In this document: piece by piece, positions 1 to 64,000 of the stretch
Numbering within the stretch: the stretch's first letter is position 1
How the letters are laid out: every line of letters starts with the position of its first letter
Assembly (NCBI RefSeq): GCF_030053115.1
Contig: NZ_CP125619.1
Coordinates: 2,615,501-2,679,500, forward strand
DNA: 64,000 nucleotides
Reading direction: 5' to 3'
Source: Pseudomonas svalbardensis
GTDB taxonomy: Bacteria; Pseudomonadota; Gammaproteobacteria; Pseudomonadales; Pseudomonadaceae
The notes under the pieces: generated by a model
Databases searched by the model: none
Seen by the model: only the letters and a program-made list of their open reading frames with translations
Told to the model about the DNA's origin: nothing
Program-made: the position numbers and the translations under genes

Positions 1-14
1 CGGCATATTAGGTG

Positions 15-36
15 TTAATGAGATAGATTATCAATA
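15..36. promoter_or_regulatory. Candidate Fur box upstream of TonB-dependent receptor
   Basis: Positions 19-33 read TGAGATAGATTATCA. The right half is a perfect Fur half-site (ATTATCA) and the left half is partly degenerate. It lies about 110 bases before the receptor start, in an AT-rich leader. Iron repression of the receptor is inferred from this and from the family of the gene. Confidence 0.5.
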
Positions 37-140
37 CTATTTATTTAAGTTTTTTTTTGGATTAGACTCCGCCCCGCTGGCCCCAATGAGCATTTGGCCG
101 GCCGGAAAAACAAAAAATATCTGTCGCATGGGAGCGGGGC

Positions 141-2201
141 GTGAATTTCAAAAAGAACACAATTGCGTTGGCTGTGGGTTCGGCGGTCTGCCTGGCTAAC
201 AGCGCATGGGCGGCCGAGCAGTCGAACACAATGGAGATCGCTCCGATCACGGTGACGGGTGAAAAGATCAACCGCACCCTGGAGAAAACCCAGTCGAGTG
301 TCGTTGTGGTGACCGGCAAGCAACTGCGCGAGAAAGAGGACCACGACCTGGTTGATGTGTTCGCCCGTACGCCGGGTGTCTACAACCAGTCCGGCAACGA
401 AAACTGGGGTATTCGAGGCGTGCCGGTATCCGGTTTCGAAGACCAGGGCCCGGCCACGCTCAACGGTGCGGTTTCGGTGTTCGTCGACGGCGCCGTGCAA
501 CCGAACCGCGCACTGACCCTCAGCCCGATGCCGCTGTGGGACGTCGAGCAGGTCGAAGTGTTCCTCGGTCCGCAGTCCACTACCCAGGGCCGCAACTCGC
601 TGGCCGGTGCGGTCGTCATCCAGACCAAGAACCCGACTTTCGAACCGAGCCTTTCATTACAGGGCAACATGGGCAACTACGGTGAGAGCGGTGGGGCGCT
701 TGCTGGTGGTGGCGCGATCGTCGATGACAAGATCGCCGGTCGTATCGCCGTGGATTACCAGGACGGTGACGGTTACATCGACAACATCGCACTCGATAAT
801 GATGCCAACCCGACCCGCACCTACAATGCCCGTGGCAAGCTGCTGATCCTGCCGAACGACGATCTGGATGTGCTGCTGACTTACGCCCACGGTGAAAGCC
901 GCAAGGGCGATAACTCGGTCATGCGCGAAAACGGCAAGGTCCGCTATTACGACGTGTCGTCCGACACCAAGGCTTTCGACAAACTCGAACAAGACACCGT
1001 CAGCGCCAAGGTGGATTACCGCCTGGACGACAACTGGTCCATAACCAGCCTCACCGCCAATACCCGTTCGGACTACGACGCCCGCCTGGACTTCGACCAG
1101 ACAGCCGATGCCAACGAGGTCGTTCTGCGCAAGCAGGATGGTGACCTGTTCAATCAGGAGCTGCGCCTGAACTACACCGGTGACACGGTGAAGAGCTTCA
1201 TGGGTGTCTACTACGGCCACAACACCAACAACTTCCACGACCGGTTGTTGTTTGACAACGAACTGGTCGGCACCGTCAAGGGCGATACGACGATAGAAAA
1301 CAAGGCGGTGTTCGGTGAAATCAACTGGACGTTCGCCCCGCGCTGGACACTGATCACCGGGCTGCGCTACGACCACGAGAAGAACGACACCGATATCGAA
1401 CAGGATGACTTCTCCTCCTCGGGCAAAACCAGCAAGTCGTTCGATGCCGTATTGCCGAAGCTGGGTATCGACTATGAACTGGCTGCCAATCAGTACGTAG
1501 GCTTTATGGTGCAGAAAGGCTATCGCGGCGGTGGCGTCAACGTTCGTACCGGTACCGGTCACGAAGCTTACGATCCGGAGTACACCACCAACTACGAGCT
1601 GTCCTACCGAGGCTCGTTCTTCGACCAGACCCTGCGTACCCGCGCCAACCTGTACTACACCGACTGGAAAGACCAGCAGGTCAGTGTGCTGGATCAGAAC
1701 ACCGAGTTCGTTCACGTGTTCAACGCCGGACGCAGTGACATCAAGGGCCTGGAAGTCTCCCTCGAGAAGGACTTCACCGAACAGCTGACCCTGACGGCCG
1801 GTGCCTCCGTTACCGATGGCAAGTACAAGGACTTCGTCACGGGCGATGGCAGGGACATGAGTGGCGAGGACTTCCTCTATTCGCCCAAGTACAAGATGTC
1901 GCTGGGCAGTACCTATCGCTGGAATGACCGGTTGACCCTGAACACCGACGTCATTTACCAGAGCACCTCGCCGTCGGAGTACGATTTCGATGACGCGGGT
2001 CAAGTCACTGATGAGCGCAAGAGCGACGCTTACTGGCTGGCCAACTTCAACGCCGAGTACAAGATCACCAAGAACATCGCCGTATCCGGTTACGTGAAAA
2101 ACGCCTTCGACAAGGAATACATCACCAACAACCGCAGCGGCGACATCATCGATGTCGGTGCCCCGCGCACTGTGGGTCTGGTTCTGCGTTACGACATGTA
2201 A
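141..2201 (+). CDS. TonB-dependent outer-membrane siderophore receptor
   Basis: This 686-residue protein should be an outer-membrane beta-barrel that imports a ferric siderophore using TonB energy. Residues 1-24/25 form a signal peptide ending in AWA. A TonB-box-like ITVTG sits at residues 36-40, followed by a plug domain of about 120 residues and a long barrel ending in RYDM. There is no N-terminal STN signalling domain, so it probably does not drive a sigma/FecR cascade itself. I chose the GTG at 141 because GGAG lies 6 bases upstream; the ATG at 128 is out of frame. The next gene is a diaminobutyrate-type aminotransferase, which fits a carboxylate siderophore locus whose other genes may lie left of the window. 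The ligand cannot be named from sequence. Confidence 0.88.
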   Translation: MNFKKNTIALAVGSAVCLANSAWAAEQSNTMEIAPITVTGEKINRTLEKTQSSVVVVTGKQLREKEDHDLVDVFARTPGVYNQSGNENWGIRGVPVSGFEDQGPATLNGAVSVFVDGAVQPNRALTLSPMPLWDVEQVEVFLGPQSTTQGRNSLAGAVVIQTKNPTFEPSLSLQGNMGNYGESGGALAGGGAIVDDKIAGRIAVDYQDGDGYIDNIALDNDANPTRTYNARGKLLILPNDDLDVLLTYAHGESRKGDNSVMRENGKVRYYDVSSDTKAFDKLEQDTVSAKVDYRLDDNWSITSLTANTRSDYDARLDFDQTADANEVVLRKQDGDLFNQELRLNYTGDTVKSFMGVYYGHNTNNFHDRLLFDNELVGTVKGDTTIENKAVFGEINWTFAPRWTLITGLRYDHEKNDTDIEQDDFSSSGKTSKSFDAVLPKLGIDYELAANQYVGFMVQKGYRGGGVNVRTGTGHEAYDPEYTTNYELSYRGSFFDQTLRTRANLYYTDWKDQQVSVLDQNTEFVHVFNAGRSDIKGLEVSLEKDFTEQLTLTAGASVTDGKYKDFVTGDGRDMSGEDFLYSPKYKMSLGSTYRWNDRLTLNTDVIYQSTSPSEYDFDDAGQVTDERKSDAYWLANFNAEYKITKNIAVSGYVKNAFDKEYITNNRSGDIIDVGAPRTVGLVLRYDM

Positions 2202-2251
2202 ACCCAAGGGCGCGGGGAAGCCGATTCCCCGCGTCCGGCTTTACGGCTGTC

Positions 2252-2280
2252 GCTGCCTGAAACGTTCGTTTTCAGGCAGC
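2252..2280 (+). terminator. Hairpin between receptor and aminotransferase genes
   Basis: An 11-bp perfect stem (GCTGCCTGAAA / TTTCAGGCAGC) with a 7-base loop lies about 50 bases after the receptor stop. No strong T-run follows, so it could be an attenuator or mRNA-stabilising hairpin rather than a full terminator. Confidence 0.5.
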
Positions 2281-2318
2281 CCTGTTCCTTTCCAAACCCA
2301 GCCTCCCTGGAGGAAATC

Positions 2319-3740
2319 ATGAGTGCTTTTTCGAATGTCACGTCGGGTGGCGCGCAACAGCTACGCCTGTTGCACACCGGTCTGTCGAGTCCTTACTGCC
2401 TTGATCCGACGCCGATGCTGGAGCGCCAGCAACAGCAGGAATCCAACGCCCGCAGTTACCCTCGGCGCATTCCGCTTGTGCTCGAACGAGCCCATGGTAT
2501 TTATGTGCAGGACAGTCGCGGACAAGTGTTCGTCGATTGCCTGGCCGGTGCCGGCACCCTGGCGCTGGGTCATAACCACCCGGTGATTATCGAAGCCATC
2601 ACTCAGGTCATGGCGGCCGGTGTGCCCATGCACACTCTGGACCTCATGACGCCGGTGAAGGATGCATTCGTACAGGAAATTTTTGGCTGTCTGCCTACAG
2701 AATTCGCGCGCAATGCGCGCATCCAGTTTTGCGGCCCAAGCGGGGCCGACGCGGTCGAAGCAGCGCTGAAACTGACTCGCACCGCCACCGGACGCCATTC
2801 GGTGCTGGCGTTTGAAGGGGCTTACCACGGTATGACCCTAGGGACACTGGCGATCAGCGGTAACCTGTCGCCGAAGAATGCCCTCGGCGCCTTGATGCCA
2901 GGTGTTCAGCGCCTGCCGTTCCCCCACGATTACCGTTGCCCATTCGGTGTGGCCGGTGATCAGGGTGTGATGTTGAACGTGCGTTACCTCGAGCATTTGC
3001 TCAACGACCCGGAAAGCGGTGTCACCGCACCGGCAGCAATGATTCTGGAGCCGATCCAGGGCGAGGGCGGGGTGATTGCCGCGCCGGACCGCTGGCTTCA
3101 GGAGCTTCGTCGATTGACCAAGGCCCACGGAATTCCGTTGATCGTCGACGAGATCCAGTGCGGCATCGCCCGCAGCGGCAGGATGTTCGGCTTTGAGCAA
3201 TCGGGTATCACGCCTGACGTCATTACCTTGTCCAAAGCCATCGGTGGCGGTCTGCCGCTGTCGGTCATGGTCTACAACGATTCGCTGGATGTCTGGCAGC
3301 CGGGTGCCCACGCCGGCACGTTCCGTGGCAATCAACTGGCAATGGCCGCGGGCACCGCGACCTTGCGTTTCATCCGCGATCAAGGCTTGGTGGCACACGC
3401 CGAAACCGCTGGCGCGCATCTGTGTAAGCAGTTACAGATGCTGCAAAGCGAATTCGCCTGGATTGGCGATGTTCGCGGTCGTGGTTTAATGCTCGGCATG
3501 GAAATCGTCGACCCGCAAGGCGCCCTCGACGTACAGGGTCACCCGCCGGTAGACGCGGTCCGGGCCAAGGCCTTCCAGCAGGCTTGCCTGAAACACGGTT
3601 TGATCGTCGAGCTCGGCGGACGCCACGGTGCGACCGTCCGCTTCTTGCCGCCGCTGATCATCACCGAACAGGAAATCGATTTCGTCGCACAAATCCTGTT
3701 CCAGGCAGCGAGCTCGATCAATGAGCGCTCCACGCGTTAA
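2319..3740 (+). CDS. Diaminobutyrate--2-oxoglutarate aminotransferase family protein
   Basis: This 473-residue class III PLP aminotransferase probably moves an amino group between glutamate and aspartate semialdehyde to give 2,4-diaminobutyrate, a common siderophore building block. The cytoplasmic fold is indicated by the GPSGADAVEAALKL cofactor segment, the EPIQGEGG motif, VDEIQCG, and the PLP-binding lysine in LSKAIGGG. The ATG at 2319 follows a strong GGAGG. Its position after a TonB-dependent receptor resembles the achromobactin-type arrangement with acsF, which is recalled knowledge. No siderophore synthetase is present in the window. Other omega-aminotransferase substrates remain possible. 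Confidence 0.8.
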   Translation: MSAFSNVTSGGAQQLRLLHTGLSSPYCLDPTPMLERQQQQESNARSYPRRIPLVLERAHGIYVQDSRGQVFVDCLAGAGTLALGHNHPVIIEAITQVMAAGVPMHTLDLMTPVKDAFVQEIFGCLPTEFARNARIQFCGPSGADAVEAALKLTRTATGRHSVLAFEGAYHGMTLGTLAISGNLSPKNALGALMPGVQRLPFPHDYRCPFGVAGDQGVMLNVRYLEHLLNDPESGVTAPAAMILEPIQGEGGVIAAPDRWLQELRRLTKAHGIPLIVDEIQCGIARSGRMFGFEQSGITPDVITLSKAIGGGLPLSVMVYNDSLDVWQPGAHAGTFRGNQLAMAAGTATLRFIRDQGLVAHAETAGAHLCKQLQMLQSEFAWIGDVRGRGLMLGMEIVDPQGALDVQGHPPVDAVRAKAFQQACLKHGLIVELGGRHGATVRFLPPLIITEQEIDFVAQILFQAASSINERSTR

Positions 3741-3811
3741 TGATCTGCCGATGCACAGGGTTTGCCGACACGGAACGGCAAGCCCGTTTTGGTTTTGAAC
3801 AGGGACTGATA

Positions 3812-4966
3812 ATGCGTAAGGCTTTAGCGACGATAAAACCGACGTGGGTGCTGGCGACCGTATTGGCATTGAACGGCTGTGGAGCACAGGATCAGTCCGC
3901 TGAACACAGTACGTCGCCGCCGCAGGTCAAGACGCTCACCGTGCAACCCCGACCGTTTGCCATGACCTCAGACCTGCCTGGCCGAATCGAACCGGTGCGC
4001 ATCGCCGAGGTGCGCGCACGAATTGCCGGTGTTGTGTTGACCCGTCATTTTGAAGAGGGCAGCGACGTCAAGGCTGGTCAACTGCTTTTCAGCATCGACC
4101 CGGCACCACTGAAGTCCGCCTTGATGCGGGTCGAAGGCGCCCTGGCCAAGACTGAGGCGGATGTCTATCGCGCCAACGCTCACGTACAGCGCTACAAACA
4201 ACTGGTGGAAATCAACGCTGTCAGCCCTCAGGTATTCGACGACGCGGTCTCTGATCTCAAGAGCGCCAAGGCTAACCGCCTGGCCGCTCAAGCCGATGTG
4301 GCGACCGCCCGACTCAACCTCGGTTACTGTCAGGTGCGAGCGCCGATCAGTGGCCGTATCGGCCGCGCCCTGGTCAGCGAGGGCGCACTGGTAGGCCAGG
4401 ACGAAGCCACGCAAATGGCGCGGATTCAGCAACTGGACCCGATTTACGCCGACTTTACCCAGTCCGTCGATCAGATCGTGGCCTTGCAGCAAGCCGTCGC
4501 CAGTGGTCGGTTGACCCTGACTGGAGCGGGCGCAGCGCAGGTGTCAATACAACTTGGCAGCCCGACACAAACCCGACAAGGCAAGCTGATGTTCTCCGAT
4601 ATTTCGGTCGATCGAAGCACCGGGCAAGTCACCTTGCGCGGCGAGTTTCCTAATCCGGACAGCGTACTTCTGCCTGGCATGTATGTGCGGGTCGTAGCGC
4701 CGGCGGGGATCGACCCGCAAGCGTTGTTCGTGCCGCAGCAAGCGGTGCAGCGTGGTGTCGACGGCCAGGCCAGGTTAATGCTGGTGGACTCCCAGGGGGT
4801 GGTGCGCGAACGCGTGGTCAGCACCGGCGCGATGCTTGGTTCCGACTGGCAGATCACTCAGGGACTAGTGGCCGGCGAGCAAGTGGTGGTCGAGCGCGCC
4901 GACAAGCTCAGTGTCGGCACCAGGGTCAACATAATCACCTCGGCCGAACAGCAGGCCCATAACTGA
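3812..4966 (+). CDS. RND efflux periplasmic adaptor lipoprotein
   Basis: This 384-residue membrane-fusion protein should bridge the inner-membrane RND pump and an outer-membrane channel. A lipoprotein signal with lipobox LNGC puts the acylated cysteine at residue 23. It is followed by the typical AcrA/MexA order of beta-barrel, lipoyl (VRARIAGVV and RAPISGRIG halves) and alpha-helical hairpin segments. I start at ATG 3812, with AGGGA 6 bases upstream. The upstream in-frame ATG at 3740 would bury the lipoprotein signal and is not used. The pump gene follows after 44 bases. No outer-membrane channel gene is seen, so a shared TolC/OprM-type channel is likely. Confidence 0.9.
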   Translation: MRKALATIKPTWVLATVLALNGCGAQDQSAEHSTSPPQVKTLTVQPRPFAMTSDLPGRIEPVRIAEVRARIAGVVLTRHFEEGSDVKAGQLLFSIDPAPLKSALMRVEGALAKTEADVYRANAHVQRYKQLVEINAVSPQVFDDAVSDLKSAKANRLAAQADVATARLNLGYCQVRAPISGRIGRALVSEGALVGQDEATQMARIQQLDPIYADFTQSVDQIVALQQAVASGRLTLTGAGAAQVSIQLGSPTQTRQGKLMFSDISVDRSTGQVTLRGEFPNPDSVLLPGMYVRVVAPAGIDPQALFVPQQAVQRGVDGQARLMLVDSQGVVRERVVSTGAMLGSDWQITQGLVAGEQVVVERADKLSVGTRVNIITSAEQQAHN

Positions 4967-5010
4967 GGGCGTGACGCTTTTACCCACGGTTGTTAGCCAG
5001 GATCTTACCG

Positions 5011-8000
5011 ATGCCCGATTTTTTCATTAACCGTCCGAACTTCGCCTGGGTCATCGCGTTGTTCATCGCGCTGGCAGGAGCGCTGACCCTGGGCACCTTG
5101 CCGGTCAGCCAATACCCGGACGTAGCACCGCCGCAAATCAGTGTCAGTGCCAGCTACCCCGGTGCCTCGGCGCAGATCATCAATCAGAACATCACCAGCC
5201 TGATCGAGGAGGAGCTCAACGGCCTCAAGGATTTGCTGTATTACGAATCCAACAGTGCCAACGGCAGTGCAGAAACCACCATCACCTTCAAGCCGGGCAT
5301 CGATCCCGACATGGCGCAGGTCGACGTCCAGAACCGCTTGCAACGGGTAGTCGGGCGCTTGCCCCAAGCGGTGATCGAGCAAGGCCTGAAAGTGGAACAG
5401 GTACGTGCCAATTTTCTGATGATCTATGCCTTGTCCTACACCGATGGGCAGCAGGATTCGATCGGGCTGGCGGATTACGCCGCGCGGGGCATCAATAACG
5501 AGATTCGCCGCGTGGCCGGAGTAGGGCGGGTGCAGATGTACACCGCCGAACGGGCCATGCGCATCTGGGTCGATCCTGCCCGGCTTGTGGGTTACAACCT
5601 GTCGATGGCCGATGTAAGTAAGGCCATCGCCGGACAGAACGTGCAAGTACCCGCCGGCAGCATGGGCGAACGTCCGGGGCCTGTCGAGCAGCACATTACC
5701 GCCACCGTCATGGTGCAGGGTCAGCTCGAATCCGTGGAGGCGTTCGGCAACATTGTGCTGTGGGCTAATGACGACGGCTCCAGTGTCAGGATTCACGATG
5801 TGGCCCGAGTCGAACTGGGTCGTCAGGACTACCGCTTCGACGCTCGCCTGAACGGCAGACCTGCGGCGGCCATGTCGGTGCAATTGGCGCCCGGTGCCAA
5901 CGCGCTGCAAACGGCGGCGGCGATCAAGGCCCGGCTGGATCAACTGTCGAGCACGCTGCCAACGAACATGACGCTGAGCGTGCCTTATGACACCTCATAC
6001 TTTGTCGACGTGGCGATCAAGCAAGTCATCTACACTTTGATCGAAGCCATGGTGCTGGTGTTTCTGGTGATGCTGCTGTTTTTGCAGAACCTGCGTTACA
6101 CGCTGATTCCGGCCATCGTGGTGCCGGTCTGCCTGTTGGGCACCCTCGCGGTGATGGCGCCGCTGGGGTTTTCGATCAACATGATGACCCTGTTTGGCAT
6201 GGTGCTGGCCATTGGCATTCTGGTGGACGACGCCATTGTCGTGGTAGAGAACGTCGAGCGCTTGATCACGCAGGAGCGCCTGTCGCCCAAAGACGCGACC
6301 CGCAAAGCGATGCGGCAGATCAGCGGGGCGATTGTCGGCATTACCCTGGTGCTGGCGGCGGTATTCCTGCCGTTGGCGTTCATGGGCGGTTCGGTGGGGG
6401 TGATCTACCAGCAGTTTTCCATGGCGCTGTCGGTGTCGATTCTATTCTCCGGGTTCCTGGCGTTGACCCTGACGCCGGCCCTGTGCGCCACCTTGCTCAA
6501 ACCCTTCGACCCGGCGAAAGAGCTACGACCCAACCGCTGGGCGAACGGCTTCAATCGACGCTTCGATGCCTTGGCCCGGCGCTACGAGCGGTTCAGTTCG
6601 AGCTGGGTCCGTCGCAGCACTCGCAGCATGGGCCTGTACCTTATGTTGTTGCTGGTACTCGCTTTTGCCTATCACCGATTGCCATCCTCATTCATGCCGT
6701 CCGAGGATCAGGGCTATATCATCACGGATATCCAGCTACCACCTGCAGCTTCGGCTTCGCGCACGGATGTGACGGTGCAAGCGTGGGAGCACTATGCCCT
6801 GGCGCAACCCGCCACGGATCAGGTGCTGGCAATCATGGGGTTCAGTTTTTCCGGGGTTGGGGCTAACGCGGCGTTGTCGTTTACCAGCCTCAAGGACTGG
6901 TCGGTTCGCGGCGATGGCCAGGCCAGCGACGCGGTGGCCCGACGCGCGAATGAGGCTTTTGAGAACGCCGCTGACGGCACGCTGTTCAGCGTGGTGCCGC
7001 CGCCGGTGGACGGCCTCGGCACCTCGAACGGTTTCGAGTTACGGTTGCAGGATCTGGCAGGGCAGGGGCACGAAGCGCTGTTGAAGGCCCGAACCCAATT
7101 ACTGGAGGCGGCCAAGGCGTCGCCGGTGATCGATTACCTGATGGAGGATGGCCTTGCGGATGCGCCTCAGATCAATGTCAGCATCGACCGCGAAAAAGCC
7201 GAAGCCCTCGGCGTGAGTTTTGATGTGATCAGTTCAGCGTTGTCCTCGGCGCTGGGTTCGGAACAAATCAATGAGTTTGCCAATCAGGGGCGGATGCAGC
7301 GGGTGATCGTTCAGGTGGACGGCATCAGCCGCCAGACGCCTGAAGCGCTGCTGCGCCTGCAAGTTCCCAACCGACAGAACCGATTGGTGCCACTGGAAGC
7401 CTTCAGTCGTTTTGAGTGGCAGGTCGGGCCACTGCAGATCGCGCGCTACAACGGGTCGGCGTCGCTGCGCTTTTCCGGTGATGCCGCGCCGGGTTACAGC
7501 ACCGGTCAAGCCATGGAAGAACTGCAGAAAATTGCCCGTCAGTTACCAGCCGGTTTTAGCCTTGAATGGGCCGGGCTGTCACTTCAGGAACAACAGGCCA
7601 GCGATCAGGTGCCGCTGCTGGTGGGGTTATCGTTGATCGTGGTGCTGCTGGTACTGGTGGCGCTGTATGAAAGCTGGACGATTCCCTTTGCCGTGCTGTT
7701 GATCGTGCCTGTCGGCATGCTCGGTTCGGTGGCCGCGGTGACGATCATGGGCCTGCCCAATGATGTCTATTTCAAGGTGGGGCTGATCACGATCATTGGA
7801 CTGGCGGCGAAGAATGCAATCCTCATCGTCGAGTTTGCCAAGGCACTTCACGTTCAGGGCGCGAGCCTTGCGCAAGCAGCGGCTCAGGCCGCGCGTCTGC
7901 GTTTTCGTCCGATCGTCATGACGTCCCTGGCCTTCATTCTCGGCGTGGTGCCTCTGGCTATTGCAACTGGTGCGGGAGCTGCCAGCCAGCGAGCGATCGG

Positions 8001-8151
8001 CACAGGCGTGATCGGCGGTATGCTGGCGGCGACAGTGCTCGGGGTCTTGTGGGTGCCGGTGTTCTTTGTCTGGGTCTTGTCCGCGGCAAATCGGTTGCGT
8101 AGTCGCCGTGTCAGCCTCACCGAGCCCGTGGCAGACGATGGAACGCGGTAA
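5011..8151 (+). CDS. RND family multidrug/metabolite efflux permease (HAE1 type)
   Basis: This 1046-residue proton-driven inner-membrane exporter is close to AcrB/MexB length. Visible signs are MPDFFINRPNFAWV at the start, the TM4 proton-relay pair in GILVDDAIVVVEN near residue 400, and the conserved lysine in AAKNAILIVEFAK near residue 935. Two copies of the porter and transmembrane halves are present. ATG 5011 has AGGA 8 bases upstream and is preferred over the TTG at 4990. It forms an operon with the adaptor and probably with the receptor and aminotransferase genes. Siderophore export is a reasonable guess, but multidrug efflux cannot be excluded. Confidence 0.92.
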   Translation: MPDFFINRPNFAWVIALFIALAGALTLGTLPVSQYPDVAPPQISVSASYPGASAQIINQNITSLIEEELNGLKDLLYYESNSANGSAETTITFKPGIDPDMAQVDVQNRLQRVVGRLPQAVIEQGLKVEQVRANFLMIYALSYTDGQQDSIGLADYAARGINNEIRRVAGVGRVQMYTAERAMRIWVDPARLVGYNLSMADVSKAIAGQNVQVPAGSMGERPGPVEQHITATVMVQGQLESVEAFGNIVLWANDDGSSVRIHDVARVELGRQDYRFDARLNGRPAAAMSVQLAPGANALQTAAAIKARLDQLSSTLPTNMTLSVPYDTSYFVDVAIKQVIYTLIEAMVLVFLVMLLFLQNLRYTLIPAIVVPVCLLGTLAVMAPLGFSINMMTLFGMVLAIGILVDDAIVVVENVERLITQERLSPKDATRKAMRQISGAIVGITLVLAAVFLPLAFMGGSVGVIYQQFSMALSVSILFSGFLALTLTPALCATLLKPFDPAKELRPNRWANGFNRRFDALARRYERFSSSWVRRSTRSMGLYLMLLLVLAFAYHRLPSSFMPSEDQGYIITDIQLPPAASASRTDVTVQAWEHYALAQPATDQVLAIMGFSFSGVGANAALSFTSLKDWSVRGDGQASDAVARRANEAFENAADGTLFSVVPPPVDGLGTSNGFELRLQDLAGQGHEALLKARTQLLEAAKASPVIDYLMEDGLADAPQINVSIDREKAEALGVSFDVISSALSSALGSEQINEFANQGRMQRVIVQVDGISRQTPEALLRLQVPNRQNRLVPLEAFSRFEWQVGPLQIARYNGSASLRFSGDAAPGYSTGQAMEELQKIARQLPAGFSLEWAGLSLQEQQASDQVPLLVGLSLIVVLLVLVALYESWTIPFAVLLIVPVGMLGSVAAVTIMGLPNDVYFKVGLITIIGLAAKNAILIVEFAKALHVQGASLAQAAAQAARLRFRPIVMTSLAFILGVVPLAIATGAGAASQRAIGTGVIGGMLAATVLGVLWVPVFFVWVLSAANRLRSRRVSLTEPVADDGTR

Positions 8152-8174
8152 CGTGGATTCAGCTCCCACGTTAC
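8148..8174. terminator. Bidirectional hairpin between convergent genes
   Basis: A perfect 9-bp inverted repeat, GTAACGTGG (8148-8156) and CCACGTTAC (8166-8174), carries the stop codons of both convergent genes in its arms. It can terminate in both directions, although the T-run on the plus side is short (ATTTTG). Confidence 0.6.
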
Positions 8175-8437
8175 ATTTTGCGGGCGCCGTTATGCCGGGC
8201 TGATGTGTCGGTCAGCAGTTTTTTCGATGTGCTTTGATTGTCGGGTAACTGGTCGCTGAGGTCCCAGATTTCAAGCATTTTGGCGTACTCGAATGCGTGA
8301 CGCGGATCGGTCTGAATCCACTGCTGAAACGCCAGGCGTTCTTCGGTCGTACAGGTGTCATCTTGCAGTCGCATACACCAATGCGCAGCTTGAGTGAGGA
8401 TTTCTTCGTCCATTTCGCAAGGGTTGGGGGGATTCAT
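8171..8437 (-). CDS. Orphan FecR N-terminal (DUF4880) domain protein
   Basis: The 88-residue product matches only the cytoplasmic N-terminal DUF4880 domain of FecR anti-sigma regulators (ILTQAAHWCMRLQ, then FQQWIQTDPRHAFEYAKM). FecR proteins are usually about 320 residues, with a transmembrane helix and a periplasmic signalling domain, and both are absent here. No FecI-type sigma gene is adjacent. It is either a truncated relic of a FecIR pair that once served the siderophore receptor or a small stand-alone sigma-binding protein. The reading frame is intact and ends cleanly in the shared hairpin. Confidence 0.6.
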   Translation of the reverse strand: MNPPNPCEMDEEILTQAAHWCMRLQDDTCTTEERLAFQQWIQTDPRHAFEYAKMLEIWDLSDQLPDNQSTSKKLLTDTSARHNGARKM

Positions 8438-8592
8438 TGACAGCTACCTGTATGGCCGGACAAGCCCCTCTACGAGAGCGATTGGTAAAAAAATGTCAAA
8501 AAAACCAAAACAAAACAGTCTTGCATCTAAATCTGGAGACTTGGACTCGAAGAATCTTTGCAAACCGTACATTTCTGAAAAGGAGTATTCGC

Positions 8593-8970
8593 ATGTACAA
8601 CCACTCAGCATCGGCACCCCCCGTTACGCAATTGCAATTCCAGAGAGCGGCAACTCAACGAGCATCCGAGTCAGATCGCGGCACAAATAAACATATCCGT
8701 GAGTTGCTGCGTTACTACGGACTGCGCACCAGCTTGATCCGCTTGAAAGTTATCGAGGCCTTGCTGGTCGCCGCCAGAGATGGACGTTCCATCAATGCGC
8801 GCGACGTGCATGCCTACCTGGAATCATTTGCTGCCGAGTTGTCGTTCATTTGTGTGCGTGAAGTGCTCAAACGCCTATGTGATGAAGGTGTAATCCTTTT
8901 TCAACCAGACAAGAGATACATCTTTACCACCGAAGCCTGCGCAATACTGGAACAGCACTCCGGTCGTTGA
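8593..8970 (+). CDS. Fur-family winged-helix regulator, DNA-binding domain only
   Basis: This 125-residue protein has a low-complexity N-terminus of about 35 residues and then a Fur-like winged helix (LLRYYGLRTSLIRLKVIEALL through VREVLKRLCDEGVI). It lacks the C-terminal metal-binding and dimerisation domain of true Fur/Zur proteins, including the histidine-rich motif. The start at ATG 8593 is set by AAAAGGAG just upstream; earlier in-frame starts give non-conserved sequence. The 150 bases before it are clearly more AT-rich than the surroundings. I recall similar proteins in Pseudomonas annotated as Fe2+/Zn2+ uptake regulators, but a metal role is unproven. Confidence 0.65.
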   Translation: MYNHSASAPPVTQLQFQRAATQRASESDRGTNKHIRELLRYYGLRTSLIRLKVIEALLVAARDGRSINARDVHAYLESFAAELSFICVREVLKRLCDEGVILFQPDKRYIFTTEACAILEQHSGR

Positions 8971-9132
8971 AGGCCTAAGGTGCCTCATCACTGGCCGTTT
9001 TTGGCTGTGGATTCAACCGGTCGATGCAACAGATTGGCTAAACCTTCAGTTCTTTCGTGTTCCGCGTATAACCAACGAAAGCTACGGGTCAAGGTATGGG
9101 CTGGTGGATTCTCACTAAACCCCAGAAACGAC

Positions 9133-9156
9133 AAAGCCCTGAATAATCAGGGCTTT
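9133..9156 (-). terminator. Terminator of tRNA-Ser
   Basis: A 10-bp perfect stem (AAAGCCCTGA / TCAGGGCTTT) with a 4-base loop lies 14 bases after the 3' end of the tRNA on the minus strand. Confidence 0.75.
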
Positions 9157-9169
9157 ATCGGTACAAATA

Positions 9170-9257
9170 TGGCGGAGGCGATGGGATTCGAACTCATGGA
9201 CCTGTTACAGTCGACGGTTTTCAAGACCGTTGCCTTAAACCACTCGGCCACACCTCC
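9170..9257 (-). tRNA. tRNA-Ser (anticodon TGA)
   Basis: The 88-base minus-strand gene folds as a class II tRNA. It has a GGAGGTG/CGCCTCC acceptor stem, anticodon loop CTTGAAA giving TGA, a long variable arm, TTCGAATC in the T loop and an encoded CCA end (9170-9172). Confidence 0.95.
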
Positions 9258-9380
9258 GTTTGCGTTGCGGGCGCCATAATACCTGAATGAAACACACTGT
9301 CAAACTCTCTGCATGGCTTGTTACAGAGCGTCTGTTATGATCTTTGCGACTGAACGTTTCAAACCAACAGGAGTATCGCC

Positions 9381-10052
9381 ATGCGCGAACAGGATTACGC
9401 AGTTAATAACAGCGTGCAGGCTGAGCAGCTAGAGGTTAGCCGCGTCCTGCGCAACACTTACGGCTTACTCGCTCTCACCCTCGCATTCAGCGGCGTGATG
9501 GCGTTTGTCGCGCAGCAGATGCGTGTCGGCTACCCGAATATTTTCGTGGTGCTGATCGGTTTCTACGGCCTTTTCTTCCTCACCAACAAACTCCGTGATT
9601 CGGCCTGGGGGCTGGTGTCGGCATTTGCCCTGACCGGTTTCATGGGTTTCCTGCTCGGCCCGATCCTCAACCGTTACCTGGGTATGCAGGGCGGCGCCGA
9701 GGTGGTCAGTTCGGCCTTCGCGATGACTGCGCTGGTGTTCGGCGGTCTGTCGGCTTATGTGCTGATTACCCGCAAGGACATGAGCTTCCTGGGTGGTTTC
9801 ATCACTGCAGGCTTCTTCGTGCTGCTGGGTGCGACGCTGGCGAGCCTGTTCTTTCAGATCAGCGGTCTGCAACTGGCGATCAGCGCAGGTTTCGTGCTGT
9901 TCTCCTCGGTCTGCATTCTGTTCCAGACCAGCGCCATCATTCACGGCGGCGAGCGCAACTACATCATGGCGACCATTAGCCTGTATGTATCGATCTACAA
10001 CCTGTTCGTCAGCTTGTTGCAGCTGTTCGGCATCATGAGCCGCGATGACTAA
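9381..10052 (+). CDS. yccA: Bax inhibitor-1/YccA family membrane protein
   Basis: This 223-residue integral inner-membrane protein has seven predicted hydrophobic helices. In E. coli YccA is a substrate and modulator of the FtsH protease. Family signs are the N-terminal NTYGLLALTLAFSGVMAF, an acidic-free core of small residues, and the C-terminal YVSIYNLFVSLLQLFGI. ATG 9381 follows CAGGAG. The gene is alone between tRNA-Ser and a strong terminator, so it is probably monocistronic. The family assignment is firm; the physiological role is only known by homology. Confidence 0.9.
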   Translation: MREQDYAVNNSVQAEQLEVSRVLRNTYGLLALTLAFSGVMAFVAQQMRVGYPNIFVVLIGFYGLFFLTNKLRDSAWGLVSAFALTGFMGFLLGPILNRYLGMQGGAEVVSSAFAMTALVFGGLSAYVLITRKDMSFLGGFITAGFFVLLGATLASLFFQISGLQLAISAGFVLFSSVCILFQTSAIIHGGERNYIMATISLYVSIYNLFVSLLQLFGIMSRDD

Positions 10053-10068
10053 TCGTCAGCCTTGAGGA

Positions 10069-10094
10069 AAAAACCCGCTTCGGCGGGTTTTTTC
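10069..10094 (+). terminator. Rho-independent terminator after yccA
   Basis: AAACCCGC and GCGGGTTT pair around a TTCG tetraloop (10071-10090), followed by a T-run, 17 bases after the stop codon. Confidence 0.9.
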
Positions 10095-10117
10095 TTGCCT
10101 GCGATTTGAGTTAAGGG

Positions 10118-10555
10118 TCACGCCATCGGTGGCAAGCGGCGCTTGACCGGGGTTTTCTTGACGATTGCAGTGTTGGTTTCGGCGTGGGTGTTTAGACGAT
10201 CGAGCAGGGTGTCCAGTTGTTCCATCGAACGCACATGCAGGCGGGCGATGAAACAGTCGTCGCCGGTGACTTTGTCGCACTCCGTGAACTCCGGGATGGC
10301 CTGAATCTGCCGTTCCACTTCCTGCAACTGGCCTGGCAGCGGACGAATACGGACGATGGCCTGGAGTTGATAGCCAAAGCATTTGGGGTCGATCTCGACG
10401 GTGTAACCCTTGAGCACACCACGCTCTTCGAGGCGGCGCAAACGCTCGGCGACGCTGGGCGAAGACAGGCCGCTGATTTGCGCCAGAGCCTTGAGCGAGC
10501 GGCGTGAGTCTTCCATCAATGCCGTGATCAGCACTTGGTCGATATCGTCGGTCAT
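10118..10555 (-). CDS. Lrp/AsnC family transcriptional regulator
   Basis: This 145-residue protein has an N-terminal helix-turn-helix (residues 5-50, including SRRSLKALAQISGLSSPSVAERLRRLEERGVL) and a C-terminal RAM/AsnC ligand domain (QLQAIVRIRPLPG through MEQLDTLLDRL). ATG 10555 has AGGGG upstream; the longer open frame upstream is not conserved-looking. It is divergent from the DMT transporter that starts 135 bases away, so it may control that exporter, as often seen for Lrp-exporter pairs. The effector amino acid is unknown. Confidence 0.88.
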   Translation of the reverse strand: MTDDIDQVLITALMEDSRRSLKALAQISGLSSPSVAERLRRLEERGVLKGYTVEIDPKCFGYQLQAIVRIRPLPGQLQEVERQIQAIPEFTECDKVTGDDCFIARLHVRSMEQLDTLLDRLNTHAETNTAIVKKTPVKRRLPPMA

Positions 10556-10690
10556 GGCGAAACCCCTATTAGGCAAAAAATTCAAACCGCCTTGATAAAA
10601 AAGGCAGATTTCGAGTTTAGCCTGCTTTTTGCGCTGGAGAAGCTCCTCGGCGGATTGGCATACTTTGGGCTCAAACACAGGAGTCTGATG

Positions 10691-11587
10691 ATGGACAAAA
10701 CAATACGTCACGGGTCATTCGAAATGACCGCCGCCATGCTGATTTCCGGGACCATCGGCTGGTTCGTGCTGGTGTCCGGGCAACCGGTGCTGGACGTAGT
10801 GTTCTGGCGTTGCGTGTTCGGCGCCGGCACGTTGTTGCTGATCTGCGCGGCATTCGGCTTCCTGCGCCCCGGCATTCTGACCCGCACCACCTTCTTGCTG
10901 GCCGTGCTCAGCGGCGTGGCGATTGTCGGCAACTGGGTGCTGTTGTTTGCTTCTTACTCCCGCGCCTCGATTGCCATCGGCACCGCGGTATACAACGTTC
11001 AACCGTTCATGCTGGTGGGGTTGGCCGCGTTGTTCCTCAACGAGAAAATCACCCTGCAGAAACTGTTTTGGCTGGGCATTTCGTTTCTCGGGATGCTGGC
11101 GATTGTCAGCGCACATGGCGGGCAGGGCGAGAGCGGCAATGATTACCTGATAGGCATCGCTCTGGCGCTGGGGGCGGCATTCCTTTACGCGATTGCCGCG
11201 TTGATCATCAAACGACTGACCGGCACACCGCCGCATCTGATCGCGTTGGTCCAGGTCACCACCGGCGTGCTGTTACTCGCGCCATTCGCGCACTTTTCGG
11301 CACTGCCGCAAGCGCCGAGCGCGTGGGCCAGTCTGGTCACCCTGGGCATTGTCCACACCGGCGTGATGTACGTGCTGCTCTACGGCGCGATTCAAAAACT
11401 GCCGACGGCACTGACCGGTGCGTTGTCCTTCATCTACCCGATTGCGGCGATTTTCGTTGACTGGTTTGCCTTCGGCCATCGCCTGGAACCGCTGCAATGG
11501 ATCGGTGTTGCCGCGATTCTGTTGGCCGCTGCCGGCATGCAACAAGGTTGGAGCCTTAAGTTTCGTCAGACGGTGACGACGCAGTAA
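10691..11587 (+). CDS. EamA/DMT superfamily transporter
   Basis: This 298-residue inner-membrane protein has ten hydrophobic helices arranged as two EamA repeats (GTIGWFVLVSG in the first, GAAFLYAIAALIIKRLTG in the second). Members export amino acids or other metabolites, or act as chloramphenicol-resistance RarD-like proteins. Two adjacent ATG codons (10688, 10691) are possible; AGGAG at 10679-10683 is better spaced for 10691. A divergent Lrp-type regulator is next door, which hints at amino-acid export. The substrate is not identifiable. Confidence 0.85.
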   Translation: MDKTIRHGSFEMTAAMLISGTIGWFVLVSGQPVLDVVFWRCVFGAGTLLLICAAFGFLRPGILTRTTFLLAVLSGVAIVGNWVLLFASYSRASIAIGTAVYNVQPFMLVGLAALFLNEKITLQKLFWLGISFLGMLAIVSAHGGQGESGNDYLIGIALALGAAFLYAIAALIIKRLTGTPPHLIALVQVTTGVLLLAPFAHFSALPQAPSAWASLVTLGIVHTGVMYVLLYGAIQKLPTALTGALSFIYPIAAIFVDWFAFGHRLEPLQWIGVAAILLAAAGMQQGWSLKFRQTVTTQ

Positions 11588-11601
11588 GCCGTAAAGAAAC
11601 G

Positions 11602-12642
11602 TCACATGTTCCAGCGCGGTGCTGTCTTGGCCAGGCGCTGGCGCATCTCGTCGATGTTGGCGGCTAATTGCCGGACCAATAACCGATAGCCGTCCAGCTG
11701 ATTGTAAACCGGCGCGGTCAGGCTTGAATCCGACGGCAGTTCGACGGGCCGACTGAGCCGCTGGGACGCACCGGATTTCAGCGCCCGGGCCATACCGATC
11801 AGTTGCACCCGAATCAACCGATGTTCGGCTTTCAAGGCCGATTGCAGATGGGCCATGGCGTCCGGGTCACTGGCATCCGGTCGGGTGTTGCCGAGGATTT
11901 CCAGGGTGCTGACGCACATCCGCAAGTGGCGCTGAATGGCATCGAGTTCGGTCATGGAGATCCGTACTTCCTTGGACACCGACGGCATCAACGAGCGCAG
12001 TTGCACCATCACCGTGTTCAGGCGGCCCACCAGTTTATGGTGTTCGTCATCGGTGACCGATTGGCCATTGATGATGCGCCCGTAGATCGTCGCGCAGTCG
12101 CGCAAGGCATCGGCCAGGTTGTAGCGCCAGGAATAAACCGCGTAGAGCGGCAAGGCGAAAGAAAACGCCAGGGCCAGGGCGATGCCGATCAGGATGTCCA
12201 CCCCACGCCACAACCCGTCGGTGATCGGATTGTCGCCATGCCCCGCGACGATAAACACGGTAATCGCCGAGAGCAACGCGGTGTAACCGCCCTTGCCGAT
12301 GGCGTGGTACGAGAAGAACCCGCAGACCACGGCCATCGCGAAATAGGTCAGCCACGGCATCCCCAGCCAGGCCTGTTGCGCCACCAGCAGCAAGCCGACG
12401 CCGGCTCCGATCAAGGTGCCGATGGCGCGTTCGGCGGCTTTTTTGCCGATGTTGCCGTGGTGCTGCAAACCGCCAATCACCACCAGCATCGTCACCGACG
12501 CCCACTCACCGTGGGGCAGATTGATGCCGGTGGTCAGCAGGATCGTTGCCAGCAACCCCAGCGACACACGTACCGCGTGGATCACTCTGGCGTGGCGATA
12601 GCGCCGGTACGGGTCCAGCAAAGGACGCAGCAGTCGGCGCAT
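11602..12642 (-). CDS. FUSC family membrane protein (YccS/aromatic acid exporter-like)
   Basis: The 346-residue protein has about six N-terminal transmembrane helices (residues 25-180, with GEWASVTMLVVIGGLQHHGNI and the GTLIGAGVGLLLV segment) and a soluble C-terminal half. That matches the FUSC domain of aromatic carboxylic acid exporters and YccS-like proteins, although these are often about 700 residues with two copies. ATG 12642 has no clear Shine-Dalgarno sequence, so the start is less certain. It lies 47 bases downstream of the aldehyde dehydrogenase gene and may be cotranscribed with it. Confidence 0.75.
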   Translation of the reverse strand: MRRLLRPLLDPYRRYRHARVIHAVRVSLGLLATILLTTGINLPHGEWASVTMLVVIGGLQHHGNIGKKAAERAIGTLIGAGVGLLLVAQQAWLGMPWLTYFAMAVVCGFFSYHAIGKGGYTALLSAITVFIVAGHGDNPITDGLWRGVDILIGIALALAFSFALPLYAVYSWRYNLADALRDCATIYGRIINGQSVTDDEHHKLVGRLNTVMVQLRSLMPSVSKEVRISMTELDAIQRHLRMCVSTLEILGNTRPDASDPDAMAHLQSALKAEHRLIRVQLIGMARALKSGASQRLSRPVELPSDSSLTAPVYNQLDGYRLLVRQLAANIDEMRQRLAKTAPRWNM

Positions 12643-12689
12643 TAGCGGTGGCAGTCGATGGGCTCTGAATGTGCTCAGGCTCGGTCTCC

Positions 12690-14315
12690 TCAGAAGATGT
12701 AATCGGTGCTCAGGAAGCTCGAACTGCGTCCGCTGATGATCTCGCTGATGAGTTCTTTGTTGGTTTCCTGGAACTTGGTCGCCACCAGTGTCCGGATCGA
12801 GAACACCCGCAACGCATCATGCACCGACAGCGTGCCTTCGGCGGAGTTCTTGCGGCCGTTGAACGGGAAGGTGTCCGGGCCGCGCTGGCACTGGGCGTTG
12901 AGGTTGATCCGGCCGACCTGGTTGGCGAAGGTGTCCACCAGCCGGCCGACCGCCACCGGGTTGGTGCCGAAGATACTCAGCTGCTGGCCGAAGTCCGATT
13001 CCAGGACGTAATCGATCACCGTGTCCAGATGCCGGTAAGGCACGATCGGCACGACCGGGCCGAACTGTTCTTCCTGATAGACGCGCATTTGCGGCGTTAC
13101 CGGGTACAGCACGGCGGGGTAGAAGAACGAAGCGCGGGCTTCACCACCATTTGGGTTGACCACGGCGGCGCCTTTGCTCACGGCATCCGCCACCAGCGAG
13201 TGCAGGTAATCGACTTTGCTCGCTTCGGGCAACGGCGTCAGCGCCACACCGCTGTCCCACGGCATGCCGGGTCTGAGGTTGGCGAGTTTGGCGTTGAATT
13301 TCTCGATGAACGAGTCGACCACGTCTTCATGGACGAAGAGGATTTTCAACGCGGTGCAACGCTGACCATTGAACGACAGCGAGCCGGTAAGTGCTTCGCT
13401 GACCGCGTTGTCCAGATCCACCTCAGGCAGCACGATGCCGGGGTTTTTCGCGTCCAGGCCCAACGCCGCGCGCAAGCGGTGCGGCTTTGGATGCAGTTTT
13501 TTCAGGTCGCTGGCAGCTTTGTTGGTGCCGATAAACGCAAAGATATCGATCTTGCCGCTGGCCATCAGCGCGCTGACGGTCTCGCGGCCACTGCCGTAGA
13601 TCACGTTGATCACCCCGGCCGGGAAGCTGTCGCGGAACGCTTCCAGCAACGGACGAATCAGCAGCACACCCAGCTTGGCCGGTTTGAACACCACGGTGTT
13701 GCCCATGATCAGCGCCGGGATCAGCGTGGTGAAGGTTTCGTTCAGCGGGTAGTTGTAAGGTCCCATGCACAACGCCACACCCAGCGGTACGCGGCGGATC
13801 TGGCCGAGGGTGTCCTGTTCCAGTTCGAAGCGACTGGAGCGGCGGTCGAGTTCCTTGAGCGCGTTGATGGTGTCGACGATGTAATCGCAGGTGCGGTCGA
13901 ACTCTTTCTCCGAGTCCTTGAGGTTCTTGCCGATTTCCCACATCAGCAACTTGACCACGGCTTCGCGCTGTTCACGCATGCGTCCGAGGAAGGCTTCTAC
14001 GTGCTGGATGCGTTCGGCCACCCGCATCGTCGGCCATAGGCCCTGGCCCCGGTCATAGGCACGGACGGCGGCGTCGAGGGCGGTCAATGCGGTGTCGGCA
14101 TCGAGCAGCGGCGTGCTGCCGAGGATCACTTGTTCGTCGCCATTTTCGCCGGTCAGGTACACCGGGCTGCGGACTTCGGCGAGGGGCCCTGACCAGGTTT
14201 TCAGCTCGCCGTCGACCAGGTATTCACGTTGCTCGGTCTGGCCGTCGAGTCGGTATTTTTCCGGAATGTCGCTGGAGTCGGGAAACAGGTTGCCAAGGAT
14301 GTGTGCTGTGGTCAT
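12690..14315 (-). CDS. NADP-dependent glyceraldehyde-3-phosphate dehydrogenase-like ALDH
   Basis: This 541-residue cytoplasmic aldehyde dehydrogenase is closest in motif to GapN, which oxidises glyceraldehyde-3-phosphate to 3-phosphoglycerate with NADP. The Rossmann segment includes NTVVFKPAK. The catalytic cysteine is Cys320 in FNGQRCTALK. The usual general-base glutamate, 34 residues before the cysteine in the LELGGK motif, is replaced: the sequence reads ALGLDAKNP, with Gly286 at that site. The start at ATG 14315 avoids a 9-residue non-conserved extension. The divergent DyP peroxidase gene lies 185 bases away. Enzyme class is firm; substrate and activity are less so because of the missing glutamate. 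Confidence 0.75.
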   Translation of the reverse strand: MTTAHILGNLFPDSSDIPEKYRLDGQTEQREYLVDGELKTWSGPLAEVRSPVYLTGENGDEQVILGSTPLLDADTALTALDAAVRAYDRGQGLWPTMRVAERIQHVEAFLGRMREQREAVVKLLMWEIGKNLKDSEKEFDRTCDYIVDTINALKELDRRSSRFELEQDTLGQIRRVPLGVALCMGPYNYPLNETFTTLIPALIMGNTVVFKPAKLGVLLIRPLLEAFRDSFPAGVINVIYGSGRETVSALMASGKIDIFAFIGTNKAASDLKKLHPKPHRLRAALGLDAKNPGIVLPEVDLDNAVSEALTGSLSFNGQRCTALKILFVHEDVVDSFIEKFNAKLANLRPGMPWDSGVALTPLPEASKVDYLHSLVADAVSKGAAVVNPNGGEARASFFYPAVLYPVTPQMRVYQEEQFGPVVPIVPYRHLDTVIDYVLESDFGQQLSIFGTNPVAVGRLVDTFANQVGRINLNAQCQRGPDTFPFNGRKNSAEGTLSVHDALRVFSIRTLVATKFQETNKELISEIISGRSSSFLSTDYIF

Positions 14316-14500
14316 GTCGCTACTCCATGTGATGTAAGCCATGCGCTGGCGGCTTGCCGTTCAGATTCACTTCAAAGGTTATACGCCTTATTGGCACGAC
14401 TTTTTAAGTGCCGATCTCATGATCCCGCGATCTTTTGACCTGAGAACACACAACGGCCGATGCTGCGGTTAAACTTCGCGCTCTTTCTAAAGGAGTTCAT

Positions 14501-15388
14501 ATGAGTTACTACCAGCCGGGCATTCTCGCCACCCCAGTTCCGCCTCAAGCCCGTCATATGTTCTTCGCACTCGAATCCGCCGCTGCCTTGCCGGCCGCGC
14601 TGGAGAATCTTAAGGGACTGGTGGACGGGAAGTCGGCAGTGGTCGGTTTCGGTGAATCCCTGGTCAAGGCCCTCAAGGGGCAAATCGAAGGCCTGCGCGC
14701 CTTTCCAGCGTTGACCGGTGTCGGCGTCGACAACCCGTCGACCCAGCACGCGCTCTGGTGCTGGTTGCACGGTGTCGACCGTGGCGAATTGCTCAACCGC
14801 AGCAACGCCATCGAAGCGGCGCTGGCCCCGGCCCTGCGCCTGGTGCAGATGAACGAAACCTTCCGCCACCTTACCGGCCACGACCTGACCGGTTATGAAG
14901 ACGGCACCGAAAACCCTCACGACGAAGCCGCCGTCGCCGCTGCGCTGGTGAGTGACGGCGCTGACGGAATGGTCGGCGGCAGTTTCGCTGCGATTCAGCA
15001 GTGGCAGCACGACCTGAAGGGCTTCCACGCGATGCCGTCCCATGAGAAGGACAACATCATGGGCCGTCGTTTGAGCGACAACGAAGAGATTGACGACGCG
15101 CCGATCTCTGCTCACGTGAAACGCACCGCCCAGGAAAGCTTCGCCCCCGAGGCCTTCGTGGTGCGCCGTTCCATGCCCTGGATCGAAGGCGATCGCGCCG
15201 GCCTGATGTTCCTGGCCTTCGGTTTCTCCCTCGACGCCTTCGAAGCTCAACTACGCCGCATGAGCGGACTGGAAGACGGCATCACCGACGGTTTGTACCG
15301 CATCAGCCGGCCGATCACCGGCGGCTACTATTGGTGCCCGCCGCTCAAGGACGGTCATCTGGACCTGCGCGCGCTGCGCATCGGCTAA
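14501..15388 (+). CDS. DyP-type peroxidase (YfeX-like)
   Basis: This 295-residue heme peroxidase lacks a Tat signal, so it is probably cytoplasmic, as for E. coli YfeX. It has the DyP signature GYEDGTENP with the catalytic aspartate near residue 134. A conserved histidine in SAHVKRT near residue 205 is the probable heme ligand, and the FLAFGFSLDAFE C-terminal segment is present. ATG 14501 follows AAAGGAG. The next gene is an NAD-linked oxidoreductase 16 bases downstream, suggesting an operon. Natural substrate unknown; porphyrinogen or dye oxidation is typical of the family. Confidence 0.88.
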   Translation: MSYYQPGILATPVPPQARHMFFALESAAALPAALENLKGLVDGKSAVVGFGESLVKALKGQIEGLRAFPALTGVGVDNPSTQHALWCWLHGVDRGELLNRSNAIEAALAPALRLVQMNETFRHLTGHDLTGYEDGTENPHDEAAVAAALVSDGADGMVGGSFAAIQQWQHDLKGFHAMPSHEKDNIMGRRLSDNEEIDDAPISAHVKRTAQESFAPEAFVVRRSMPWIEGDRAGLMFLAFGFSLDAFEAQLRRMSGLEDGITDGLYRISRPITGGYYWCPPLKDGHLDLRALRIG

Positions 15389-15404
15389 ACATCAAGGAGT
15401 GAGT

Positions 15405-16373
15405 ATGAACGTGGTGCGCTGGGGCATGATCGGGTGTGGCAGCGTCGCTGAACGCAAGAGCGGGCCGGCCTTCTACAAGGCACCCGGCTCGGCGCTGGTG
15501 GCGGTGATGGGCCGGCGTCTGGAGGCGGTGACGGATTACGCCGCGCGCCACGGCATCGCTCGGGTCTACACTGACGTCGAAGCGCTGATCAATGATTCCG
15601 AGGTGGACGCGGTGTACATCGCCACGCCGCCTGACAGTCATCACACTTACGTCTTGAGGGTGGCTGCCGCTGGCAAACATTGCTGCGTCGAAAAACCGAT
15701 GTCGTTGAATGCCGGGCAAAGCCGTGAGATGCAGAAGGTCTTTGACGATGCCGGGCTGCACCTGTTTGTTTCCTACTACCGACGTTCGCTTCCACGCTTC
15801 CAGCAAGTGCGGCAATGGCTGGAGGAAGGGCGGATCGGCGAGGTCCGGCACCTGACCTGGACCCTGACCAAAGCGCCATCTCCGACCGATCTTGGCGGTA
15901 CAGATAACTGGCGCACCGACCCGACCATTGCTGGCGGTGGTTATTTCGCCGACCTGGCCAGTCATGGGTTCGACCTGTTCCAGTACCTGCTCGGTGACAT
16001 CGTCGAAGTCGCCGGGTTTACCGCGCACCAGGCCGGTTTGTATGCCGCCGAGGATGCCGTCAGCGCCAGTTGGCGGTTCGCTTCTGGCGCCCTGGGTATG
16101 GGCTGCTGGAATTTCGTCGCGGATCGCCGCGATGATCGGGTCGCACTGATCGGCAGCAAAGGCCGGATCAGCTTTTCCGTATTCGATGAACATCCGGTTC
16201 AGCTTGAAGCCGATGAAAAACTCAGCCTGCACATCGAGAACCACGACCACATCCAGTGGCATCACGTGCTCGGCATGAACGCACACATCCGTGGCGAAGC
16301 GCAGCACCCGGCGGTAGCCGAACAAGCGTTGAAGACCGATTGGGTGATGGACCAGATCCTCAAGCGCCGCTAA
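15405..16373 (+). CDS. Gfo/Idh/MocA family NAD(P)-dependent oxidoreductase
   Basis: The 322-residue product has an N-terminal Rossmann fold (WGMIGCGSVAERKSG, residues 4-18), the family EKP motif in CCVEKPMSLNA near residue 95, and a C-terminal dimerisation domain. These enzymes act on sugars, inositols or related polyols. ATG 15405 is preferred over GTG 15399 because AAGGAG at 15394-15399 is better spaced. It sits directly behind the DyP peroxidase gene. Substrate cannot be inferred. Confidence 0.85.
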   Translation: MNVVRWGMIGCGSVAERKSGPAFYKAPGSALVAVMGRRLEAVTDYAARHGIARVYTDVEALINDSEVDAVYIATPPDSHHTYVLRVAAAGKHCCVEKPMSLNAGQSREMQKVFDDAGLHLFVSYYRRSLPRFQQVRQWLEEGRIGEVRHLTWTLTKAPSPTDLGGTDNWRTDPTIAGGGYFADLASHGFDLFQYLLGDIVEVAGFTAHQAGLYAAEDAVSASWRFASGALGMGCWNFVADRRDDRVALIGSKGRISFSVFDEHPVQLEADEKLSLHIENHDHIQWHHVLGMNAHIRGEAQHPAVAEQALKTDWVMDQILKRR

Positions 16374-16396
16374 CGCTCACTGAATGCCCCGCCGAT

Positions 16397-16543
16397 GTAG
16401 CAGCTGCCGAGCACCGCGAGGCTGCGTTCGGCTGCGGAGCAGTCGTAAACCCTGCATGCAAGATTACCCTGACACACCGCGCTACCTGATTTCACGACTG
16501 CTTCGCAGCCGAACGCAGCCTCGCGCTGCTCGGCAGCTGCTAC
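16397..16543. repeat. Long imperfect inverted repeat (REP-like)
   Basis: Two arms of about 53 bases, 16397-16449 and 16491-16543, are near-perfect reverse complements (ends GTAGCAGCTGCCGAGC / GCTCGGCAGCTGCTAC) around a 41-base spacer. It lies just after the oxidoreductase stop and could act as a terminator. The layout resembles paired Pseudomonas REP sequences. Confidence 0.75.
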
Positions 16544-16630
16544 AAAGGATCGTGCTCGTGCGGCGAATCTAACCTTATGCTCAAACAGTATTTCTCAAGC
16601 CTGTCATTGGAACTTTAAGATCACGTCATA

Positions 16631-16646
16631 ACTCGTTATAACAAGT
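16631..16646. promoter_or_regulatory. Candidate GntR operator
   Basis: ACTCGTTATAACAAGT is a near-perfect 16-bp palindrome (one mismatched pair) ending 8 bases before the GntR start codon, where an autorepression operator for this family is expected. Confidence 0.55.
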
Positions 16647-16654
16647 GATCTTCC

Positions 16655-17407
16655 ATGACCGATAACGTTCTCTCCCTCAGTAGCGTTCCGCTACACACCC
16701 AACTGCGGGATGTGCTTCGCGCCCGCATCCTCGACGGCGAATACCCGCAAGACAGCCAGATGCCTTCCGAAAGCGAACTCGGTGCGCTGTTTAAAGTCAG
16801 CCGCATCACCGTGCGCCAGGCCTTAGGGGATCTACAGAAAGAAGGGCTGATCTTCAAGATCCACGGCAAAGGCACCTTCGTCGCCAAGCCAAAAACCTTC
16901 CAGAACGTCAGCACCCTGCAAGGCCTTGCCGAGTCCATGACCGGTCGCGGCTACGAGGTGATCAACCGCCTGCGCAGCTTCAAATTCATTGCCGCCGACA
17001 AACTCGTTGCCGAGCGCTTGCACGTCGCCGAAGGCGAGACGGTGGCGCAGATCAAACGCGTGCGGCTGATCAACCGCGAGCCGATTTCCCTGGAGATCAC
17101 CTACCTGCCCAAGGCCATCGGCGAGCGTCTGGAGAAGGCCGATCTGGTCACTCGCGACATTTTCCTGATCCTGGAAAACGACTGCGGCCTGGCCCTCGGT
17201 CACGCGGATCTGGCCATCGACGCGGTGCTGGCCGACAGCGACTTGACCCAGGCGCTGAACGTCGAACCCGGCTCGCCGATCATGCGCATCGAGCGCCTGA
17301 CCCACGACGCCGCAGGCGTTCCCGTGGACTTCGAACACCTTTACTACCGCGGCGATGCCTTCCAGTACCGCCTGCGGATCGACCGGCAAAAAGGGGCGCA
17401 GGCATGA
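16655..17407 (+). CDS. GntR family (HutC/UTRA type) transcriptional regulator
   Basis: This 250-residue protein has an N-terminal winged helix (residues 10-75, with MPSESELGALFKVSRITVRQAL) and a C-terminal UTRA ligand-binding domain (from about residue 95 to 240). It overlaps the flavoprotein gene by 4 bases (ATGA), so it is part of the operon it probably controls. A palindrome at 16631-16646 is a likely operator. UTRA domains bind small metabolites related to the pathway, but which one is unknown here. Confidence 0.88.
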   Translation: MTDNVLSLSSVPLHTQLRDVLRARILDGEYPQDSQMPSESELGALFKVSRITVRQALGDLQKEGLIFKIHGKGTFVAKPKTFQNVSTLQGLAESMTGRGYEVINRLRSFKFIAADKLVAERLHVAEGETVAQIKRVRLINREPISLEITYLPKAIGERLEKADLVTRDIFLILENDCGLALGHADLAIDAVLADSDLTQALNVEPGSPIMRIERLTHDAAGVPVDFEHLYYRGDAFQYRLRIDRQKGAQA

Positions 17408-19149
17408 CACACGGCTCAATGACTAGAAAGACGCTCGAACAGGAATACGACATCGTCGTGATCGGCGGCGGCACCGCTGGACCGATGGCGGCGATCAAGG
17501 CCAAGGAGCGCAACCGCGATTTGCGCGTGCTGCTGATCGACAAGGCCAACGTCAAACGCAGTGGCGCGATCAGCATGGGCATGGACGGCCTGAACAACGC
17601 GATCATTCCCGGTCACTCGACGCCGGAGCAGTACACCAAGGAAATCACCATCGCCAACGACGGCATCGTCAATCAGGCGGCGGTGTATGCCTACGCGACC
17701 CACAGCTTCGAAACCCTCTCACAACTGGACCGCTGGGGCGTGAAGTTCGAGAAGGACGAGACTGGCGACTACGCGGTGAAAAAGGTCCACCACATGGGCG
17801 CCTACGTGCTGCCGATGCCGGAAGGGCATGACATCAAAAAAGTCCTGTACCGCCAGTTGAAACGGGCGCGGGTGAGCATCACCAACCGGCTGGTCTGCAC
17901 ACGATTGCTGACGGGCGAAGAGGGCGCAGTCAACGGTGTGATGGGGTTCGACTGCCGCACCGCCGACTTCCACGCGATCAAGGCCAAAGCCGTGATCCTC
18001 TGCTGCGGCGCCGCCGGGCGTCTGGGTTTGCCGTCCTCGGGTTACCTGATGGGCACCTACGAAAACCCGACCAACGCCGGCGACGGTTACGCCATGGCCT
18101 ATCACGCCGGGGCAGAACTGGCGAATCTGGAATGCTTCCAGATCAACCCGCTGATCAAGGATTACAACGGCCCGGCCTGCGCCTACGTCACCGGTCCGTT
18201 GGGTGGCTACACCGCGAACAACAAGGGCGAACGCTTCATCGAGTGCGATTACTGGAGCGGCCAGATGATGTGGGAGTTTCATCAGGAACTCGAAAGTGGC
18301 AACGGCCCGGTGTTCCTCAAACTCGATCACCTGGCCGAGGAAACCATCCAGAACATCGAAGAGATCCTGCACAGCAACGAACGCCCGAGTCGCGGCCAGT
18401 TCCACTCCAATCGCGGCACCGACTACCGCACGCAAATGGTCGAAATGCACATCTCGGAAATCGGTTTTTGCAGCGGTCACTCGGCCTCCGGCGTGTGGGT
18501 CAACGAGAAGGCCGAAACCTCGGTCAAGGGTTTGTACTCGGCGGGTGACATGGCCGCGGTGCCACATAACTACATGCTCGGCGCGTTCACCTACGGCTGG
18601 TTTGCCGGCACCAACGCGGCGGACTTTGTCGCCGGTCGCGAGTTTACAGCGGTCGATGCCCAGCAGATCGAAACGGAAAAAGCTCGGGTCTACGCGCCGC
18701 TGGACCGCGAACACGGTCTGCCGCCAGCCCAGGTCGAGTACAAGCTGCGGCGCTTCGTCAACGACTACCTGCAACCGCCGAAAGTGACCAAGAAGATGCA
18801 AATCGGCCTGCAACGCTTCAGCGATGTCCAGCGCGATCTCGATCAGATCAAGGCGCACAACGCCCACGAACTGATGCGCGCCATGGAAGTCAGCATGATC
18901 CGTGACTGTGCCGAAATGGCCGCCCGCGCTTCGCTGTTCCGCGCCGAAAGTCGCTGGGGGCTTTACCACTATCGGGTCGACCACCCGCAACGCAACGACA
19001 GCGACTGGTTCTGCCATTGCCACCTGAAAAAGGGCGACGACGGTCAGATGACCAGTTTCAAAAAAGCCGTCGAGCCTTACATCATCCCGCTGGATGCCGA
19101 TGAAATGCAGGCCTACGACCGGCTGCGAGTCGGTGCCTTTGCTGCCTGA
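17404..19149 (+). CDS. AprA-like FAD flavoprotein (fumarate reductase/adenylylsulfate reductase family)
   Basis: This 581-residue FAD enzyme begins with the dinucleotide motif VVIGGGTAGPMAA (near residue 18) and has the RSGAISMGMDGLNN segment typical of the AprA branch. Near the C-terminus, ESRWGLYHYRVDHP followed by a WFCHCHLKK segment also resembles AprA. Family members move electrons between a substrate at the flavin and an iron-sulfur partner, here the ferredoxin encoded 25 bases downstream. No twin-arginine signal is present, so it is cytoplasmic. Dissimilatory sulfate reduction genes (sat, dsr, qmo) are absent, so true APS reductase activity is doubtful. The transporter downstream suggests an organosulfur or similar substrate, which is inference. 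The start could also be ATG 17419. Confidence 0.8.
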   Translation: MTHGSMTRKTLEQEYDIVVIGGGTAGPMAAIKAKERNRDLRVLLIDKANVKRSGAISMGMDGLNNAIIPGHSTPEQYTKEITIANDGIVNQAAVYAYATHSFETLSQLDRWGVKFEKDETGDYAVKKVHHMGAYVLPMPEGHDIKKVLYRQLKRARVSITNRLVCTRLLTGEEGAVNGVMGFDCRTADFHAIKAKAVILCCGAAGRLGLPSSGYLMGTYENPTNAGDGYAMAYHAGAELANLECFQINPLIKDYNGPACAYVTGPLGGYTANNKGERFIECDYWSGQMMWEFHQELESGNGPVFLKLDHLAEETIQNIEEILHSNERPSRGQFHSNRGTDYRTQMVEMHISEIGFCSGHSASGVWVNEKAETSVKGLYSAGDMAAVPHNYMLGAFTYGWFAGTNAADFVAGREFTAVDAQQIETEKARVYAPLDREHGLPPAQVEYKLRRFVNDYLQPPKVTKKMQIGLQRFSDVQRDLDQIKAHNAHELMRAMEVSMIRDCAEMAARASLFRAESRWGLYHYRVDHPQRNDSDWFCHCHLKKGDDGQMTSFKKAVEPYIIPLDADEMQAYDRLRVGAFAA

Positions 19150-19174
19150 GCAACACAACAAGAGAGACCGCAAA

Positions 19175-19420
19175 ATGGCCTATCAACCCCAGGAAATCTT
19201 CTTCCGCTCCAACGCGCCCGTCACGGTCGATGAGGACCTTTGCATTGCCCACAAAGGCTGCACCGTGTGCGTCGACGTGTGCCCGATGGACCTGCTGGCG
19301 ATCAACCCGGCCACGCAAAAAGCCTACATGGCGTTCGACGAATGCTGGTACTGCATGCCGTGTGAAAAGGACTGCCCGACCGGGGCGGTGAAGGTCGAGA
19401 TCCCATACCTGTTGCGCTGA
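19175..19420 (+). CDS. AprB-like two-[4Fe-4S] ferredoxin
   Basis: The 81-residue protein holds two cysteine clusters, CIAHKGCTVCVDVCP and CWYCMPCEKDCP, that fit two [4Fe-4S] sites. The spacing resembles AprB, the electron-transfer subunit of adenylylsulfate reductase, but it lacks the C-terminal tail of classical AprB (about 150 residues). It follows the AprA-like gene and almost certainly forms its complex. ATG 19175 has only a weak purine-rich ribosome site (AGAGAGA). Confidence 0.85.
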   Translation: MAYQPQEIFFRSNAPVTVDEDLCIAHKGCTVCVDVCPMDLLAINPATQKAYMAFDECWYCMPCEKDCPTGAVKVEIPYLLR

Positions 19421-19429
19421 AACCCAGTT

Positions 19430-19468
19430 CCAATGTGGAAGCGGCGGTGCGACGATTCGACTTGCTCG
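19430..19468. repeat. REP element, copy A
   Basis: The sequence starting CCAATGTGGAAGCGGCGGTG matches, in the opposite orientation, the element at 24143-24176. The two copies bracket the ABC/HEAT/DUF971 genes. This one is between the ferredoxin and the binding-protein gene. Confidence 0.7.
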
Positions 19469-19603
19469 TGAAGAGGCCAGCCCAAACACCGTAAAAGCTA
19501 TCCGGCAACACCGGACGCCTGATTCAAAACACCCCTCGTTTCCCACCGCGCCCTGATCGTGGCGGAGACGAACATCCTAAAAATGATTCGAGGGGATTTA
19601 CCT

Positions 19604-21022
19604 ATGTCTTTGTCAATATTGCTGCGTGCAGCGTTCGCCGGTCTGGTACTGGCTTCATTCACCTTGTCGGCGTCGGCCGAAACCATCCGCATTGCCATCG
19701 GCACCCAGGACACCACGATCAACTGCGCCGCCGGCGGTCTGTTGATTCGCGAGCTGGGCTTGCTGGACAAATACTTGCCCCACGACGGTCCCTACAAAGA
19801 CGCCAAGTACGAGGTGGAGTGGAAGAACTTCACCAGCGGCGCGCCCCTGACCAACGAGATGGTCGCCGGCAAACTCGACTTCGGCGCCATGGCCGATTTC
19901 CCCGGGTCGTTCAACGGTGTGGCGTTCGAAACCGCGGGCAAGCACAGCCTGTTTATCAGCGTGCTGTCGGGCAGCATCAAGGGCAGCGGCAACGGCATCG
20001 TGGTGCCGAGTGCCTCGAACGTACAGTCGCTGGCGGAGCTCAAGGGCAAGACCATTTCCGTGCCGTTTGCCTCGACGGCGCACGGCATGTTGCTACGGGC
20101 GGTCGCGGCCCAAGGCTGGGACCCGCTGAAAGACGTGAACATCATCGCCCAGCCGCCGGAAGTCGCCGGCTCTGCGCTGCAGGCCGGGAAGATCGACGCC
20201 CACGCCGACTTCGTGCCGTTCGCCGAACTGTTCCCCAGCCGTGGTTTCGCTCGCAAGATTTACGACGGCGCCCAAGCCAATGCGCCGACCTTCCACGGTG
20301 CGCTGGTGGATCAGGCCTATGCGAAGAAGTACCCGGAAATCGTCGTGGCTTACCTGCGGGCGAGCATTGAAGCCAACCAGTTGCTCGCAGCTGAGCCGGA
20401 GAAATACAGCGAGTTGATCGCCAAGGTCACCGGCGTCGATGCCGAGGTCAATTACCTGTTCCACGGTCCGCTGGGCGTGCAAACGCGCGACCTGAGCTGG
20501 AAGCCGGAATACCGTCAGGCCGTCGGGACTGCCATCGACACGCTCAAGCTGTTGAAGAAGGCTGATCGCGGGTTGGACCTCAATACCTTCATCGACGACC
20601 AATACATCCGCGCCGCGTTCAAGGCCTCGAACCTGGACTACACCGCGCAACTGGCCAACTACGGGCAGACACCGCTCAAGGCTGTGGATGCGTCTAGCGG
20701 CAAAGCCATCACTGATTTCAGCCATGTGGCGGAGATCTGGGTGCGTGGCGAGCCGAAGGTTCGGCAGTACGCCTCGGCAGAGTCGGCGTTCACCGCGTTG
20801 GCCAGCCTGAAGCAGGAAGGCAAAAACATCCGCGCGGTGTATGCCCAGGCGAGTGACAGCGGGATCAAGTTACTGGCGGATCAGGCGTGGTTTGCCAGTG
20901 ATGCGAAAGGGCGCCTGAGTGCGTTTCTGCTCAGAGGTCAGGCTCAGCAATTTGCTACGGCACAGGGTGGGAAGGTGTTCGACTTTACCGACGCTACGAC
21001 TCAAGCCGTCGCCACTCGCTGA
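19604..21022 (+). CDS. ABC transporter substrate-binding protein (nitrate/sulfonate/taurine type)
   Basis: This 472-residue periplasmic protein has a signal peptide ending SASA|E (about residue 24) and then the NMT1/SsuA-type fold: TIRIAIGTQDTTINCAAGGLLI, MVAGKLDFGAMADFPGS and VPFASTAHGMLL. It is longer than typical SsuA/TauA proteins (about 320 residues); the extra C-terminal 130 residues include a HVAEIWVRGEPK segment. ATG 19604 follows GAGGGG with good spacing. It is separated from its permease by a ~182-bp dispersed repeat. The ligand is not identifiable, but the family takes sulfonates, nitrate, thiamine precursors and similar anions. Confidence 0.82.
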   Translation: MSLSILLRAAFAGLVLASFTLSASAETIRIAIGTQDTTINCAAGGLLIRELGLLDKYLPHDGPYKDAKYEVEWKNFTSGAPLTNEMVAGKLDFGAMADFPGSFNGVAFETAGKHSLFISVLSGSIKGSGNGIVVPSASNVQSLAELKGKTISVPFASTAHGMLLRAVAAQGWDPLKDVNIIAQPPEVAGSALQAGKIDAHADFVPFAELFPSRGFARKIYDGAQANAPTFHGALVDQAYAKKYPEIVVAYLRASIEANQLLAAEPEKYSELIAKVTGVDAEVNYLFHGPLGVQTRDLSWKPEYRQAVGTAIDTLKLLKKADRGLDLNTFIDDQYIRAAFKASNLDYTAQLANYGQTPLKAVDASSGKAITDFSHVAEIWVRGEPKVRQYASAESAFTALASLKQEGKNIRAVYAQASDSGIKLLADQAWFASDAKGRLSAFLLRGQAQQFATAQGGKVFDFTDATTQAVATR

Positions 21023-21043
21023 GTTGTGGGGGGGAGTCAAAAG

Positions 21044-21226
21044 CCACCCCTCACCCCAACCCTCTCCCCATAGGGGAGAGGGGGAAAGGGAGCCGATCTC
21101 CATGATTTCCAAAATCTGAGTTCGACTCGATATTTCAGGTCGATGTAACTCGAAAGAACAACTCGGTCAGTCCCCTCGCCCCTCTGGGGCGGTCCGACGT
21201 TTCGGGAGGGTTAGACCAAGGGGTGG
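21044..21226. repeat. Dispersed ~182-bp intergenic repeat, copy 1
   Basis: The element begins CCACCCCTCACCCCAACCCT and ends with AGGGGTGG, with imperfect terminal inverted repeats. It contains internal palindromes such as CTCTCCCCATAGGGGAGAG. A second copy at 54670-54850 is highly similar over the whole length. Copy 1 sits inside the ABC operon, between the binding-protein and permease genes. Confidence 0.85.
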
Positions 21227-21263
21227 TTCTCCCGTCCTGCACCATCTACAACTGGAACCCGAC

Positions 21264-22046
21264 ATGCCAAAATCGCCAACCCGCTGGATCCCCCGAGCCG
21301 CTTCACTGCTGCTCTGCCTTGTATTCTGGCAACTCGCCGCCAGCCACCACTGGAACCTCGGCCTGGTCACCTTCGCCAACGTCCCGACGCCGCTGGCGGT
21401 CATCGAAGCCGCCCTCGGCCTCGGCGACTCCGGCAAGCTTGCGCAGCACCTCGGTAGCAGCCTCAGCCGAGTCTTCGCCGGTTATCTCACCGCACTGATC
21501 ATCGGCATCGCTTTGGGCCTGGCCATCGGTCGCTCGAAATGGGCTGAAGACCTGCTGCTACCACCGCTGGAAGTCCTGCGTCCGATCCCCGCCGTCGCCT
21601 GGATTCCTCTGGCGATCCTGATGTTTCCCTCATCAGAGCTGTCGATGGTCTTCATCACCTTCACCGGCGCGCTGTTCCCGATTCTGCTCAACACCGTGCA
21701 CGGCGTCGAAGGCGTCGACCCACGGCTGATCGCCTCGGCGAAAAGCCTTGGGGCAGGACGTAGGGCGATTCTGTTGGAGGTGATTCTTCCCGGCGCTGCG
21801 CCAAGCATCATCACCGGCCTTGCTATCGGCATGGGCACCTCATGGTTCTGCCTGGTGACCGCCGAAATGATCTCCGGCCAATACGGCATCGGCTATTACA
21901 CCTGGGAGTCCTACACCATCCAGAACTACGCCGACATCGTGGTTGGCATGTTGCTGATTGGCGTACTGGGGATGGGCAGCAGCCTGCTGATCAAACGTCT
22001 GGGCGGGTTGTTCACTCCCTGGCACCGACCACGAGGAAAAGCCTGA
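21264..22046 (+). CDS. ABC transporter permease (SsuC/TauC type)
   Basis: The 260-residue inner-membrane permease has about six transmembrane helices and the family EAA loop (SAKSLGAGRRAILLEVILPGAAPSI, near residues 155-180). The region VLRPIPAVAWIPLAILMF is typical of nitrate/sulfonate/taurine permeases. It overlaps the ATPase gene by one base (TGATG), showing translational coupling. Confidence 0.9.
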   Translation: MPKSPTRWIPRAASLLLCLVFWQLAASHHWNLGLVTFANVPTPLAVIEAALGLGDSGKLAQHLGSSLSRVFAGYLTALIIGIALGLAIGRSKWAEDLLLPPLEVLRPIPAVAWIPLAILMFPSSELSMVFITFTGALFPILLNTVHGVEGVDPRLIASAKSLGAGRRAILLEVILPGAAPSIITGLAIGMGTSWFCLVTAEMISGQYGIGYYTWESYTIQNYADIVVGMLLIGVLGMGSSLLIKRLGGLFTPWHRPRGKA

Positions 22047-22894
22047 TGAGCGTGATGCAAACCCCTGAAGGGCGGATCGACATCCGACAATTGTCCATCG
22101 TCCTCGGCGAAGACAAGCAAGCCTTCGAAGCCGTGCAAGGTCTGGATTGCCAGATCGAGCCGGGGCAATTCGTGTGCATCCTCGGGCCGTCCGGTTGCGG
22201 CAAATCGACCCTGCTCGGTGCGCTGGCCGGTCACCTGCAACCGCGAACCGGCACCCTGAAAGTCGACGGTGCGCCAGTCTCGGGCCCGTCCCCACAGCGC
22301 GGCATGGTGTTCCAGCACCACACGCTGTTCCCTTGGCGCACGGTGCGCGACAACGTTGCTTTCGGCCTGAAAATGCGCGGCATCGGCAAAGCCGAACGCC
22401 ACCAGGCTGCCGACGAAATCCTTGCCCTGGTGGGCCTCGAAGGGTTTGCCGAGCGCTGGCCTGACCAACTCTCGGGCGGCATGCAGCAACGGGTAGAAAT
22501 CGCCCGGGTGCTGATCAACCGCCCGCGCCTGTTACTGATGGATGAACCCTTCGGCGCCCTCGACGCGCTGACCCGGTTGAACATGCAGGAGCTGCTGCTG
22601 GACATCTGGACGCGAATTCGCACCACCGTGGTGTTCGTCACCCATGACATCGATGAAGCGCTGTTCCTCGCCGATCGGCTGCTGGTCATGAGTTCACGCC
22701 CGGGGCGGATCATCGAAGACCTGCGCCTCGATTTCCCACGGCCACGCACCACCGAACGGGCCACCAGCCACGAATTTTCCCGCTTGAAGCGTCATTGCCT
22801 CGAGTTGCTGCGTCACGAAGACGGTCGGCAGTTACCGCGCCTGAACCCTCTCGGACTTCCCCTTGAAAACAAACTGCCGCGATTTGCCCTATGA
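22046..22894 (+). CDS. ABC transporter ATP-binding protein (SsuB/TauB type)
   Basis: The 282-residue ATPase has Walker A GPSGCGKST (near residue 46), Q-loop MVFQHHTLFPW, signature LSGGMQQRV and Walker B LLLMDEPFGALD with the H-loop histidine in VFVTHDIDEA. These motifs place it in the nitrate/sulfonate/taurine importer branch. It begins at ATG 22046 on the stop of the permease gene and overlaps the HEAT-repeat gene by 4 bases. Confidence 0.92.
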   Translation: MSVMQTPEGRIDIRQLSIVLGEDKQAFEAVQGLDCQIEPGQFVCILGPSGCGKSTLLGALAGHLQPRTGTLKVDGAPVSGPSPQRGMVFQHHTLFPWRTVRDNVAFGLKMRGIGKAERHQAADEILALVGLEGFAERWPDQLSGGMQQRVEIARVLINRPRLLLMDEPFGALDALTRLNMQELLLDIWTRIRTTVVFVTHDIDEALFLADRLLVMSSRPGRIIEDLRLDFPRPRTTERATSHEFSRLKRHCLELLRHEDGRQLPRLNPLGLPLENKLPRFAL

Positions 22895-23853
22895 CCTCTC
22901 TATTCGATGTAACCGATAACGACGACATTCTCGCCCTGCAACCGCGCCTGACGGATGACGATCCGGGCGTGCGCAGAATTGCCCTGATCGAACTGGCCGA
23001 CCTTGAAGAGCCGGACGGTTTGCTTTGGTTGGTCAATCGACTGGCTGAAGACCCGACCGAAGAGGTTCGCGCCGAAGCCGCGCGATTGCTCGAAGCCTGG
23101 GAGGACGAACCGGTGGTGGAAGCGCTGTGTCAGGCCCTGACCGATCCTTCCCAAGCCGTGCAAGCGGCCGCCGCGCAAAGCCTTAGCCTGCTCAAGACCG
23201 AGGCGGCGGGCAGGGTGATTCTGCCGTGGACCGCGCATGCCGACATCAGTGTGCGCATCGCCGCTTTCCGGGCATTGCGTGAGTTGCGCTTCCCCGCTGC
23301 CGCCGCTGCCGCTTTAGGGGCATTGACCGACGAAGACGCCAGTGTCCGCCGCGAAGCCGTCGGCGTACTCGGCTGGCTCAAGCAGCTCGATGCCTTGCCG
23401 GCGCTTGCTCGATTGGCCAGTGACGACCCGGACACCGAAGTCCGCCGCGCCGCCACCGGTGCTCTTGGCCTGGCCTCCGACGCCCACGTGCTGCCGGCGC
23501 TGCGTCACGCCTTGCAGGACGCAGCCTGGCAAGTGCGCGAAGAAGCCGCCTCCACGCTGGGCAAGGTCGGCCATGTCGACGCCGGTTCAGCCCTGGTCGA
23601 AGCCTTGAGTGACGATTACTGGCAAGTCCGTCTACGCGCCACCCGCAGCCTCGGTCGTTTGCGTTACGTCCCGGCCCTTGAAGCGCTGATCGAAACCCTC
23701 GGCCACCGTATCAGCAACCTGCGTAAGGAAGCTGCCCTGGCGCTCGGAGAACTGAACGATCGGGGCGCCATCGCACCTTTACAGGCTGCGCAGGATGACG
23801 GCGACCCGGAAGTGCGCAAAGCCGTGCGCATCGCCTTGAGTCAGCTGCAATGA
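22891..23853 (+). CDS. HEAT-repeat protein
   Basis: The 320-residue protein consists almost wholly of about nine HEAT/PBS-lyase type helical repeats (for example DDPGVRRIALIELADL, DEDASVRREAVGVLGWL, DPEVRKAVRIALSQLQ). No signal peptide is seen, so it is cytoplasmic. It overlaps both neighbours by 4 bases. Such repeats bind partner proteins or, in PBS lyases, help attach chromophores. Assembly or scaffolding of the AprA-like flavoenzyme is a possible role but is only inferred from position. Confidence 0.85.
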   Translation: MTSLFDVTDNDDILALQPRLTDDDPGVRRIALIELADLEEPDGLLWLVNRLAEDPTEEVRAEAARLLEAWEDEPVVEALCQALTDPSQAVQAAAAQSLSLLKTEAAGRVILPWTAHADISVRIAAFRALRELRFPAAAAAALGALTDEDASVRREAVGVLGWLKQLDALPALARLASDDPDTEVRRAATGALGLASDAHVLPALRHALQDAAWQVREEAASTLGKVGHVDAGSALVEALSDDYWQVRLRATRSLGRLRYVPALEALIETLGHRISNLRKEAALALGELNDRGAIAPLQAAQDDGDPEVRKAVRIALSQLQ

Positions 23854-24143
23854 ACCCGGTGGCGATTGGCAATTCCCAAGGTAAACAGCAGCTGCGGGTG
23901 AACTGGCCGGATGGTCGCGAACAGTTGCTGGACCACGCTGAGTTGCGCCGTCAGTGTCCGTGTTCGCAGTGCCGGGCGTTTCGCCTGCAAGGGTTGAGGG
24001 TGAAAGTCGATGAGCGCATCCGTGTCGTCGAACTCAATTCCCAGGGTTATGGCCTTCAACTGATTTTCAGCGACGGCCATGAGCGCGGGATCTACCCCTG
24101 GCCCTACCTGGCACAACTCACCCCCGAATCTACTGAAATCTAA
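23850..24143 (+). CDS. DUF971 domain protein
   Basis: The 97-residue protein matches DUF971, also found at the N-terminus of gamma-butyrobetaine hydroxylases and fused to Mrp/ApbC-type Fe-S carriers. The motif CPCSQCRAF carries three cysteines that may bind a metal. The DGHERGIYPWPYLAQL segment is family-typical. It is the last gene of the operon and overlaps the HEAT gene by 4 bases. A role in metallocofactor handling is plausible, not shown. Confidence 0.8.
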   Translation: MNPVAIGNSQGKQQLRVNWPDGREQLLDHAELRRQCPCSQCRAFRLQGLRVKVDERIRVVELNSQGYGLQLIFSDGHERGIYPWPYLAQLTPESTEI

Positions 24144-24176
24144 TGTGGAATCGTCGCACCGCCGCTCCCACATTGG
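24143..24176. repeat. REP element, copy B (likely bidirectional terminator)
   Basis: Inverted partner of the element at 19430-19468: its reverse complement begins CCAATGTGGGAGCGGCGGTG. It lies between the convergent stops of the DUF971 gene and the ABC-2 permease gene. Confidence 0.7.
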
Positions 24177-24186
24177 AATTGTGTTG

Positions 24187-24978
24187 TTAGCTGGATTTGC
24201 GCAGGGCGGCGTGTTGCGGGTTGAAGGTGAGTACGGCGAGTAGCGCGAATATCAGCGTCAGCCCCACGCACACCGCCAGCGCCAACGGATTGAAGCGTTC
24301 ATACAGGGCAAACCGCACCAGTTCCACCGCATGGGTGAACGGGCTCAATGCGCACAACCAGTACAGCCACTCGCTGGACTCGCGCATCTTCCATAGCGGA
24401 TACAGCGCCGACGACAGGAAAAACAGCGGGAAGATCACGAAATTCATCACCCCGGCAAAGTTCTCCAGCTGACGGATGGCGTTGGACAGTAACAGGCCCA
24501 ACGCGCTGAGCATCAATGCCACCAGCAGCAACGCCGGCAACGCAATCAACAAGCCCATGGCCGGTGGTTGTACGCCGTACCCCCAGGCAATCGCCAGAAA
24601 GGCGTAGACCTGCAACAGCGAGATCAACGAGGTGGCCAACAGTTTGCTGCACAGCAGGAAGGTTCGGGGCAGGGGGCTGGTCAGCAGCACGCGCATGCTG
24701 CCCATTTCCCGGTCGTAGACCATCGACAGCGAACCTTGCATGCCGTTGAACAGCAGGATCATGCAGGCAAGGCCAGGGATGATGTAGACCTCATACGGAA
24801 TGTAGGTGTCATAGGGCTCGATGATCGCGATCCCGAGTGCCGCACGAAAACCGGCGGCGAACACCAGCAGCCACAGCAACGGCCGCACCAGCGCACTGAG
24901 AAACCGCGTGCGCTGCAACACAAAACGCAGCCATTCACGCAGCACGATGCCGTTGAAACATTGCCAGTAGGCATTCAT
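24187..24978 (-). CDS. ABC-2 type permease, PQQ-dependent alcohol dehydrogenase system
   Basis: This 263-residue permease has six transmembrane helices (FLSALVRPLLWLLVFAAGFRAAL, then the ABC-2 segment FNGMQGSLSMVYDREMGSMRVLLTSPLPR). It matches the permease associated with PQQ-dependent alcohol oxidation loci (recalled family TIGR03861). Its gene overlaps the ATPase gene by 4 bases. The exported compound is not known for the family. Confidence 0.85.
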   Translation of the reverse strand: MNAYWQCFNGIVLREWLRFVLQRTRFLSALVRPLLWLLVFAAGFRAALGIAIIEPYDTYIPYEVYIIPGLACMILLFNGMQGSLSMVYDREMGSMRVLLTSPLPRTFLLCSKLLATSLISLLQVYAFLAIAWGYGVQPPAMGLLIALPALLLVALMLSALGLLLSNAIRQLENFAGVMNFVIFPLFFLSSALYPLWKMRESSEWLYWLCALSPFTHAVELVRFALYERFNPLALAVCVGLTLIFALLAVLTFNPQHAALRKSS

Positions 24979-25706
24979 TGGGCGGCTCCCGAAGTCGTCA
25001 GTCGAGTGAAGGCCGAACCCAGGTCACCACCGTGCTCCAGGCTCAGGACGTCGGCTTGCCCGCTGGCGACCAACCGGCCCTGATGAAGGATCAACAGGTC
25101 GTCGCTCGGCTGTACTTCATCGAGTAAGTGAGTGGTCCAAAGTACGCTGATGCCTTGCTCGCGGCACAAACTGCGAATGTGTTGATTGAGTGCCAGGCGG
25201 CTGGCGGGGTCGAGGCCGACGCTGGCCTCGTCGAGCAGCAGCAGGCGCGGTTCATGCAGCAAGGCGCGGGCGATTTCCACCCGACGACGATGGCCGCCAT
25301 TGAGTTCGCGGACCCGCTCGCGACGGCGTTCAGTCAAGGCCTGACGAGCCAGTTCGGCGTCGACACGCAGGCCGGTCTGACGCCGCGACATCCCATGCAG
25401 CGCGGCGTGATAGCGCAGGTTTTGCTCGACGCTAAGGTCCAGGTCCAGCGTGCTTTGCTGGAACACCACACCCAATTGCTTGAGCGCCGGACGCGCCGCG
25501 TTGCGCAACGAACAGCCACCGACGCGGATGTCCCCGCGCTGCACATCGTAGAGTCGAGTGAGCAAGGCAATCAGCGTCGATTTGCCCGCGCCGTTTGGCC
25601 CCAGCAGCGCCGCGAAACGGCCGGGTGCCAGGCTGAAACTCACCTGACGCAACGCCTCTTTCACACCATAAGCGAAACTCAGCTCGCTGACTTCCAGTGC
25701 GTTCAT
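24975..25706 (-). CDS. ABC ATP-binding protein, PQQ-dependent alcohol dehydrogenase system
   Basis: This 243-residue ATPase has Walker A GPNGAGKST and Walker B LLLLDEASVGLDP; the signature region is LNGGHRRRVEIARAL, with NGG in place of SGG. It resembles recalled family TIGR03864. I start at ATG 25706 because it overlaps the stop of the beta-propeller gene by 4 bases and gives the conserved N-terminus (MNALEVSELSFAYG); the longer frame adds 7 residues without support. Confidence 0.87.
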   Translation of the reverse strand: MNALEVSELSFAYGVKEALRQVSFSLAPGRFAALLGPNGAGKSTLIALLTRLYDVQRGDIRVGGCSLRNAARPALKQLGVVFQQSTLDLDLSVEQNLRYHAALHGMSRRQTGLRVDAELARQALTERRRERVRELNGGHRRRVEIARALLHEPRLLLLDEASVGLDPASRLALNQHIRSLCREQGISVLWTTHLLDEVQPSDDLLILHQGRLVASGQADVLSLEHGGDLGSAFTRLTTSGAAQ

Positions 25707-26677
25707 GGGGTCACCACCACGCCCCACGGATAACGCCCGACCTTGATCGACTTGGTCACCTTGAGGCTGTCGACATCGATCACCGACACGTCGCCGCTGA
25801 CGCCGTTGGTGGCCAGCAATTGCTTTTGATCCGGGGTAAACGACATCTGCCAGACCCGTCGCCCGACCAACAGATAATCAAGAATCTCGAAGGTCTTGGC
25901 GTCGATCACCGCCACATGATTGGCCGGGCCGAGGGCGACGAAACCATATTTGCCGTCGGCGCTGAGCTTGATCCCCACCGGCTGGACTTTGTCCGGGTGC
26001 ACGCCCTTGATCTGGAAGGTCAGGGTCTTGAGGATCTGGCGGGTCGCGACGTCGAGAATGGTCACCGTGCCGCCGATTTCCGCCGAGGCCCAGAGCTTCG
26101 AGCCATCCGGCGTGAACTCGACGAAGCGCGGCCGCTGATCCACCAGCGTGCTGTCGGCCAGGGTCTGGGTGCTGGTGTCGATCCAGTGCAGCATGTTGGT
26201 GGTTTCGCTGGTGTTCACCGCCCACTTGCCGTCGGGGCTGACGGCCATGCCTTCGGGTTCGACGCCGACGTTGATCTGACTCAGCACCTTGGAGGTTTCG
26301 GTGTCGATCACCGTCACCAGCGCATCGTCTTCGTTGGAAACGTACAGCCAACGATTGTTGGGGTGCAGGGCGAACTGTTCAGGATCTTTTCCCGACGGCA
26401 GTTCCTTGATGATCTTGCGCGTGGCGACGTCCATCACCTGGACCCGGTCCGAGTCGCTGGCGCAGATGTACAGCAGCTTATTGTCGTGGGACAACAGCAG
26501 GCCGCGCGGGCGCTGGCCAACGGGCAGGGTGTCGGTGACTTGCAGGGTCTGCAGGTCGATCAGGCTCAGGCTATTGTCCTTTTCGTTGGAGACCCAGGCG
26601 GTGCTGGCCGCGGCATGCCCGGCGGCGAGCAGCAGGGCCCAGAAAAGCAGGGAGCGGCAGAGCAGGGTGCGACGCAT
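25703..26677 (-). CDS. PQQ-associated YVTN beta-propeller protein
   Basis: The 324-residue periplasmic protein has a signal peptide (AGHAAA, residues 1-24 or so) and then about seven YVTN repeats (for example TAWVSNEKDNSLSLIDL, NRWLYVSNEDDALVTVIDT, YGFVALGPANHVAVIDA). It fits the beta-propeller of PQQ-dependent catabolism clusters (recalled TIGR03866), whose exact role is unknown. ATG 26677 is the only start that exposes the signal peptide. Confidence 0.88.
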   Translation of the reverse strand: MRRTLLCRSLLFWALLLAAGHAAASTAWVSNEKDNSLSLIDLQTLQVTDTLPVGQRPRGLLLSHDNKLLYICASDSDRVQVMDVATRKIIKELPSGKDPEQFALHPNNRWLYVSNEDDALVTVIDTETSKVLSQINVGVEPEGMAVSPDGKWAVNTSETTNMLHWIDTSTQTLADSTLVDQRPRFVEFTPDGSKLWASAEIGGTVTILDVATRQILKTLTFQIKGVHPDKVQPVGIKLSADGKYGFVALGPANHVAVIDAKTFEILDYLLVGRRVWQMSFTPDQKQLLATNGVSGDVSVIDVDSLKVTKSIKVGRYPWGVVVTP

Positions 26678-26717
26678 GGTGGATTCCTTTTTGTTGTAGT
26701 TCTTGTGGAAAGTCGGA

Positions 26718-27902
26718 TCAGGGAAAGCGGCAGCTGACCTCGGGTTTGTCGTAACCGAGGCTGTCCATTTCGTTGAAAGGGTGCAGGAAGCCGTCTTGCG
26801 GCGACGTGCTGACCAACGCCCGGGGCTGCACGATGGGAATGGGTTGGCGCAACTGGCCGTTCCACGGCCGATAACTGAGCTTGCAACCCTTGAAACCGTC
26901 CAGCGGCAATTGATCGCTGATCTCAAGCGTACGGATCGTCACCGGATCGACCTGACGCAGTTTGCTCACGGCACTGGCGATGCTGCGCACGGCGATCCAG
27001 GCCGCGAAATCCCGGTCATTCATCCAGCGCCCGGTCAGGGCTTCGAAGCGTTTCTGCAACTGGGCGGCGCCGTAGGTTTCCACGGTTTTGTGCCAGCCCA
27101 CCGGGGTCAGCCCCTGCGTGCCGGCGACCGGCCGTGGGTACCAGGTCTGGTAGGGCACGTATTCGCCGAAATCACCGCGTTCATCCGCCACCAGCACCAC
27201 GTCGTACTCGGCGGTCTGGGTGAACAGCGGCATGTCGGCCTGGGCGCTGCGGCGCTGATCGTTGTCGAAACTCCAGGCTTTTTCCGCGACCAGTTTCAGG
27301 CCAAAACGTTTGGCGGCGCGGCGCAGGGCGGCGGCATAGGCTTGATCGTCCGGGGTCGGGCCGACGATCAGCAGCGCCCGTTGCCATTTGCGCACCACCA
27401 GAAATTGCGCCAGCGCATCGGCGAGCATCGCCCGACTCGGCAGGCTGTGCAGCACGTTCGGCAGGCAATCGGTGCTGCGCAGGCTGTCATCGGGACTGCC
27501 GGCATTGAACAGCAAGCTGTCGGGTAACACCGCGCTGAGCCGGCGCAGGCTCTCCGCCGGTGCATTCACCACAAATAGGCGCAGACCTTGTTCATGTTGA
27601 GCCTTGGCCGCTTCGACCAAGGCATCCGGATTGTCGACGTTGGCGCTGACCAGGTTGTAGCTCTGGTTGAGGAAACGCCCGGTGCTGTTGCTGTCAGTGA
27701 TCGCCAGTTCGGCGCCACGCAACCCGGCATCGACCGGCTCGGGAATGACGTTCGACAGCAACGGGCCCGGGTCGGGGCGATAGCCCAGGTAGCCGATCTG
27801 CACCTGCAACGGTGCGTCGGCGGCCTGGCTCTGGGTCGCCACCCCGGCGGCGGAGGCAATCGCCAACAGGTAGATCAGGGCGTAAGGGGCAAGCTGGCGC
27901 AT
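26718..27902 (-). CDS. Periplasmic substrate-binding protein, PQQ-dependent alcohol dehydrogenase system
   Basis: The 394-residue protein has a signal peptide ending QSQA|A (about residue 24) and a two-lobed periplasmic binding fold of the branched-chain amino acid type (QIGYLGYRPDPG at the start of the mature chain). It matches a family linked to PQQ-ADH loci (recalled TIGR03863). ATG 27902 has GGAG upstream on the minus strand. The gene leads the minus-strand operon with the beta-propeller and ABC exporter. Confidence 0.82.
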   Translation of the reverse strand: MRQLAPYALIYLLAIASAAGVATQSQAADAPLQVQIGYLGYRPDPGPLLSNVIPEPVDAGLRGAELAITDSNSTGRFLNQSYNLVSANVDNPDALVEAAKAQHEQGLRLFVVNAPAESLRRLSAVLPDSLLFNAGSPDDSLRSTDCLPNVLHSLPSRAMLADALAQFLVVRKWQRALLIVGPTPDDQAYAAALRRAAKRFGLKLVAEKAWSFDNDQRRSAQADMPLFTQTAEYDVVLVADERGDFGEYVPYQTWYPRPVAGTQGLTPVGWHKTVETYGAAQLQKRFEALTGRWMNDRDFAAWIAVRSIASAVSKLRQVDPVTIRTLEISDQLPLDGFKGCKLSYRPWNGQLRQPIPIVQPRALVSTSPQDGFLHPFNEMDSLGYDKPEVSCRFP

Positions 27903-28178
27903 AGGGCACTCCATTACTGGTAGCGCCAGCATAGGAAGCCTGCGATGCAGAATGAAATATGCAGAAAGTACCAGTGAGCCAGTACCAAGGTAGTAACTCG
28001 CCCGGGGCGGCGCGGTTTTAGCGATCCGCGGCTGTATTTGGATGTGCGCCACAAGCCCTACTACCAAGGAACTAGATGGCGGCCACCAAAGCAGCATGGG
28101 GCTTGCGCGAAGCCGTTCCTAAGATGGGTGCCATAGCCTCTTCAAAGAGGTTTTGCGTGCAATCAAGAGGGCATAACA
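27903..28178. promoter_or_regulatory. Divergent promoter region of the PQQ accessory genes
   Basis: This 276-base gap separates the minus-strand ABC/propeller operon from pedF. It contains a TACCAAGGTA palindrome at 27983-27992 and a related TACCAAGGA at 28062-28070, with tandem AGTACCA motifs at 27967-27986. Such symmetric motifs would suit a NarL/FixJ-type regulator, which usually controls these loci. No regulator gene of that kind is adjacent. Specific -10/-35 boxes are not clear. Confidence 0.4.
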
Positions 28179-28640
28179 ATGACAACAAAACGCAACGCCT
28201 TACTCGTTGCCGGACTGCTAGCCGGCTTTATCAGCGCAGGTTCCGTCTGGGCCCACGGCAACGTGGTCCCCCAGGCTGTCGCCACCCCGGGCCTGACCCC
28301 GATCAAGGACGCTGGCGTACCGGTCGATGCCGATGGTTGGGCATCGGTGAACCCTTATCGCGCTACCCCGGAACACGATAAGGCCGTGGAAATCGGCTCT
28401 TCGGCCTACAACCAGAACTGCGCGGCCTGCCATGGCCTGGAAGCCAAATCCGGCGGCATTGCTCCGGATTTGCGCATGCTGGATGTCGGCGAGGCGGGTG
28501 ATGAATGGTTCGTCGAACGCGTGCGCCATGGCGCTGTGCGTGACGGCCGGGTCTACATGCCGAAGATGGCCGACTACCTGAGCCAGGAAGCCTTGTGGGC
28601 GGTACGCACTTACCTGGACACCGTTCGCGTCGAGGAGTAA
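28179..28640 (+). CDS. pedF: Cytochrome c-550 PedF
   Basis: The 153-residue periplasmic cytochrome has a signal peptide (cleavage near SVWA|H, residue 26) and one heme site, CAACH, near residue 88. The distal methionine is probably in YMPKMADYL. In ped/exa loci this cytochrome accepts electrons from a PQQ alcohol dehydrogenase. Here no dehydrogenase gene precedes it, although pedE lies directly upstream in P. putida (recalled). It begins a plus-strand operon of four accessory genes. Confidence 0.88.
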   Translation: MTTKRNALLVAGLLAGFISAGSVWAHGNVVPQAVATPGLTPIKDAGVPVDADGWASVNPYRATPEHDKAVEIGSSAYNQNCAACHGLEAKSGGIAPDLRMLDVGEAGDEWFVERVRHGAVRDGRVYMPKMADYLSQEALWAVRTYLDTVRVEE

Positions 28641-28643
28641 CCC

Positions 28644-29519
28644 ATGCGCCTGCTCGCTGTGTTGATCAGCGCTGTGTTGCTGTGCTGCCAGGCCGTGCAG
28701 GCGCAGGTCCGCACCTATGACGAAATGATCGCCGCCGGGGAGCTGAAAGTGGCGGTCTACAAGGACTTCGCCCCGTACAGTTTTGAAGACGCCGGCCAGG
28801 CCCGTGGCGTTGATGTCGAACTCGCCGAAGCGTTGGCCAAGGCCCTCGGCGTGCGCCTGACGTTGATTTGGGCGCCGGCCGGCGAGAAGCTCGATGACGA
28901 CCTGCGCGATTACATCTGGCGTGCCAGTCAGTTGCACGACCTGCAATTGGCTGACCTGATGATGCGCGTGCCGTACGACCGCGATTACGCGCAGAAACGC
29001 AATGAACTGGGTGAGCTGGAAAACGGCCATGTGGTGATGTTCGGGCCGTACCAGAACGAACAATGGCAGGTGGCCTATGACCGCCGTCGGCTGGACAAGG
29101 TCGGTAGCGTCGCCGTGTTCGAGCATCACCCGATCGGCGTCGAAGTCGACAGCGTGCCGTCGTTCTACCTGACCTCGGTGTTCAACGGCATGCTCGCCGG
29201 CAAAACGCATCACTATCCCGGCGTACCCCAGGCATTTGCCGCCATGAAGGCCGGTGAAGTCGACGCAGTCATGGCCATGCGCGGTGAGATCGACTGGCAA
29301 GTGCATGAAGCGGCGGACCCGCAAGTGGTGCTGGCAGAAAACGCCTACCCGAACATGGGCAAGCAGCTTTGGGAGATCGGCATGGCGGTGCACGAAAGCA
29401 ACCGTCAACTGGCCTATGCCGTGGAAGAGGCGCTGGAAGCCTTGATCCGCGAGGGCGCTGTCAAAACCATTTATGGCCATTACGGCCTGCGCTATGACGT
29501 GCCTGAGATGTATCAATAG
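28644..29519 (+). CDS. Quinoprotein dehydrogenase-associated periplasmic binding protein (PedG-like)
   Basis: This 291-residue protein has a signal peptide ending AVQA|Q (about residue 21) and an extracellular solute-binding family 3 fold (AAGELKVAVYKDFAPYSFEDA, then DVELAEALAKALG). It fits the quinoprotein dehydrogenase-associated family (recalled TIGR03871, MoxJ-like), which may help dehydrogenase maturation or electron transfer rather than transport. The gene is 3 bases after pedF and overlaps the next start by one base. Confidence 0.85.
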   Translation: MRLLAVLISAVLLCCQAVQAQVRTYDEMIAAGELKVAVYKDFAPYSFEDAGQARGVDVELAEALAKALGVRLTLIWAPAGEKLDDDLRDYIWRASQLHDLQLADLMMRVPYDRDYAQKRNELGELENGHVVMFGPYQNEQWQVAYDRRRLDKVGSVAVFEHHPIGVEVDSVPSFYLTSVFNGMLAGKTHHYPGVPQAFAAMKAGEVDAVMAMRGEIDWQVHEAADPQVVLAENAYPNMGKQLWEIGMAVHESNRQLAYAVEEALEALIREGAVKTIYGHYGLRYDVPEMYQ

Positions 29520-30280
29520 TGAACTGGCGAGCGAGTTGTCTGTTGGCCTGTTGGCTACCCATCGCCGCGCACGCCGTGGACATCGACCCGGGCAAGGACC
29601 CGGTGCCCTCGGTGATGTGGGCCTTCTATCACAAGCAAATGCTCGGCGATGCGCCGTTCGTGTTCGACGAGCGGGTCAAGCTGCTGGCGCCACCGTTCGC
29701 CGAAGATGCCCGGCAAGTGCCACTGGAAATCGACGCGCGAGCGTTCAAGGGTGAAGTGGTGAAAATCCTCGCTTGGGCCGAACTCAACCCCTTGCCGAAA
29801 ATTGTCGATTTCCAGCCGCTGGACCGCGTGCTGCCGTGGCTGTCGATCCGCATCCGTATCGAACAGGCCACGCCGTTGCGCGCGGCAGTGCTGACCCGTG
29901 ATGGGTTGTGGCATGTCGGCTCGACGCTGATCGATGCGGCGGGCGGCGGTTGCACGGCGCCGAGTGTGGTGCGCACTCAGCCGGGCTGGGAGGACCACAT
30001 CGGTGAAGTGCTGGGCGGTCGTTATCCCCGTGGCGAGTTCAGCCGTGTGCGCTTGCAAGTGGCGCACCCGATGGACAACGGCATGGTCAGTGGCATTCCG
30101 GAATTTTTCATCAACCATGCCGAACTGCGGGATCAGAACGATCAGCTGTTGGCCCGTCTTGAGTTGTTTCCCGCTGTCAGCGAAAACCCCAACCTGGCCT
30201 TCGATATCGAAGGGGCAGGGCAGACGCGCCTGTTGCTGCGCGACAACAGCGGCAATCAATTCGATGCGGTCATACCCTGA
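29519..30280 (+). CDS. Quinoprotein dehydrogenase-associated SoxYZ-like carrier
   Basis: The 253-residue protein has a signal peptide (ASCLLACWLPIAAHA|V) and a fused SoxY-like then SoxZ-like architecture. The SoxY half ends with GGGCTAPS near residue 143, resembling the carrier cysteine motif of SoxY. The SoxZ half contains VAHPMDNGM. The family (recalled TIGR04557) occurs with PQQ dehydrogenase loci. The GTG start at 29519 shares a base with the previous stop. Confidence 0.82.
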   Translation: MNWRASCLLACWLPIAAHAVDIDPGKDPVPSVMWAFYHKQMLGDAPFVFDERVKLLAPPFAEDARQVPLEIDARAFKGEVVKILAWAELNPLPKIVDFQPLDRVLPWLSIRIRIEQATPLRAAVLTRDGLWHVGSTLIDAAGGGCTAPSVVRTQPGWEDHIGEVLGGRYPRGEFSRVRLQVAHPMDNGMVSGIPEFFINHAELRDQNDQLLARLELFPAVSENPNLAFDIEGAGQTRLLLRDNSGNQFDAVIP

Positions 30281-30296
30281 CCCAAAGGAGCGCGTG

Positions 30297-31235
30297 ATGC
30301 GCTGGATGCTGCTGTTGTTTATGAGCCTGAGCCTGCCGGCCCTAGCCGATCTGGACTACTCACTCAAGCCCCGGCAGATCGCCGAAGACACCTGGCTGCT
30401 GGAAGGCAGCACCGACAATTTTGCCAAGGCCAACGGCGGCAACATCGTCAACACTTCGTTCATCGTCACCGAGCTGGGTGTGGTGGTGATCGACACCGGG
30501 CCGTCGAAACGCTACGGCGAAGCGATGCGCAAGGCGATTGCCTCGATCACCGACAAACCGGTGATTGAGGTGCTGCTGACTCATCATCATCCTGATCATG
30601 TGCTCGGCAACCAGGCCTTCACTGACGTGCCGATCGGTGCGCTGGCCGGCACCACCGAGCTGTTGCATCAGCAGGGCGATGCCATGGCCGAGAACCTGTA
30701 CCGACTGGTGGGCGACTGGATGCGCGGCACCGAGGTGGTGTTGCCGACCCGGACGCTGACACCCGGTGTGCGAAGTTTTGGGGATCACGATCTGCGTCTG
30801 CTGGGCCTGGGTGGGCACACGGGCGCGGATCTGGCTATTCTCGACCAGAAAACCGGCGTGCTGTTTGCCGGGGATCTGGTGTTTTACCAACGGGCGCTGA
30901 CCACGCCCAACAGTCCGGGGCCGGCGGTGTGGCTGGCGGACATCGCCACCCTTCAAGGCCTGCCGTGGACGCTGATCGTCCCCGGTCACGGCCCCGTGGG
31001 CAGCGATCAACAGCCCTTCGAGCAAATGCGTGACTACCTGACCTGGCTCGATCAGCTCATGCGCGATGGCGCCGCCAATGGCAGTGATATGGCCGAGATG
31101 ATCCGCAGTCTCATTCCTGAACGGTTTACCGGGATCACTCTGAGCCGCTACGAGCTGATCCGCAGCGTCAGCCATCTGTATCCGCGTTACGAGCGCGGGC
31201 AGATGACCCGAGTCGATTCCGCCGCGGATAAGTGA
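30297..31235 (+). CDS. Quinoprotein relay system zinc metallohydrolase 2
   Basis: The 312-residue periplasmic metallo-beta-lactamase-fold protein has a signal peptide ending PALA|D and the zinc motif LTHHHPDHV near residue 100. Further ligands are in GGHTGAD, FAGDLVF and VPGHGPV. It corresponds to the PP_2678-like hydrolase of ped loci (recalled TIGR04559). ATG 30297 follows AAAGGAG with 6-base spacing. Its substrate is unknown. It ends just before a REP element. Confidence 0.87.
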   Translation: MRWMLLLFMSLSLPALADLDYSLKPRQIAEDTWLLEGSTDNFAKANGGNIVNTSFIVTELGVVVIDTGPSKRYGEAMRKAIASITDKPVIEVLLTHHHPDHVLGNQAFTDVPIGALAGTTELLHQQGDAMAENLYRLVGDWMRGTEVVLPTRTLTPGVRSFGDHDLRLLGLGGHTGADLAILDQKTGVLFAGDLVFYQRALTTPNSPGPAVWLADIATLQGLPWTLIVPGHGPVGSDQQPFEQMRDYLTWLDQLMRDGAANGSDMAEMIRSLIPERFTGITLSRYELIRSVSHLYPRYERGQMTRVDSAADK

Positions 31236-31542
31236 GCAACACAAATCCCCTGTGGGAGCGGGCTTGCTCGCGATGGCGGGCGTGGTAGCGCGCCAGAAGG
31301 TGGGCGATCAACAGCTCAGACGGTTCGTTGCGCCAGTCGTGTTGGGTTTCGCCGGTGTCTTGCAGCCGGTGCAGCGCATCGGCAATCAGGACCGGATCGA
31401 GGTCTTTGCCAGCGGCCGCTTCACGCAGGCTTTTATGCCCGCCACAACAGAAGTCCAGTTTAAAGGTGTGGAAAATGCGGGTGGCGCCGGGAATGTCGCA
31501 GGCCAGTTGGCCGAGGCTTTGTTCCAATAGAGTCAGGCTCAT
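31168..31542 (-). pseudogene. Truncated ytfE/RIC (DUF542) iron-sulfur cluster repair gene
   Basis: The first 84-90 residues match the ScdA_N/DUF542 domain and the start of the hemerythrin domain of YtfE/RIC (LACDIPGATRIFHTFKLDFCCGG, then LLARYHARHREQ). YtfE is about 220 residues and repairs Fe-S clusters after NO damage, using a di-iron site. The homology stops at the HREQ codons, exactly where a REP sequence begins (31247-31276 on the plus strand). The frame then runs through the REP and into the antisense of the metallohydrolase gene. All but the first of the iron-binding histidines are lost. It sits divergent to norR, the usual NO-regulated arrangement. Confidence 0.75.
31247..31276. repeat. 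REP element truncating ytfE
   Basis: Sequence CCCCTGTGGGAGCGGGCTTG continuing to CTCGCGATGG is a typical Pseudomonas REP, nearly the same as those at 38718-38810 and 39138-39164. Its end fuses to the ytfE codons. Confidence 0.8.
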
Positions 31543-31592
31543 CAGGGGTTCCTTGTTTGGATTTCAACGGTTCCCCAGGCTCATGGCGGCAT

Positions 31593-31621
31593 GCCATATT
31601 TAACGTATTGAAAAATATGGC
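31593..31621. promoter_or_regulatory. Inverted repeat between norR and ytfE (candidate NorR site)
   Basis: GCCATATTT (31593-31601) and AAATATGGC (31613-31621) form a perfect 9-bp inverted repeat in the 151-base divergent gap. It is AT-rich and well placed for NorR enhancer binding, but I could not fit the published GT-N7-AC pattern or a sigma-54 promoter convincingly. Confidence 0.4.
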
Positions 31622-31693
31622 TTAATTTTTAGTGGTGGTGATATGCACCCAGACGCTTTAGGGTGAATCCAACCATAGAGGGTAAAAACTACC

Positions 31694-33223
31694 ATGCTGC
31701 GTGAAAGCCTGGCGGCCGACCTGATTGTCGAGTTGCCCAATGCCGTGCGGTTGCAACGACTGGTCCAGACCCTGCGCGAGTACTTCAACAGTGGCGCCGT
31801 GGGATTGCTGCGTCTGGATGATGACAGCCTGAGGCCGGTCGCGACGGTGGGGCTGGTGCATGAAGCGTTGGGCCGCCGGTTTGTCATCGCCCAGCATCCG
31901 CGGCTGGCGGCGATCATGGCGTCGCGCGAAACCACCTGGTTCGAGCCCGACAGTCGCCTGCCGGATCCCTATGACGGCTTGCTCGACGACCACGTCGGCG
32001 AACCGCTGCCGGTGCACGACTGCATGGGCGTGAGCCTGTATGTGGAGGGGCGGATCTGGGGCGCGATCACTCTCGATGCGCTGCACGCCGGGACCTTCGA
32101 CAGCCGTGCGCGGGAAGAACTCAAACGCTGTACCTTGCAGATCGAAGCCGCCGTGCGAGTCACCCGGCTTGAGCAGGAAAACCGCAGCCTGCGCTTGTCC
32201 CGCAGCGATATTCAAGACGTGCGCAGGCCGGCTGATGAAGGCGAAATCCTCGGGCAGAGTGAGGTGCTGCATCAGTTGCTCAATGAACTGGACGTACTGG
32301 CCGATTCCGAGTTGCCGGTGTTGCTGCTGGGCGAGACCGGCGTCGGCAAGGAGCTGTTCGCCCGGCGCTTGCATCGTCTGTCGCGCCGCAGTCATAAGCC
32401 GCTGGTGCAGGTCAACTGCGCTGCCTTGCCGGAGTCGCTGGCAGAGAGTGAATTGTTCGGCCATGTCAAAGGCGCATTTTCCGGCGCCACCAGTGACCGT
32501 GCCGGACGTTTCGATGCGGCCAACGGTGGCACGCTGTTTCTCGACGAAGTCGGTGAATTGCCATTGGCCGTGCAAGCGAAGTTGCTGCGCACCCTGCAGA
32601 ACGGCGAGATCCAGCGCCTCGGCGCCGACAAGCCGTTGCATGTCGATGTGCGAATCATCGCCGCGACCAACCGGCACCTGCCGGACAGCATCCGCGACGG
32701 CTTGTTTCGGGCCGATCTGTATCACCGGCTCTCGGTGTACCCGGTGCCGATTCCGCCGCTGCGCGAGCGAGGTAATGATGTATTGATGCTGGCCGGGCAT
32801 TTCCTTGAACTCAATCGGGCGCGGCTCGGTCTGCGCGGTTTGCGTCTGTCGCCGGCGGCCGAGCGAGCGCTGCTGACTTACAGCTGGCCGGGCAACGTGC
32901 GCGAGCTGGAGCATGTGATCAGCCGAGCCGCGTTGAAGCAGCTCAGTCGCGGCACAAGTCGTGCCCTGATCATGACGCTGGAACCCGAGATTCTGGACCT
33001 CGACAGTGCCATGGACGGGCAGGGCGCGGTCGTCGAAAGTCCCCTGGACGTGACGGCTGATGAGCCATTCCTGCCCCTGGGTGAAGCGGTCGACGATTAC
33101 CAGCGCAAGAAAATTCTCCAGGCCTTGAGCCTGTCCGGGGAAAACTGGGCCAGCGCTGCGCGGATTCTGGAAGTCGATCCCAGCAACCTGCACAAACTGG
33201 CTCGGCGTCTGCGCCTCAAATAA
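31694..33223 (+). CDS. norR: NO-responsive sigma-54 activator NorR
   Basis: This 509-residue activator has an N-terminal GAF domain (residues 20-165) with the NO-sensing region DPYDGL and VHDCMG. A central AAA+ domain follows (Walker A LGETGVGKELFARRLH near residue 215; Walker B GGTLFLDEVGEL), and a C-terminal Fis-type helix-turn-helix (NWASAARILEVDPSNLHKLARRL). The sigma-54 contact loop reads GAFSGA, not the usual GAFTGA. ATG 31694 is the first start in frame. The expected target next door, ytfE, is truncated, so other targets such as flavohemoglobin may lie elsewhere. Confidence 0.88.
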   Translation: MLRESLAADLIVELPNAVRLQRLVQTLREYFNSGAVGLLRLDDDSLRPVATVGLVHEALGRRFVIAQHPRLAAIMASRETTWFEPDSRLPDPYDGLLDDHVGEPLPVHDCMGVSLYVEGRIWGAITLDALHAGTFDSRAREELKRCTLQIEAAVRVTRLEQENRSLRLSRSDIQDVRRPADEGEILGQSEVLHQLLNELDVLADSELPVLLLGETGVGKELFARRLHRLSRRSHKPLVQVNCAALPESLAESELFGHVKGAFSGATSDRAGRFDAANGGTLFLDEVGELPLAVQAKLLRTLQNGEIQRLGADKPLHVDVRIIAATNRHLPDSIRDGLFRADLYHRLSVYPVPIPPLRERGNDVLMLAGHFLELNRARLGLRGLRLSPAAERALLTYSWPGNVRELEHVISRAALKQLSRGTSRALIMTLEPEILDLDSAMDGQGAVVESPLDVTADEPFLPLGEAVDDYQRKKILQALSLSGENWASAARILEVDPSNLHKLARRLRLK

Positions 33224-33311
33224 GGCTGGGCATGCTCAGTGTTGATGGTGGTCAAGGTGCTGTTGCGCAGTGCATAGCACACTGGGCAGAACCTTTTTGG
33301 AGATCACCGTC

Positions 33312-33959
33312 ATGCCCCTTTCCCTGGCACAGATGCGCCGCAACTACACCCTTTTTGGCCTGCAAGACGAGTCGGCGCTGGACGACCCGATGGCGATGTT
33401 CCGGCAATGGATGCAGCTGGCCCGCGACACCGAGCGCGCGCCTGTCGAAGCCAACAGCATGGTGTTGGCAACGGTCGACAGTGAAGGGCGCCCGCACTGC
33501 CGGGTCCTGCTGCTCAAGGGTTTGAGCGATGAAGGCTTTACTTTTTTCGGCAATTACCAGAGTGATAAAGGCCAGCAACTGGCCGCCAACCCGCATGCCG
33601 CCATGACCTTTTTCTGGCCGGGACTGGAGCGTCAGGTGCGTATCGAAGGCCAGGTCACCAGGCTCGACCCGACGCTGTCGGATGCGTACTTCGATTCCCG
33701 CCCACAGGACAGTCGCCTGGGCGCCTGGGCTTCACCGCAAAGCCGGCCGTTGGTCAATCGGGCCGAGCTTGAATCGCTGTTGCTACAAACCACCCAACGT
33801 TTTGCCGGCAAGACCGTGCCGCGGCCCGAACATTGGGGCGGCTACTGCTTGCACCCTGAGCGTCTGGAATTCTGGCAAGGCCGTGCCGACCGCTTGCATG
33901 ACCGTCTCGATTACCGTTTGCGCGATGGCGTATGGCAACGCAACCGCTTGGCGCCTTGA
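33312..33959 (+). CDS. pdxH: Pyridoxine/pyridoxamine 5'-phosphate oxidase
   Basis: The 215-residue FMN enzyme makes pyridoxal 5'-phosphate from PNP or PMP in the cytoplasm. It has the PNPOx fold signature ([25 protein letters not shown] in the FMN-binding region) and the conserved C-terminus [14 protein letters not shown]. Length matches the E. coli enzyme (218). ATG 33312 follows TTTGGAG. It is unrelated in pathway to the flanking NO and molybdenum genes. Confidence 0.93.
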
Positions 33960-33981
33960 ACGCTCTTTGATTCTGTGGAGG

Positions 33982-33997
33982 TACCTCCTTGGAGGAA
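33982..33997. promoter_or_regulatory. Candidate NarL 7-2-7 site upstream of moaB
   Basis: TACCTCCTTGGAGGAA resembles two inverted NarL heptamers spaced by 2 bases, about 70 bases before moaB. It is one of a family of similar sites in this window. Confidence 0.5.
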
Positions 33998-34060
33998 TAG
34001 GCTCGCTTGCCATTCCGGTTCAGGCTTTGGGCCATACCTCATCTACGGGAAGGCTTGGAT

Positions 34061-34615
34061 ATGGCCCATCTGGCGCAACGCACCTTTGAACCCTTGAACA
34101 TTGCCGTGCTGACCATCAGCGATACGCGCACCTTTGACACCGACACCTCGGGGCAGACTCTGACGGATTTACTGCAAACGGCCGGGCATGTATTGATCGA
34201 TCGTGATCTGGTCAAGGACGACATTTATCAGATCCGCGCCAAGGTTTCCCACTGGATCGCCGATCCTCAGGTTCAAGTGATACTGATGACCGGCGGCACC
34301 GGCTTCACCGCGCGCGACAACACTCCGCAAGCGGTTTTGCCATTGCTGGACAAACACGTGGAAGGCTTCGGTGAACTGTTCCGTCAGGTGTCCCTAGTGG
34401 AAATCGGCATGTCCAGTCTGCAATCCCGGGCGTTGGCCGGGATGAGCAACGGCGTGCTGGTGTGCTGCGTTCCGGGTTCGCCGGGCGCGTGTCGAACCGC
34501 CTGGAACCAGATCCTGCTCGAACAATTGGACAGCCGCACCGGCCCGTGCAATTTCGCCCCGCATTTGAAACCGCAAGGGCAACGGGTCACCGACGCCTGC
34601 GAGACCCGCTCATGA
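34061..34615 (+). CDS. moaB: Molybdenum cofactor protein MoaB
   Basis: The 184-residue protein matches MoaB/MogA (molybdopterin adenylyltransferase family), which prepares molybdopterin for metal insertion. Signs are AVLTISDTRTFDTDTSGQ near the start and the MPT-binding TGGTGFTARDNTP. It overlaps moeA by 4 bases, so both are made together to supply the nitrate reductase cofactor. The start at ATG 34061 has GGGAAGG upstream; longer frames are not conserved. Confidence 0.92.
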   Translation: MAHLAQRTFEPLNIAVLTISDTRTFDTDTSGQTLTDLLQTAGHVLIDRDLVKDDIYQIRAKVSHWIADPQVQVILMTGGTGFTARDNTPQAVLPLLDKHVEGFGELFRQVSLVEIGMSSLQSRALAGMSNGVLVCCVPGSPGACRTAWNQILLEQLDSRTGPCNFAPHLKPQGQRVTDACETRS

Positions 34616-35847
34616 CTGGCCGGGTGTGCGACCTCGGCCATCTGATGCCGGTGGACGAGGCCATCAGCCGTCTGCTGGATCAGGCACCGCCGCCGCCCCT
34701 GGCGCAAAAGATCGGACTGGATCAAGCCTTGGGGCGGGTTCTGGCGGCGGACATTCATTCCCCTGTCAACCTGCCGGCCTGGGACAACAGTGCCATGGAC
34801 GGTTACGCCCTCAGGGCCGCTGACCTGCCACCGGACGGCGGCTGTTTGTCGATTGGTGGACGAATTGCGGCGGGTGATCCGGCGTGTTCCCCCTTGCTCG
34901 CGCAGCAGGCGGTACAGATTTTTACCGGCGCGCCATTGCCGCCGGGTGCCGACACGGTGGTGCCGCAGGAGCGCTGCCGGATCGATGGCGAGCGTGTCTG
35001 GTTTCCGCCCGTAAGCGCTGGCGATCACGTGCGCAAGGAAGGCGAGGAGGTTCGCCGGGGAGACCTGTTGCTCCAGGCCGGTAAACGCCTGCGTGCGCAA
35101 GAAGTGGGGTTGCTGGCCGGCGCTGGCATCGCGCGGGTCGAGGTTTATCGACCGTTGCAGGTGTGCTTGCTCAGCAGCGGCAATGAACTGCGTGAGCCGG
35201 GCGATCCATTGGCGCCGGGGCAGATTTACAACAGCAATCGTTACTGCCTCGCGGCGTTGTTGAGTGGCTGGGGCGTCGAGGTGCACGACTATGGCGTCAT
35301 GGCCGATGAGTTGGCGGCCAGCCGGCATGCCTTGAGCCTGGCGTCCTCGGAATGCGACCTGCTGTTGAGTTCCGGTGGCGTCTCGGTGGGCGAGGAAGAT
35401 CACCTTAAACAGGCCATCGAGGAACTCGGTAGCCTGGATTTCTGGCGGCTGGCCATTCAGCCGGGTAAACCGCTGGCGTTTGGCGAAGTGGCCGGCAAAC
35501 CCTGGATCGGCATGCCGGGCAATCCTTCGGCAGCGCTGATTACCGCGTTGGTGGTGGTGCGTCCGTTCCTGCTCAGGGCCCAGGGCGTGAAAGACGTGTT
35601 GCCGGTGCCAATGGCCGTGCCCGCCGGGTTCGACTGGTTGCAGCGCAACAAGCGTCGGCAGTACCTGCGGGCAAGACTCACTCCCGACGCTAACGGCCAG
35701 TTGAGTGTGGAACTGCACCCTCAGCAAAGCTCGGCGATGTTGACTGCCGCGTGTTGGGCCGACGGGTTGGCGGTGATCGAGTGCGAGCAGCAAGTGCTCA
35801 AGCACGACAACGTGATGTTCCTGTCCTTCGCCGACCTGATGCATTGA
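34612..35847 (+). CDS. moeA: Molybdopterin molybdenumtransferase MoeA
   Basis: This 411-residue protein inserts molybdate into adenylylated molybdopterin. Family motifs are LPAWDNSAMDGYAL (near residue 60), the SSGGVSVGEEDH catalytic-loop region near residue 255, and KPLAFG followed by GMPGNPSAAL. Together with the upstream moaB it completes the late steps of cofactor synthesis for NarG. E. coli MoeA is 411 residues, the same length. Confidence 0.93.
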   Translation: MTGRVCDLGHLMPVDEAISRLLDQAPPPPLAQKIGLDQALGRVLAADIHSPVNLPAWDNSAMDGYALRAADLPPDGGCLSIGGRIAAGDPACSPLLAQQAVQIFTGAPLPPGADTVVPQERCRIDGERVWFPPVSAGDHVRKEGEEVRRGDLLLQAGKRLRAQEVGLLAGAGIARVEVYRPLQVCLLSSGNELREPGDPLAPGQIYNSNRYCLAALLSGWGVEVHDYGVMADELAASRHALSLASSECDLLLSSGGVSVGEEDHLKQAIEELGSLDFWRLAIQPGKPLAFGEVAGKPWIGMPGNPSAALITALVVVRPFLLRAQGVKDVLPVPMAVPAGFDWLQRNKRRQYLRARLTPDANGQLSVELHPQQSSAMLTAACWADGLAVIECEQQVLKHDNVMFLSFADLMH

Positions 35848-35853
35848 TGGCAA

Positions 35854-35867
35854 TTGATTGCCGTCAA
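35854..35867. promoter_or_regulatory. Candidate ANR/DNR box upstream of ubiU
   Basis: TTGATTGCCGTCAA matches TTGAT-N4-ATCAA with one change. It lies about 105 bases before ubiU and gives a basis for anaerobic induction of ubiUVT. Confidence 0.6.
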
Positions 35868-35969
35868 GGCTCTGTCTGCCGGTCTCGCTAGACTGGCAGC
35901 GCCTTTTTCGATCGCTGCGCCACAGGCATCGATGGAGGATCGAGACGCGTTTTTCCATGAGGATTACCC

Positions 35970-36965
35970 ATGCAACTGGTCTGCCCGGCAGGGAACCTGC
36001 CTGCGCTAAAAGCGGCAGTGCGCCAAGGCGCCGATGCCGTCTATGTCGGTTTTCGCGATGACACCAATGCCCGGCATTTCGCGGGGCTGAACATGGACGA
36101 TAAACAGTTCGACGCAGCGGTCGCTCACATCCGCCAGCATCAACGCAAACTCTACGTCGCGGTCAACACCTACCCGCAACCCAAGGGCTGGGAACGCTGG
36201 CAGCGAGCGGTTGATCGTGCCGCCGATTTCGGCGTGGATGCGCTGATCGCCGCCGACCCCGGCGTGCTCAACTACGCCAGCCAGCGGCATCCGCAATTGG
36301 CGTTACACCTGTCGGTCCAGGGCTCGGCAACCCATGCCGCGGCGCTGGAGTTTTATGCGCAGCGCTACGGGATTCGTCGCGCGGTGCTGCCGCGGGTGTT
36401 GTCGTTGGCGCAGGTGCGCCAGGTCGCCGCGAGCAGCCCGGTGCCCATCGAAGTCTTTGGCTTCGGCAGCTTGTGCATCATGGCCGAAGGGCGTTGCCAT
36501 CTGTCTTCCTACATCACCGGCGAGTCGCCCAACCTCTGCGGTGTCTGTTCGCCAGCCAAAGCGGTGCGCTGGAGCGACGACGCGGAAGGTTTGAGCGCAC
36601 GGCTCAGTGAAGTGCTGATCGACCGTTACACCCCTGACGAACCGGCCGGTTACCCAACCCTGTGCAAAGGCCGTTTCCTGGTCGGCGGCAAGCGTTTTCA
36701 TGCGCTGGAAGAACCCACCAGCCTCGACACCCTGGATTTGCTGCCGGAATTGACGGCCATCGGCGTCGAGGCGGTCAAAATCGAGGGCCGGCAACGCAGC
36801 CCGGCCTATGTCGAACAAGTCACCCGCGTCTGGCGCGCGGCACTGGATGCCCATCGCGGCTCACCGGGCAGTTTTCGGGTCAAGGAAGAATGGCGCCGGG
36901 TGCTGGCCGGTTTGTCCGAAGGCAGCCAGACCACCCTGGGTGCATATCATCGATCATGGCAATGA
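35970..36965 (+). CDS. ubiU: O2-independent ubiquinone hydroxylation protein UbiU
   Basis: The 331-residue U32-peptidase-like protein forms a heterodimer with UbiV that hydroxylates the ubiquinone ring without oxygen. It begins MQLVCPAGNLPALKAAVRQG. The four Fe-S cysteines of UbiU are visible: CIMAEGRCHLSSY, then NLCGVCSP and TLCKGRFLVGG. It is followed 10 bases later by ubiV. In P. aeruginosa this pathway is needed for denitrification (recalled literature). Confidence 0.93.
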   Translation: MQLVCPAGNLPALKAAVRQGADAVYVGFRDDTNARHFAGLNMDDKQFDAAVAHIRQHQRKLYVAVNTYPQPKGWERWQRAVDRAADFGVDALIAADPGVLNYASQRHPQLALHLSVQGSATHAAALEFYAQRYGIRRAVLPRVLSLAQVRQVAASSPVPIEVFGFGSLCIMAEGRCHLSSYITGESPNLCGVCSPAKAVRWSDDAEGLSARLSEVLIDRYTPDEPAGYPTLCKGRFLVGGKRFHALEEPTSLDTLDLLPELTAIGVEAVKIEGRQRSPAYVEQVTRVWRAALDAHRGSPGSFRVKEEWRRVLAGLSEGSQTTLGAYHRSWQ

Positions 36966-36975
36966 GGGAGGCGAC

Positions 36976-37866
36976 ATGAAGCTCAGCCTTGGACCGGTCC
37001 TGTTTTATTGGGACAAAGAGCAACTCAGCAACTTTTACGCCGAGATGTCGGCCTTGCCCCTGGATGTGATTTATCTGGGGGAAACCGTGTGTTCGAAACG
37101 CCGGGCCTTTTCACTGGATCAATGGCTGGGTCTGGGGCGCGAGTTGCAGGAATGCAGCCAGGCACAACTGGTGATCTCCAGCCTGACGCTGATCGAAGCG
37201 GCCTCCGAGCTCTCCAGCCTGCGGCGGCTCTGCGACAACGGCCAATTGCTGGTTGAGGCCAACGACATGGGCGCGGTGCAGTTTCTGGCCGAGCGCAAGT
37301 TGCCGTTCGTGGGCGGCCCGGCGCTCAACCTGTACAACGGTCATACGCTGGCGCAACTGCTGGACTGCGGGATGACCCGTTGGGTGCCGCCGGTGGAATG
37401 CTCGGCGGCGCTGATTGGCGATGTGCTCGATCAAGTGCGCGAACTGGGCCGTGAGGTGCCGGAAGTCGAGATCTTTGCCTACGGACATTTGCCGTTGGCC
37501 TATTCCGCGCGCTGCTTCACCGCTCGGGCGGAAAACAAGCCCAAGGACGACTGCCAGTTTTGCTGCATCAACTACCCCGACGGTCTGCCGCTGACCAGTC
37601 AGGAGGGGCAGGCGCTGTTCACCATTAACGGTATACAAACGATGTCGGCCGAGGTGACCAATCTGCTGGCGGATTACACCGGGCTGGTGGCCTGTGGCGC
37701 CGACTTGTTGCGTCTGAGCCCTCGCGCTCAGGGCATGGCCGAGGTCATTGCCGCCTATCAACGGGTTCGGCTGGGCGAGACACCGCCGCTGTTCGTCGAC
37801 GGTTGTAACGGCTACTGGCATGGCCAGGCCGGCATGTTGCGCGTCGAGGGGGTCGGCCTGTGTTGA
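36976..37866 (+). CDS. ubiV: O2-independent ubiquinone hydroxylation protein UbiV
   Basis: The 296-residue protein is the UbiU partner. It has the U32-like fold, KLSLGPVLFYWDKEQL at the start and the cysteine cluster near residues 180-200 (ARCFTARAENKPKDDCQFCC) expected for a [4Fe-4S] site. GGGAGGCGAC precedes ATG 36976. It overlaps ubiT by 7 bases. Confidence 0.93.
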   Translation: MKLSLGPVLFYWDKEQLSNFYAEMSALPLDVIYLGETVCSKRRAFSLDQWLGLGRELQECSQAQLVISSLTLIEAASELSSLRRLCDNGQLLVEANDMGAVQFLAERKLPFVGGPALNLYNGHTLAQLLDCGMTRWVPPVECSAALIGDVLDQVRELGREVPEVEIFAYGHLPLAYSARCFTARAENKPKDDCQFCCINYPDGLPLTSQEGQALFTINGIQTMSAEVTNLLADYTGLVACGADLLRLSPRAQGMAEVIAAYQRVRLGETPPLFVDGCNGYWHGQAGMLRVEGVGLC

Positions 37867-38330
37867 ACCGTAAAAAGTGGTTGTTGAAAGGCGCCGACCG
37901 GTTATTGCCGCTGGTGCGCCGGGTGCCTTTTGCGGTGCAGCGCCTGGCGTTGCAGCAGGCGCTCAATCGCTGCCTCGCCGAGCCGTTGCGCGATGGCGAA
38001 TTTGAAGTATTGCGTGGGCGTTGGTTGTGTCTGCGGATCCCGGACCTGGGTTTGTCCTGGTTCCTGACGCTGACCCGTGAAGGGTTGCGAATTGCTGAAC
38101 ACGCCACGGCGCATGTGACCATTAGCGGTAACTGGCGAGAGTTTTTATTGCTGGCGAGTCGTCAGGAGGATCCGGATACGTTGTTCTTTCGCAGGCGTTT
38201 GGTGATTGAGGGTGATACGGAGTTGGGGTTGGCGTTGAAGAACCTGATCGACAGTCTGGATCCTGATGTGTTGCCGGTGTGGTTGTGGCGCAATCTGGAG
38301 CGGGCGGGGAAGGGGTTGGCGGCCGGTTAG
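37860..38330 (+). CDS. ubiT: SCP2-domain accessory protein UbiT
   Basis: The 156-residue protein carries an SCP2 sterol-carrier-like domain (residues 50-140; VTISGNWREFLLLASRQEDPDTLFF and IEGDTELGLALKNLIDSLD). UbiT binds ubiquinone intermediates and is required for the anaerobic pathway with UbiU/UbiV. The start is a GTG overlapping ubiV by 7 bases, which suggests translational coupling. Confidence 0.88.
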   Translation: MLNRKKWLLKGADRLLPLVRRVPFAVQRLALQQALNRCLAEPLRDGEFEVLRGRWLCLRIPDLGLSWFLTLTREGLRIAEHATAHVTISGNWREFLLLASRQEDPDTLFFRRRLVIEGDTELGLALKNLIDSLDPDVLPVWLWRNLERAGKGLAAG

Positions 38331-38352
38331 CCGAGCTGTATTTTTGGTTGGA

Positions 38353-38602
38353 GTACATTTCCATTTCTGCGGTAACGGCTGCTTAGGGTTCCGCCCTGAC
38401 GGCGGGCCACTTGGAAAAGCGCCAAGTAACCAAGCGCTCTTGCCCCTGACGTACGGTGCCTCGCCTAGGCTCGGCATGCCCTCGCTCCGGTCCTGCTCCG
38501 TGGGCCCGCCGCCATCGGCCATCCATGGCCGGGGGCGGCTACCGCGGCATCCTTGCCGCGGTGCCCACTGCGCAGAACCTGCGCTCGGCCTTCCGACGGG
38601 GC
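38353..38602 (+). repeat. Left arm of ~770-bp palindromic element
   Basis: This ~250-base arm is about 85-90% identical, by eye, to the reverse complement of 38870-39122. Both outer ends carry GTACAT. The 849-base gap between ubiT and the DGC gene is wholly filled by this element and small REPs; the open frames in it are not genes. Confidence 0.85.
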
Positions 38603-38717
38603 AGATCAGGATCAAGATCACGATCAAAAGCCAAAGTGGGGCGGCCTGATAGCCGACCTGATGTCTGTCAAGGTCATCGGCGGTGGACACCTATGTCATG
38701 CCCGCCAAAAATCCAAC

Positions 38718-38810
38718 TGTGGGAGCGAGCCTGCTCGCGAAGGCGGACTTACATTCAACATTGATGTCGACTGACAGGGCCTCATCGCGAGCAGGCTCGC
38801 TCCCACAGGG
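38718..38810. repeat. Inverted REP pair in the centre of the palindromic element
   Basis: CTGTGGGAGCGAGCCTGCTC (38718 on) and its reverse complement (38783-38810) flank a ~40-base loop. This is the usual REPIN-like doublet of Pseudomonas. Confidence 0.8.
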
Positions 38811-38869
38811 GAATGCGTACGCTTGAAGAGACAGGCCGGCCGGTAGGCCGCCTCGCTTTTGCGGTGCAC

Positions 38870-39122
38870 GCCCCCTCGAGAGGCCGAGTGGAGGTTCTGC
38901 GTAGTGGGCAACCCGGCATGGATGCCGGGTTAGCCGCCCCCGGCCATGGATGGCCGATGGCGGCGGGCCCACGGAGCAGGACCGGAGCGAGGGCATGGCG
39001 AGCCTAGGCGAGCCACCGAACGACAGGGGCATGAGCGCTTTGGTTACTTTCGCGCTTTTCGAAAGTGACCCGCCGTAAGGGCGGAACCCTAAGCCGCCGT
39101 TACCGCAGAAATGGATATGTAC
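38870..39122 (-). repeat. Right arm of ~770-bp palindromic element
   Basis: Reverse complement partner of 38353-38602. The most conserved stretch (38942-39000) includes the inverted copy of CTCCGGTCCTGCTCCGTGGG. Confidence 0.85.
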
Positions 39123-39137
39123 TGAGCCAAAAGACGC

Positions 39138-39164
39138 CATCGCGAGCAGGCTCGCTCCCACATT
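39138..39164. repeat. Single REP element
   Basis: CATCGCGAGCAGGCTCGCTC followed by CCACATT is the same REP family as 38783-38810. It sits 15 bases past the DGC gene stop and may terminate it. Confidence 0.75.
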
Positions 39165-39179
39165 TGATCTGCGTTGCCC

Positions 39180-39575
39180 TCAAACCATCAGTTCAGAGGC
39201 GTGATTCTGCCGAGCATCACTGGCAATCAACTGCTTGATCCCTTCAAATAACTCATCCCCCTGCGCCTCCGTGCGGTCCTCACCATAGCGCTTGCGCAAC
39301 CCGTAATGGCTAAGAATCAAATGCACATCCGCGTGCAGACCATGCTGCTTCAGGCAGTTTTCAACGCATTGCAACGGGCAACCGTCCAGCGCAAAAATCC
39401 GCCGTCCCGAGCGTGCCTTGTTGACCAGCGCCGCCACATGCCCGCCGACCCCGACGATGCAGGACATTTCAGCCGATCCGCTGCGATCAAGCCGCACGGC
39501 CAGGGCGTTGGCCAGTTGGGCGACGTTGGAGCAGCCTGAGCAGGCGTAAATAAGGGGCAAGGTTGAACGGGACAT
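39180..39575 (-). CDS. DGC-domain putative zinc-binding protein (DUF1847)
   Basis: This 131-residue protein matches the DGC domain family, named after the Asp-Gly-Cys motif, here FALDGCPLQCVENCLKQHG near residue 75. Other cysteines are in YACSGCSNVAQLAN near the start. These residues suggest metal binding. ATG 39575 lies 55 bases behind an ANR/DNR box (39630-39643), so it is probably induced without oxygen. It is directly downstream of the DNR-type regulator gene. The biochemical role is unknown. Confidence 0.78.
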   Translation of the reverse strand: MSRSTLPLIYACSGCSNVAQLANALAVRLDRSGSAEMSCIVGVGGHVAALVNKARSGRRIFALDGCPLQCVENCLKQHGLHADVHLILSHYGLRKRYGEDRTEAQGDELFEGIKQLIASDARQNHASELMV

Positions 39576-39629
39576 GAGCGTTCTCCGTGGATGGACTTCT
39601 TCAGTGTGCAAGGCCGGTGGCGTTGCGCA

Positions 39630-39643
39630 TTGACTGCGGTCAA
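39630..39643. promoter_or_regulatory. Candidate ANR/DNR box upstream of the DGC gene
   Basis: TTGACTGCGGTCAA is a perfect 5-bp inverted repeat in FNR-box layout (TTGAC-N4-GTCAA), 54 bases before the DGC start on the minus strand. Confidence 0.6.
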
Positions 39644-39649
39644 TTCCGT

Positions 39650-40324
39650 CTATTGGAACGCCGCGAGATCCTCTTCGGCGAGGATACTGATACTGCGGCG
39701 TTCCATCGCGATCAGGCCGCTGTCCACCAGGCGGTGCAAGATCCGCGAAAAGGTTTCCGGCTGGATGCCCAGCTTCGAGGCCACCAGGCGTTTGGACACC
39801 TGCAAGACAATCAAACCGCTGACCGGGTTGCGTTCCTGGAACAGGAAATTGATCACCCGCCGGCTCGCACTGGCCATGGTCAAGGTGTCGATGTCGCGCA
39901 GACGCAGGTGCAAGTGCACGCTCATGCTCGCCAGAATGGCCAGGCAAACCTTCGGCTGGTCCTCGAGTGCATTGCGGTAATGGGTGCCCTCGATACTCAC
40001 CAGCACGCTGTCCTTCAGCGCCGTGGCGCTCACCGGGTAAAGACGGGCCTGGCTGAACAGCAAGGCTTCGGCAAACGTCTGGCCGGGCTGAATGATCTCC
40101 ACCAGGTTTTCCTGACCTTCGCCGGTAAGCCGGTACAACTTGATCTGGCCGCTGACCAGCAGGAAAAAACGCTTGGCCGGATCGCCTTGGTGCATGAGCG
40201 TGCTGTGGCAACTCAGGCGCTTGAGCATCGCCAGGCCGCAGACTTCCTCGAAGATTTTCTCCGGCAGTTGGCTGAACAGATGATGACGACGCAACGTTAA
40301 AACGATGGAAGGGTGGGTCAGCAT
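39650..40324 (-). CDS. dnr: DNR-type Crp/Fnr family regulator
   Basis: The 224-residue protein has an N-terminal cyclic-nucleotide-like domain (residues 20-130) and a C-terminal winged helix with recognition helix IQPETFSRILHRL, carrying the E-SR residues that read TTGAT half-sites. It lacks the N-terminal cysteine cluster of Fnr/Anr, so it is not an O2-sensing Fe-S protein. It fits DNR, which senses NO through heme (known of the family). Position beside narXL supports this. A NarL-type site lies in its upstream region at 40389-40404. It could also be another Dnr-like paralog. Confidence 0.8.
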   Translation of the reverse strand: MLTHPSIVLTLRRHHLFSQLPEKIFEEVCGLAMLKRLSCHSTLMHQGDPAKRFFLLVSGQIKLYRLTGEGQENLVEIIQPGQTFAEALLFSQARLYPVSATALKDSVLVSIEGTHYRNALEDQPKVCLAILASMSVHLHLRLRDIDTLTMASASRRVINFLFQERNPVSGLIVLQVSKRLVASKLGIQPETFSRILHRLVDSGLIAMERRSISILAEEDLAAFQ

Positions 40325-40388
40325 GGCGTACCTCCGCTGACGCTCATAGTAGAGAGCGCCGGCCGGATGACCTATGCCTCTGCCGGCC

Positions 40389-40404
40389 TACCTCCAAGGA
40401 GGCA
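40389..40404. promoter_or_regulatory. Candidate NarL 7-2-7 site upstream of dnr
   Basis: TACCTCCAAGGAGGCA resembles paired inverted NarL heptamers. It lies between narL and the start of dnr, about 65 bases upstream of the latter. Confidence 0.5.
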
Positions 40405-40410
40405 TGCCCC

Positions 40411-41058
40411 TCAGCCCGCATTGCGCAGATGCTCCATGGCCCACACCGCCGCCTCGACCCGTGAGCGCAAACCGAGTTTGTGCAGCAGGTTTTTCACATG
40501 AACCTTGACCGTGCCTTCGGTGATGCCCAGCTTGTGCCCGATGACTTTGTTGCTGAAGCCGCTGGCGATGGTTTTCAGCACCTGACGTTCACGCTCGGTC
40601 AGTTCCACCACGGTCTGGCGCTGCGGTGAGCGCAGCGCCTGGGCCATGACTTGGGTCAGCCCCGGGCTGATCACCAATTCGCCGTTCAAGGCATTGCGGA
40701 TGTACTGAATCAGCAGTTCGGGTTCCATGTCCTTGAGCAGATAGCCGTCGGCATCCAGACGCAATGCGTCGCGAATATCGTCTTCGGCATCCGAGACCGT
40801 GAACAGCAGCACCTTGCCGGTGTAGTGCATCGCCCGTAATTGGCGCAGGGTTTCAATGCCATTCATCTGCGGCATGTTGTTATCGAGCAACACCAGGTCC
40901 GGTTGCAGCGGCTCGATCAGACTGAGTGCTTCTTCGCCGTTGTTGGCTTCACCGACGATCAGGAAATCATCTTCGAGTTCGAGCATCTGGCGGATGCCGT
41001 GACGCATCATCGGATGGTCGTCAACCAGCAGGATGGTGTGTTGCAGGGACGGGTTCAT
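40411..41058 (-). CDS. narL: Nitrate/nitrite response regulator NarL
   Basis: The 215-residue regulator has a receiver domain (residues 8-120; phospho-acceptor aspartate in DLVLLDNNMPQMNG near residue 58) and a LuxR-type helix-turn-helix (LTERERQVLKTIASGFSNKVIGHKLGITEGTVKVHVKNLL). Length equals E. coli NarL (216). It overlaps narX by 4 bases. The probable targets carry the 7-2-7 palindromes listed here. Confidence 0.93.
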   Translation of the reverse strand: MNPSLQHTILLVDDHPMMRHGIRQMLELEDDFLIVGEANNGEEALSLIEPLQPDLVLLDNNMPQMNGIETLRQLRAMHYTGKVLLFTVSDAEDDIRDALRLDADGYLLKDMEPELLIQYIRNALNGELVISPGLTQVMAQALRSPQRQTVVELTERERQVLKTIASGFSNKVIGHKLGITEGTVKVHVKNLLHKLGLRSRVEAAVWAMEHLRNAG

Positions 41059-42857
41059 GTGACGCTACCTTCTGTTTGCTGCCCGAGAAACTCCGGTTGG
41101 AATTCCAGTTGGACGCGGGTGCCTTGCGGCTCCCTAGAGACTATTTCGAGTTGACCGCGCAAGCTGCGGGCCCGCTCATCCATGATTTTCAGGCCGTGGT
41201 GTTCGCGTTGGTCGACGTTGCCGCTGAAGCCACGCCCGTCGTCTTCGACGATGAGCCTGACGGTTTCACCGTCCTGACGCAGTTGCAGCCAGGCGTTCTG
41301 CGCATGGGCGTGGCGCAAACAATTGGAGAGCGCCTCGCGAGTGATCTGCAAGATGTGGATTTGCTCGCTGGCCGATAACTGAAAGGCCAGCGCGTCGACG
41401 TGCAGGTGCACCTGAAATTCCCCGCGACGGGAGAACTCCTCGGCGGTGTCCTTGAGTTCCTGCACCAGTCCCGCATCGTGAATCTGCAAGCGAAAGGTGG
41501 TCAGCAACTCGCGTAACTGGCGGTAGGCATTGTTCAGCCCTTCGCGCAGTTCGGCGGTGACGTTTTCCAGGGTTTCGACCGTTTCGCCACGACGCATCAG
41601 GGTTTGCAGGCGGCTGACTTGCAGCTTCATGTAGGACAGGGCCTGGGCCAGTGAGTCATGCAACTCGCGAGCAATGATCGTGCGTTCGTCGAGCAACAGC
41701 AGGCGATGATCCTGTTCCCGTTGACGCTTGAGCGACAGCGAGGTGCCGATCAGGTTGGCCAGGGCCTGGATCAGTTGGGTTTCCCAGGCTTGGGTCGGAT
41801 GTCCGTCGACAAAATGCGCCTTGAGTTCGCCCAGTTCACTGCCCTGATTGCTGATGCTGAACGTTTGTGGACTGGCTTTATGGTGCTTCTGGCACGTGGC
41901 GCAGTCGCTGCTGGCGCAGACTTCCCGGATGTTCGCGCCGTGGAGGGCGAGCAACTGCTGGGCCGGTGCCTGCATTTGTCCTTGCAGGCACAGCGACAGG
42001 CGTAAGCCGGGCAAGCGTTGCTGGAAACGCCGGATCAACTCATCCAGGCCTTCGGCATTGGCCAGGCGTGTGGCCAGGCTTCGACTGCTTTGGTACAGCA
42101 ACTCGAGGGCGGCATTGGCTTGTTGCAGGTTCAGGGTTTTTTGCTGGACCTGACTCTCAAGGGTGCGATGCGAGTCTTCGATCGTCTCGGCCATGGCGTT
42201 GAAACTCATGGCCAACTGGCCCAGTTCGTCCTGGGATTGATGGTTGACCCGCACCTTGAAATCGCCGCGACGAAAGCGCTGGGTCGCATCCACCAACTCT
42301 TTCAAGGGCATGACGACCCCGTACTGCAATTCGTAGAGCCCAATCAGCAGGACGAACAGGGTGGTGAACAAGGCCAGGCCCTGGATCACCTGTTGCCAGC
42401 CTTGCTTTTGTTCGCTTTGGCGCTGCAACAGGTTGACGAACTGGTTCAGTTGTTCAACGAAGGGCAGGGCCTGGACCTGAAAATAGGCGGCATCGCCGCG
42501 CTCCAGTGCCGGGCGCAAATCCTCGTTCCAGTGTTGCTGGATTTGCCCGTAGCTGATTTGCAGGGCGGCGGTCGGGCCATCTTCCAGCACTGCCTTGAGT
42601 GACTGGCTGTTGAGGCGGGTTTGCAGGCTGTCGCTGATGGCGATGATTTCTTCGCCGGTTGCACCCGCGGCCAGTTTCCAGCTCAGGTGGTAAGTCTCCA
42701 TGCGCACCGAGCCTGCGGTGTTGATGGCAGCGGCATCACCCTGGCTGAACCAGGCGATCAGTCCGGCGCTTAACGAACTGGCGAGGGCGAGCACGGCGAT
42801 CAGGATCACCGCCAGCCCGGCGCGAGCGGGCAGGGAACTGCGCAACCAGCGCACCAT
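41055..42857 (-). CDS. narX: Nitrate/nitrite sensor histidine kinase NarX
   Basis: The 600-residue inner-membrane kinase has two transmembrane helices around a periplasmic sensor with the nitrate P-box (INTAGSVRMETYHLSWKL). Next come a HAMP domain, a cysteine cluster in the central module (CASSDCATCQKHH) and a HisKA_3 domain with the phosphorylated histidine in ARELHDSLAQALSYMKL near residue 395. An HATPase is at the C-terminus (EDDGRGFSG). It phosphorylates NarL in response to nitrate. The gene is divergent from narK1. Confidence 0.94.
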   Translation of the reverse strand: MVRWLRSSLPARAGLAVILIAVLALASSLSAGLIAWFSQGDAAAINTAGSVRMETYHLSWKLAAGATGEEIIAISDSLQTRLNSQSLKAVLEDGPTAALQISYGQIQQHWNEDLRPALERGDAAYFQVQALPFVEQLNQFVNLLQRQSEQKQGWQQVIQGLALFTTLFVLLIGLYELQYGVVMPLKELVDATQRFRRGDFKVRVNHQSQDELGQLAMSFNAMAETIEDSHRTLESQVQQKTLNLQQANAALELLYQSSRSLATRLANAEGLDELIRRFQQRLPGLRLSLCLQGQMQAPAQQLLALHGANIREVCASSDCATCQKHHKASPQTFSISNQGSELGELKAHFVDGHPTQAWETQLIQALANLIGTSLSLKRQREQDHRLLLLDERTIIARELHDSLAQALSYMKLQVSRLQTLMRRGETVETLENVTAELREGLNNAYRQLRELLTTFRLQIHDAGLVQELKDTAEEFSRRGEFQVHLHVDALAFQLSASEQIHILQITREALSNCLRHAHAQNAWLQLRQDGETVRLIVEDDGRGFSGNVDQREHHGLKIMDERARSLRGQLEIVSREPQGTRVQLEFQPEFLGQQTEGSVT

Positions 42858-42938
42858 CAGCGCAGGTCCGGGAAAAAATCAGGAAAACAGAGCATGTGCA
42901 GTTCCAGGATGGGGTTTTGCCGCCGATCCCGGGCGCGC

Positions 42939-42954
42939 TACCTCTAAAGAGTTG
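42939..42954. promoter_or_regulatory. Candidate NarL site in narX-narK1 gap (site 1)
   Basis: TACCTCTAAAGAGTTG has one good heptamer (TACCTCT) and a degenerate inverted one, about 85 bases before narX. The 304-base gap between narX and narK1 contains this, a second NarL site and an ANR/DNR box; no other gene is seen. Confidence 0.45.
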
Positions 42955-43035
42955 TCGACTGATCCTTGTCAGCAAAAACCTTGGAAGAAAACCTTAAGAC
43001 GCTGATAAACCGCCGGTTTTAGGGTTTTCCTGTAC

Positions 43036-43051
43036 TACCTCCTTAGAGGTA
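43036..43051. promoter_or_regulatory. Candidate NarL site in narX-narK1 gap (site 2)
   Basis: TACCTCCTTAGAGGTA is a perfect 16-bp palindrome of two inverted heptamers spaced by 2 bases, upstream of narK1. Confidence 0.65.
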
Positions 43052-43089
43052 GACCGCACAAGCATAGGCCTATGCCCCCTAGGGCTTCG

Positions 43090-43103
43090 TTGACATGGAT
43101 CAA
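43090..43103. promoter_or_regulatory. ANR/DNR box upstream of narK1K2GHJI
   Basis: TTGACATGGATCAA matches the FNR/ANR consensus TTGAT-N4-ATCAA with one change. Its centre lies about 66 bases before the GTG start of narK1. Confidence 0.75.
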
Positions 43104-43161
43104 GTTTTTGCGGGGTTGGCCTCTCTAGTCTGCCGCCATGGCTAACTGACTGGAGAGCATT

Positions 43162-44466
43162 GTGAACCAACCGCATGTACGACAAGGCTTGGTGCTGGGC
43201 ATGAGCACACTGGCCTTCACTGTCTGTTTCATGGTCTGGATGATGTTTGCCGTGCTCGGGGTGCCGATCAAGGACCTTCTCCAGCTCAACGAAACCCAAT
43301 TCGGCCTGCTGGCGGCGACCCCGGTGCTGACCGGCTCGCTGGTGCGGTTGCCGCTGGGTCTGCTGACCGACCGCTTTGGCGGGCGCAGCGTGTTCTTCCT
43401 GTTGATGCTGGCCTGCGTGGCGCCGCTGTACCTGATCAGTCACGCCACCGCCTACTGGCAGTTCCTGGTGCTGGGCTTGTTCGTTGGGCTGGCCGGTGGT
43501 TCGTTCTCGGTCGGGATTGCCTACGTCGCCAAATGGTTCGACAAGGAGAATCAGGGCTTTGCGATGGGCATCTTCGGCGCCGGTAACGCCGGGGCTGCGG
43601 TGACCAAATTTCTCGCCCCGGCGCTGATCGCTGCCGGCAGCTGGCAGTTGGTGCCGAAAGTCTTCAGCGCGATCCTCTTTATTACGGCGCTGTTGTTCTG
43701 GTTCTTCAGCGCCGAAAACAAGGACCACCGCAGTGCCACCGGCGCCACCTTGCGTGAGCAATTGAGCTCGCTGAAGGACCCGGCGGTGTGGCGCTACTGC
43801 CAGTACTACTCGATCGTCTTCGGAGGTTATGTCGCCCTCGCGCTGTGGATGACCAAGTACTACGTGCAGGAATACGGTTTCAGCCTGCAAAGCGCGGCGC
43901 TGTTGGCGGCCTGTTTTTCCCTGCCCGGTGGCGTGCTGCGTGCGGTCGGCGGCTGGATGTCGGATCGCTGGGGTGCGCAAAGCGTGACCTGGTGGGTGTT
44001 GTGGGTCAGCTGGGTCTGCCTGTTCCTGCTCTCGTATCCCCAGACCCAACTGCAAGTGCAAACGGTCAACGGTCCGGTGGATTTCCACATCGGCCTCAAT
44101 CCCGCGCTGTTCACCGTGCTGCTGTTCGTCATGGGCATCGCCTTCGCTTTCGGCAAGGCCTCGGTCTTCAAATACATCGCCAACGACTACCCGAAAAACA
44201 TGGGCGCGGTGTCCGGCATCGTCGGCCTCGCCGGTGGCCTGGGCGGTTTCGTGCTGCCGATCTTGTTCGGCGCCCTGGTGGACCTCACCGGCGTGCGCTC
44301 TTCCTGCTTCATGTTGATGTACGGCGTGGTCTGGGTCTCCCTCACCTGGATGTACTTCAGCGAAATACGCAAAAGCGCGGTGCTGGGTAAAGCGCCGCTG
44401 CTGACCCCGTCCCCGATTTCCAGCATTGCCCTAGGAGAAGAACATGTCCGTTCTGCAAAAGCCTGA
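43162..44466 (+). CDS. narK1: Nitrate/nitrite transporter NarK1
   Basis: The 434-residue MFS protein has 12 transmembrane helices and the nitrate-porter signatures GNAGAAVTKF near residue 150 and GIVGLAGGLGGFVLP near residue 360. It resembles the type-1 nitrate/proton symporter branch. The start is GTG 43162 with GGAGAG upstream. It heads the nar operon and overlaps narK2 by 23 bases. Confidence 0.92.
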   Translation: MNQPHVRQGLVLGMSTLAFTVCFMVWMMFAVLGVPIKDLLQLNETQFGLLAATPVLTGSLVRLPLGLLTDRFGGRSVFFLLMLACVAPLYLISHATAYWQFLVLGLFVGLAGGSFSVGIAYVAKWFDKENQGFAMGIFGAGNAGAAVTKFLAPALIAAGSWQLVPKVFSAILFITALLFWFFSAENKDHRSATGATLREQLSSLKDPAVWRYCQYYSIVFGGYVALALWMTKYYVQEYGFSLQSAALLAACFSLPGGVLRAVGGWMSDRWGAQSVTWWVLWVSWVCLFLLSYPQTQLQVQTVNGPVDFHIGLNPALFTVLLFVMGIAFAFGKASVFKYIANDYPKNMGAVSGIVGLAGGLGGFVLPILFGALVDLTGVRSSCFMLMYGVVWVSLTWMYFSEIRKSAVLGKAPLLTPSPISSIALGEEHVRSAKA

Positions 44467-45841
44467 CAAAGGCCCGGTCATTCATGACTGGCGCCCCGAG
44501 GACCCAGCATTCTGGGGACGTAGCGGCAAACAGACCGCCACGCGCAACTTGTGGATTTCCATTCCTGCGCTGCTGCTGGCCTTTGCGGTGTGGATGGTCT
44601 GGAGCACGGTGATCGTGCGTCTGAACGCCATCGGTTTCACCTTCACCACTGACCAGTTGTTCTGGCTGGCGGCATTGCCGGGGCTGTCCGGGGCGACCTT
44701 GCGCGTCTTCTATTCCTTTATGGTGCCGATCTTCGGTGGCCGTCGCTGGACCGCCCTGAGCACCGCGTCACTGTTGTTGCCCTCGATCTGGATGGGCTTC
44801 GCCGTGCAGGACCCGAGCACCTCCTACAGCGTGTTCGTGTTGATTGCCTTGCTCTGCGGTTTTGGTGGCGGCAACTTTGCCTCGAGCATGTCCAACATCA
44901 GTTTCTTCTATCCCAAGTCGCAACAGGGCACAGCCCTTGGCCTCAACGCCGGGCTGGGTAACCTGGGCGTCTCGGTGATGCAGTTCTGTGTACCGCTGGT
45001 GATTACCTTCGGCGTGTTCGGTTTCATGGGCGGCTCGCCGCAAGCATTGCCGGACGGCGGTCAGTTGTGGTTGCAAAACGCCGGCTTCATCTGGGTGCCG
45101 TTCATTGTCTTGGTGACGGTGCTGGCCTGGTTCGGCATGAATGACCTGTCCAGTGCCCGTGCTTCCTTCAGCGAGCAAGCGGTCATCTTCAAACGCAAAC
45201 ACAACTGGCTGATGTGCTGGTTGTACCTGGCGACCTTCGGTTCGTTCATCGGTTTCTCCGCTGCGTTTCCGCTGCTGATCAAAACCTCTTTTCCTGATGT
45301 CATCGCGTTGAAATTCGCCTTCCTCGGCCCGTTGGTCGGTGCGCTGGTACGCCCATTGGGCGGCTGGCTGGCGGACAAGCTCGGCGGCGCGAAGGTGACC
45401 TTGTGGAACTTCGTGGCGATGATCGTGATGGTCTTCGGCGTCATGCACTTCCTGCCGCAGGACGGTGAGCCCGGCAACTTCTACGGCTATCTCGGCATGT
45501 TCATGCTGCTGTTCATTACCACGGGCATCGGCAACGGCTCCACCTTCCGCATGATCCCGGTGATCTTCCGCACCCAGCACGAAAAGGCCTCGGCCGGAAA
45601 ACCACCCGCCGTGCGCGAACAAGCGCTGAAGAATGCCGGCAAAGAGTCAGCCGCCGTCCTGGGCTTCAGTTCGGCCATGGGCGCCTTCGGTGCGTTCTTC
45701 ATTCCCAAATCCTTCGGCACTTCGATGGCCCAGACCGGCGGCCCGGAGATGGCCTTCTACATGTTCGTCGGCTTTTACCTGAGCTGCATCGTGGTGACCT
45801 GGTGGTGGTACGCGCGCAAAGGCGCCGCGACACCCTGCTGA
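44444..45841 (+). CDS. narK2: Nitrate/nitrite antiporter NarK2
   Basis: The 465-residue MFS protein is closer to E. coli NarK/NarU, thought to exchange nitrate for nitrite. It has GLNAGLGNLGVSVMQF near residue 165 and GFSSAMGAFGAFFIPK near residue 405. ATG 44444 is preceded by CTAGGAGAAG and overlaps narK1 by 23 bases. Together with narK1 it gives a two-transporter system, as in P. aeruginosa. Confidence 0.92.
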   Translation: MSVLQKPDKGPVIHDWRPEDPAFWGRSGKQTATRNLWISIPALLLAFAVWMVWSTVIVRLNAIGFTFTTDQLFWLAALPGLSGATLRVFYSFMVPIFGGRRWTALSTASLLLPSIWMGFAVQDPSTSYSVFVLIALLCGFGGGNFASSMSNISFFYPKSQQGTALGLNAGLGNLGVSVMQFCVPLVITFGVFGFMGGSPQALPDGGQLWLQNAGFIWVPFIVLVTVLAWFGMNDLSSARASFSEQAVIFKRKHNWLMCWLYLATFGSFIGFSAAFPLLIKTSFPDVIALKFAFLGPLVGALVRPLGGWLADKLGGAKVTLWNFVAMIVMVFGVMHFLPQDGEPGNFYGYLGMFMLLFITTGIGNGSTFRMIPVIFRTQHEKASAGKPPAVREQALKNAGKESAAVLGFSSAMGAFGAFFIPKSFGTSMAQTGGPEMAFYMFVGFYLSCIVVTWWWYARKGAATPC

Positions 45842-45911
45842 GTCGAGCCCGAATCCAACCATTGCGTGGGCGGGGCACAGACTCCGCGACAAAGCCTGAG
45901 AGGACTACACC

Positions 45912-48900
45912 GTGAGTCATTTACTGGATCAACTGAAGTTTTTCAATCGCAAGCAAAACGAGTTTTCCGACGGTCATGGCGAGACCCGCAAAGAGTCTCG
46001 CGACTGGGAGAACGTCTACCGTTCGCGCTGGCAGTACGACAAGATCGTGCGTTCCACCCACGGGGTGAACTGCACCGGTTCGTGCTCGTGGAAAATTTAC
46101 GTCAAGAACGGCCTGATCACCTGGGAAACCCAGCAGACCGACTACCCGCGTACCCGTAACGATCTGCCGAACCATGAGCCCCGTGGCTGCCCGCGTGGTG
46201 CCAGTTACAGCTGGTACATCTACAGCGCCAACCGGCTCAAGTACCCGAAAATCCGCAAGCCGTTGCTCAAGCTCTGGCGCGATGCGCGGCAAACCATGGC
46301 GCCGGTCGAAGCCTGGGCCAGCATCGTCGAGGACAAAGCCAAGGCCGACTCCTATAAAAGCAAGCGCGGCATGGGTGGCTTCATTCGCTCCAACTGGGAG
46401 GAAGTCAACGAGATCATCGCTGCCGCCAACGTCTATACGATCAAACAGTACGGCCCTGACCGGATCGTCGGTTTCTCGCCGATTCCAGCCATGTCGATGG
46501 TCAGCTATGCCGCAGGCTCGCGTTACCTGTCGCTGATCGGCGGCGCCTGCCTGAGTTTCTACGACTGGTACTGCGACTTGCCACCGGCCTCGCCGATGGT
46601 CTGGGGCGAGCAAACCGACGTGCCAGAATCGGCCGACTGGTACAACTCCAACTACATCATCGCCTGGGGCTCCAACGTCCCGCAGACCCGTACCCCCGAC
46701 GCGCACTTCTTTACCGAAGTCCGTTACAAGGGCACCAAGACAGTCGCGATCACCCCGGACTACTCGGAAGTCGCCAAACTCACCGACCTGTGGCTGAACC
46801 CTAAACAAGGCACCGATGCGGCGCTGGCCCAGGCGTTCAACCATGTGATCTTCAAAGAATTCCACCTGGACAAACCGAGCGCCTATTTCACCGACTACGC
46901 CAAGCGCTTCACCGATTTGCCGGTGCTGGTGCTGCTCAAGCAAATGGTCGACAAGGCACCAGGCGCCGGTTACCAGCCGGACCGCTTCCTGCGCGCCAGC
47001 GACCTGACCGACAACCTCGGCCAGGAAAACAACCCGGAATGGAAAACCATCGCCCTCGATGTCAGCGGCGAACTGGTGTCCCCTCAGGGTTCCATCGGTT
47101 ATCGCTGGGGCGAGAAGGGCAAGTGGAACATCCTGCCTCGTGAAGGCGGCGAAGGCCGTGAGATCGATCTGAAACTGAGCCTGATCGGCGATGACGTCGC
47201 CGAAGTGGCGTTCCCGTATTTTGCCGGCGAGTCCCACGAGCACTTCCAGCACGTGGCCGGCGATGCCGTGCAATACCGCCGCGTGCCAGTGCATAACGTG
47301 GTGCTGGCGGACGGCAGCGTGGCCAAAGTCGCCACTGTGTTCGACCTGTCGGCCGCCAACCTGGCCATTGATCGCGGCCTCGGTGGCGAAAACGTCGCCA
47401 AGGATTACGACGACGCCTCGGTGCCCGGCACCCCGGCGTGGCAGGAGCAGATCACCGGCGTCAGCCGCGAGAAAGCCATCCAGATTGCCCGTGAGTTCGC
47501 CGACAACGCCGACAAGACCAAGGGCCGCTCGATGATCATCGTCGGCGCGGCGATGAACCACTGGTACCACATGGACATGAACTACCGCGGGCTGATCAAC
47601 ATGCTCATGCTCTGCGGGTGTGTCGGTCAGACCGGTGGCGGTTGGGCACATTATGTCGGTCAGGAAAAACTCCGCCCGCAATGCGGCTGGCTGCCCCTGG
47701 CGTTCGGCCTGGACTGGAACCGTCCGCCTCGCCAAATGAACGGCACCAGCTTCTTCTACGCTCACAGTTCGCAGTGGCGCCACGAGAAGATGAGCATGCA
47801 CGATGTGCTCTCGCCGCTGGCCGATAAATCGCAATTCCCTGAGCATGCCCTGGACTACAACATCCGCGCCGAACGTGCCGGCTGGTTGCCCAGCGCACCG
47901 CAGCTCAACACTAACCCGCTGCACATTTGCCGCGACGCGGCTGCGGCCGGCATGGACCCGAAAGACTACGTGGTCAAGTCGCTGCAGGACGGTTCGCTGC
48001 GCTTCTCCTGCGAACAGCCGGACAGTCCGGTCAACTTCCCGCGCAACATGTTCATCTGGCGTTCCAACCTGCTGGGCTCCTCGGGCAAGGGCCACGAGTA
48101 CATGCTCAAGTACCTGCTGGGCACCAAAAACGGAGTGATGAACGAAGACATCGGCCAGGTCGGCGATTGCAAACCTGAAGAAGCCGAATGGGTGGACGAG
48201 GGCGCCATCGGCAAGCTCGACCTGGTCACCACGCTGGACTTCCGCATGTCCTCGACCTGCGTCTATTCCGACATCGTGTTGCCGACGGCAACCTGGTACG
48301 AAAAAGACGACATGAACACCTCGGACATGCACCCGTTCATTCACCCGTTGTCGGCCGCCATCGACCCGGCGTGGGAATCGCGTTCCGACTGGGAAATCTA
48401 CAAAGGCATCGCCAAGGCGTTTTCCAGCATGTCCGAAGGGCATTTGGGCGTTGAAAAGGACCTGGTGACCATCCCGCTAATGCACGACAGCGTCGGCGAG
48501 CTGGCCCAACCGTTTGGCGGCACCGACTGGAAAAGCGCCGGTGTGGCCCCGGAACCGGGCAAGAACGCACCGAACCTGCATGTGGTGGAGCGTGACTACC
48601 CGAACATCTACAAGCAGTTCTCGTCCCTCGGGCCATTGCTGGAGAAACACGGCAACGGCGGCAAAGGCATCAACTGGAACACCGAAGACGAAGTGAAATT
48701 CCTCGGTGAACTCAATCACAAAGAAGGCGATGCCGGTATCAGCCAGGGTCGGCCGAAAATCGACACGGCGATCGATGCCGCTGAAGTGATTCTGTCGCTG
48801 GCACCGGAAACCAACGGCCAGGTCGCCGTCAAGGCCTGGGCCGCGCTGTCGGAATTCACCGGCATCGACCACAGCCACCTGGCGCTGTCCAAAGCCCACG

Positions 48901-49685
48901 AGGCCATCCGTTTCCGCGACATTCAGGCACAGCCGCGCAAGATCATTTCCAGCCCGACCTGGTCGGGTCTCGAAGACGATCACGTCAGCTACAACGCCGG
49001 CTACACCAACGTTCACGAAGGAATCCCATGGCGCACCATCACCGGTCGCCAGCAGTTCTATCAGGATCACCCGTGGATGCAGGCGTTCGGCGAGCAACTG
49101 ATGAGTTATCGGCCGCCGGTCAACACCCGCACCATCGAAGGGGTGAAAGGCAAGCGCAGTAACGGCCACAAGGAAATCGTCCTGAACTGGATCACCCCGC
49201 ACCAGAAGTGGGGCATCCACAGCACCTACAGCGACAACCTGCTGATGCTCACCCTCAGCCGTGGCGGGCCGATTGTCTGGCTCTCGGAGAACGACGCGAA
49301 AAGCGCCGGTATCGAGGACAACGACTGGATCGAGTGCTTCAACATCAACGGTGCACTGACCGCCCGAGCGGTGGTCAGCCAACGGGTCAAGGACGGCATG
49401 GTGATGATGTACCACGCCCAGGAACGGATCGTGAACGTGCCCGGTTCGGAAACCACCAAGACCCGTGGCGGCCACCACAACTCGGTCACCCGCGTCGTGC
49501 TCAAACCGACCCACATGATCGGCGGCTATGCCCAGCAGGCGTACGGTTTCAACTATTACGGCACCGTCGGTTGCAACCGCGATGAGTTTGTCGTGGTGCG
49601 CAAAATGTCCAAAGTCGACTGGCTCGATGGTTCAAGTGGCGATGATCTGCCGCGTCCCCTGCCGACCGATATTGAGGAGAACTGA
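45912..49685 (+). CDS. narG: Respiratory nitrate reductase alpha subunit NarG
   Basis: The 1257-residue catalytic subunit binds bis-MGD molybdenum cofactor and a [4Fe-4S] cluster. It reduces nitrate to nitrite on the cytoplasmic face. The cluster region is HGVNCTGSCSWKIYVKNG near residue 55, and the Mo-ligating aspartate should be in YDWYCDLPPASPMVWGEQTD near residue 220. Length is close to E. coli NarG (1247). The start is GTG 45912 with AGAGGA upstream. It is the third gene of the nar operon. Confidence 0.97.
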   Translation: MSHLLDQLKFFNRKQNEFSDGHGETRKESRDWENVYRSRWQYDKIVRSTHGVNCTGSCSWKIYVKNGLITWETQQTDYPRTRNDLPNHEPRGCPRGASYSWYIYSANRLKYPKIRKPLLKLWRDARQTMAPVEAWASIVEDKAKADSYKSKRGMGGFIRSNWEEVNEIIAAANVYTIKQYGPDRIVGFSPIPAMSMVSYAAGSRYLSLIGGACLSFYDWYCDLPPASPMVWGEQTDVPESADWYNSNYIIAWGSNVPQTRTPDAHFFTEVRYKGTKTVAITPDYSEVAKLTDLWLNPKQGTDAALAQAFNHVIFKEFHLDKPSAYFTDYAKRFTDLPVLVLLKQMVDKAPGAGYQPDRFLRASDLTDNLGQENNPEWKTIALDVSGELVSPQGSIGYRWGEKGKWNILPREGGEGREIDLKLSLIGDDVAEVAFPYFAGESHEHFQHVAGDAVQYRRVPVHNVVLADGSVAKVATVFDLSAANLAIDRGLGGENVAKDYDDASVPGTPAWQEQITGVSREKAIQIAREFADNADKTKGRSMIIVGAAMNHWYHMDMNYRGLINMLMLCGCVGQTGGGWAHYVGQEKLRPQCGWLPLAFGLDWNRPPRQMNGTSFFYAHSSQWRHEKMSMHDVLSPLADKSQFPEHALDYNIRAERAGWLPSAPQLNTNPLHICRDAAAAGMDPKDYVVKSLQDGSLRFSCEQPDSPVNFPRNMFIWRSNLLGSSGKGHEYMLKYLLGTKNGVMNEDIGQVGDCKPEEAEWVDEGAIGKLDLVTTLDFRMSSTCVYSDIVLPTATWYEKDDMNTSDMHPFIHPLSAAIDPAWESRSDWEIYKGIAKAFSSMSEGHLGVEKDLVTIPLMHDSVGELAQPFGGTDWKSAGVAPEPGKNAPNLHVVERDYPNIYKQFSSLGPLLEKHGNGGKGINWNTEDEVKFLGELNHKEGDAGISQGRPKIDTAIDAAEVILSLAPETNGQVAVKAWAALSEFTGIDHSHLALSKAHEAIRFRDIQAQPRKIISSPTWSGLEDDHVSYNAGYTNVHEGIPWRTITGRQQFYQDHPWMQAFGEQLMSYRPPVNTRTIEGVKGKRSNGHKEIVLNWITPHQKWGIHSTYSDNLLMLTLSRGGPIVWLSENDAKSAGIEDNDWIECFNINGALTARAVVSQRVKDGMVMMYHAQERIVNVPGSETTKTRGGHHNSVTRVVLKPTHMIGGYAQQAYGFNYYGTVGCNRDEFVVVRKMSKVDWLDGSSGDDLPRPLPTDIEEN

Positions 49686-49686
49686 G

Positions 49687-51225
49687 ATGAAGATTCGCTC
49701 ACAAATCGGCATGGTTCTGAACCTGGACAAATGCATCGGTTGCCACACCTGTTCGATCACCTGCAAAAACGTCTGGACCAGCCGCGAAGGCATGGAATAC
49801 GCCTGGTTCAACAACGTCGAATCGAAACCCGGGATCGGCTACCCGAAAGAATGGGAAAACCAGGACAAGTGGAAGGGCGGCTGGATCCGCAATGCCAACG
49901 GCACGATCAACCCGCGCATCGGCGGTAAATTCCGCGTGTTGGCGAACATTTTCGCCAACCCGGACCTGCCGAGCCTCGACGACTACTACGAACCGTTCGA
50001 CTTCGATTACCAGCACCTGCACACCGCGCCGCTGGGCGAGCATCAACCCACCGCGCGCCCGCGTTCGCTGATCTCCGGCAAGCGCATGGAGAAAATCGAG
50101 TGGGGCCCGAACTGGGAGGAAATCCTCGGCACCGAATTCGCCAAGCGCCGCAAGGACAAGAACTTCGACAAGATCCAGGCGGACATTTACGGCGAGTACG
50201 AAAACACCTTCATGATGTATTTGCCGCGTCTGTGCGAGCACTGCCTCAACCCGACGTGCGCAGCGGCTTGCCCGAGCGGGGCGATCTACAAGCGTGAGGA
50301 AGACGGCATCGTCCTGATTGACCAGGAGAAATGCCGTGGCTGGCGCATGTGCATCAGCGGCTGCCCGTACAAGAAGATCTATTTCAACTGGAAGAGCGGC
50401 AAGTCCGAGAAATGCATCTTCTGCTACCCGCGTATCGAAGCCGGGATGCCGACTGTTTGCGCGGAAACCTGCGTCGGGCGCATCCGCTACCTCGGTGTGC
50501 TGCTGTATGACGCCGACCGGATCAGCGAAGTGGCGAGCACCGCCAATGAGCAGGACCTGTACGAGAAACAACTGGAGATCTTCCTCGATCCGAATGATCC
50601 GGCGGTGATTCGTCAGGCACTGGAAGACGGGGTACCGCAGTCGGTGATCGATTCAGCCCAACGTTCACCGGTCTACAAAATGGCCGTGGACTGGAAACTC
50701 GCACTGCCGCTGCACCCGGAATACCGCACCTTGCCGATGGTTTGGTACGTACCGCCGCTGTCGCCGATCCAGAACGCCGCCACTGCCGGCACCGTGGGTA
50801 TGAACGGGGTGATCCCGGATGTCGACAGCCTGCGCATTCCACTGAAGTACCTGGCCAACCTGCTGACGGCGGGCGATGAAAAACCGGTCAAGCGTGCGCT
50901 TAAACGCTTGCTGGCGATGCGCGCCTACAAACGTTCCGAGCAAGTCGACGGCGTTCAGGACCTGCAAGTGCTGGCGGATGTCGGCCTGAGCGTGGCCCAG
51001 GTCGAGGAGATGTATCGCTACCTGGCGATCGCCAACTACGAAGACCGTTTCGTGGTGCCGAGTGCCCACCGTGAAGACGCCATGAGCGATGCCTTCGCCG
51101 AGCGTTCCGGGTGCGGCTTCAGTTTCGGCAGCGGTTGCAGCGGCAGTTCCGACACCAACATGTTCGGCGCCAAGAAAGCCAACCGCCGCGACATCCTGAA
51201 AACCGTCCAGTTGTGGGAGGAATGA
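49687..51225 (+). CDS. narH: Respiratory nitrate reductase beta subunit NarH
   Basis: The 512-residue electron-transfer subunit carries four cysteine groups for one [3Fe-4S] and three [4Fe-4S] clusters: CIGCHTCSITC near residue 16, CEHCLNPTCAAACP, CRGWRMCISGCPYKK and CIFCYPRIEAGMPTVCAETC. The tryptophan in CRGWRMC marks the [3Fe-4S] site. Length is identical to E. coli NarH. ATG 49687 lies one base after the narG stop. Confidence 0.97.
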   Translation: MKIRSQIGMVLNLDKCIGCHTCSITCKNVWTSREGMEYAWFNNVESKPGIGYPKEWENQDKWKGGWIRNANGTINPRIGGKFRVLANIFANPDLPSLDDYYEPFDFDYQHLHTAPLGEHQPTARPRSLISGKRMEKIEWGPNWEEILGTEFAKRRKDKNFDKIQADIYGEYENTFMMYLPRLCEHCLNPTCAAACPSGAIYKREEDGIVLIDQEKCRGWRMCISGCPYKKIYFNWKSGKSEKCIFCYPRIEAGMPTVCAETCVGRIRYLGVLLYDADRISEVASTANEQDLYEKQLEIFLDPNDPAVIRQALEDGVPQSVIDSAQRSPVYKMAVDWKLALPLHPEYRTLPMVWYVPPLSPIQNAATAGTVGMNGVIPDVDSLRIPLKYLANLLTAGDEKPVKRALKRLLAMRAYKRSEQVDGVQDLQVLADVGLSVAQVEEMYRYLAIANYEDRFVVPSAHREDAMSDAFAERSGCGFSFGSGCSGSSDTNMFGAKKANRRDILKTVQLWEE

Positions 51226-51227
51226 GC

Positions 51228-51983
51228 ATGCAAATTCTCAAAGTGATTTCGCTGCTGCTCGATTACCCGACCGAGACGCTCATTAGCGGTCGCGACGAAC
51301 TGGAGCAAGCGATCATCCAGTCACGGGAAATCAGCCCGACGCAGCGTGGTGCGTTGTTCGAATTGCTCGAGCTGATCTGCGCCAATGACTTGATGGACGG
51401 GCAGGAGCACTACGGTGCGCTGTTCGGTCGGGGGCGCTCGTTGTCGCTGCTGTTGTTCGAGCATGTGCACGGTGAATCCCGCGACCGTGGCCAGGCGATG
51501 GTCGACATGATGGCGCAATACGAAGAAGCCGGTTTTGCCATCGGCGTCAAAGAGCTGCCCGATTACATCCCGCTGTACCTGGAGTTCCTGTCTACCCGCG
51601 AAGACATTGAGGCCCGCGAGGGCCTGGCGGATGTTTCGCACTTGCTGGCCTTGCTCGCGGCGCGTCTGGAAGAGCGTGAAAGCGCCTATGCCAGCTGCTT
51701 CCGGGCGCTGCTGCAAATTGCCGGGGCCGAGCCGCATCAGGCGGTCGCCGACCTGCGGGCGCAGGTCGCGGCCGAACCTCGCGACGACTCCCTCGAAGCC
51801 CTCGACAAGATCTGGGAAGAGGAGGCCGTGGACTTTCTCCAGGCCGAACAGCAGGACCGTTGCAGCTCACTGCCAAGCGCACCGGGCAAGGCCCGTGAGG
51901 AAAGCGCGGTGCCGTTGCATTGGGTGGATTTTCAGCATGAAGGGTTGGCCGCCGTGCCAGCCAAGGAGGTAGGCAATGTCTAA
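51228..51983 (+). CDS. narJ: Nitrate reductase maturation chaperone NarJ
   Basis: The 251-residue TorD-like chaperone helps insert the molybdenum cofactor into NarG before membrane attachment. Family features include LLLDYPTETL and LFEHVHGESRDRGQAMVDMMAQY near residue 80. I use ATG 51228 because GGGAGG is 7 bases upstream; ATG 51222 would be too close. It overlaps narI by 8 bases. Confidence 0.94.
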   Translation: MQILKVISLLLDYPTETLISGRDELEQAIIQSREISPTQRGALFELLELICANDLMDGQEHYGALFGRGRSLSLLLFEHVHGESRDRGQAMVDMMAQYEEAGFAIGVKELPDYIPLYLEFLSTREDIEAREGLADVSHLLALLAARLEERESAYASCFRALLQIAGAEPHQAVADLRAQVAAEPRDDSLEALDKIWEEEAVDFLQAEQQDRCSSLPSAPGKAREESAVPLHWVDFQHEGLAAVPAKEVGNV

Positions 51984-52656
51984 ATGGAACCTGTTGTTGT
52001 TCGGGGTCTATCCCTACGTCGCTTTGGCCATTTGCCTGATCGGCAGTTGGGCACGCTTCGACCTGTCGCAATACAGCTGGAAGGCAGGTTCGAGCCAGAT
52101 GCTCAACCAACGCGGCATGCGCGTGGCGAGCAATTTGTTCCATGTCGGTGTGCTGTTCGTGCTGGCCGGACACTTTGTCGGCTTGCTGACCCCAGCGTCG
52201 ATTTATCACCACGTGATCAGCACTGAGAACAAGCAGTTGCTGGCAATGGTCTCGGGCGGGTTCTTCGGCCTGCTATGCCTGATTGGCCTGCTGATGCTGG
52301 TTAACCGGCGGCTCAGCGACCCTCGGGTTCGCGCGACTTCCAGCCCTTCGGACATCCTGATTCTGCTGGTGCTGCTGGCGCAATTGCTGCTCGGTCTGCT
52401 GACCATCGTCGCGTCCACCGGCCACATGGACGGCTCGGTCATGGTGATGCTTGCCGATTGGGCACAGAACACCGTGCTGTTGCGTCCGGTGGAAGCCGCG
52501 GCGGCCATCGCGCCGGTCGGGCTGATCTACAAGTTGCATGTGTTTCTCGGTTTGACCCTGTTTGTGCTGTTCCCCTTCACCCGTCTCGTACACATGATCA
52601 GCGCACCGATCTGGTACCTGGGGCGTCGTTATCAAATCGTTCGTCAGAAGTACTGA
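51976..52656 (+). CDS. narI: Respiratory nitrate reductase gamma subunit NarI
   Basis: The 226-residue membrane cytochrome b has five transmembrane helices and anchors NarGH. It oxidises quinol and passes electrons through two b hemes. Heme-binding histidines are expected in SNLFHVGVLFVLAGHFVGL and in KLHVFLGLTLFVLFPFTRLVHMIS. Length equals E. coli NarI (225). Confidence 0.96.
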   Translation: MSKWNLLLFGVYPYVALAICLIGSWARFDLSQYSWKAGSSQMLNQRGMRVASNLFHVGVLFVLAGHFVGLLTPASIYHHVISTENKQLLAMVSGGFFGLLCLIGLLMLVNRRLSDPRVRATSSPSDILILLVLLAQLLLGLLTIVASTGHMDGSVMVMLADWAQNTVLLRPVEAAAAIAPVGLIYKLHVFLGLTLFVLFPFTRLVHMISAPIWYLGRRYQIVRQKY

Positions 52657-52666
52657 GGAGACAATC

Positions 52667-53623
52667 ATGTCAGGTGGATGTGGATGTGGTGGTAACGGGG
52701 GCAGCGGTGGCTGCGGTTCTTCCAAAAAAGCGGAGGCTGTTCTCGACATCGCGCCAGTCGCAGCGGCGCAGTTTGAAGCGCTGCCGGTTGAGCCTGCGGT
52801 GGCCGATGACGCCCCGGCGCAGTTGATCGCCAGCAGTGAACAGGAGTGGCCGATCATCAGCGTCAACGAGGTGTCGATCACCCCGGAGGCGATGGCCCAG
52901 GAGCTGCAATATCACCCGGCTGAAAGCCGTGAGGAGGCGGTCTATCTGGCGGCCCGGGCACTGGTGATCCGCGAGTTGTTGCAGCAGCGCATCAACGAAC
53001 TCGGTGTGTCGCTGGAGATCGGCGCCGGTGAGAACGAAGAAGAAGCGGCCACGCGCTTGCTGCTCGAACGTGAGGTGAAAGTGCCGCAGTGCGACGAGGA
53101 AACCAGCCTTCGTTACTACGAAAACAATCGCGGGCGCTTCCACAGCGCGCCGTTGCTGGCGGTGCGGCACATCCTGCTCGAATGCGCACCGGACGATGTC
53201 GAGGCCCGCGAGCTGGCGCGTGTTCAGGCGGAAATCCTGTTGCAGCGCCTGGAAGAATTCCCCGGCAGTTTCGCCGAGCTGGCCGTGAAATTTTCGGCCT
53301 GCCCGTCGAAAGCTCAAGGTGGTTCTTTGGGGCAGATCAGCAAGGGCCAAACCGTGCCCGAACTGGAGCGTCAGCTGTTCACCCTGGCTCCGGGCCTGGC
53401 CAGCAAACCGCTGGAAAGTAGATACGGCTGGCATGTGGTCAGTGTCGATCAGCGGATCGAAGGCATGCCATTACCCTATGAAGTGGTGTCGACGGCGATC
53501 CGCACGCAGTTGCAGCAAGGCGTCTGGCAGAAAGCGCTGGTGCAATACCTGCAAACCCTGATCGGTGCGGCGGATATTCGCGGCATTCACTTGCAGGGCA
53601 CCGACTCACCGCTGGTGCAGTGA
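52667..53623 (+). CDS. PpiC-type peptidyl-prolyl isomerase of the nar operon
   Basis: The 318-residue protein has a parvulin (rotamase) domain at about residues 155-255 ([32 protein letters not shown]), preceded by a helical domain as in NifM/SurA-like proteins. Its N-terminus is glycine-cysteine rich ([15 protein letters not shown]). There is no export signal, so it should act on NarGHJI folding in the cytoplasm. A similar gene lies between narI and moaA in P. aeruginosa (recalled, PA3871). RBS GAGGAG precedes ATG 52667. Confidence 0.88.
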
Positions 53624-53648
53624 GCATCGAGGCAAACCGGGAGAAGTG

Positions 53649-54641
53649 ATGAACGCTGTGATGCAGGATGGTTTTGGGCGGCAGATAGATTATCTGCGGA
53701 TGTCGGTGACGGACCGCTGTGATTTTCGCTGTGTGTATTGCATGGCAAAAAACATGACGTTCCTGTCACGTCAGCAGGTGCTCACGCTGGAGGAATTGCA
53801 GCGCCTGGCGACGCTGTTCGTTGGCCTGGGTGTACGCAAAATCCGTCTGACCGGCGGCGAGCCGCTGATCCGTCCCGGCATTGTCGGACTGTGCCGTAAC
53901 ATCGCCACGTTGCCCGGTTTGCGCGAACTGGTGATGACCAGCAACGGCTCGCAACTGGGCCGTCTGGCCCGGCCGTTGGTCGACGCTGGGGTCAATCGGA
54001 TGAACATCAGCCTCGATAGCCTGGATGGGCAGAAGTTTCGGGCGATCACCCGTAACGGCGACCTCGATCAGGTGCTCAACGGCATCGAAGCCGCGCGGGA
54101 TGCGGGCTTCGAGCGGGTCAAACTCAACTGTGTGGTGATGAAAGGGCGCAACTTCGATGAAGTCCTGGGCTTGGTGCAATACGCCATCGATCAGCGCATC
54201 GATATCAGTTTTATCGAGGAAATGCCTTTGGGCGACGTCGGTCGTTCCCGGGGCGAGTCGTTTTGTTCCAGCGAGGAAGTACGGGCGCTGATCGCCAGCC
54301 AGCATCGGTTGCTCGACAGTACCGAAAACAGCGGTGGACCGGCGCGCTATGTGCGTCTGGAACGCCATCCCGAGACACGCATTGGTTTCATTTCGCCCAA
54401 CAGCCACAACTTTTGTGGCAGCTGTAATCGGGTGCGGATGACTGTTGAAGGGAAGCTGTTGCTGTGTCTGGGGCAGGACGATGCCCTGGATTTAAGAGGA
54501 TTGCTGCGGCGTTATCCGCTGGATGATCAACCCGTGATCAGCGCGGTTCAGAAGGCCTTGCGCGGTAAGCCGCTGCGCCACGATTTCAGCCCCGACGGAG
54601 AGGTACAGATTGTGCGATTCATGAACATGAGTGGCGGTTGA
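53649..54641 (+). CDS. moaA: GTP 3',8-cyclase MoaA
   Basis: The 330-residue radical-SAM enzyme starts molybdopterin synthesis from GTP. The N-terminal cluster motif is CDFRCVYC near residue 24. The C-terminal cluster is [20 protein letters not shown], and the protein ends in GG (NMSGG), as required by the family. It closes the nar operon and supplies cofactor for NarG. Start ATG 53649 follows GGGAGAAG. Confidence 0.94.
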
Positions 54642-54669
54642 TTCGGGTGGTCTGTGCTTGTTCCGAAAT

Positions 54670-54850
54670 CCACCCCTCACCCCAGCCCTCTCCCCATAGG
54701 GGAGAGGGGGAAAGGGGGCCGATCTTCATGCTTTTCGAGCCTGAGTTCGACTCGGGCTCTCAGGTCGATGTAACTCTAAAACCAACTCGGTCAGTCCCCT
54801 CGCCCCTCTGGGGCGGTCCGACGTTTCGGGAGGGTTAGGGTGAGGGGTGG
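54670..54850. repeat. Dispersed ~182-bp intergenic repeat, copy 2
   Basis: Highly similar to 21044-21226. Both ends are inverted (CCACCCCTCACCCC ... GGGTGAGGGGTGG), and here the symmetry extends outwards to GAAAT/ATTTC. It fills about half of the 389-base gap between moaA and nrdD; the rest holds a weak hairpin and an ANR box. Confidence 0.85.
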
Positions 54851-54892
54851 ATTTCAGATCAGAGTGTTTCCCCCCGGCTTACCAACAGTTTT

Positions 54893-54920
54893 CCTTTGCC
54901 GTCTTCGGGCGTTTTTTTTT
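54893..54920 (+). terminator. Weak terminator-like hairpin after moaA
   Basis: GCCGTCTTCGGGCG followed by nine T residues could form a short GC hairpin with a TTCG loop. The stem is only 4-5 bp. Confidence 0.4.
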
Positions 54921-54931
54921 GCCGGAAAATC

Positions 54932-54945
54932 TTGATATCGATCAA
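54932..54945. promoter_or_regulatory. ANR/DNR box upstream of nrdD
   Basis: TTGATATCGATCAA is a perfect consensus FNR/ANR box, 85 bases before nrdD. It points to oxygen-limited induction of the anaerobic reductase. Confidence 0.85.
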
Positions 54946-55030
54946 TTGCAGATCAGCACTTTGTCCGTAGCCTTACCGCATGTTGTGTTTATTATTAATT
55001 AAACATCTATATGTAGTGTCTGGAGGCCAA

Positions 55031-57046
55031 ATGCAGAGCACGCTGATCGCAGTAGGATGTAACCGCTTGCACAAACGCGATGGCAGTCAGGTCGCCTTCG
55101 ATGCCGACAAAATCCGTCAGGCATTGATCGCTGCCGGCAAGGCGACGGGGGAGTACGGCGAGGTTGAGGTTGAAGGCTTGCTTCAGGCGGTGTTGGCCAG
55201 GCTCGAAGGATTGCCAAGACTCCACGTCGAGCAAATCCAGGACCGTGTTGAGCGGGTGTTGATGGACGCCGGTTTTTTCCTCGCCATGCGGGCCTACATC
55301 GTCTACCGCGAACAGCACGGGCGCTTGCGCCGCGACCGGCGGACCCTGGTCGAAGTCGCGACCTCAATGAACGAATACCTGAATCGTGAAGACTGGCGGG
55401 TCCAGGCCAACGCCAATCAGGGTTACTCCCTGGGCGGTCTGGTGTTGAACGTGTCGGGCAAGGTGACCGCCAACTACTGGCTGGACGAGGTGTACAGCGA
55501 GGCCATCGGCCAAGCTCACCGCGAGGCGGATTTGCATGTGCACGACCTCGACATGCTGGCCGGTTACTGCGCTGGCTGGTCGCTGCGCACCCTGTTGCAC
55601 GAAGGGCTCAACGGTGTGCCGGGGCGTGTCGAAGCCGGTCCGCCGAAGCACTTGAGCAGTGCCCTGGGGCAGATGGTGAATTTCCTCGGCACCCTGCAAA
55701 ACGAATGGGCCGGCGCCCAGGCGTTCAGCTCGTTCGACACCTACCTGGCGCCCTATGTGCGCAAGGATCAATTGAACTTTCAGGAGGTGCGCCAAGCGAT
55801 TCAGGAGTTCATCTACAACCTCAATGTGCCCTCGCGCTGGGGCACCCAGACGCCGTTCACCAACCTGACCTTCGACTGGGTGTGCCCGCAGGATTTGCGG
55901 GAGCAGATACCCGTCATCGGCGGTGAGGAAATGCCATTTGCCTATGGCGACCTGCAAGTCGAAATGGAGCTGCTCAACCGCGCTTACATCGAGGTGATGC
56001 AGGCCGGCGATGCGAAAGGGCGGGTGTTCACCTTTCCGATCCCGACCTACAACATCACCCACGACTTTCCGTGGGACAGTGAAAACGCCGACCGCCTGTT
56101 CGAGATGACCGCGCGTTACGGCTTGCCGTACTTCCAGAACTTTCTCAATTCGGACCTGCAACCCAATCAGGTGCGCTCGATGTGCTGCCGTTTGCAGCTG
56201 GATGTTCGCGAGTTGCTCAAACGTGGCGGCGGCTTGTTCGGCTCGGCGGAGCAGACCGGATCGCTCGGCGTCGTCACCATCAACTGCGCGCGGTTGGGCT
56301 ATGTGTTCAAGGGTGATACCAGCGGTTTGCTGCAGCGTCTGGACACGCTGATGGAACTGGCGATGGAAAGCCTGGAGGTCAAACGCAAGGTGATTCAGCA
56401 CCACATGGATGCCGGTTTGTACCCATACACCAAGCGATACCTCGGAACCCTGCGCAACCATTTTTCCACCATCGGCCTCAACGGCATGCATGAAATGCTG
56501 CGCAATTTCACCGGTAACGAGGAGGGCATGCACACCGAGCACGGCCGTCAGTTTGCCCTGAAGATGCTCGATCATGTGCGTGCCACGTTGCTGCGTTTCC
56601 AGGAAGAAACCGGCCACATGTACAACCTGGAAGCGACGCCCGCCGAGGGCACGACCTACCGCTTCGCCAAGGAAGACCTCAAGCGCTACCCCGATATTCT
56701 CCAGGCCGGCAGCGCGCAAGCGCCGTATTACACCAACTCCTCGCAACTGCCCGTGGGCTACACCGAAGACCCCTTCGAGGCCCTGGAACTTCAAGACGAG
56801 CTGCAATGCAAATACACCGGCGGCACGGTCTTGCACCTGTACATGGCCGAGCGGATTTCTTCGACCGAGGCCTGCAAGCAACTGGTGCGCAAAGCCCTTG
56901 GCCGCTTCCGCCTGCCGTACCTGACCGTGACCCCGACATTCTCCATCTGCCCGGTGCACGGCTACCTTGATGGCGAGCATGAATTCTGCCCCAAGTGCGA
57001 CGAAGCACTGCTGCTGCAAGAGCAGAAGCTCGGCACCGTTCATTGA
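55031..57046 (+). CDS. nrdD: Class III ribonucleoside triphosphate reductase, catalytic part (NrdD without glycyl domain)
   Basis: The 671-residue protein has an N-terminal ATP-cone (residues 5-100) and the NrdD barrel (for example MCCRLQLDVRELL and GSLGVVTINCARLGY). It ends just after the zinc site CPVHGYLDGEHEFCPKCDEALL. The glycyl radical motif expected at the C-terminus is missing. It is supplied in trans by the small gene 32 bases downstream. The enzyme makes deoxynucleotides without oxygen, using formate in most class III enzymes. ATG 55031 follows TGGAGG. The intact stop and following ribosome site argue against a simple frameshift. Confidence 0.9.
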   Translation: MQSTLIAVGCNRLHKRDGSQVAFDADKIRQALIAAGKATGEYGEVEVEGLLQAVLARLEGLPRLHVEQIQDRVERVLMDAGFFLAMRAYIVYREQHGRLRRDRRTLVEVATSMNEYLNREDWRVQANANQGYSLGGLVLNVSGKVTANYWLDEVYSEAIGQAHREADLHVHDLDMLAGYCAGWSLRTLLHEGLNGVPGRVEAGPPKHLSSALGQMVNFLGTLQNEWAGAQAFSSFDTYLAPYVRKDQLNFQEVRQAIQEFIYNLNVPSRWGTQTPFTNLTFDWVCPQDLREQIPVIGGEEMPFAYGDLQVEMELLNRAYIEVMQAGDAKGRVFTFPIPTYNITHDFPWDSENADRLFEMTARYGLPYFQNFLNSDLQPNQVRSMCCRLQLDVRELLKRGGGLFGSAEQTGSLGVVTINCARLGYVFKGDTSGLLQRLDTLMELAMESLEVKRKVIQHHMDAGLYPYTKRYLGTLRNHFSTIGLNGMHEMLRNFTGNEEGMHTEHGRQFALKMLDHVRATLLRFQEETGHMYNLEATPAEGTTYRFAKEDLKRYPDILQAGSAQAPYYTNSSQLPVGYTEDPFEALELQDELQCKYTGGTVLHLYMAERISSTEACKQLVRKALGRFRLPYLTVTPTFSICPVHGYLDGEHEFCPKCDEALLLQEQKLGTVH

Positions 57047-57078
57047 TTTCGATCCACTCTACTGCAAGGAGCTTCACC

Positions 57079-57246
57079 ATGACTGCATCGCAAACATTGC
57101 CCCAGGCTCAACGTCAACGCTGCGAAGTCTGGACTCGGGTAATGGGCTATCACCGCCCTGTGTCGGCGTTCAATCCGGGCAAACAGTCGGAGCACCGCGA
57201 GCGGGTGCACTTCACTGAAAGCGCGGCGCTGGCCGGGCGCCAATGA
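57079..57246 (+). CDS. Separate glycyl-radical domain subunit of NrdD
   Basis: The 55-residue protein contains CEVWTRVMGYHRPVSAFNPG, which is the C-terminal glycyl-radical segment of class III ribonucleotide reductase. Gly23 is the likely radical residue, in RVMGY. It has its own AAGGAG (57066-57071) and ATG, lies 32 bases after the nrdD stop in another frame, and overlaps nrdG by 4 bases. Added to the 671-residue NrdD it gives 726 residues, a normal full-length enzyme. It should sit in the NrdD active site and be activated by NrdG, much as GrcA/YfiD replaces the glycyl domain of pyruvate formate-lyase. Confidence 0.85.
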   Translation: MTASQTLPQAQRQRCEVWTRVMGYHRPVSAFNPGKQSEHRERVHFTESAALAGRQ

Positions 57247-57938
57247 GTCGAACGCTTCGGGTCGGGGGCATGGTGCCCCTGACCACTATCGACTATCCGG
57301 GACAGCTCGCCTGCGTGTTGTTTTGCCAGGGTTGCGCCTGGCGTTGTCGTTACTGCCATAACCCGCAGTTGATCCCGCCTCGTGGCACAGACGAAGTGGA
57401 TTGGCGCCGGGTGTTGGCGTTTCTGCAACGGCGTCAGGACCTGCTCGATGCCGTGGTGTTCAGTGGCGGCGAGCCCACCTTGCAAGACGGTTTGCTCGGC
57501 GCCATGGATGAGGTGCGGGCGATGGGATTTCGCATCGGTTTGCACAGCGCCGGCATCAAACCCGCCGCGTTCGCCAAGGCTCTGACCGGGGCCGATTGGG
57601 TCGGTTTCGATGTCAAGGCGTTACCCGAAGATTGCCAGGCGATCACCCGGGTCGAGGGCAGCGGAACCGCTAACTGGCGCAGCCTTGAGCATCTGCTGGC
57701 CAGCGGTGTCGACTACGAGTGTCGCACCACTGTGCATTGGCATCTGTTCGAGCCGGTGCGTCTGCTGATCCTCGCCAAGCGCTTGAGCGAACTCGGCGTC
57801 AAACGCTTCGCCGTGCAGATGGTTCGCACCGAGCGGATGTTCGATCCGCTGTTGCCAAGTGTTTCGGCACAAGCCTTGCTACCTGAGCTGTGGGAGGCCA
57901 TGCGCGAGTTGTTTCCAGCCTTCGTGTTACGGGGGTAA
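57243..57938 (+). CDS. nrdG: Anaerobic ribonucleotide reductase activase NrdG
   Basis: The 231-residue radical-SAM activase generates the glycyl radical on the NrdD system. The cluster motif is CAWRCRYC near residue 31, and FSGGEPTLQ follows near residue 76. The ATG at 57243 overlaps the stop of the glycyl-domain gene, so both are coupled. It is longer than E. coli NrdG (154) and resembles the larger activase type. Confidence 0.9.
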   Translation: MSRTLRVGGMVPLTTIDYPGQLACVLFCQGCAWRCRYCHNPQLIPPRGTDEVDWRRVLAFLQRRQDLLDAVVFSGGEPTLQDGLLGAMDEVRAMGFRIGLHSAGIKPAAFAKALTGADWVGFDVKALPEDCQAITRVEGSGTANWRSLEHLLASGVDYECRTTVHWHLFEPVRLLILAKRLSELGVKRFAVQMVRTERMFDPLLPSVSAQALLPELWEAMRELFPAFVLRG

Positions 57939-58024
57939 CCGAGGCTGAGGTTTAACGGCGAGATCCACCATTAGGTTTTCAAATGCGCTGCCAATCGGCA
58001 GCTATCAAACGGGGAGCATTTGAT

Positions 58025-59644
58025 ATGGCCAAATTAAGTACGGCACAACGTATCGTCATCGGTTTTGCAATCGCGCCGCTGGCATTGATGGGCATGGCGT
58101 TTTACGCGTTGCACGATTTGGCAACGCTCAAGGAGCAGGCGGTAGTAATCGTCAAGCAGGACTGGCCGAAGATCGATCCGATCATGGTCATCGCCACCGG
58201 CGTGCGTGATAACGCCAGGAACACCCGGGATTTACTGATCGATAAAGACAATCAGCAGGTGCAGCAGTCAATCGACGCCACCAAGAAACGGATCACTCAG
58301 GCACTCGAAACGCTTGAGCCGTTGTTCTATTTGCCAGAGGGAAAAACCGCTTATGCCGCGCTGAAGAAGAATCGCGAAGCCTACGTGGCGGCGTTCACTC
58401 AAGTGCAGGTGTTGATCCGGCAAGGTGCCTTCGACGACGCCATGGCACAGCTGAAACAAAAGGTCGTGCCGGCCGAACGCGAGGTTTATAGCAGCCTGGA
58501 TCAGTTGATGGTGCTGCAAGGCAAAATATTCGCCGATCGAGAACAGGCGGCGCAGGAACTGTACAGCGATGCCCGGCGCAATATGCTCGGGTTGTTTGTG
58601 TTCTGCGTGGCGCTGGTCATTGCCGCGGCGGTGATCGTCACGCGCAGTGTGACCCGTCCATTGGGCGGCGAGCCGGATGATGCCGCACGGTTTTTGAGTC
58701 AGATCGCTCAAGGCGACCTGACGATTCAGGTGCCCGTGAACTCAAGTGTCGGCGGCAGCGTGATGATGAACATGCATCAGATGCAGCAAAGTCTGAATGC
58801 CATGGTCAAGCACATCGCGACTTCGGTGGACCAGGTGGCCAGTTCCTCCGAAGAACTGAGTGCGGTCAGCAGCCAGACCAGCAGTAACCTTCAATTGCAG
58901 GGGTTGGAGATCGAGCAGGCGGCCACCGCTGTGAACCAGATGACCGCGGCGGTCGATGAAGTGGCGCGCAATGCGGTGAGCACCTCCGAGGCCTCGCGGC
59001 AGTCCGAGCAAACCGCGCAGCGCGGGCGTGAACAGGTTCAGGAAACCGTGGTTTCAATCGGCGCACTGGCCGATGGCGTCACCGACACCTCACAGCGCAT
59101 CGAGCAACTGGCGGGCCGGGTGCAGGACATCAGCAAGGTGCTGGACGTGATTCGCAGCATCGCCGAGCAGACCAATTTGCTGGCCCTCAACGCGGCCATT
59201 GAAGCGGCGCGTGCCGGCGATGCCGGACGCGGTTTTGCCGTGGTCGCCGATGAAGTGCGCGCCTTGGCGCATCGCACTCAGGAGTCCACCCAGGAAATTG
59301 AGCAGATGATTGGCAACATTCGCCTCGATACCGGGCATGCGGTGACGGCCATGCAAAGCAGCAGCAATCTGGTTCGGGCCACCCTGGAAGTGGCGCAACG
59401 GTCGGGCGATGCATTGGATGAGATCACCCGGTCGATCTCACAGATCAACGAGCGCAACATGATGATCGCCAGCGCCACGGAGGAACAGGCATTGGTGGCG
59501 CGAGAGGTGGATCGCAATCTGATGGGGATTCGCAACTTGTCCGAGCAGGTTTTGCTGGGGGCCCAACATACTCACACCGCAGGTCACGATTTGGCGCAGA
59601 TGGCCGGGGCACTGCACCAGACAGTGGCACGTTTTAAGGTCTAG
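58025..59644 (+). CDS. Methyl-accepting chemotaxis protein
   Basis: The 539-residue inner-membrane chemoreceptor has two transmembrane helices (about residues 10-32 and 190-212), a four-helix-bundle sensor between them, a HAMP region (SVTRPLGGEPDDAARFLSQIAQGDL) and a signalling domain with the conserved tip EAARAGDAGRGFAVVADEVR. It has no C-terminal CheR-binding pentapeptide. It lacks the PilJ-type nitrate sensor, so nitrate taxis is not supported by sequence. ATG 58025 follows GGGGAGC. Confidence 0.92.
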   Translation: MAKLSTAQRIVIGFAIAPLALMGMAFYALHDLATLKEQAVVIVKQDWPKIDPIMVIATGVRDNARNTRDLLIDKDNQQVQQSIDATKKRITQALETLEPLFYLPEGKTAYAALKKNREAYVAAFTQVQVLIRQGAFDDAMAQLKQKVVPAEREVYSSLDQLMVLQGKIFADREQAAQELYSDARRNMLGLFVFCVALVIAAAVIVTRSVTRPLGGEPDDAARFLSQIAQGDLTIQVPVNSSVGGSVMMNMHQMQQSLNAMVKHIATSVDQVASSSEELSAVSSQTSSNLQLQGLEIEQAATAVNQMTAAVDEVARNAVSTSEASRQSEQTAQRGREQVQETVVSIGALADGVTDTSQRIEQLAGRVQDISKVLDVIRSIAEQTNLLALNAAIEAARAGDAGRGFAVVADEVRALAHRTQESTQEIEQMIGNIRLDTGHAVTAMQSSSNLVRATLEVAQRSGDALDEITRSISQINERNMMIASATEEQALVAREVDRNLMGIRNLSEQVLLGAQHTHTAGHDLAQMAGALHQTVARFKV

Positions 59645-59674
59645 GTTTCTCGGGGTTGGTGGTTGTATCGGTGC

Positions 59675-61054
59675 TCAAGCCCAGCCCCAGAATTGCAACC
59701 ACCAGCCAAACCCCACCCACCCGATTGCCAGCAAAAGGCACGCGCGGCCAGACACGCGCCGCGCAAGGGAAAGACCTTCGCGGTTCAGACGTTTCCAACC
59801 CAGCAGCAAACTCCAACCCATCGCGGCCAATAACAGACAGGCCCTGGCCGGTTGTACCCACTCCAGCAGCAGACCTTCGTAGCGCAGCAGTTTCACCGTT
59901 GTGGCCGACAGCCCGAGAAACAATCCGGCACCACCCAGGGGCGTGAGTGTCAGCGCCAGGGGCCAATACAGTGCAGGATCTTGCGCCAGTCGAGCCGTCA
60001 GGCGCAGAAGGATCATCAACGCCGTGCCCAACACCATCGAGCTCAAACTCAGATAAACGACGATGCTGAAACCGTCGAGCCAGCTGAAGCTGTCGTTGAG
60101 CTGCGGGTAATGGGTGAGCAGCCACCAAGGGGCGTTGTCCTGCAGGGCCCAGAGTTGGTCGTGCTCGACCAGCCATTGGGCGAGGGTTTGTTTGAGGACG
60201 ACGAACCAAGGGCTGACCGTCCACTGGAAGGCGCCCATGGCCAGGCCGATCACCCCGAACAGCAACAGACGCGCGTCCCATGGTGAAAGCGTCTGCGCTG
60301 TCGCGTGAAGAATCTCTTGGTTGCTGGAGCGGGCGATCAGCTGAACAGCGCCGCGTTGGCCGCTGCAGCGTCCGCAGGCGTGGCAGTCACTGGCGCCTTT
60401 CATACGGCGGATATCGAGCAAGGGCGCGCAGTTGGGCGGCGGCAGGCGCGGCGCGGCATTTTCCATCCAGCGTTGTTCGTTTACCTGGAAATGCACGGGC
60501 GCGAGACGGGCGAGCAGGGAGAAGACGCCGCTGACCGGGCACAGGTAACGGCACCAGACGCGCTTGCCCCGGGCGAACAGCAACCCGACGCCGACCGCGG
60601 CGACGGTCGAGCCGCCCAGAATCAACAGTGCCGCCTGGGCGTAGTCGTAGACGCTGATCAACTGGCCGTAGAGGGTCGTCAGGCAGAACGCCAGGGTTGG
60701 CCAGCCGCCCCAGCGCAACCAGCGCGGTACACCCAAACCTTTGCCGTAATGGCTGGCCCATTCGCTGAGTGAACCTTCCGGACAGAGAACGCCACACCAG
60801 AGTCGGCCGAACAGCGCGATCGACAGCAGCACGAACGGCCACCAAATGCCCCAGAACAAAAACTGCGCCAACAGGGTCAGGTTATCGAGCATCCGTACCT
60901 GGCTGTCCGGCAGCGGCAACGCTGCCGGTACCACCAACAGCAATGCATAGAACAGTACAGCGGCCCATTGCACGGCACGAATGACAGGCGCGTGACGACG
61001 CATGCCGTCGCCCAAGCGCTGCAGCCATCGATTGTGGCGACTCAGCTCAGGCAT
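59675..61054 (-). CDS. ftrD: 4Fe-4S membrane protein of ferrous iron uptake (FtrD-like)
   Basis: The 459-residue protein has about ten transmembrane helices and polyferredoxin-type cysteine sites (VLCPEGSLSEW; CRYLCPVSGVFSLLAR; CHACGRCSGQRGAVQL). It matches FtrD of the FtrABCD ferrous iron system, thought to pass electrons from periplasmic ferroxidation steps. I start at ATG 61054, overlapping ftrC by 13 bases; a longer frame upstream is antisense to ftrC. Confidence 0.8.
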   Translation of the reverse strand: MPELSRHNRWLQRLGDGMRRHAPVIRAVQWAAVLFYALLLVVPAALPLPDSQVRMLDNLTLLAQFLFWGIWWPFVLLSIALFGRLWCGVLCPEGSLSEWASHYGKGLGVPRWLRWGGWPTLAFCLTTLYGQLISVYDYAQAALLILGGSTVAAVGVGLLFARGKRVWCRYLCPVSGVFSLLARLAPVHFQVNEQRWMENAAPRLPPPNCAPLLDIRRMKGASDCHACGRCSGQRGAVQLIARSSNQEILHATAQTLSPWDARLLLFGVIGLAMGAFQWTVSPWFVVLKQTLAQWLVEHDQLWALQDNAPWWLLTHYPQLNDSFSWLDGFSIVVYLSLSSMVLGTALMILLRLTARLAQDPALYWPLALTLTPLGGAGLFLGLSATTVKLLRYEGLLLEWVQPARACLLLAAMGWSLLLGWKRLNREGLSLARRVSGRACLLLAIGWVGFGWWLQFWGWA

Positions 61055-61896
61055 GGGACTTTTTCCGCAGCCCGTTGACGCAGCCAACCGCCGACGGCCA
61101 GCCAATATCCGGCTAGCACCAGTAACGTCATGCCGCTGGGTGTCGCGCGATAACCGGCAAAACCCGCGAGAAAACCGCCCGGTCCATGGCTGTCGCTGAG
61201 CACGGAACTGCTGTCCCAAAGCGCATCACCAACGAGGCTGTACATCACCTCCGGTAAATCCATCGCGAGTAATTGGCCGCCGATTCGCTCGGTGCCGCTG
61301 ACCAGCAATGCCGCGCCGAGTACCAGCAAAACAGCTTCACTGATGGCAAAGAATCGCTGCCACGAAATGAACCGGCGACTGCTGTGCAGCAGGGCAATGG
61401 TCAGCGCCGACAGCACCAGTCCCATTGCGCCGCCGATGGCAAACAAACCGAGCTGCGGACCTCGCAACTGAGCACCGGCGCCATAGAGAAAGACCACCGT
61501 TTCACTGCCTTCGCGGCTGACGGCGAGCATGGCCAGCAGTAACAGACCTGCGCCACCTTGCCGGGCCAGGTGGCTATCGGCGTGTCGTTGCAAATCGTGC
61601 TTGAGCGTGCGCCCGTGGCGGTGCATCCAGCCGACCATTTGCACGATCAGCAGGCTGGCCACCAGCGCGAGTGCGGCCTGGAACCATTCACTGGCGGAGC
61701 CGCTCATAGCCTCACCGGCAAACAGAATCAACACTGCCAGCAGGCCCGAAAGCATCAACCCCAGCACGACGCCTGCCCACAAGTATTTCGCCAGTCGCTC
61801 GCCCTGATGCTGCTGGCTGACCCAGGCTTGGAGAATGCCGATCACCAGCAGCGCCTCGACGCTTTCGCGCCAGACAATGAACATTGATTGATTCAT
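61042..61896 (-). CDS. ftrC: FTR1-type iron permease (FtrC-like)
   Basis: The 284-residue permease has seven helices with the two REXXE iron motifs of FTR1 proteins: RESVE in FIVWRESVEALLVIG near residue 10 and REGSE in AVSREGSETVVFLYG near residue 127. It moves ferric iron formed at the membrane across it. Its gene is 22 bases downstream of the cupredoxin gene. Confidence 0.9.
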   Translation of the reverse strand: MNQSMFIVWRESVEALLVIGILQAWVSQQHQGERLAKYLWAGVVLGLMLSGLLAVLILFAGEAMSGSASEWFQAALALVASLLIVQMVGWMHRHGRTLKHDLQRHADSHLARQGGAGLLLLAMLAVSREGSETVVFLYGAGAQLRGPQLGLFAIGGAMGLVLSALTIALLHSSRRFISWQRFFAISEAVLLVLGAALLVSGTERIGGQLLAMDLPEVMYSLVGDALWDSSSVLSDSHGPGGFLAGFAGYRATPSGMTLLVLAGYWLAVGGWLRQRAAEKVPCLS

Positions 61897-61918
61897 GAAA
61901 ACTCCGTGTTTGAACGGG

Positions 61919-62251
61919 TTATTTCGCGAGGATGCCGCCCTCGGGCAATTGCGGATTGAACTCGTCGAAGAAGGGGTAGTGACCGGGCCTTAGGGGATGA
62001 ATCACTACGAAAGTCGTCACGCCCGGCGACAGTACTTTTTCAACCCGCAACGGTGTGCTCTCGAACTCTGCTGGCCCTTGACCGATATTTTTCAGGATGA
62101 TCTTGAAGCGCTGTCCGGCCGGCACCTCCAGCAGGGCCGGAGTGAAGTGACCATCGCGCAGGTTGAGTTCATAGCTCGGTAATTCGGCATAGGCCGTGAA
62201 CGGCGCAACTGCTCCGGCAAGCATCAGCCAGGCAATCTGCAGGCGCTTCAT
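61919..62251 (-). CDS. ftrB: Cupredoxin-domain periplasmic protein (FtrB-like)
   Basis: The 110-residue protein has a signal peptide (TAYA|E near residue 22) and a cupredoxin-like fold (YELNLRDGHFTPALLEVPAGQRFKIILKN). In the FtrABCD model it is the periplasmic copper-like partner that oxidises ferrous iron. Only one cupredoxin copper histidine is obvious (near VIHPLRPGHYPF), so copper binding is uncertain. Confidence 0.82.
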   Translation of the reverse strand: MKRLQIAWLMLAGAVAPFTAYAELPSYELNLRDGHFTPALLEVPAGQRFKIILKNIGQGPAEFESTPLRVEKVLSPGVTTFVVIHPLRPGHYPFFDEFNPQLPEGGILAK

Positions 62252-62782
62252 TCAATAGCCGCCTTTTTTACCGATGCCGGCGTAGATGAATTCGTAGTGC
62301 AATTCGCAGCGTTCAAACCAGGGAGCCACACCGGTTTCCTTATCGGTATGGCGGCCAAGGGACCCATGACCGCCGGGCGGCAGGACGGTGAAGGTCAGCT
62401 GATATTTGCCTGGACCGAGCAGCTTTACATTGTCGCCATAGTGCGGGCCGTCATTGGCGACCATGGCGTGAAAATCGCCTTTGAGTTCGTTCTCGTTGCC
62501 CTGTTTTTTCAGGTTGAACGAGACATTGAGGTAAGGCACGAAACTGCCTTCCTGAAAGCCCTGTCGATTGTCCGCCGTGGCACGAATGTCGGCTTCCAGA
62601 TGCACATCGGAATCTGCAGTGGCCCGCATCATGCCGGCAGGTGCCATCTCGATCGGCTGCAAATACACCGCCCCGACTTCCAGCCCCGGACACAGTTGAG
62701 GTTCCCCGATCGGGTATTCCTTGGCCTGAGCCAACGGTGTGAGCAAGAGCAGGGCGAGGGACAGCGAAAAGGTCGTACGCAT
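62252..62782 (-). CDS. ftrA: Periplasmic iron-binding protein P19 (FtrA-like)
   Basis: The 176-residue P19/Tp34 family protein has a signal peptide (LAQA|K, residue 20) and binding-site segments APAGMMRATADSDVHLEADI and GPHYGDNVKLLGPG. P19 proteins bind Fe(II) with a copper site. It is the first gene of ftrABCD, behind a Fur box at 62839-62857, so it should be repressed by iron. Confidence 0.9.
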   Translation of the reverse strand: MRTTFSLSLALLLLTPLAQAKEYPIGEPQLCPGLEVGAVYLQPIEMAPAGMMRATADSDVHLEADIRATADNRQGFQEGSFVPYLNVSFNLKKQGNENELKGDFHAMVANDGPHYGDNVKLLGPGKYQLTFTVLPPGGHGSLGRHTDKETGVAPWFERCELHYEFIYAGIGKKGGY

Positions 62783-62838
62783 GATGTCTTCCTGGGCACT
62801 AACGAGTAGGAGCCCGAGTGTAGGAAGCTTTCTTGCGA

Positions 62839-62857
62839 GTAATAATGATTGTTATCA
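62839..62857. promoter_or_regulatory. Fur box upstream of ftrABCD
   Basis: GTAATAATGATTGTTATCAA has 5'-AATAATGATTGTTATCA, close to the GATAATGATTATCATTATC-type consensus. It lies 57 bases before ftrA. Confidence 0.7.
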
Positions 62858-62875
62858 AGTTTGCAGCGATTAAGC

Positions 62876-63223
62876 CTATGACTGGGAACGCTTTCGAAAC
62901 CGCTCGGCGCGGTCGACGCTGTCGCTCATCTGCGCAGCCGCGTGAATCGTCAGAGGATGCTGGGTGAAGCCGGGTCTGGGTGAAATGTAGGCGGCCATTT
63001 CGCGAGCGACGGCTAACTGATGATCCGAGCCTTGTGTCAGTAACGCGATGACCAGGTTTTCCAGGGCAATCACCCGGACACGAAGGTGGACCAGTTCTGC
63101 ATTGGTCAATTCGGGGGGAGAGGAAAATGCTTCTGCATCGAGTGAGTTTTGCGCGCCTTCATCATCCCAAGTCGACAATCGGACAGGGCTTTGGTCTCCG
63201 GTAGATGGTTTTTTACCAGGCAT
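62876..63223 (-). CDS. Conserved hypothetical protein
   Basis: The 115-residue protein has no recognised domain. The N-terminal half is polar (residues 1-40), followed by a helical segment (ELVHLRVRVIALENLVIALL) that could form a coiled coil. The C-terminus is basic (ERFRKRSQS). GGAG precedes ATG 63223. It has no signal peptide. Function unknown. I recall similar short proteins in Pseudomonas but cannot verify. Confidence 0.6.
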   Translation of the reverse strand: MPGKKPSTGDQSPVRLSTWDDEGAQNSLDAEAFSSPPELTNAELVHLRVRVIALENLVIALLTQGSDHQLAVAREMAAYISPRPGFTQHPLTIHAAAQMSDSVDRAERFRKRSQS

Positions 63224-63352
63224 AAGAAGCTTCTCCAGGTGTTTTTAGGTGGCTGCCCAAGGACCGGAAAACGCTATGACGTAGCCGATTTCCCGGCAGG
63301 ACAAAGCTTAGCCGCAAGACTGCCATTGAGGGAGCGCTTTTGATTTCAGTCC

Positions 63353-63366
63353 TTGATCCGTATCAA
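63353..63366. promoter_or_regulatory. ANR/DNR box upstream of DUF3079 gene
   Basis: TTGATCCGTATCAA is a perfect consensus FNR/ANR box, 62 bases before the DUF3079 start. Confidence 0.85.
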
Positions 63367-63399
63367 GGGCATTTTTGCCCGAGCGATGTAGGTTGGAGG

Positions 63400-63415
63400 T
63401 ACATCCTAGAGGCGA
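63400..63415. promoter_or_regulatory. Candidate NarL site upstream of DUF3079 gene
   Basis: TACATCCTAGAGGCGA resembles a degenerate NarL 7-2-7 palindrome 13 bases before the start. A GGAGGTAC just upstream is also palindromic. Confidence 0.35.
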
Positions 63416-63428
63416 ACCGGGGATCGAC

Positions 63429-63650
63429 ATGGCCAAGAATTTTCCCATCAGCCCCAAACATCCCGAGCGCATTTGCTGGGGCTGCGACAGATACTGTCCA
63501 GCCAATTCCCTGGCGTGCGGCAATGGCTCCGACAGGACAATGCATCCAGCCGAAATGATCGGAGACGATTGGTATCTGCATGGCGACTGGGGCATTGAAC
63601 CGTTGATCGCGGTAGAGGACGTGACGGACGATCCCGGCGTGAAGGGCTGA
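63429..63650 (+). CDS. DUF3079 small cysteine protein
   Basis: The 73-residue protein matches DUF3079 (FPISPKHPERICWGCDRYCP near residues 5-24, then LACGNGSDRTMHPAE). Four cysteines, CWGCDRYC and a fourth in LACG, suggest a metal or Fe-S site. A perfect ANR/DNR box and a NarL-like site precede it, pointing to anaerobic nitrate-responsive expression. The role is unknown. Confidence 0.7.
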   Translation: MAKNFPISPKHPERICWGCDRYCPANSLACGNGSDRTMHPAEMIGDDWYLHGDWGIEPLIAVEDVTDDPGVKG

Positions 63651-63705
63651 GCAACTCCTTTAAACATAGAAACCACCTGACGGAATTTTTTTTGAAATCA
63701 AGGGG

Positions 63706-63734
63706 TTGCCAGCCTCGGGAAATCAGTACATAAT
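63706..63734 (+). promoter_or_regulatory. Candidate sigma-70 promoter before tRNA-Cys
   Basis: TTGCCA (63706-63711) and CATAAT (63729-63734) are spaced by 17 bases, about 120 bases before the tRNA. The 203-base gap holds nothing else recognised. Confidence 0.45.
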
Positions 63735-63853
63735 TCACGCCATCGAAAGCACTGACCGCTGAAAAAGCTCAATGTTTTCAAGGAGTTAGATCACGAATCT
63801 TACTCCAAGTTTGTACGCGTTTGATGTTGTGCTACATGACATCAGATGTTTGA

Positions 63854-63927
63854 GGCCGAGTAGCAAAATGGTTATGCAGTGGATTGCAAATCCACCTACG
63901 CCGGTTCGATTCCGACCTCGGCCTCCA
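63854..63927 (+). tRNA. tRNA-Cys (anticodon GCA)
   Basis: The 74-base gene has acceptor stem GGCCGAG/CTCGGCC, anticodon loop ATTGCAAAT giving GCA, GTTCGATTC in the T arm and an encoded CCA end. Confidence 0.96.
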
Positions 63928-63936
63928 CTTTAAACG

Positions 63937-63970
63937 AGCTCCGTAGATCTATGATTTACGGAGCTTTTTT
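63937..63970 (+). terminator. Rho-independent terminator after tRNA-Cys
   Basis: AGCTCCGTA (63937-63945) pairs perfectly with TACGGAGCT (63957-63965), followed by a run of six T. Confidence 0.9.
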
Positions 63971-64000
63971 ATTTTCACTGTCCTGCAAGATTTAGTCTTG

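Follow-up and report, generated by a model that had tools for sequence, protein, structure and literature searches.

The locus examined here, situated within a window of 64,000 nucleotides (the whole stretch of DNA analysed) of Pseudomonas svalbardensis, raises the question of where a class III ribonucleotide reductase carries its radical glycine when the catalytic chain, NrdD, ends without a glycyl-radical segment. The initial annotation had described an nrdD gene that ends just past its zinc motif, followed by a small gene with its own AAGGAG and ATG, located 32 bases downstream in a different frame and overlapping nrdG by 4 bases, and had pointed out that the two pieces sum to a normal length (671+55=726). 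This description agreed in every detail with the reading frames and coordinates obtained here (Table 1), with 32 bases separating the stop codon of nrdD from the ATG of the small gene, differing frames and an ATGA overlap with nrdG.

Table 1. Coordinates of the class III ribonucleotide reductase locus (positions are those of the window)
Feature	Positions	Strand	Description
Perfect ANR/FNR-type box TTGATATCGATCAA	54932..54945	+	85 bases 5' of the nrdD ATG
nrdD	55031..57046	+	Class III ribonucleotide reductase catalytic subunit, 671 aa; ATG at 55031, TGA at 57044-57046
Shine-Dalgarno AAGGAG of the small gene	57066..57071	+	7-base spacer to the ATG
Small gene, predicted 55-aa glycyl-radical subunit (proposed name NrdD-beta or GRD subunit)	57079..57246	+	ATG at 57079
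Gly23 codon, predicted radical site in RVMGY	57145..57147	+	Alignment to a known class III chain
nrdG, radical-SAM activase, NrdG2 family	57243..57938	+	ATG at 57243; TIGR02495, 209.2 bits (cut-off 131.15)

NrdD was found to possess an ATP-cone, an MCCR finger loop (M384, C385, C386 and R387, invariant in all 14 alignment rows) and a full zinc motif (C640, H643, C653 and C656), and to score 1125.3 bits against NCBIfam NF006126 (cut-off 548). The matches to catalytic-barrel models, the finger-loop cysteines and the adjacent nrdG gene are those of a class III NrdD, except that the radical glycine segment is missing from the C-terminus of the chain. Against the 562 positions of Pfam model PF13597, NrdD covered positions 2-528 (579.6 bits) and stopped there, and positions 531-562 were matched by the small protein (36.9 bits, E 2.3e-9, cut-off 26.2). 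The only other family returned for the small protein at E values of up to 1 was DUF6191 (E 0.24, below its cut-off), and the pyruvate formate-lyase radical domain gave no match in this Pfam search at the same threshold.

Alignment of both pieces to a known NrdD, for which the initial annotation had named E. coli or Lactococcus, was performed with the Thermotoga maritima chain (4coi), on which they proved complementary: NrdD aligned up to residue 613 and the small protein aligned, gap-free, to residues 606-646, a match that is weak when taken alone (E 1.4). In this alignment, Gly23 of the small protein is predicted to correspond to Gly621, the radical-bearing glycine of T. maritima NrdD (PMC4493059). 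The identification of the small protein as a putative radical domain is carried by the Pfam and NCBIfam matches and not by the T. maritima alignment. The initial annotation had also considered a second full-length nrdD elsewhere; sequence searches of the one-contig 6.36 Mb genome returned a single nrdD and a single small gene, the sole other NrdD match (37% identity over residues 7-101) representing the ATP-cone part within a 971-residue open frame.

Comparison of 162 split junctions revealed that the small gene starts with ATG in every case, at a distance of -41 to 298 bases from the nrdD stop codon (median 31, with 22 overlapping; in L079 the start falls within nrdD). Frame offsets of 0, 1 and 2 relative to nrdD were observed at 35, 65 and 62 junctions, respectively, and 29 of the 35 same-frame junctions contained exactly one stop codon between the two parts. 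In 159 of the 162 cases (all but L176, L185 and L189), the start was preceded by 4 to 7 bases resembling a Shine-Dalgarno sequence, a count that does not constitute independent evidence because the start was chosen partly by that match. The exception is where an alignment shows the match to be fixed: at the 19 Pseudomonas junctions whose gap is 32 bases and whose small protein has 55 residues, AAGGA was identical throughout and the last G was present in 89%.

The small gene is under strong purifying selection, with a radical segment as constrained as the zinc region of nrdD: among 35 distinct 55-codon Pseudomonas copies, dN/dS was 0.165 for the whole gene and 0.04 for codons 12-45, compared with 0.039 for nrdD around the zinc motif, on which that alignment was anchored. 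The RVMGY loop and its glycine were invariant in 24 aligned small proteins. Furthermore, in three genomes (G951, G1036 and G1037) the small gene lies away from nrdD, yet is then followed by nrdG, the two genes being ~9.5 kb from nrdD in G951. In the other two (loci L153 and L157), titled Alphaproteobacteria and Holosporaceae, it is located on another contig, before an nrdG that shares 42-44% identity with the nrdG of the window. That the small gene stays with nrdG and not with nrdD is in keeping with a protein on which the activase acts.

To establish how widespread this arrangement is, genomes were surveyed at the levels of genus, class and phylum. Within the genus, 298 genomes were searched, of which 72 had an nrdD match and 71 exceeded the Pfam cut-off; junctions were taken from the window and from one locus in each of the other 70 genomes, leaving out two extra nrdD copies in G169. 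The gene was split in 70 of these 71 genomes and fused in one (G285). Several other genus genomes in which both matches fell within one long frame were considered as fusions and rejected, as a stop codon separates the parts in each. The junction survey suggested in the initial annotation therefore disposes of a local sequencing error, which that annotation had named as a possible refutation, because the same break recurs in 70 of 71 genomes. The class survey covered 369 genomes, 38 of which exceeded the cut-off (including the window; the partial or weak G464, G527 and G634 were left out), and among 34 other genomes examined, 27 were split and 7 fused, with the fused L102 judged from its Pfam match only. 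At phylum level, 398 genomes were searched and 56 exceeded the cut-off; 13, including the window, were split by junction (the split ones overlapping the class set), and the other 43 were judged by match pattern (G1016 was seen to be fused), most of them reaching model position 562 in one frame.

Among the named loci, which represent the best 80 of 565 confirmed relatives, 66 were split, 10 fused and 4 without a tail in reach. The 10 fused loci comprised six from Actinomycetota, two from Maricaulis, one from a Desulfovibrio MAG and one from another proteobacterial MAG. The split form was observed in Beta-, Gamma- and Alphaproteobacteria, on a Campylobacterota plasmid and in a small number of MAGs assigned to other phyla; the suggestion in the initial annotation that it may be lineage-wide holds across the genus and was otherwise too narrow. 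Splits in MAGs of candidate phyla and other groups, including those assigned to Gracilibacteria, Uhrbacteria, Omnitrophota and Zipacnadia (L185, L189, L156 and L167), may represent horizontal transfers or binning errors. Among plasmids, 29 of 72,556 records contained a small-protein match, and the two annotated plasmid records opened, from Cupriavidus necator H16 and Sulfuricurvum kujiense, carry the three genes in the same order. Protein searches returned 2064 and 4160 short proteins at E values of up to 1e-3, with lengths bounded by the search and with some possibly being contig-end fragments; the database names encountered included 'oxidoreductase', 'hypothetical protein' and 'anaerobic ribonucleoside-triphosphate reductase'.

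The phylogenetic tree required seven changes between the fused and split states; it was not used for rooting or dating the split because the distant outgroup rows have extreme branches (two distant rows, L103 and L105, are fused but carried no label, and the fused label of L102 was assigned manually). L004, the fused locus of G285, sits within a starred set of 16 rows, assigned by name or kinship to the family of the window; 15 of these rows are split, and this nesting suggests a re-fusion. The match of this fused Pseudomonas NrdD covers query residues 102-656, without the ATP-cone region.

A scan of IMG/VR with the alignment of 24 small proteins yielded 245 pattern matches, of which 213 were confirmed and the best 80 taken (L206-L285). 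All 80 viral contigs (best of 213) were strikingly without the catalytic barrel: only the PF13597 tail exceeded the cut-off in whole-record searches of these best 80, G1052 having a second, sub-threshold match to PF13597 positions 486-538, and neither NrdD nor NrdG was found beside the small gene in the DNA around these best 80 of 213 at the thresholds used. Absence of the barrel from a viral contig is not proof, because no record states completeness. The radical glycine was kept in 80 of 80 copies, which represented 61 distinct cores with a median best identity to bacterial copies of 84% over a 37-residue core (with a single truncated copy entered as zero). Ten large proteins from ten viral contigs included five of portal/head-tail, terminase, tape-measure or tail-fibre families, one with a weak structural match, two associated with DNA metabolism and two without a match. 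On the 74-kb contig of L208, the small gene is located among thymidylate synthase, DNA polymerase and clamp-loader genes, and the viral neighbourhoods that were inspected were of a replication or structural nature. A class I/II reductase large subunit was found in none of 34 viral records searched, mostly longer ones. Among isolate phages, one of 50,697 records matched and was annotated as an anaerobic reductase.

A solo small gene was also found in G564 (L192, contig C3, about 4100-15000), besides the genome's own trio; the stretch that holds it also encodes SSB, RecT, RecE-like and RadC-like proteins and a reductase large subunit of the class I/II type, and it looks like a prophage. As regards the small protein itself, some viral copies (L210, L211, L222, L228, L237, L247, L248, L261, L264 and L265) appear to possess, ahead of the radical segment, a cysteine-rich N-terminal extension of the approximate form C-H ... 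C ... GR ... C ... C ... AY. A further cysteine at residue 15 of the window protein (57121-57123), eight residues N-terminal to the radical glycine, is present in 162 of 163 bacterial copies, 75 of 80 viral copies and all 10 fused named loci.

Upstream of nrdD, a nitrate-respiration cluster was identified, encoding two NarK-type transporters and the nitrate reductase alpha and beta subunits according to the open reading frames, and a nitrate reductase gamma subunit, a PpiC-type protein and MoaA according to Pfam. The perfect motif TTGATNNNNATCAA occurs twice within the window, compared with 0.04 matches expected from shuffles. The box at 54932-54945 matches the ANR/FNR-type consensus; a second perfect box is located at 63353-63366.

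In the cited literature, NrdDG was reported to be essential for complete denitrification in C. necator H16 (PMC2864759, citing Siedow 1999), where the gene is split into H16_RS32680 and H16_RS32675, which encode a pair of 676 and 66 aa, with nrdG as H16_RS32670. For strain CH34, the same passage gives Rmet_5137 and Rmet_5139 as NrdDG and does not mention the tag between (PMC2864759), which we infer to be the small gene. In Pseudomonas aeruginosa, loss of nrdD was reported to strongly reduce anaerobic growth (PMC4860495), and the anaerobic defects of the mutant were complemented by an nrdDG fragment (PMC4860495, PMC5645315); a 48-residue small protein is filed under P. aeruginosa in the protein search, by species label only. 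Given these phenotypes, the split enzyme is very probably functional, and the small protein is the one place where a radical glycine segment could be found for it. The literature searched, which did not extend to bioRxiv and most subscription journals, yielded no description of a separate NrdD radical subunit (an earlier mention in Siedow 1999 is possible) and no biochemical, EPR, proteomic or ribosome-profiling report on the small protein.

These observations are in our judgement very likely to reflect a three-gene class III enzyme in which NrdG would radicalize Gly23 of the small subunit, which would dock into NrdD in trans. By analogy with known class III enzymes, from which the steps are taken, NrdD would supply the ten-stranded barrel and the zinc motif as well as the substrate and allosteric sites, with the radical glycine residing on the separately translated 55-residue subunit. 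NrdG would abstract the hydrogen of Gly23, probably once the small subunit is bound to NrdD; the RVMGYHRPVSAFN loop would then dock by the finger-loop cysteines of NrdD and pass the radical to a finger-loop cysteine, so that catalysis would start in trans. The glycine is the point at which oxygen cleaves glycyl radical enzymes, and a cheap small replacement is the argument made for YfiD (PMC8683613); cleavage here would cost a 55-residue protein and not one of 726 residues, a logic that the solo viral copies also fit. A trans glycyl-radical subunit had already been proposed in the initial annotation, and the reading frames, the selection, the copies apart from nrdD and the solo viral copies lend sequence-based support to that proposal. 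Also counted in favour of the three-gene reading are the natural fusions of both parts, seen in one of the 71 genus genomes and in 10 of the named loci (the best 80 of 565), and the fact that NrdD and the small protein are complementary halves of one Pfam model and one T. maritima chain. Counted against it are L153 and L157, in which the small gene is missing from the 2.4 kb downstream of nrdD and was found elsewhere in the genome; the MAG G1035 (locus L126), one of six genomes searched, in which a split-type NrdD was present and the genome search for a small gene was empty; and the MAG G1038 (locus L183), whose small-gene copy has a stop codon inside the matched stretch.

The two parts might alternatively be joined during translation, by a programmed frameshift or stop-codon readthrough, or the break might be an assembly error. 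Fused relatives and the same-frame junctions (35 of 162, 29 of them with exactly one stop codon between) would be in keeping with joining; however, the occurrence of all three frame offsets excludes one programmed frameshift or readthrough, and the gaps of up to 298 bases, the ATG at 162 of 162 junctions, the Shine-Dalgarno-like match of at least 4 bases before 159 of 162 starts (the start being partly chosen by it), the gene apart from nrdD in three genomes and its stand-alone state in 80 of 80 viral contigs (best of 213) make such joining or misassembly extremely improbable. Decay of the class III enzyme to a non-functional state in Pseudomonas is hardly conceivable: nrdD exceeded the cut-off in only 71 of the 298 genus genomes, and P. 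aeruginosa possesses reductases of classes I and II as well (PMC4860495), but dN/dS is near 0.04 in the conserved segments of both parts, a perfect ANR/FNR-type box lies upstream, and P. aeruginosa nrdD mutants have anaerobic defects (PMC4860495, PMC5645315).

The small protein might instead serve only as a spare part, GrcA-like, for an oxygen-damaged full-length NrdD, which would follow the same logic as YfiD and Y06I (PMC8683613) and which the solo viral copies resemble. As no NrdD with its own radical segment was seen in this genome or in the surveyed split genomes, many of which are drafts, an exclusively spare-part function is very unlikely at this locus, although such a role could still be true for the viral copies. 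It is highly improbable, too, that the small protein is radical-free and regulates or scaffolds NrdG or NrdD; its gene adjoins nrdG even where nrdD is elsewhere, but the strong constraint, the RVMGY loop invariant in 24 aligned copies and the lack of any other radical glycine segment in NrdD by Pfam point to a radical-bearing protein.

Compared with the class III NrdD of Escherichia coli, T4, T. maritima and Prevotella copri, the window system shares the sequence family, the ATP-cone, the zinc motif, the neighbouring NrdG, the MCCR finger loop of the double-cysteine subclass (MGCR/MCCR classes as in PMC9669993) and a radical loop that can be aligned to T. maritima residues 606-646. It differs in that the predicted radical domain is a separate polypeptide, whereas the class III storage radical is tabulated in a review as 'glycine in enzyme' (PMC4390871). 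Judged from sequence, the system shows every feature of a class III ribonucleotide reductase that was tested, with the exception of a radical segment in the same chain.

GrcA/YfiD of E. coli and Y06I of phage T4, which duplicate the C-terminal radical domain of pyruvate formate-lyase and act in trans (PMC8683613), likewise represent a small, separately encoded radical domain that also occurs in phage. The likeness to GrcA noted in the initial annotation would hold for the way of working but not for the spare role or the sequence family: GrcA/YfiD rescues an oxygen-cleaved enzyme, whereas the small protein of the window would be the sole radical domain, and it belongs to PF13597 and not to the pyruvate formate-lyase family. 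The split class II NrdJa/NrdJb of P. aeruginosa is also a reductase of the same genus in two chains (PMC9669993, PMC4860495), but is B12-dependent and without a glycyl radical. Phage nrdA and nrdD genes split by introns, inteins or homing endonucleases are similarly in pieces, those splits being tied to mobile elements or sporadic fragmentation (PMC3653736); the window-type split, in contrast, is common to many genera and located at a domain border.

The glycyl radical is usually described as residing within the NrdD chain, a description from which a separate-subunit form departs. We lean, with some reserve, towards an ancient and widespread two-subunit class III form whose radical domain would be exchangeable after oxygen damage, and of which phages would carry only the ~50-residue subunit to keep the host enzyme in radical during infection. 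A natural radical carrier of 50-60 residues would allow swapping, labelling and mutation without touching the barrel, and would render radical transfer and recognition by NrdG directly testable. Whether glycyl radical enzymes besides pyruvate formate-lyase have spare-part proteins was a question raised in a 2021 paper (PMC8683613), and this small-protein family, hidden behind generic database names, offers a concrete candidate answer. Work on NrdD in Pseudomonas and Cupriavidus that was framed as nrdDG would have an unnamed third component, and the viral copies suggest that a very small phage gene may boost the anaerobic supply of DNA precursors.
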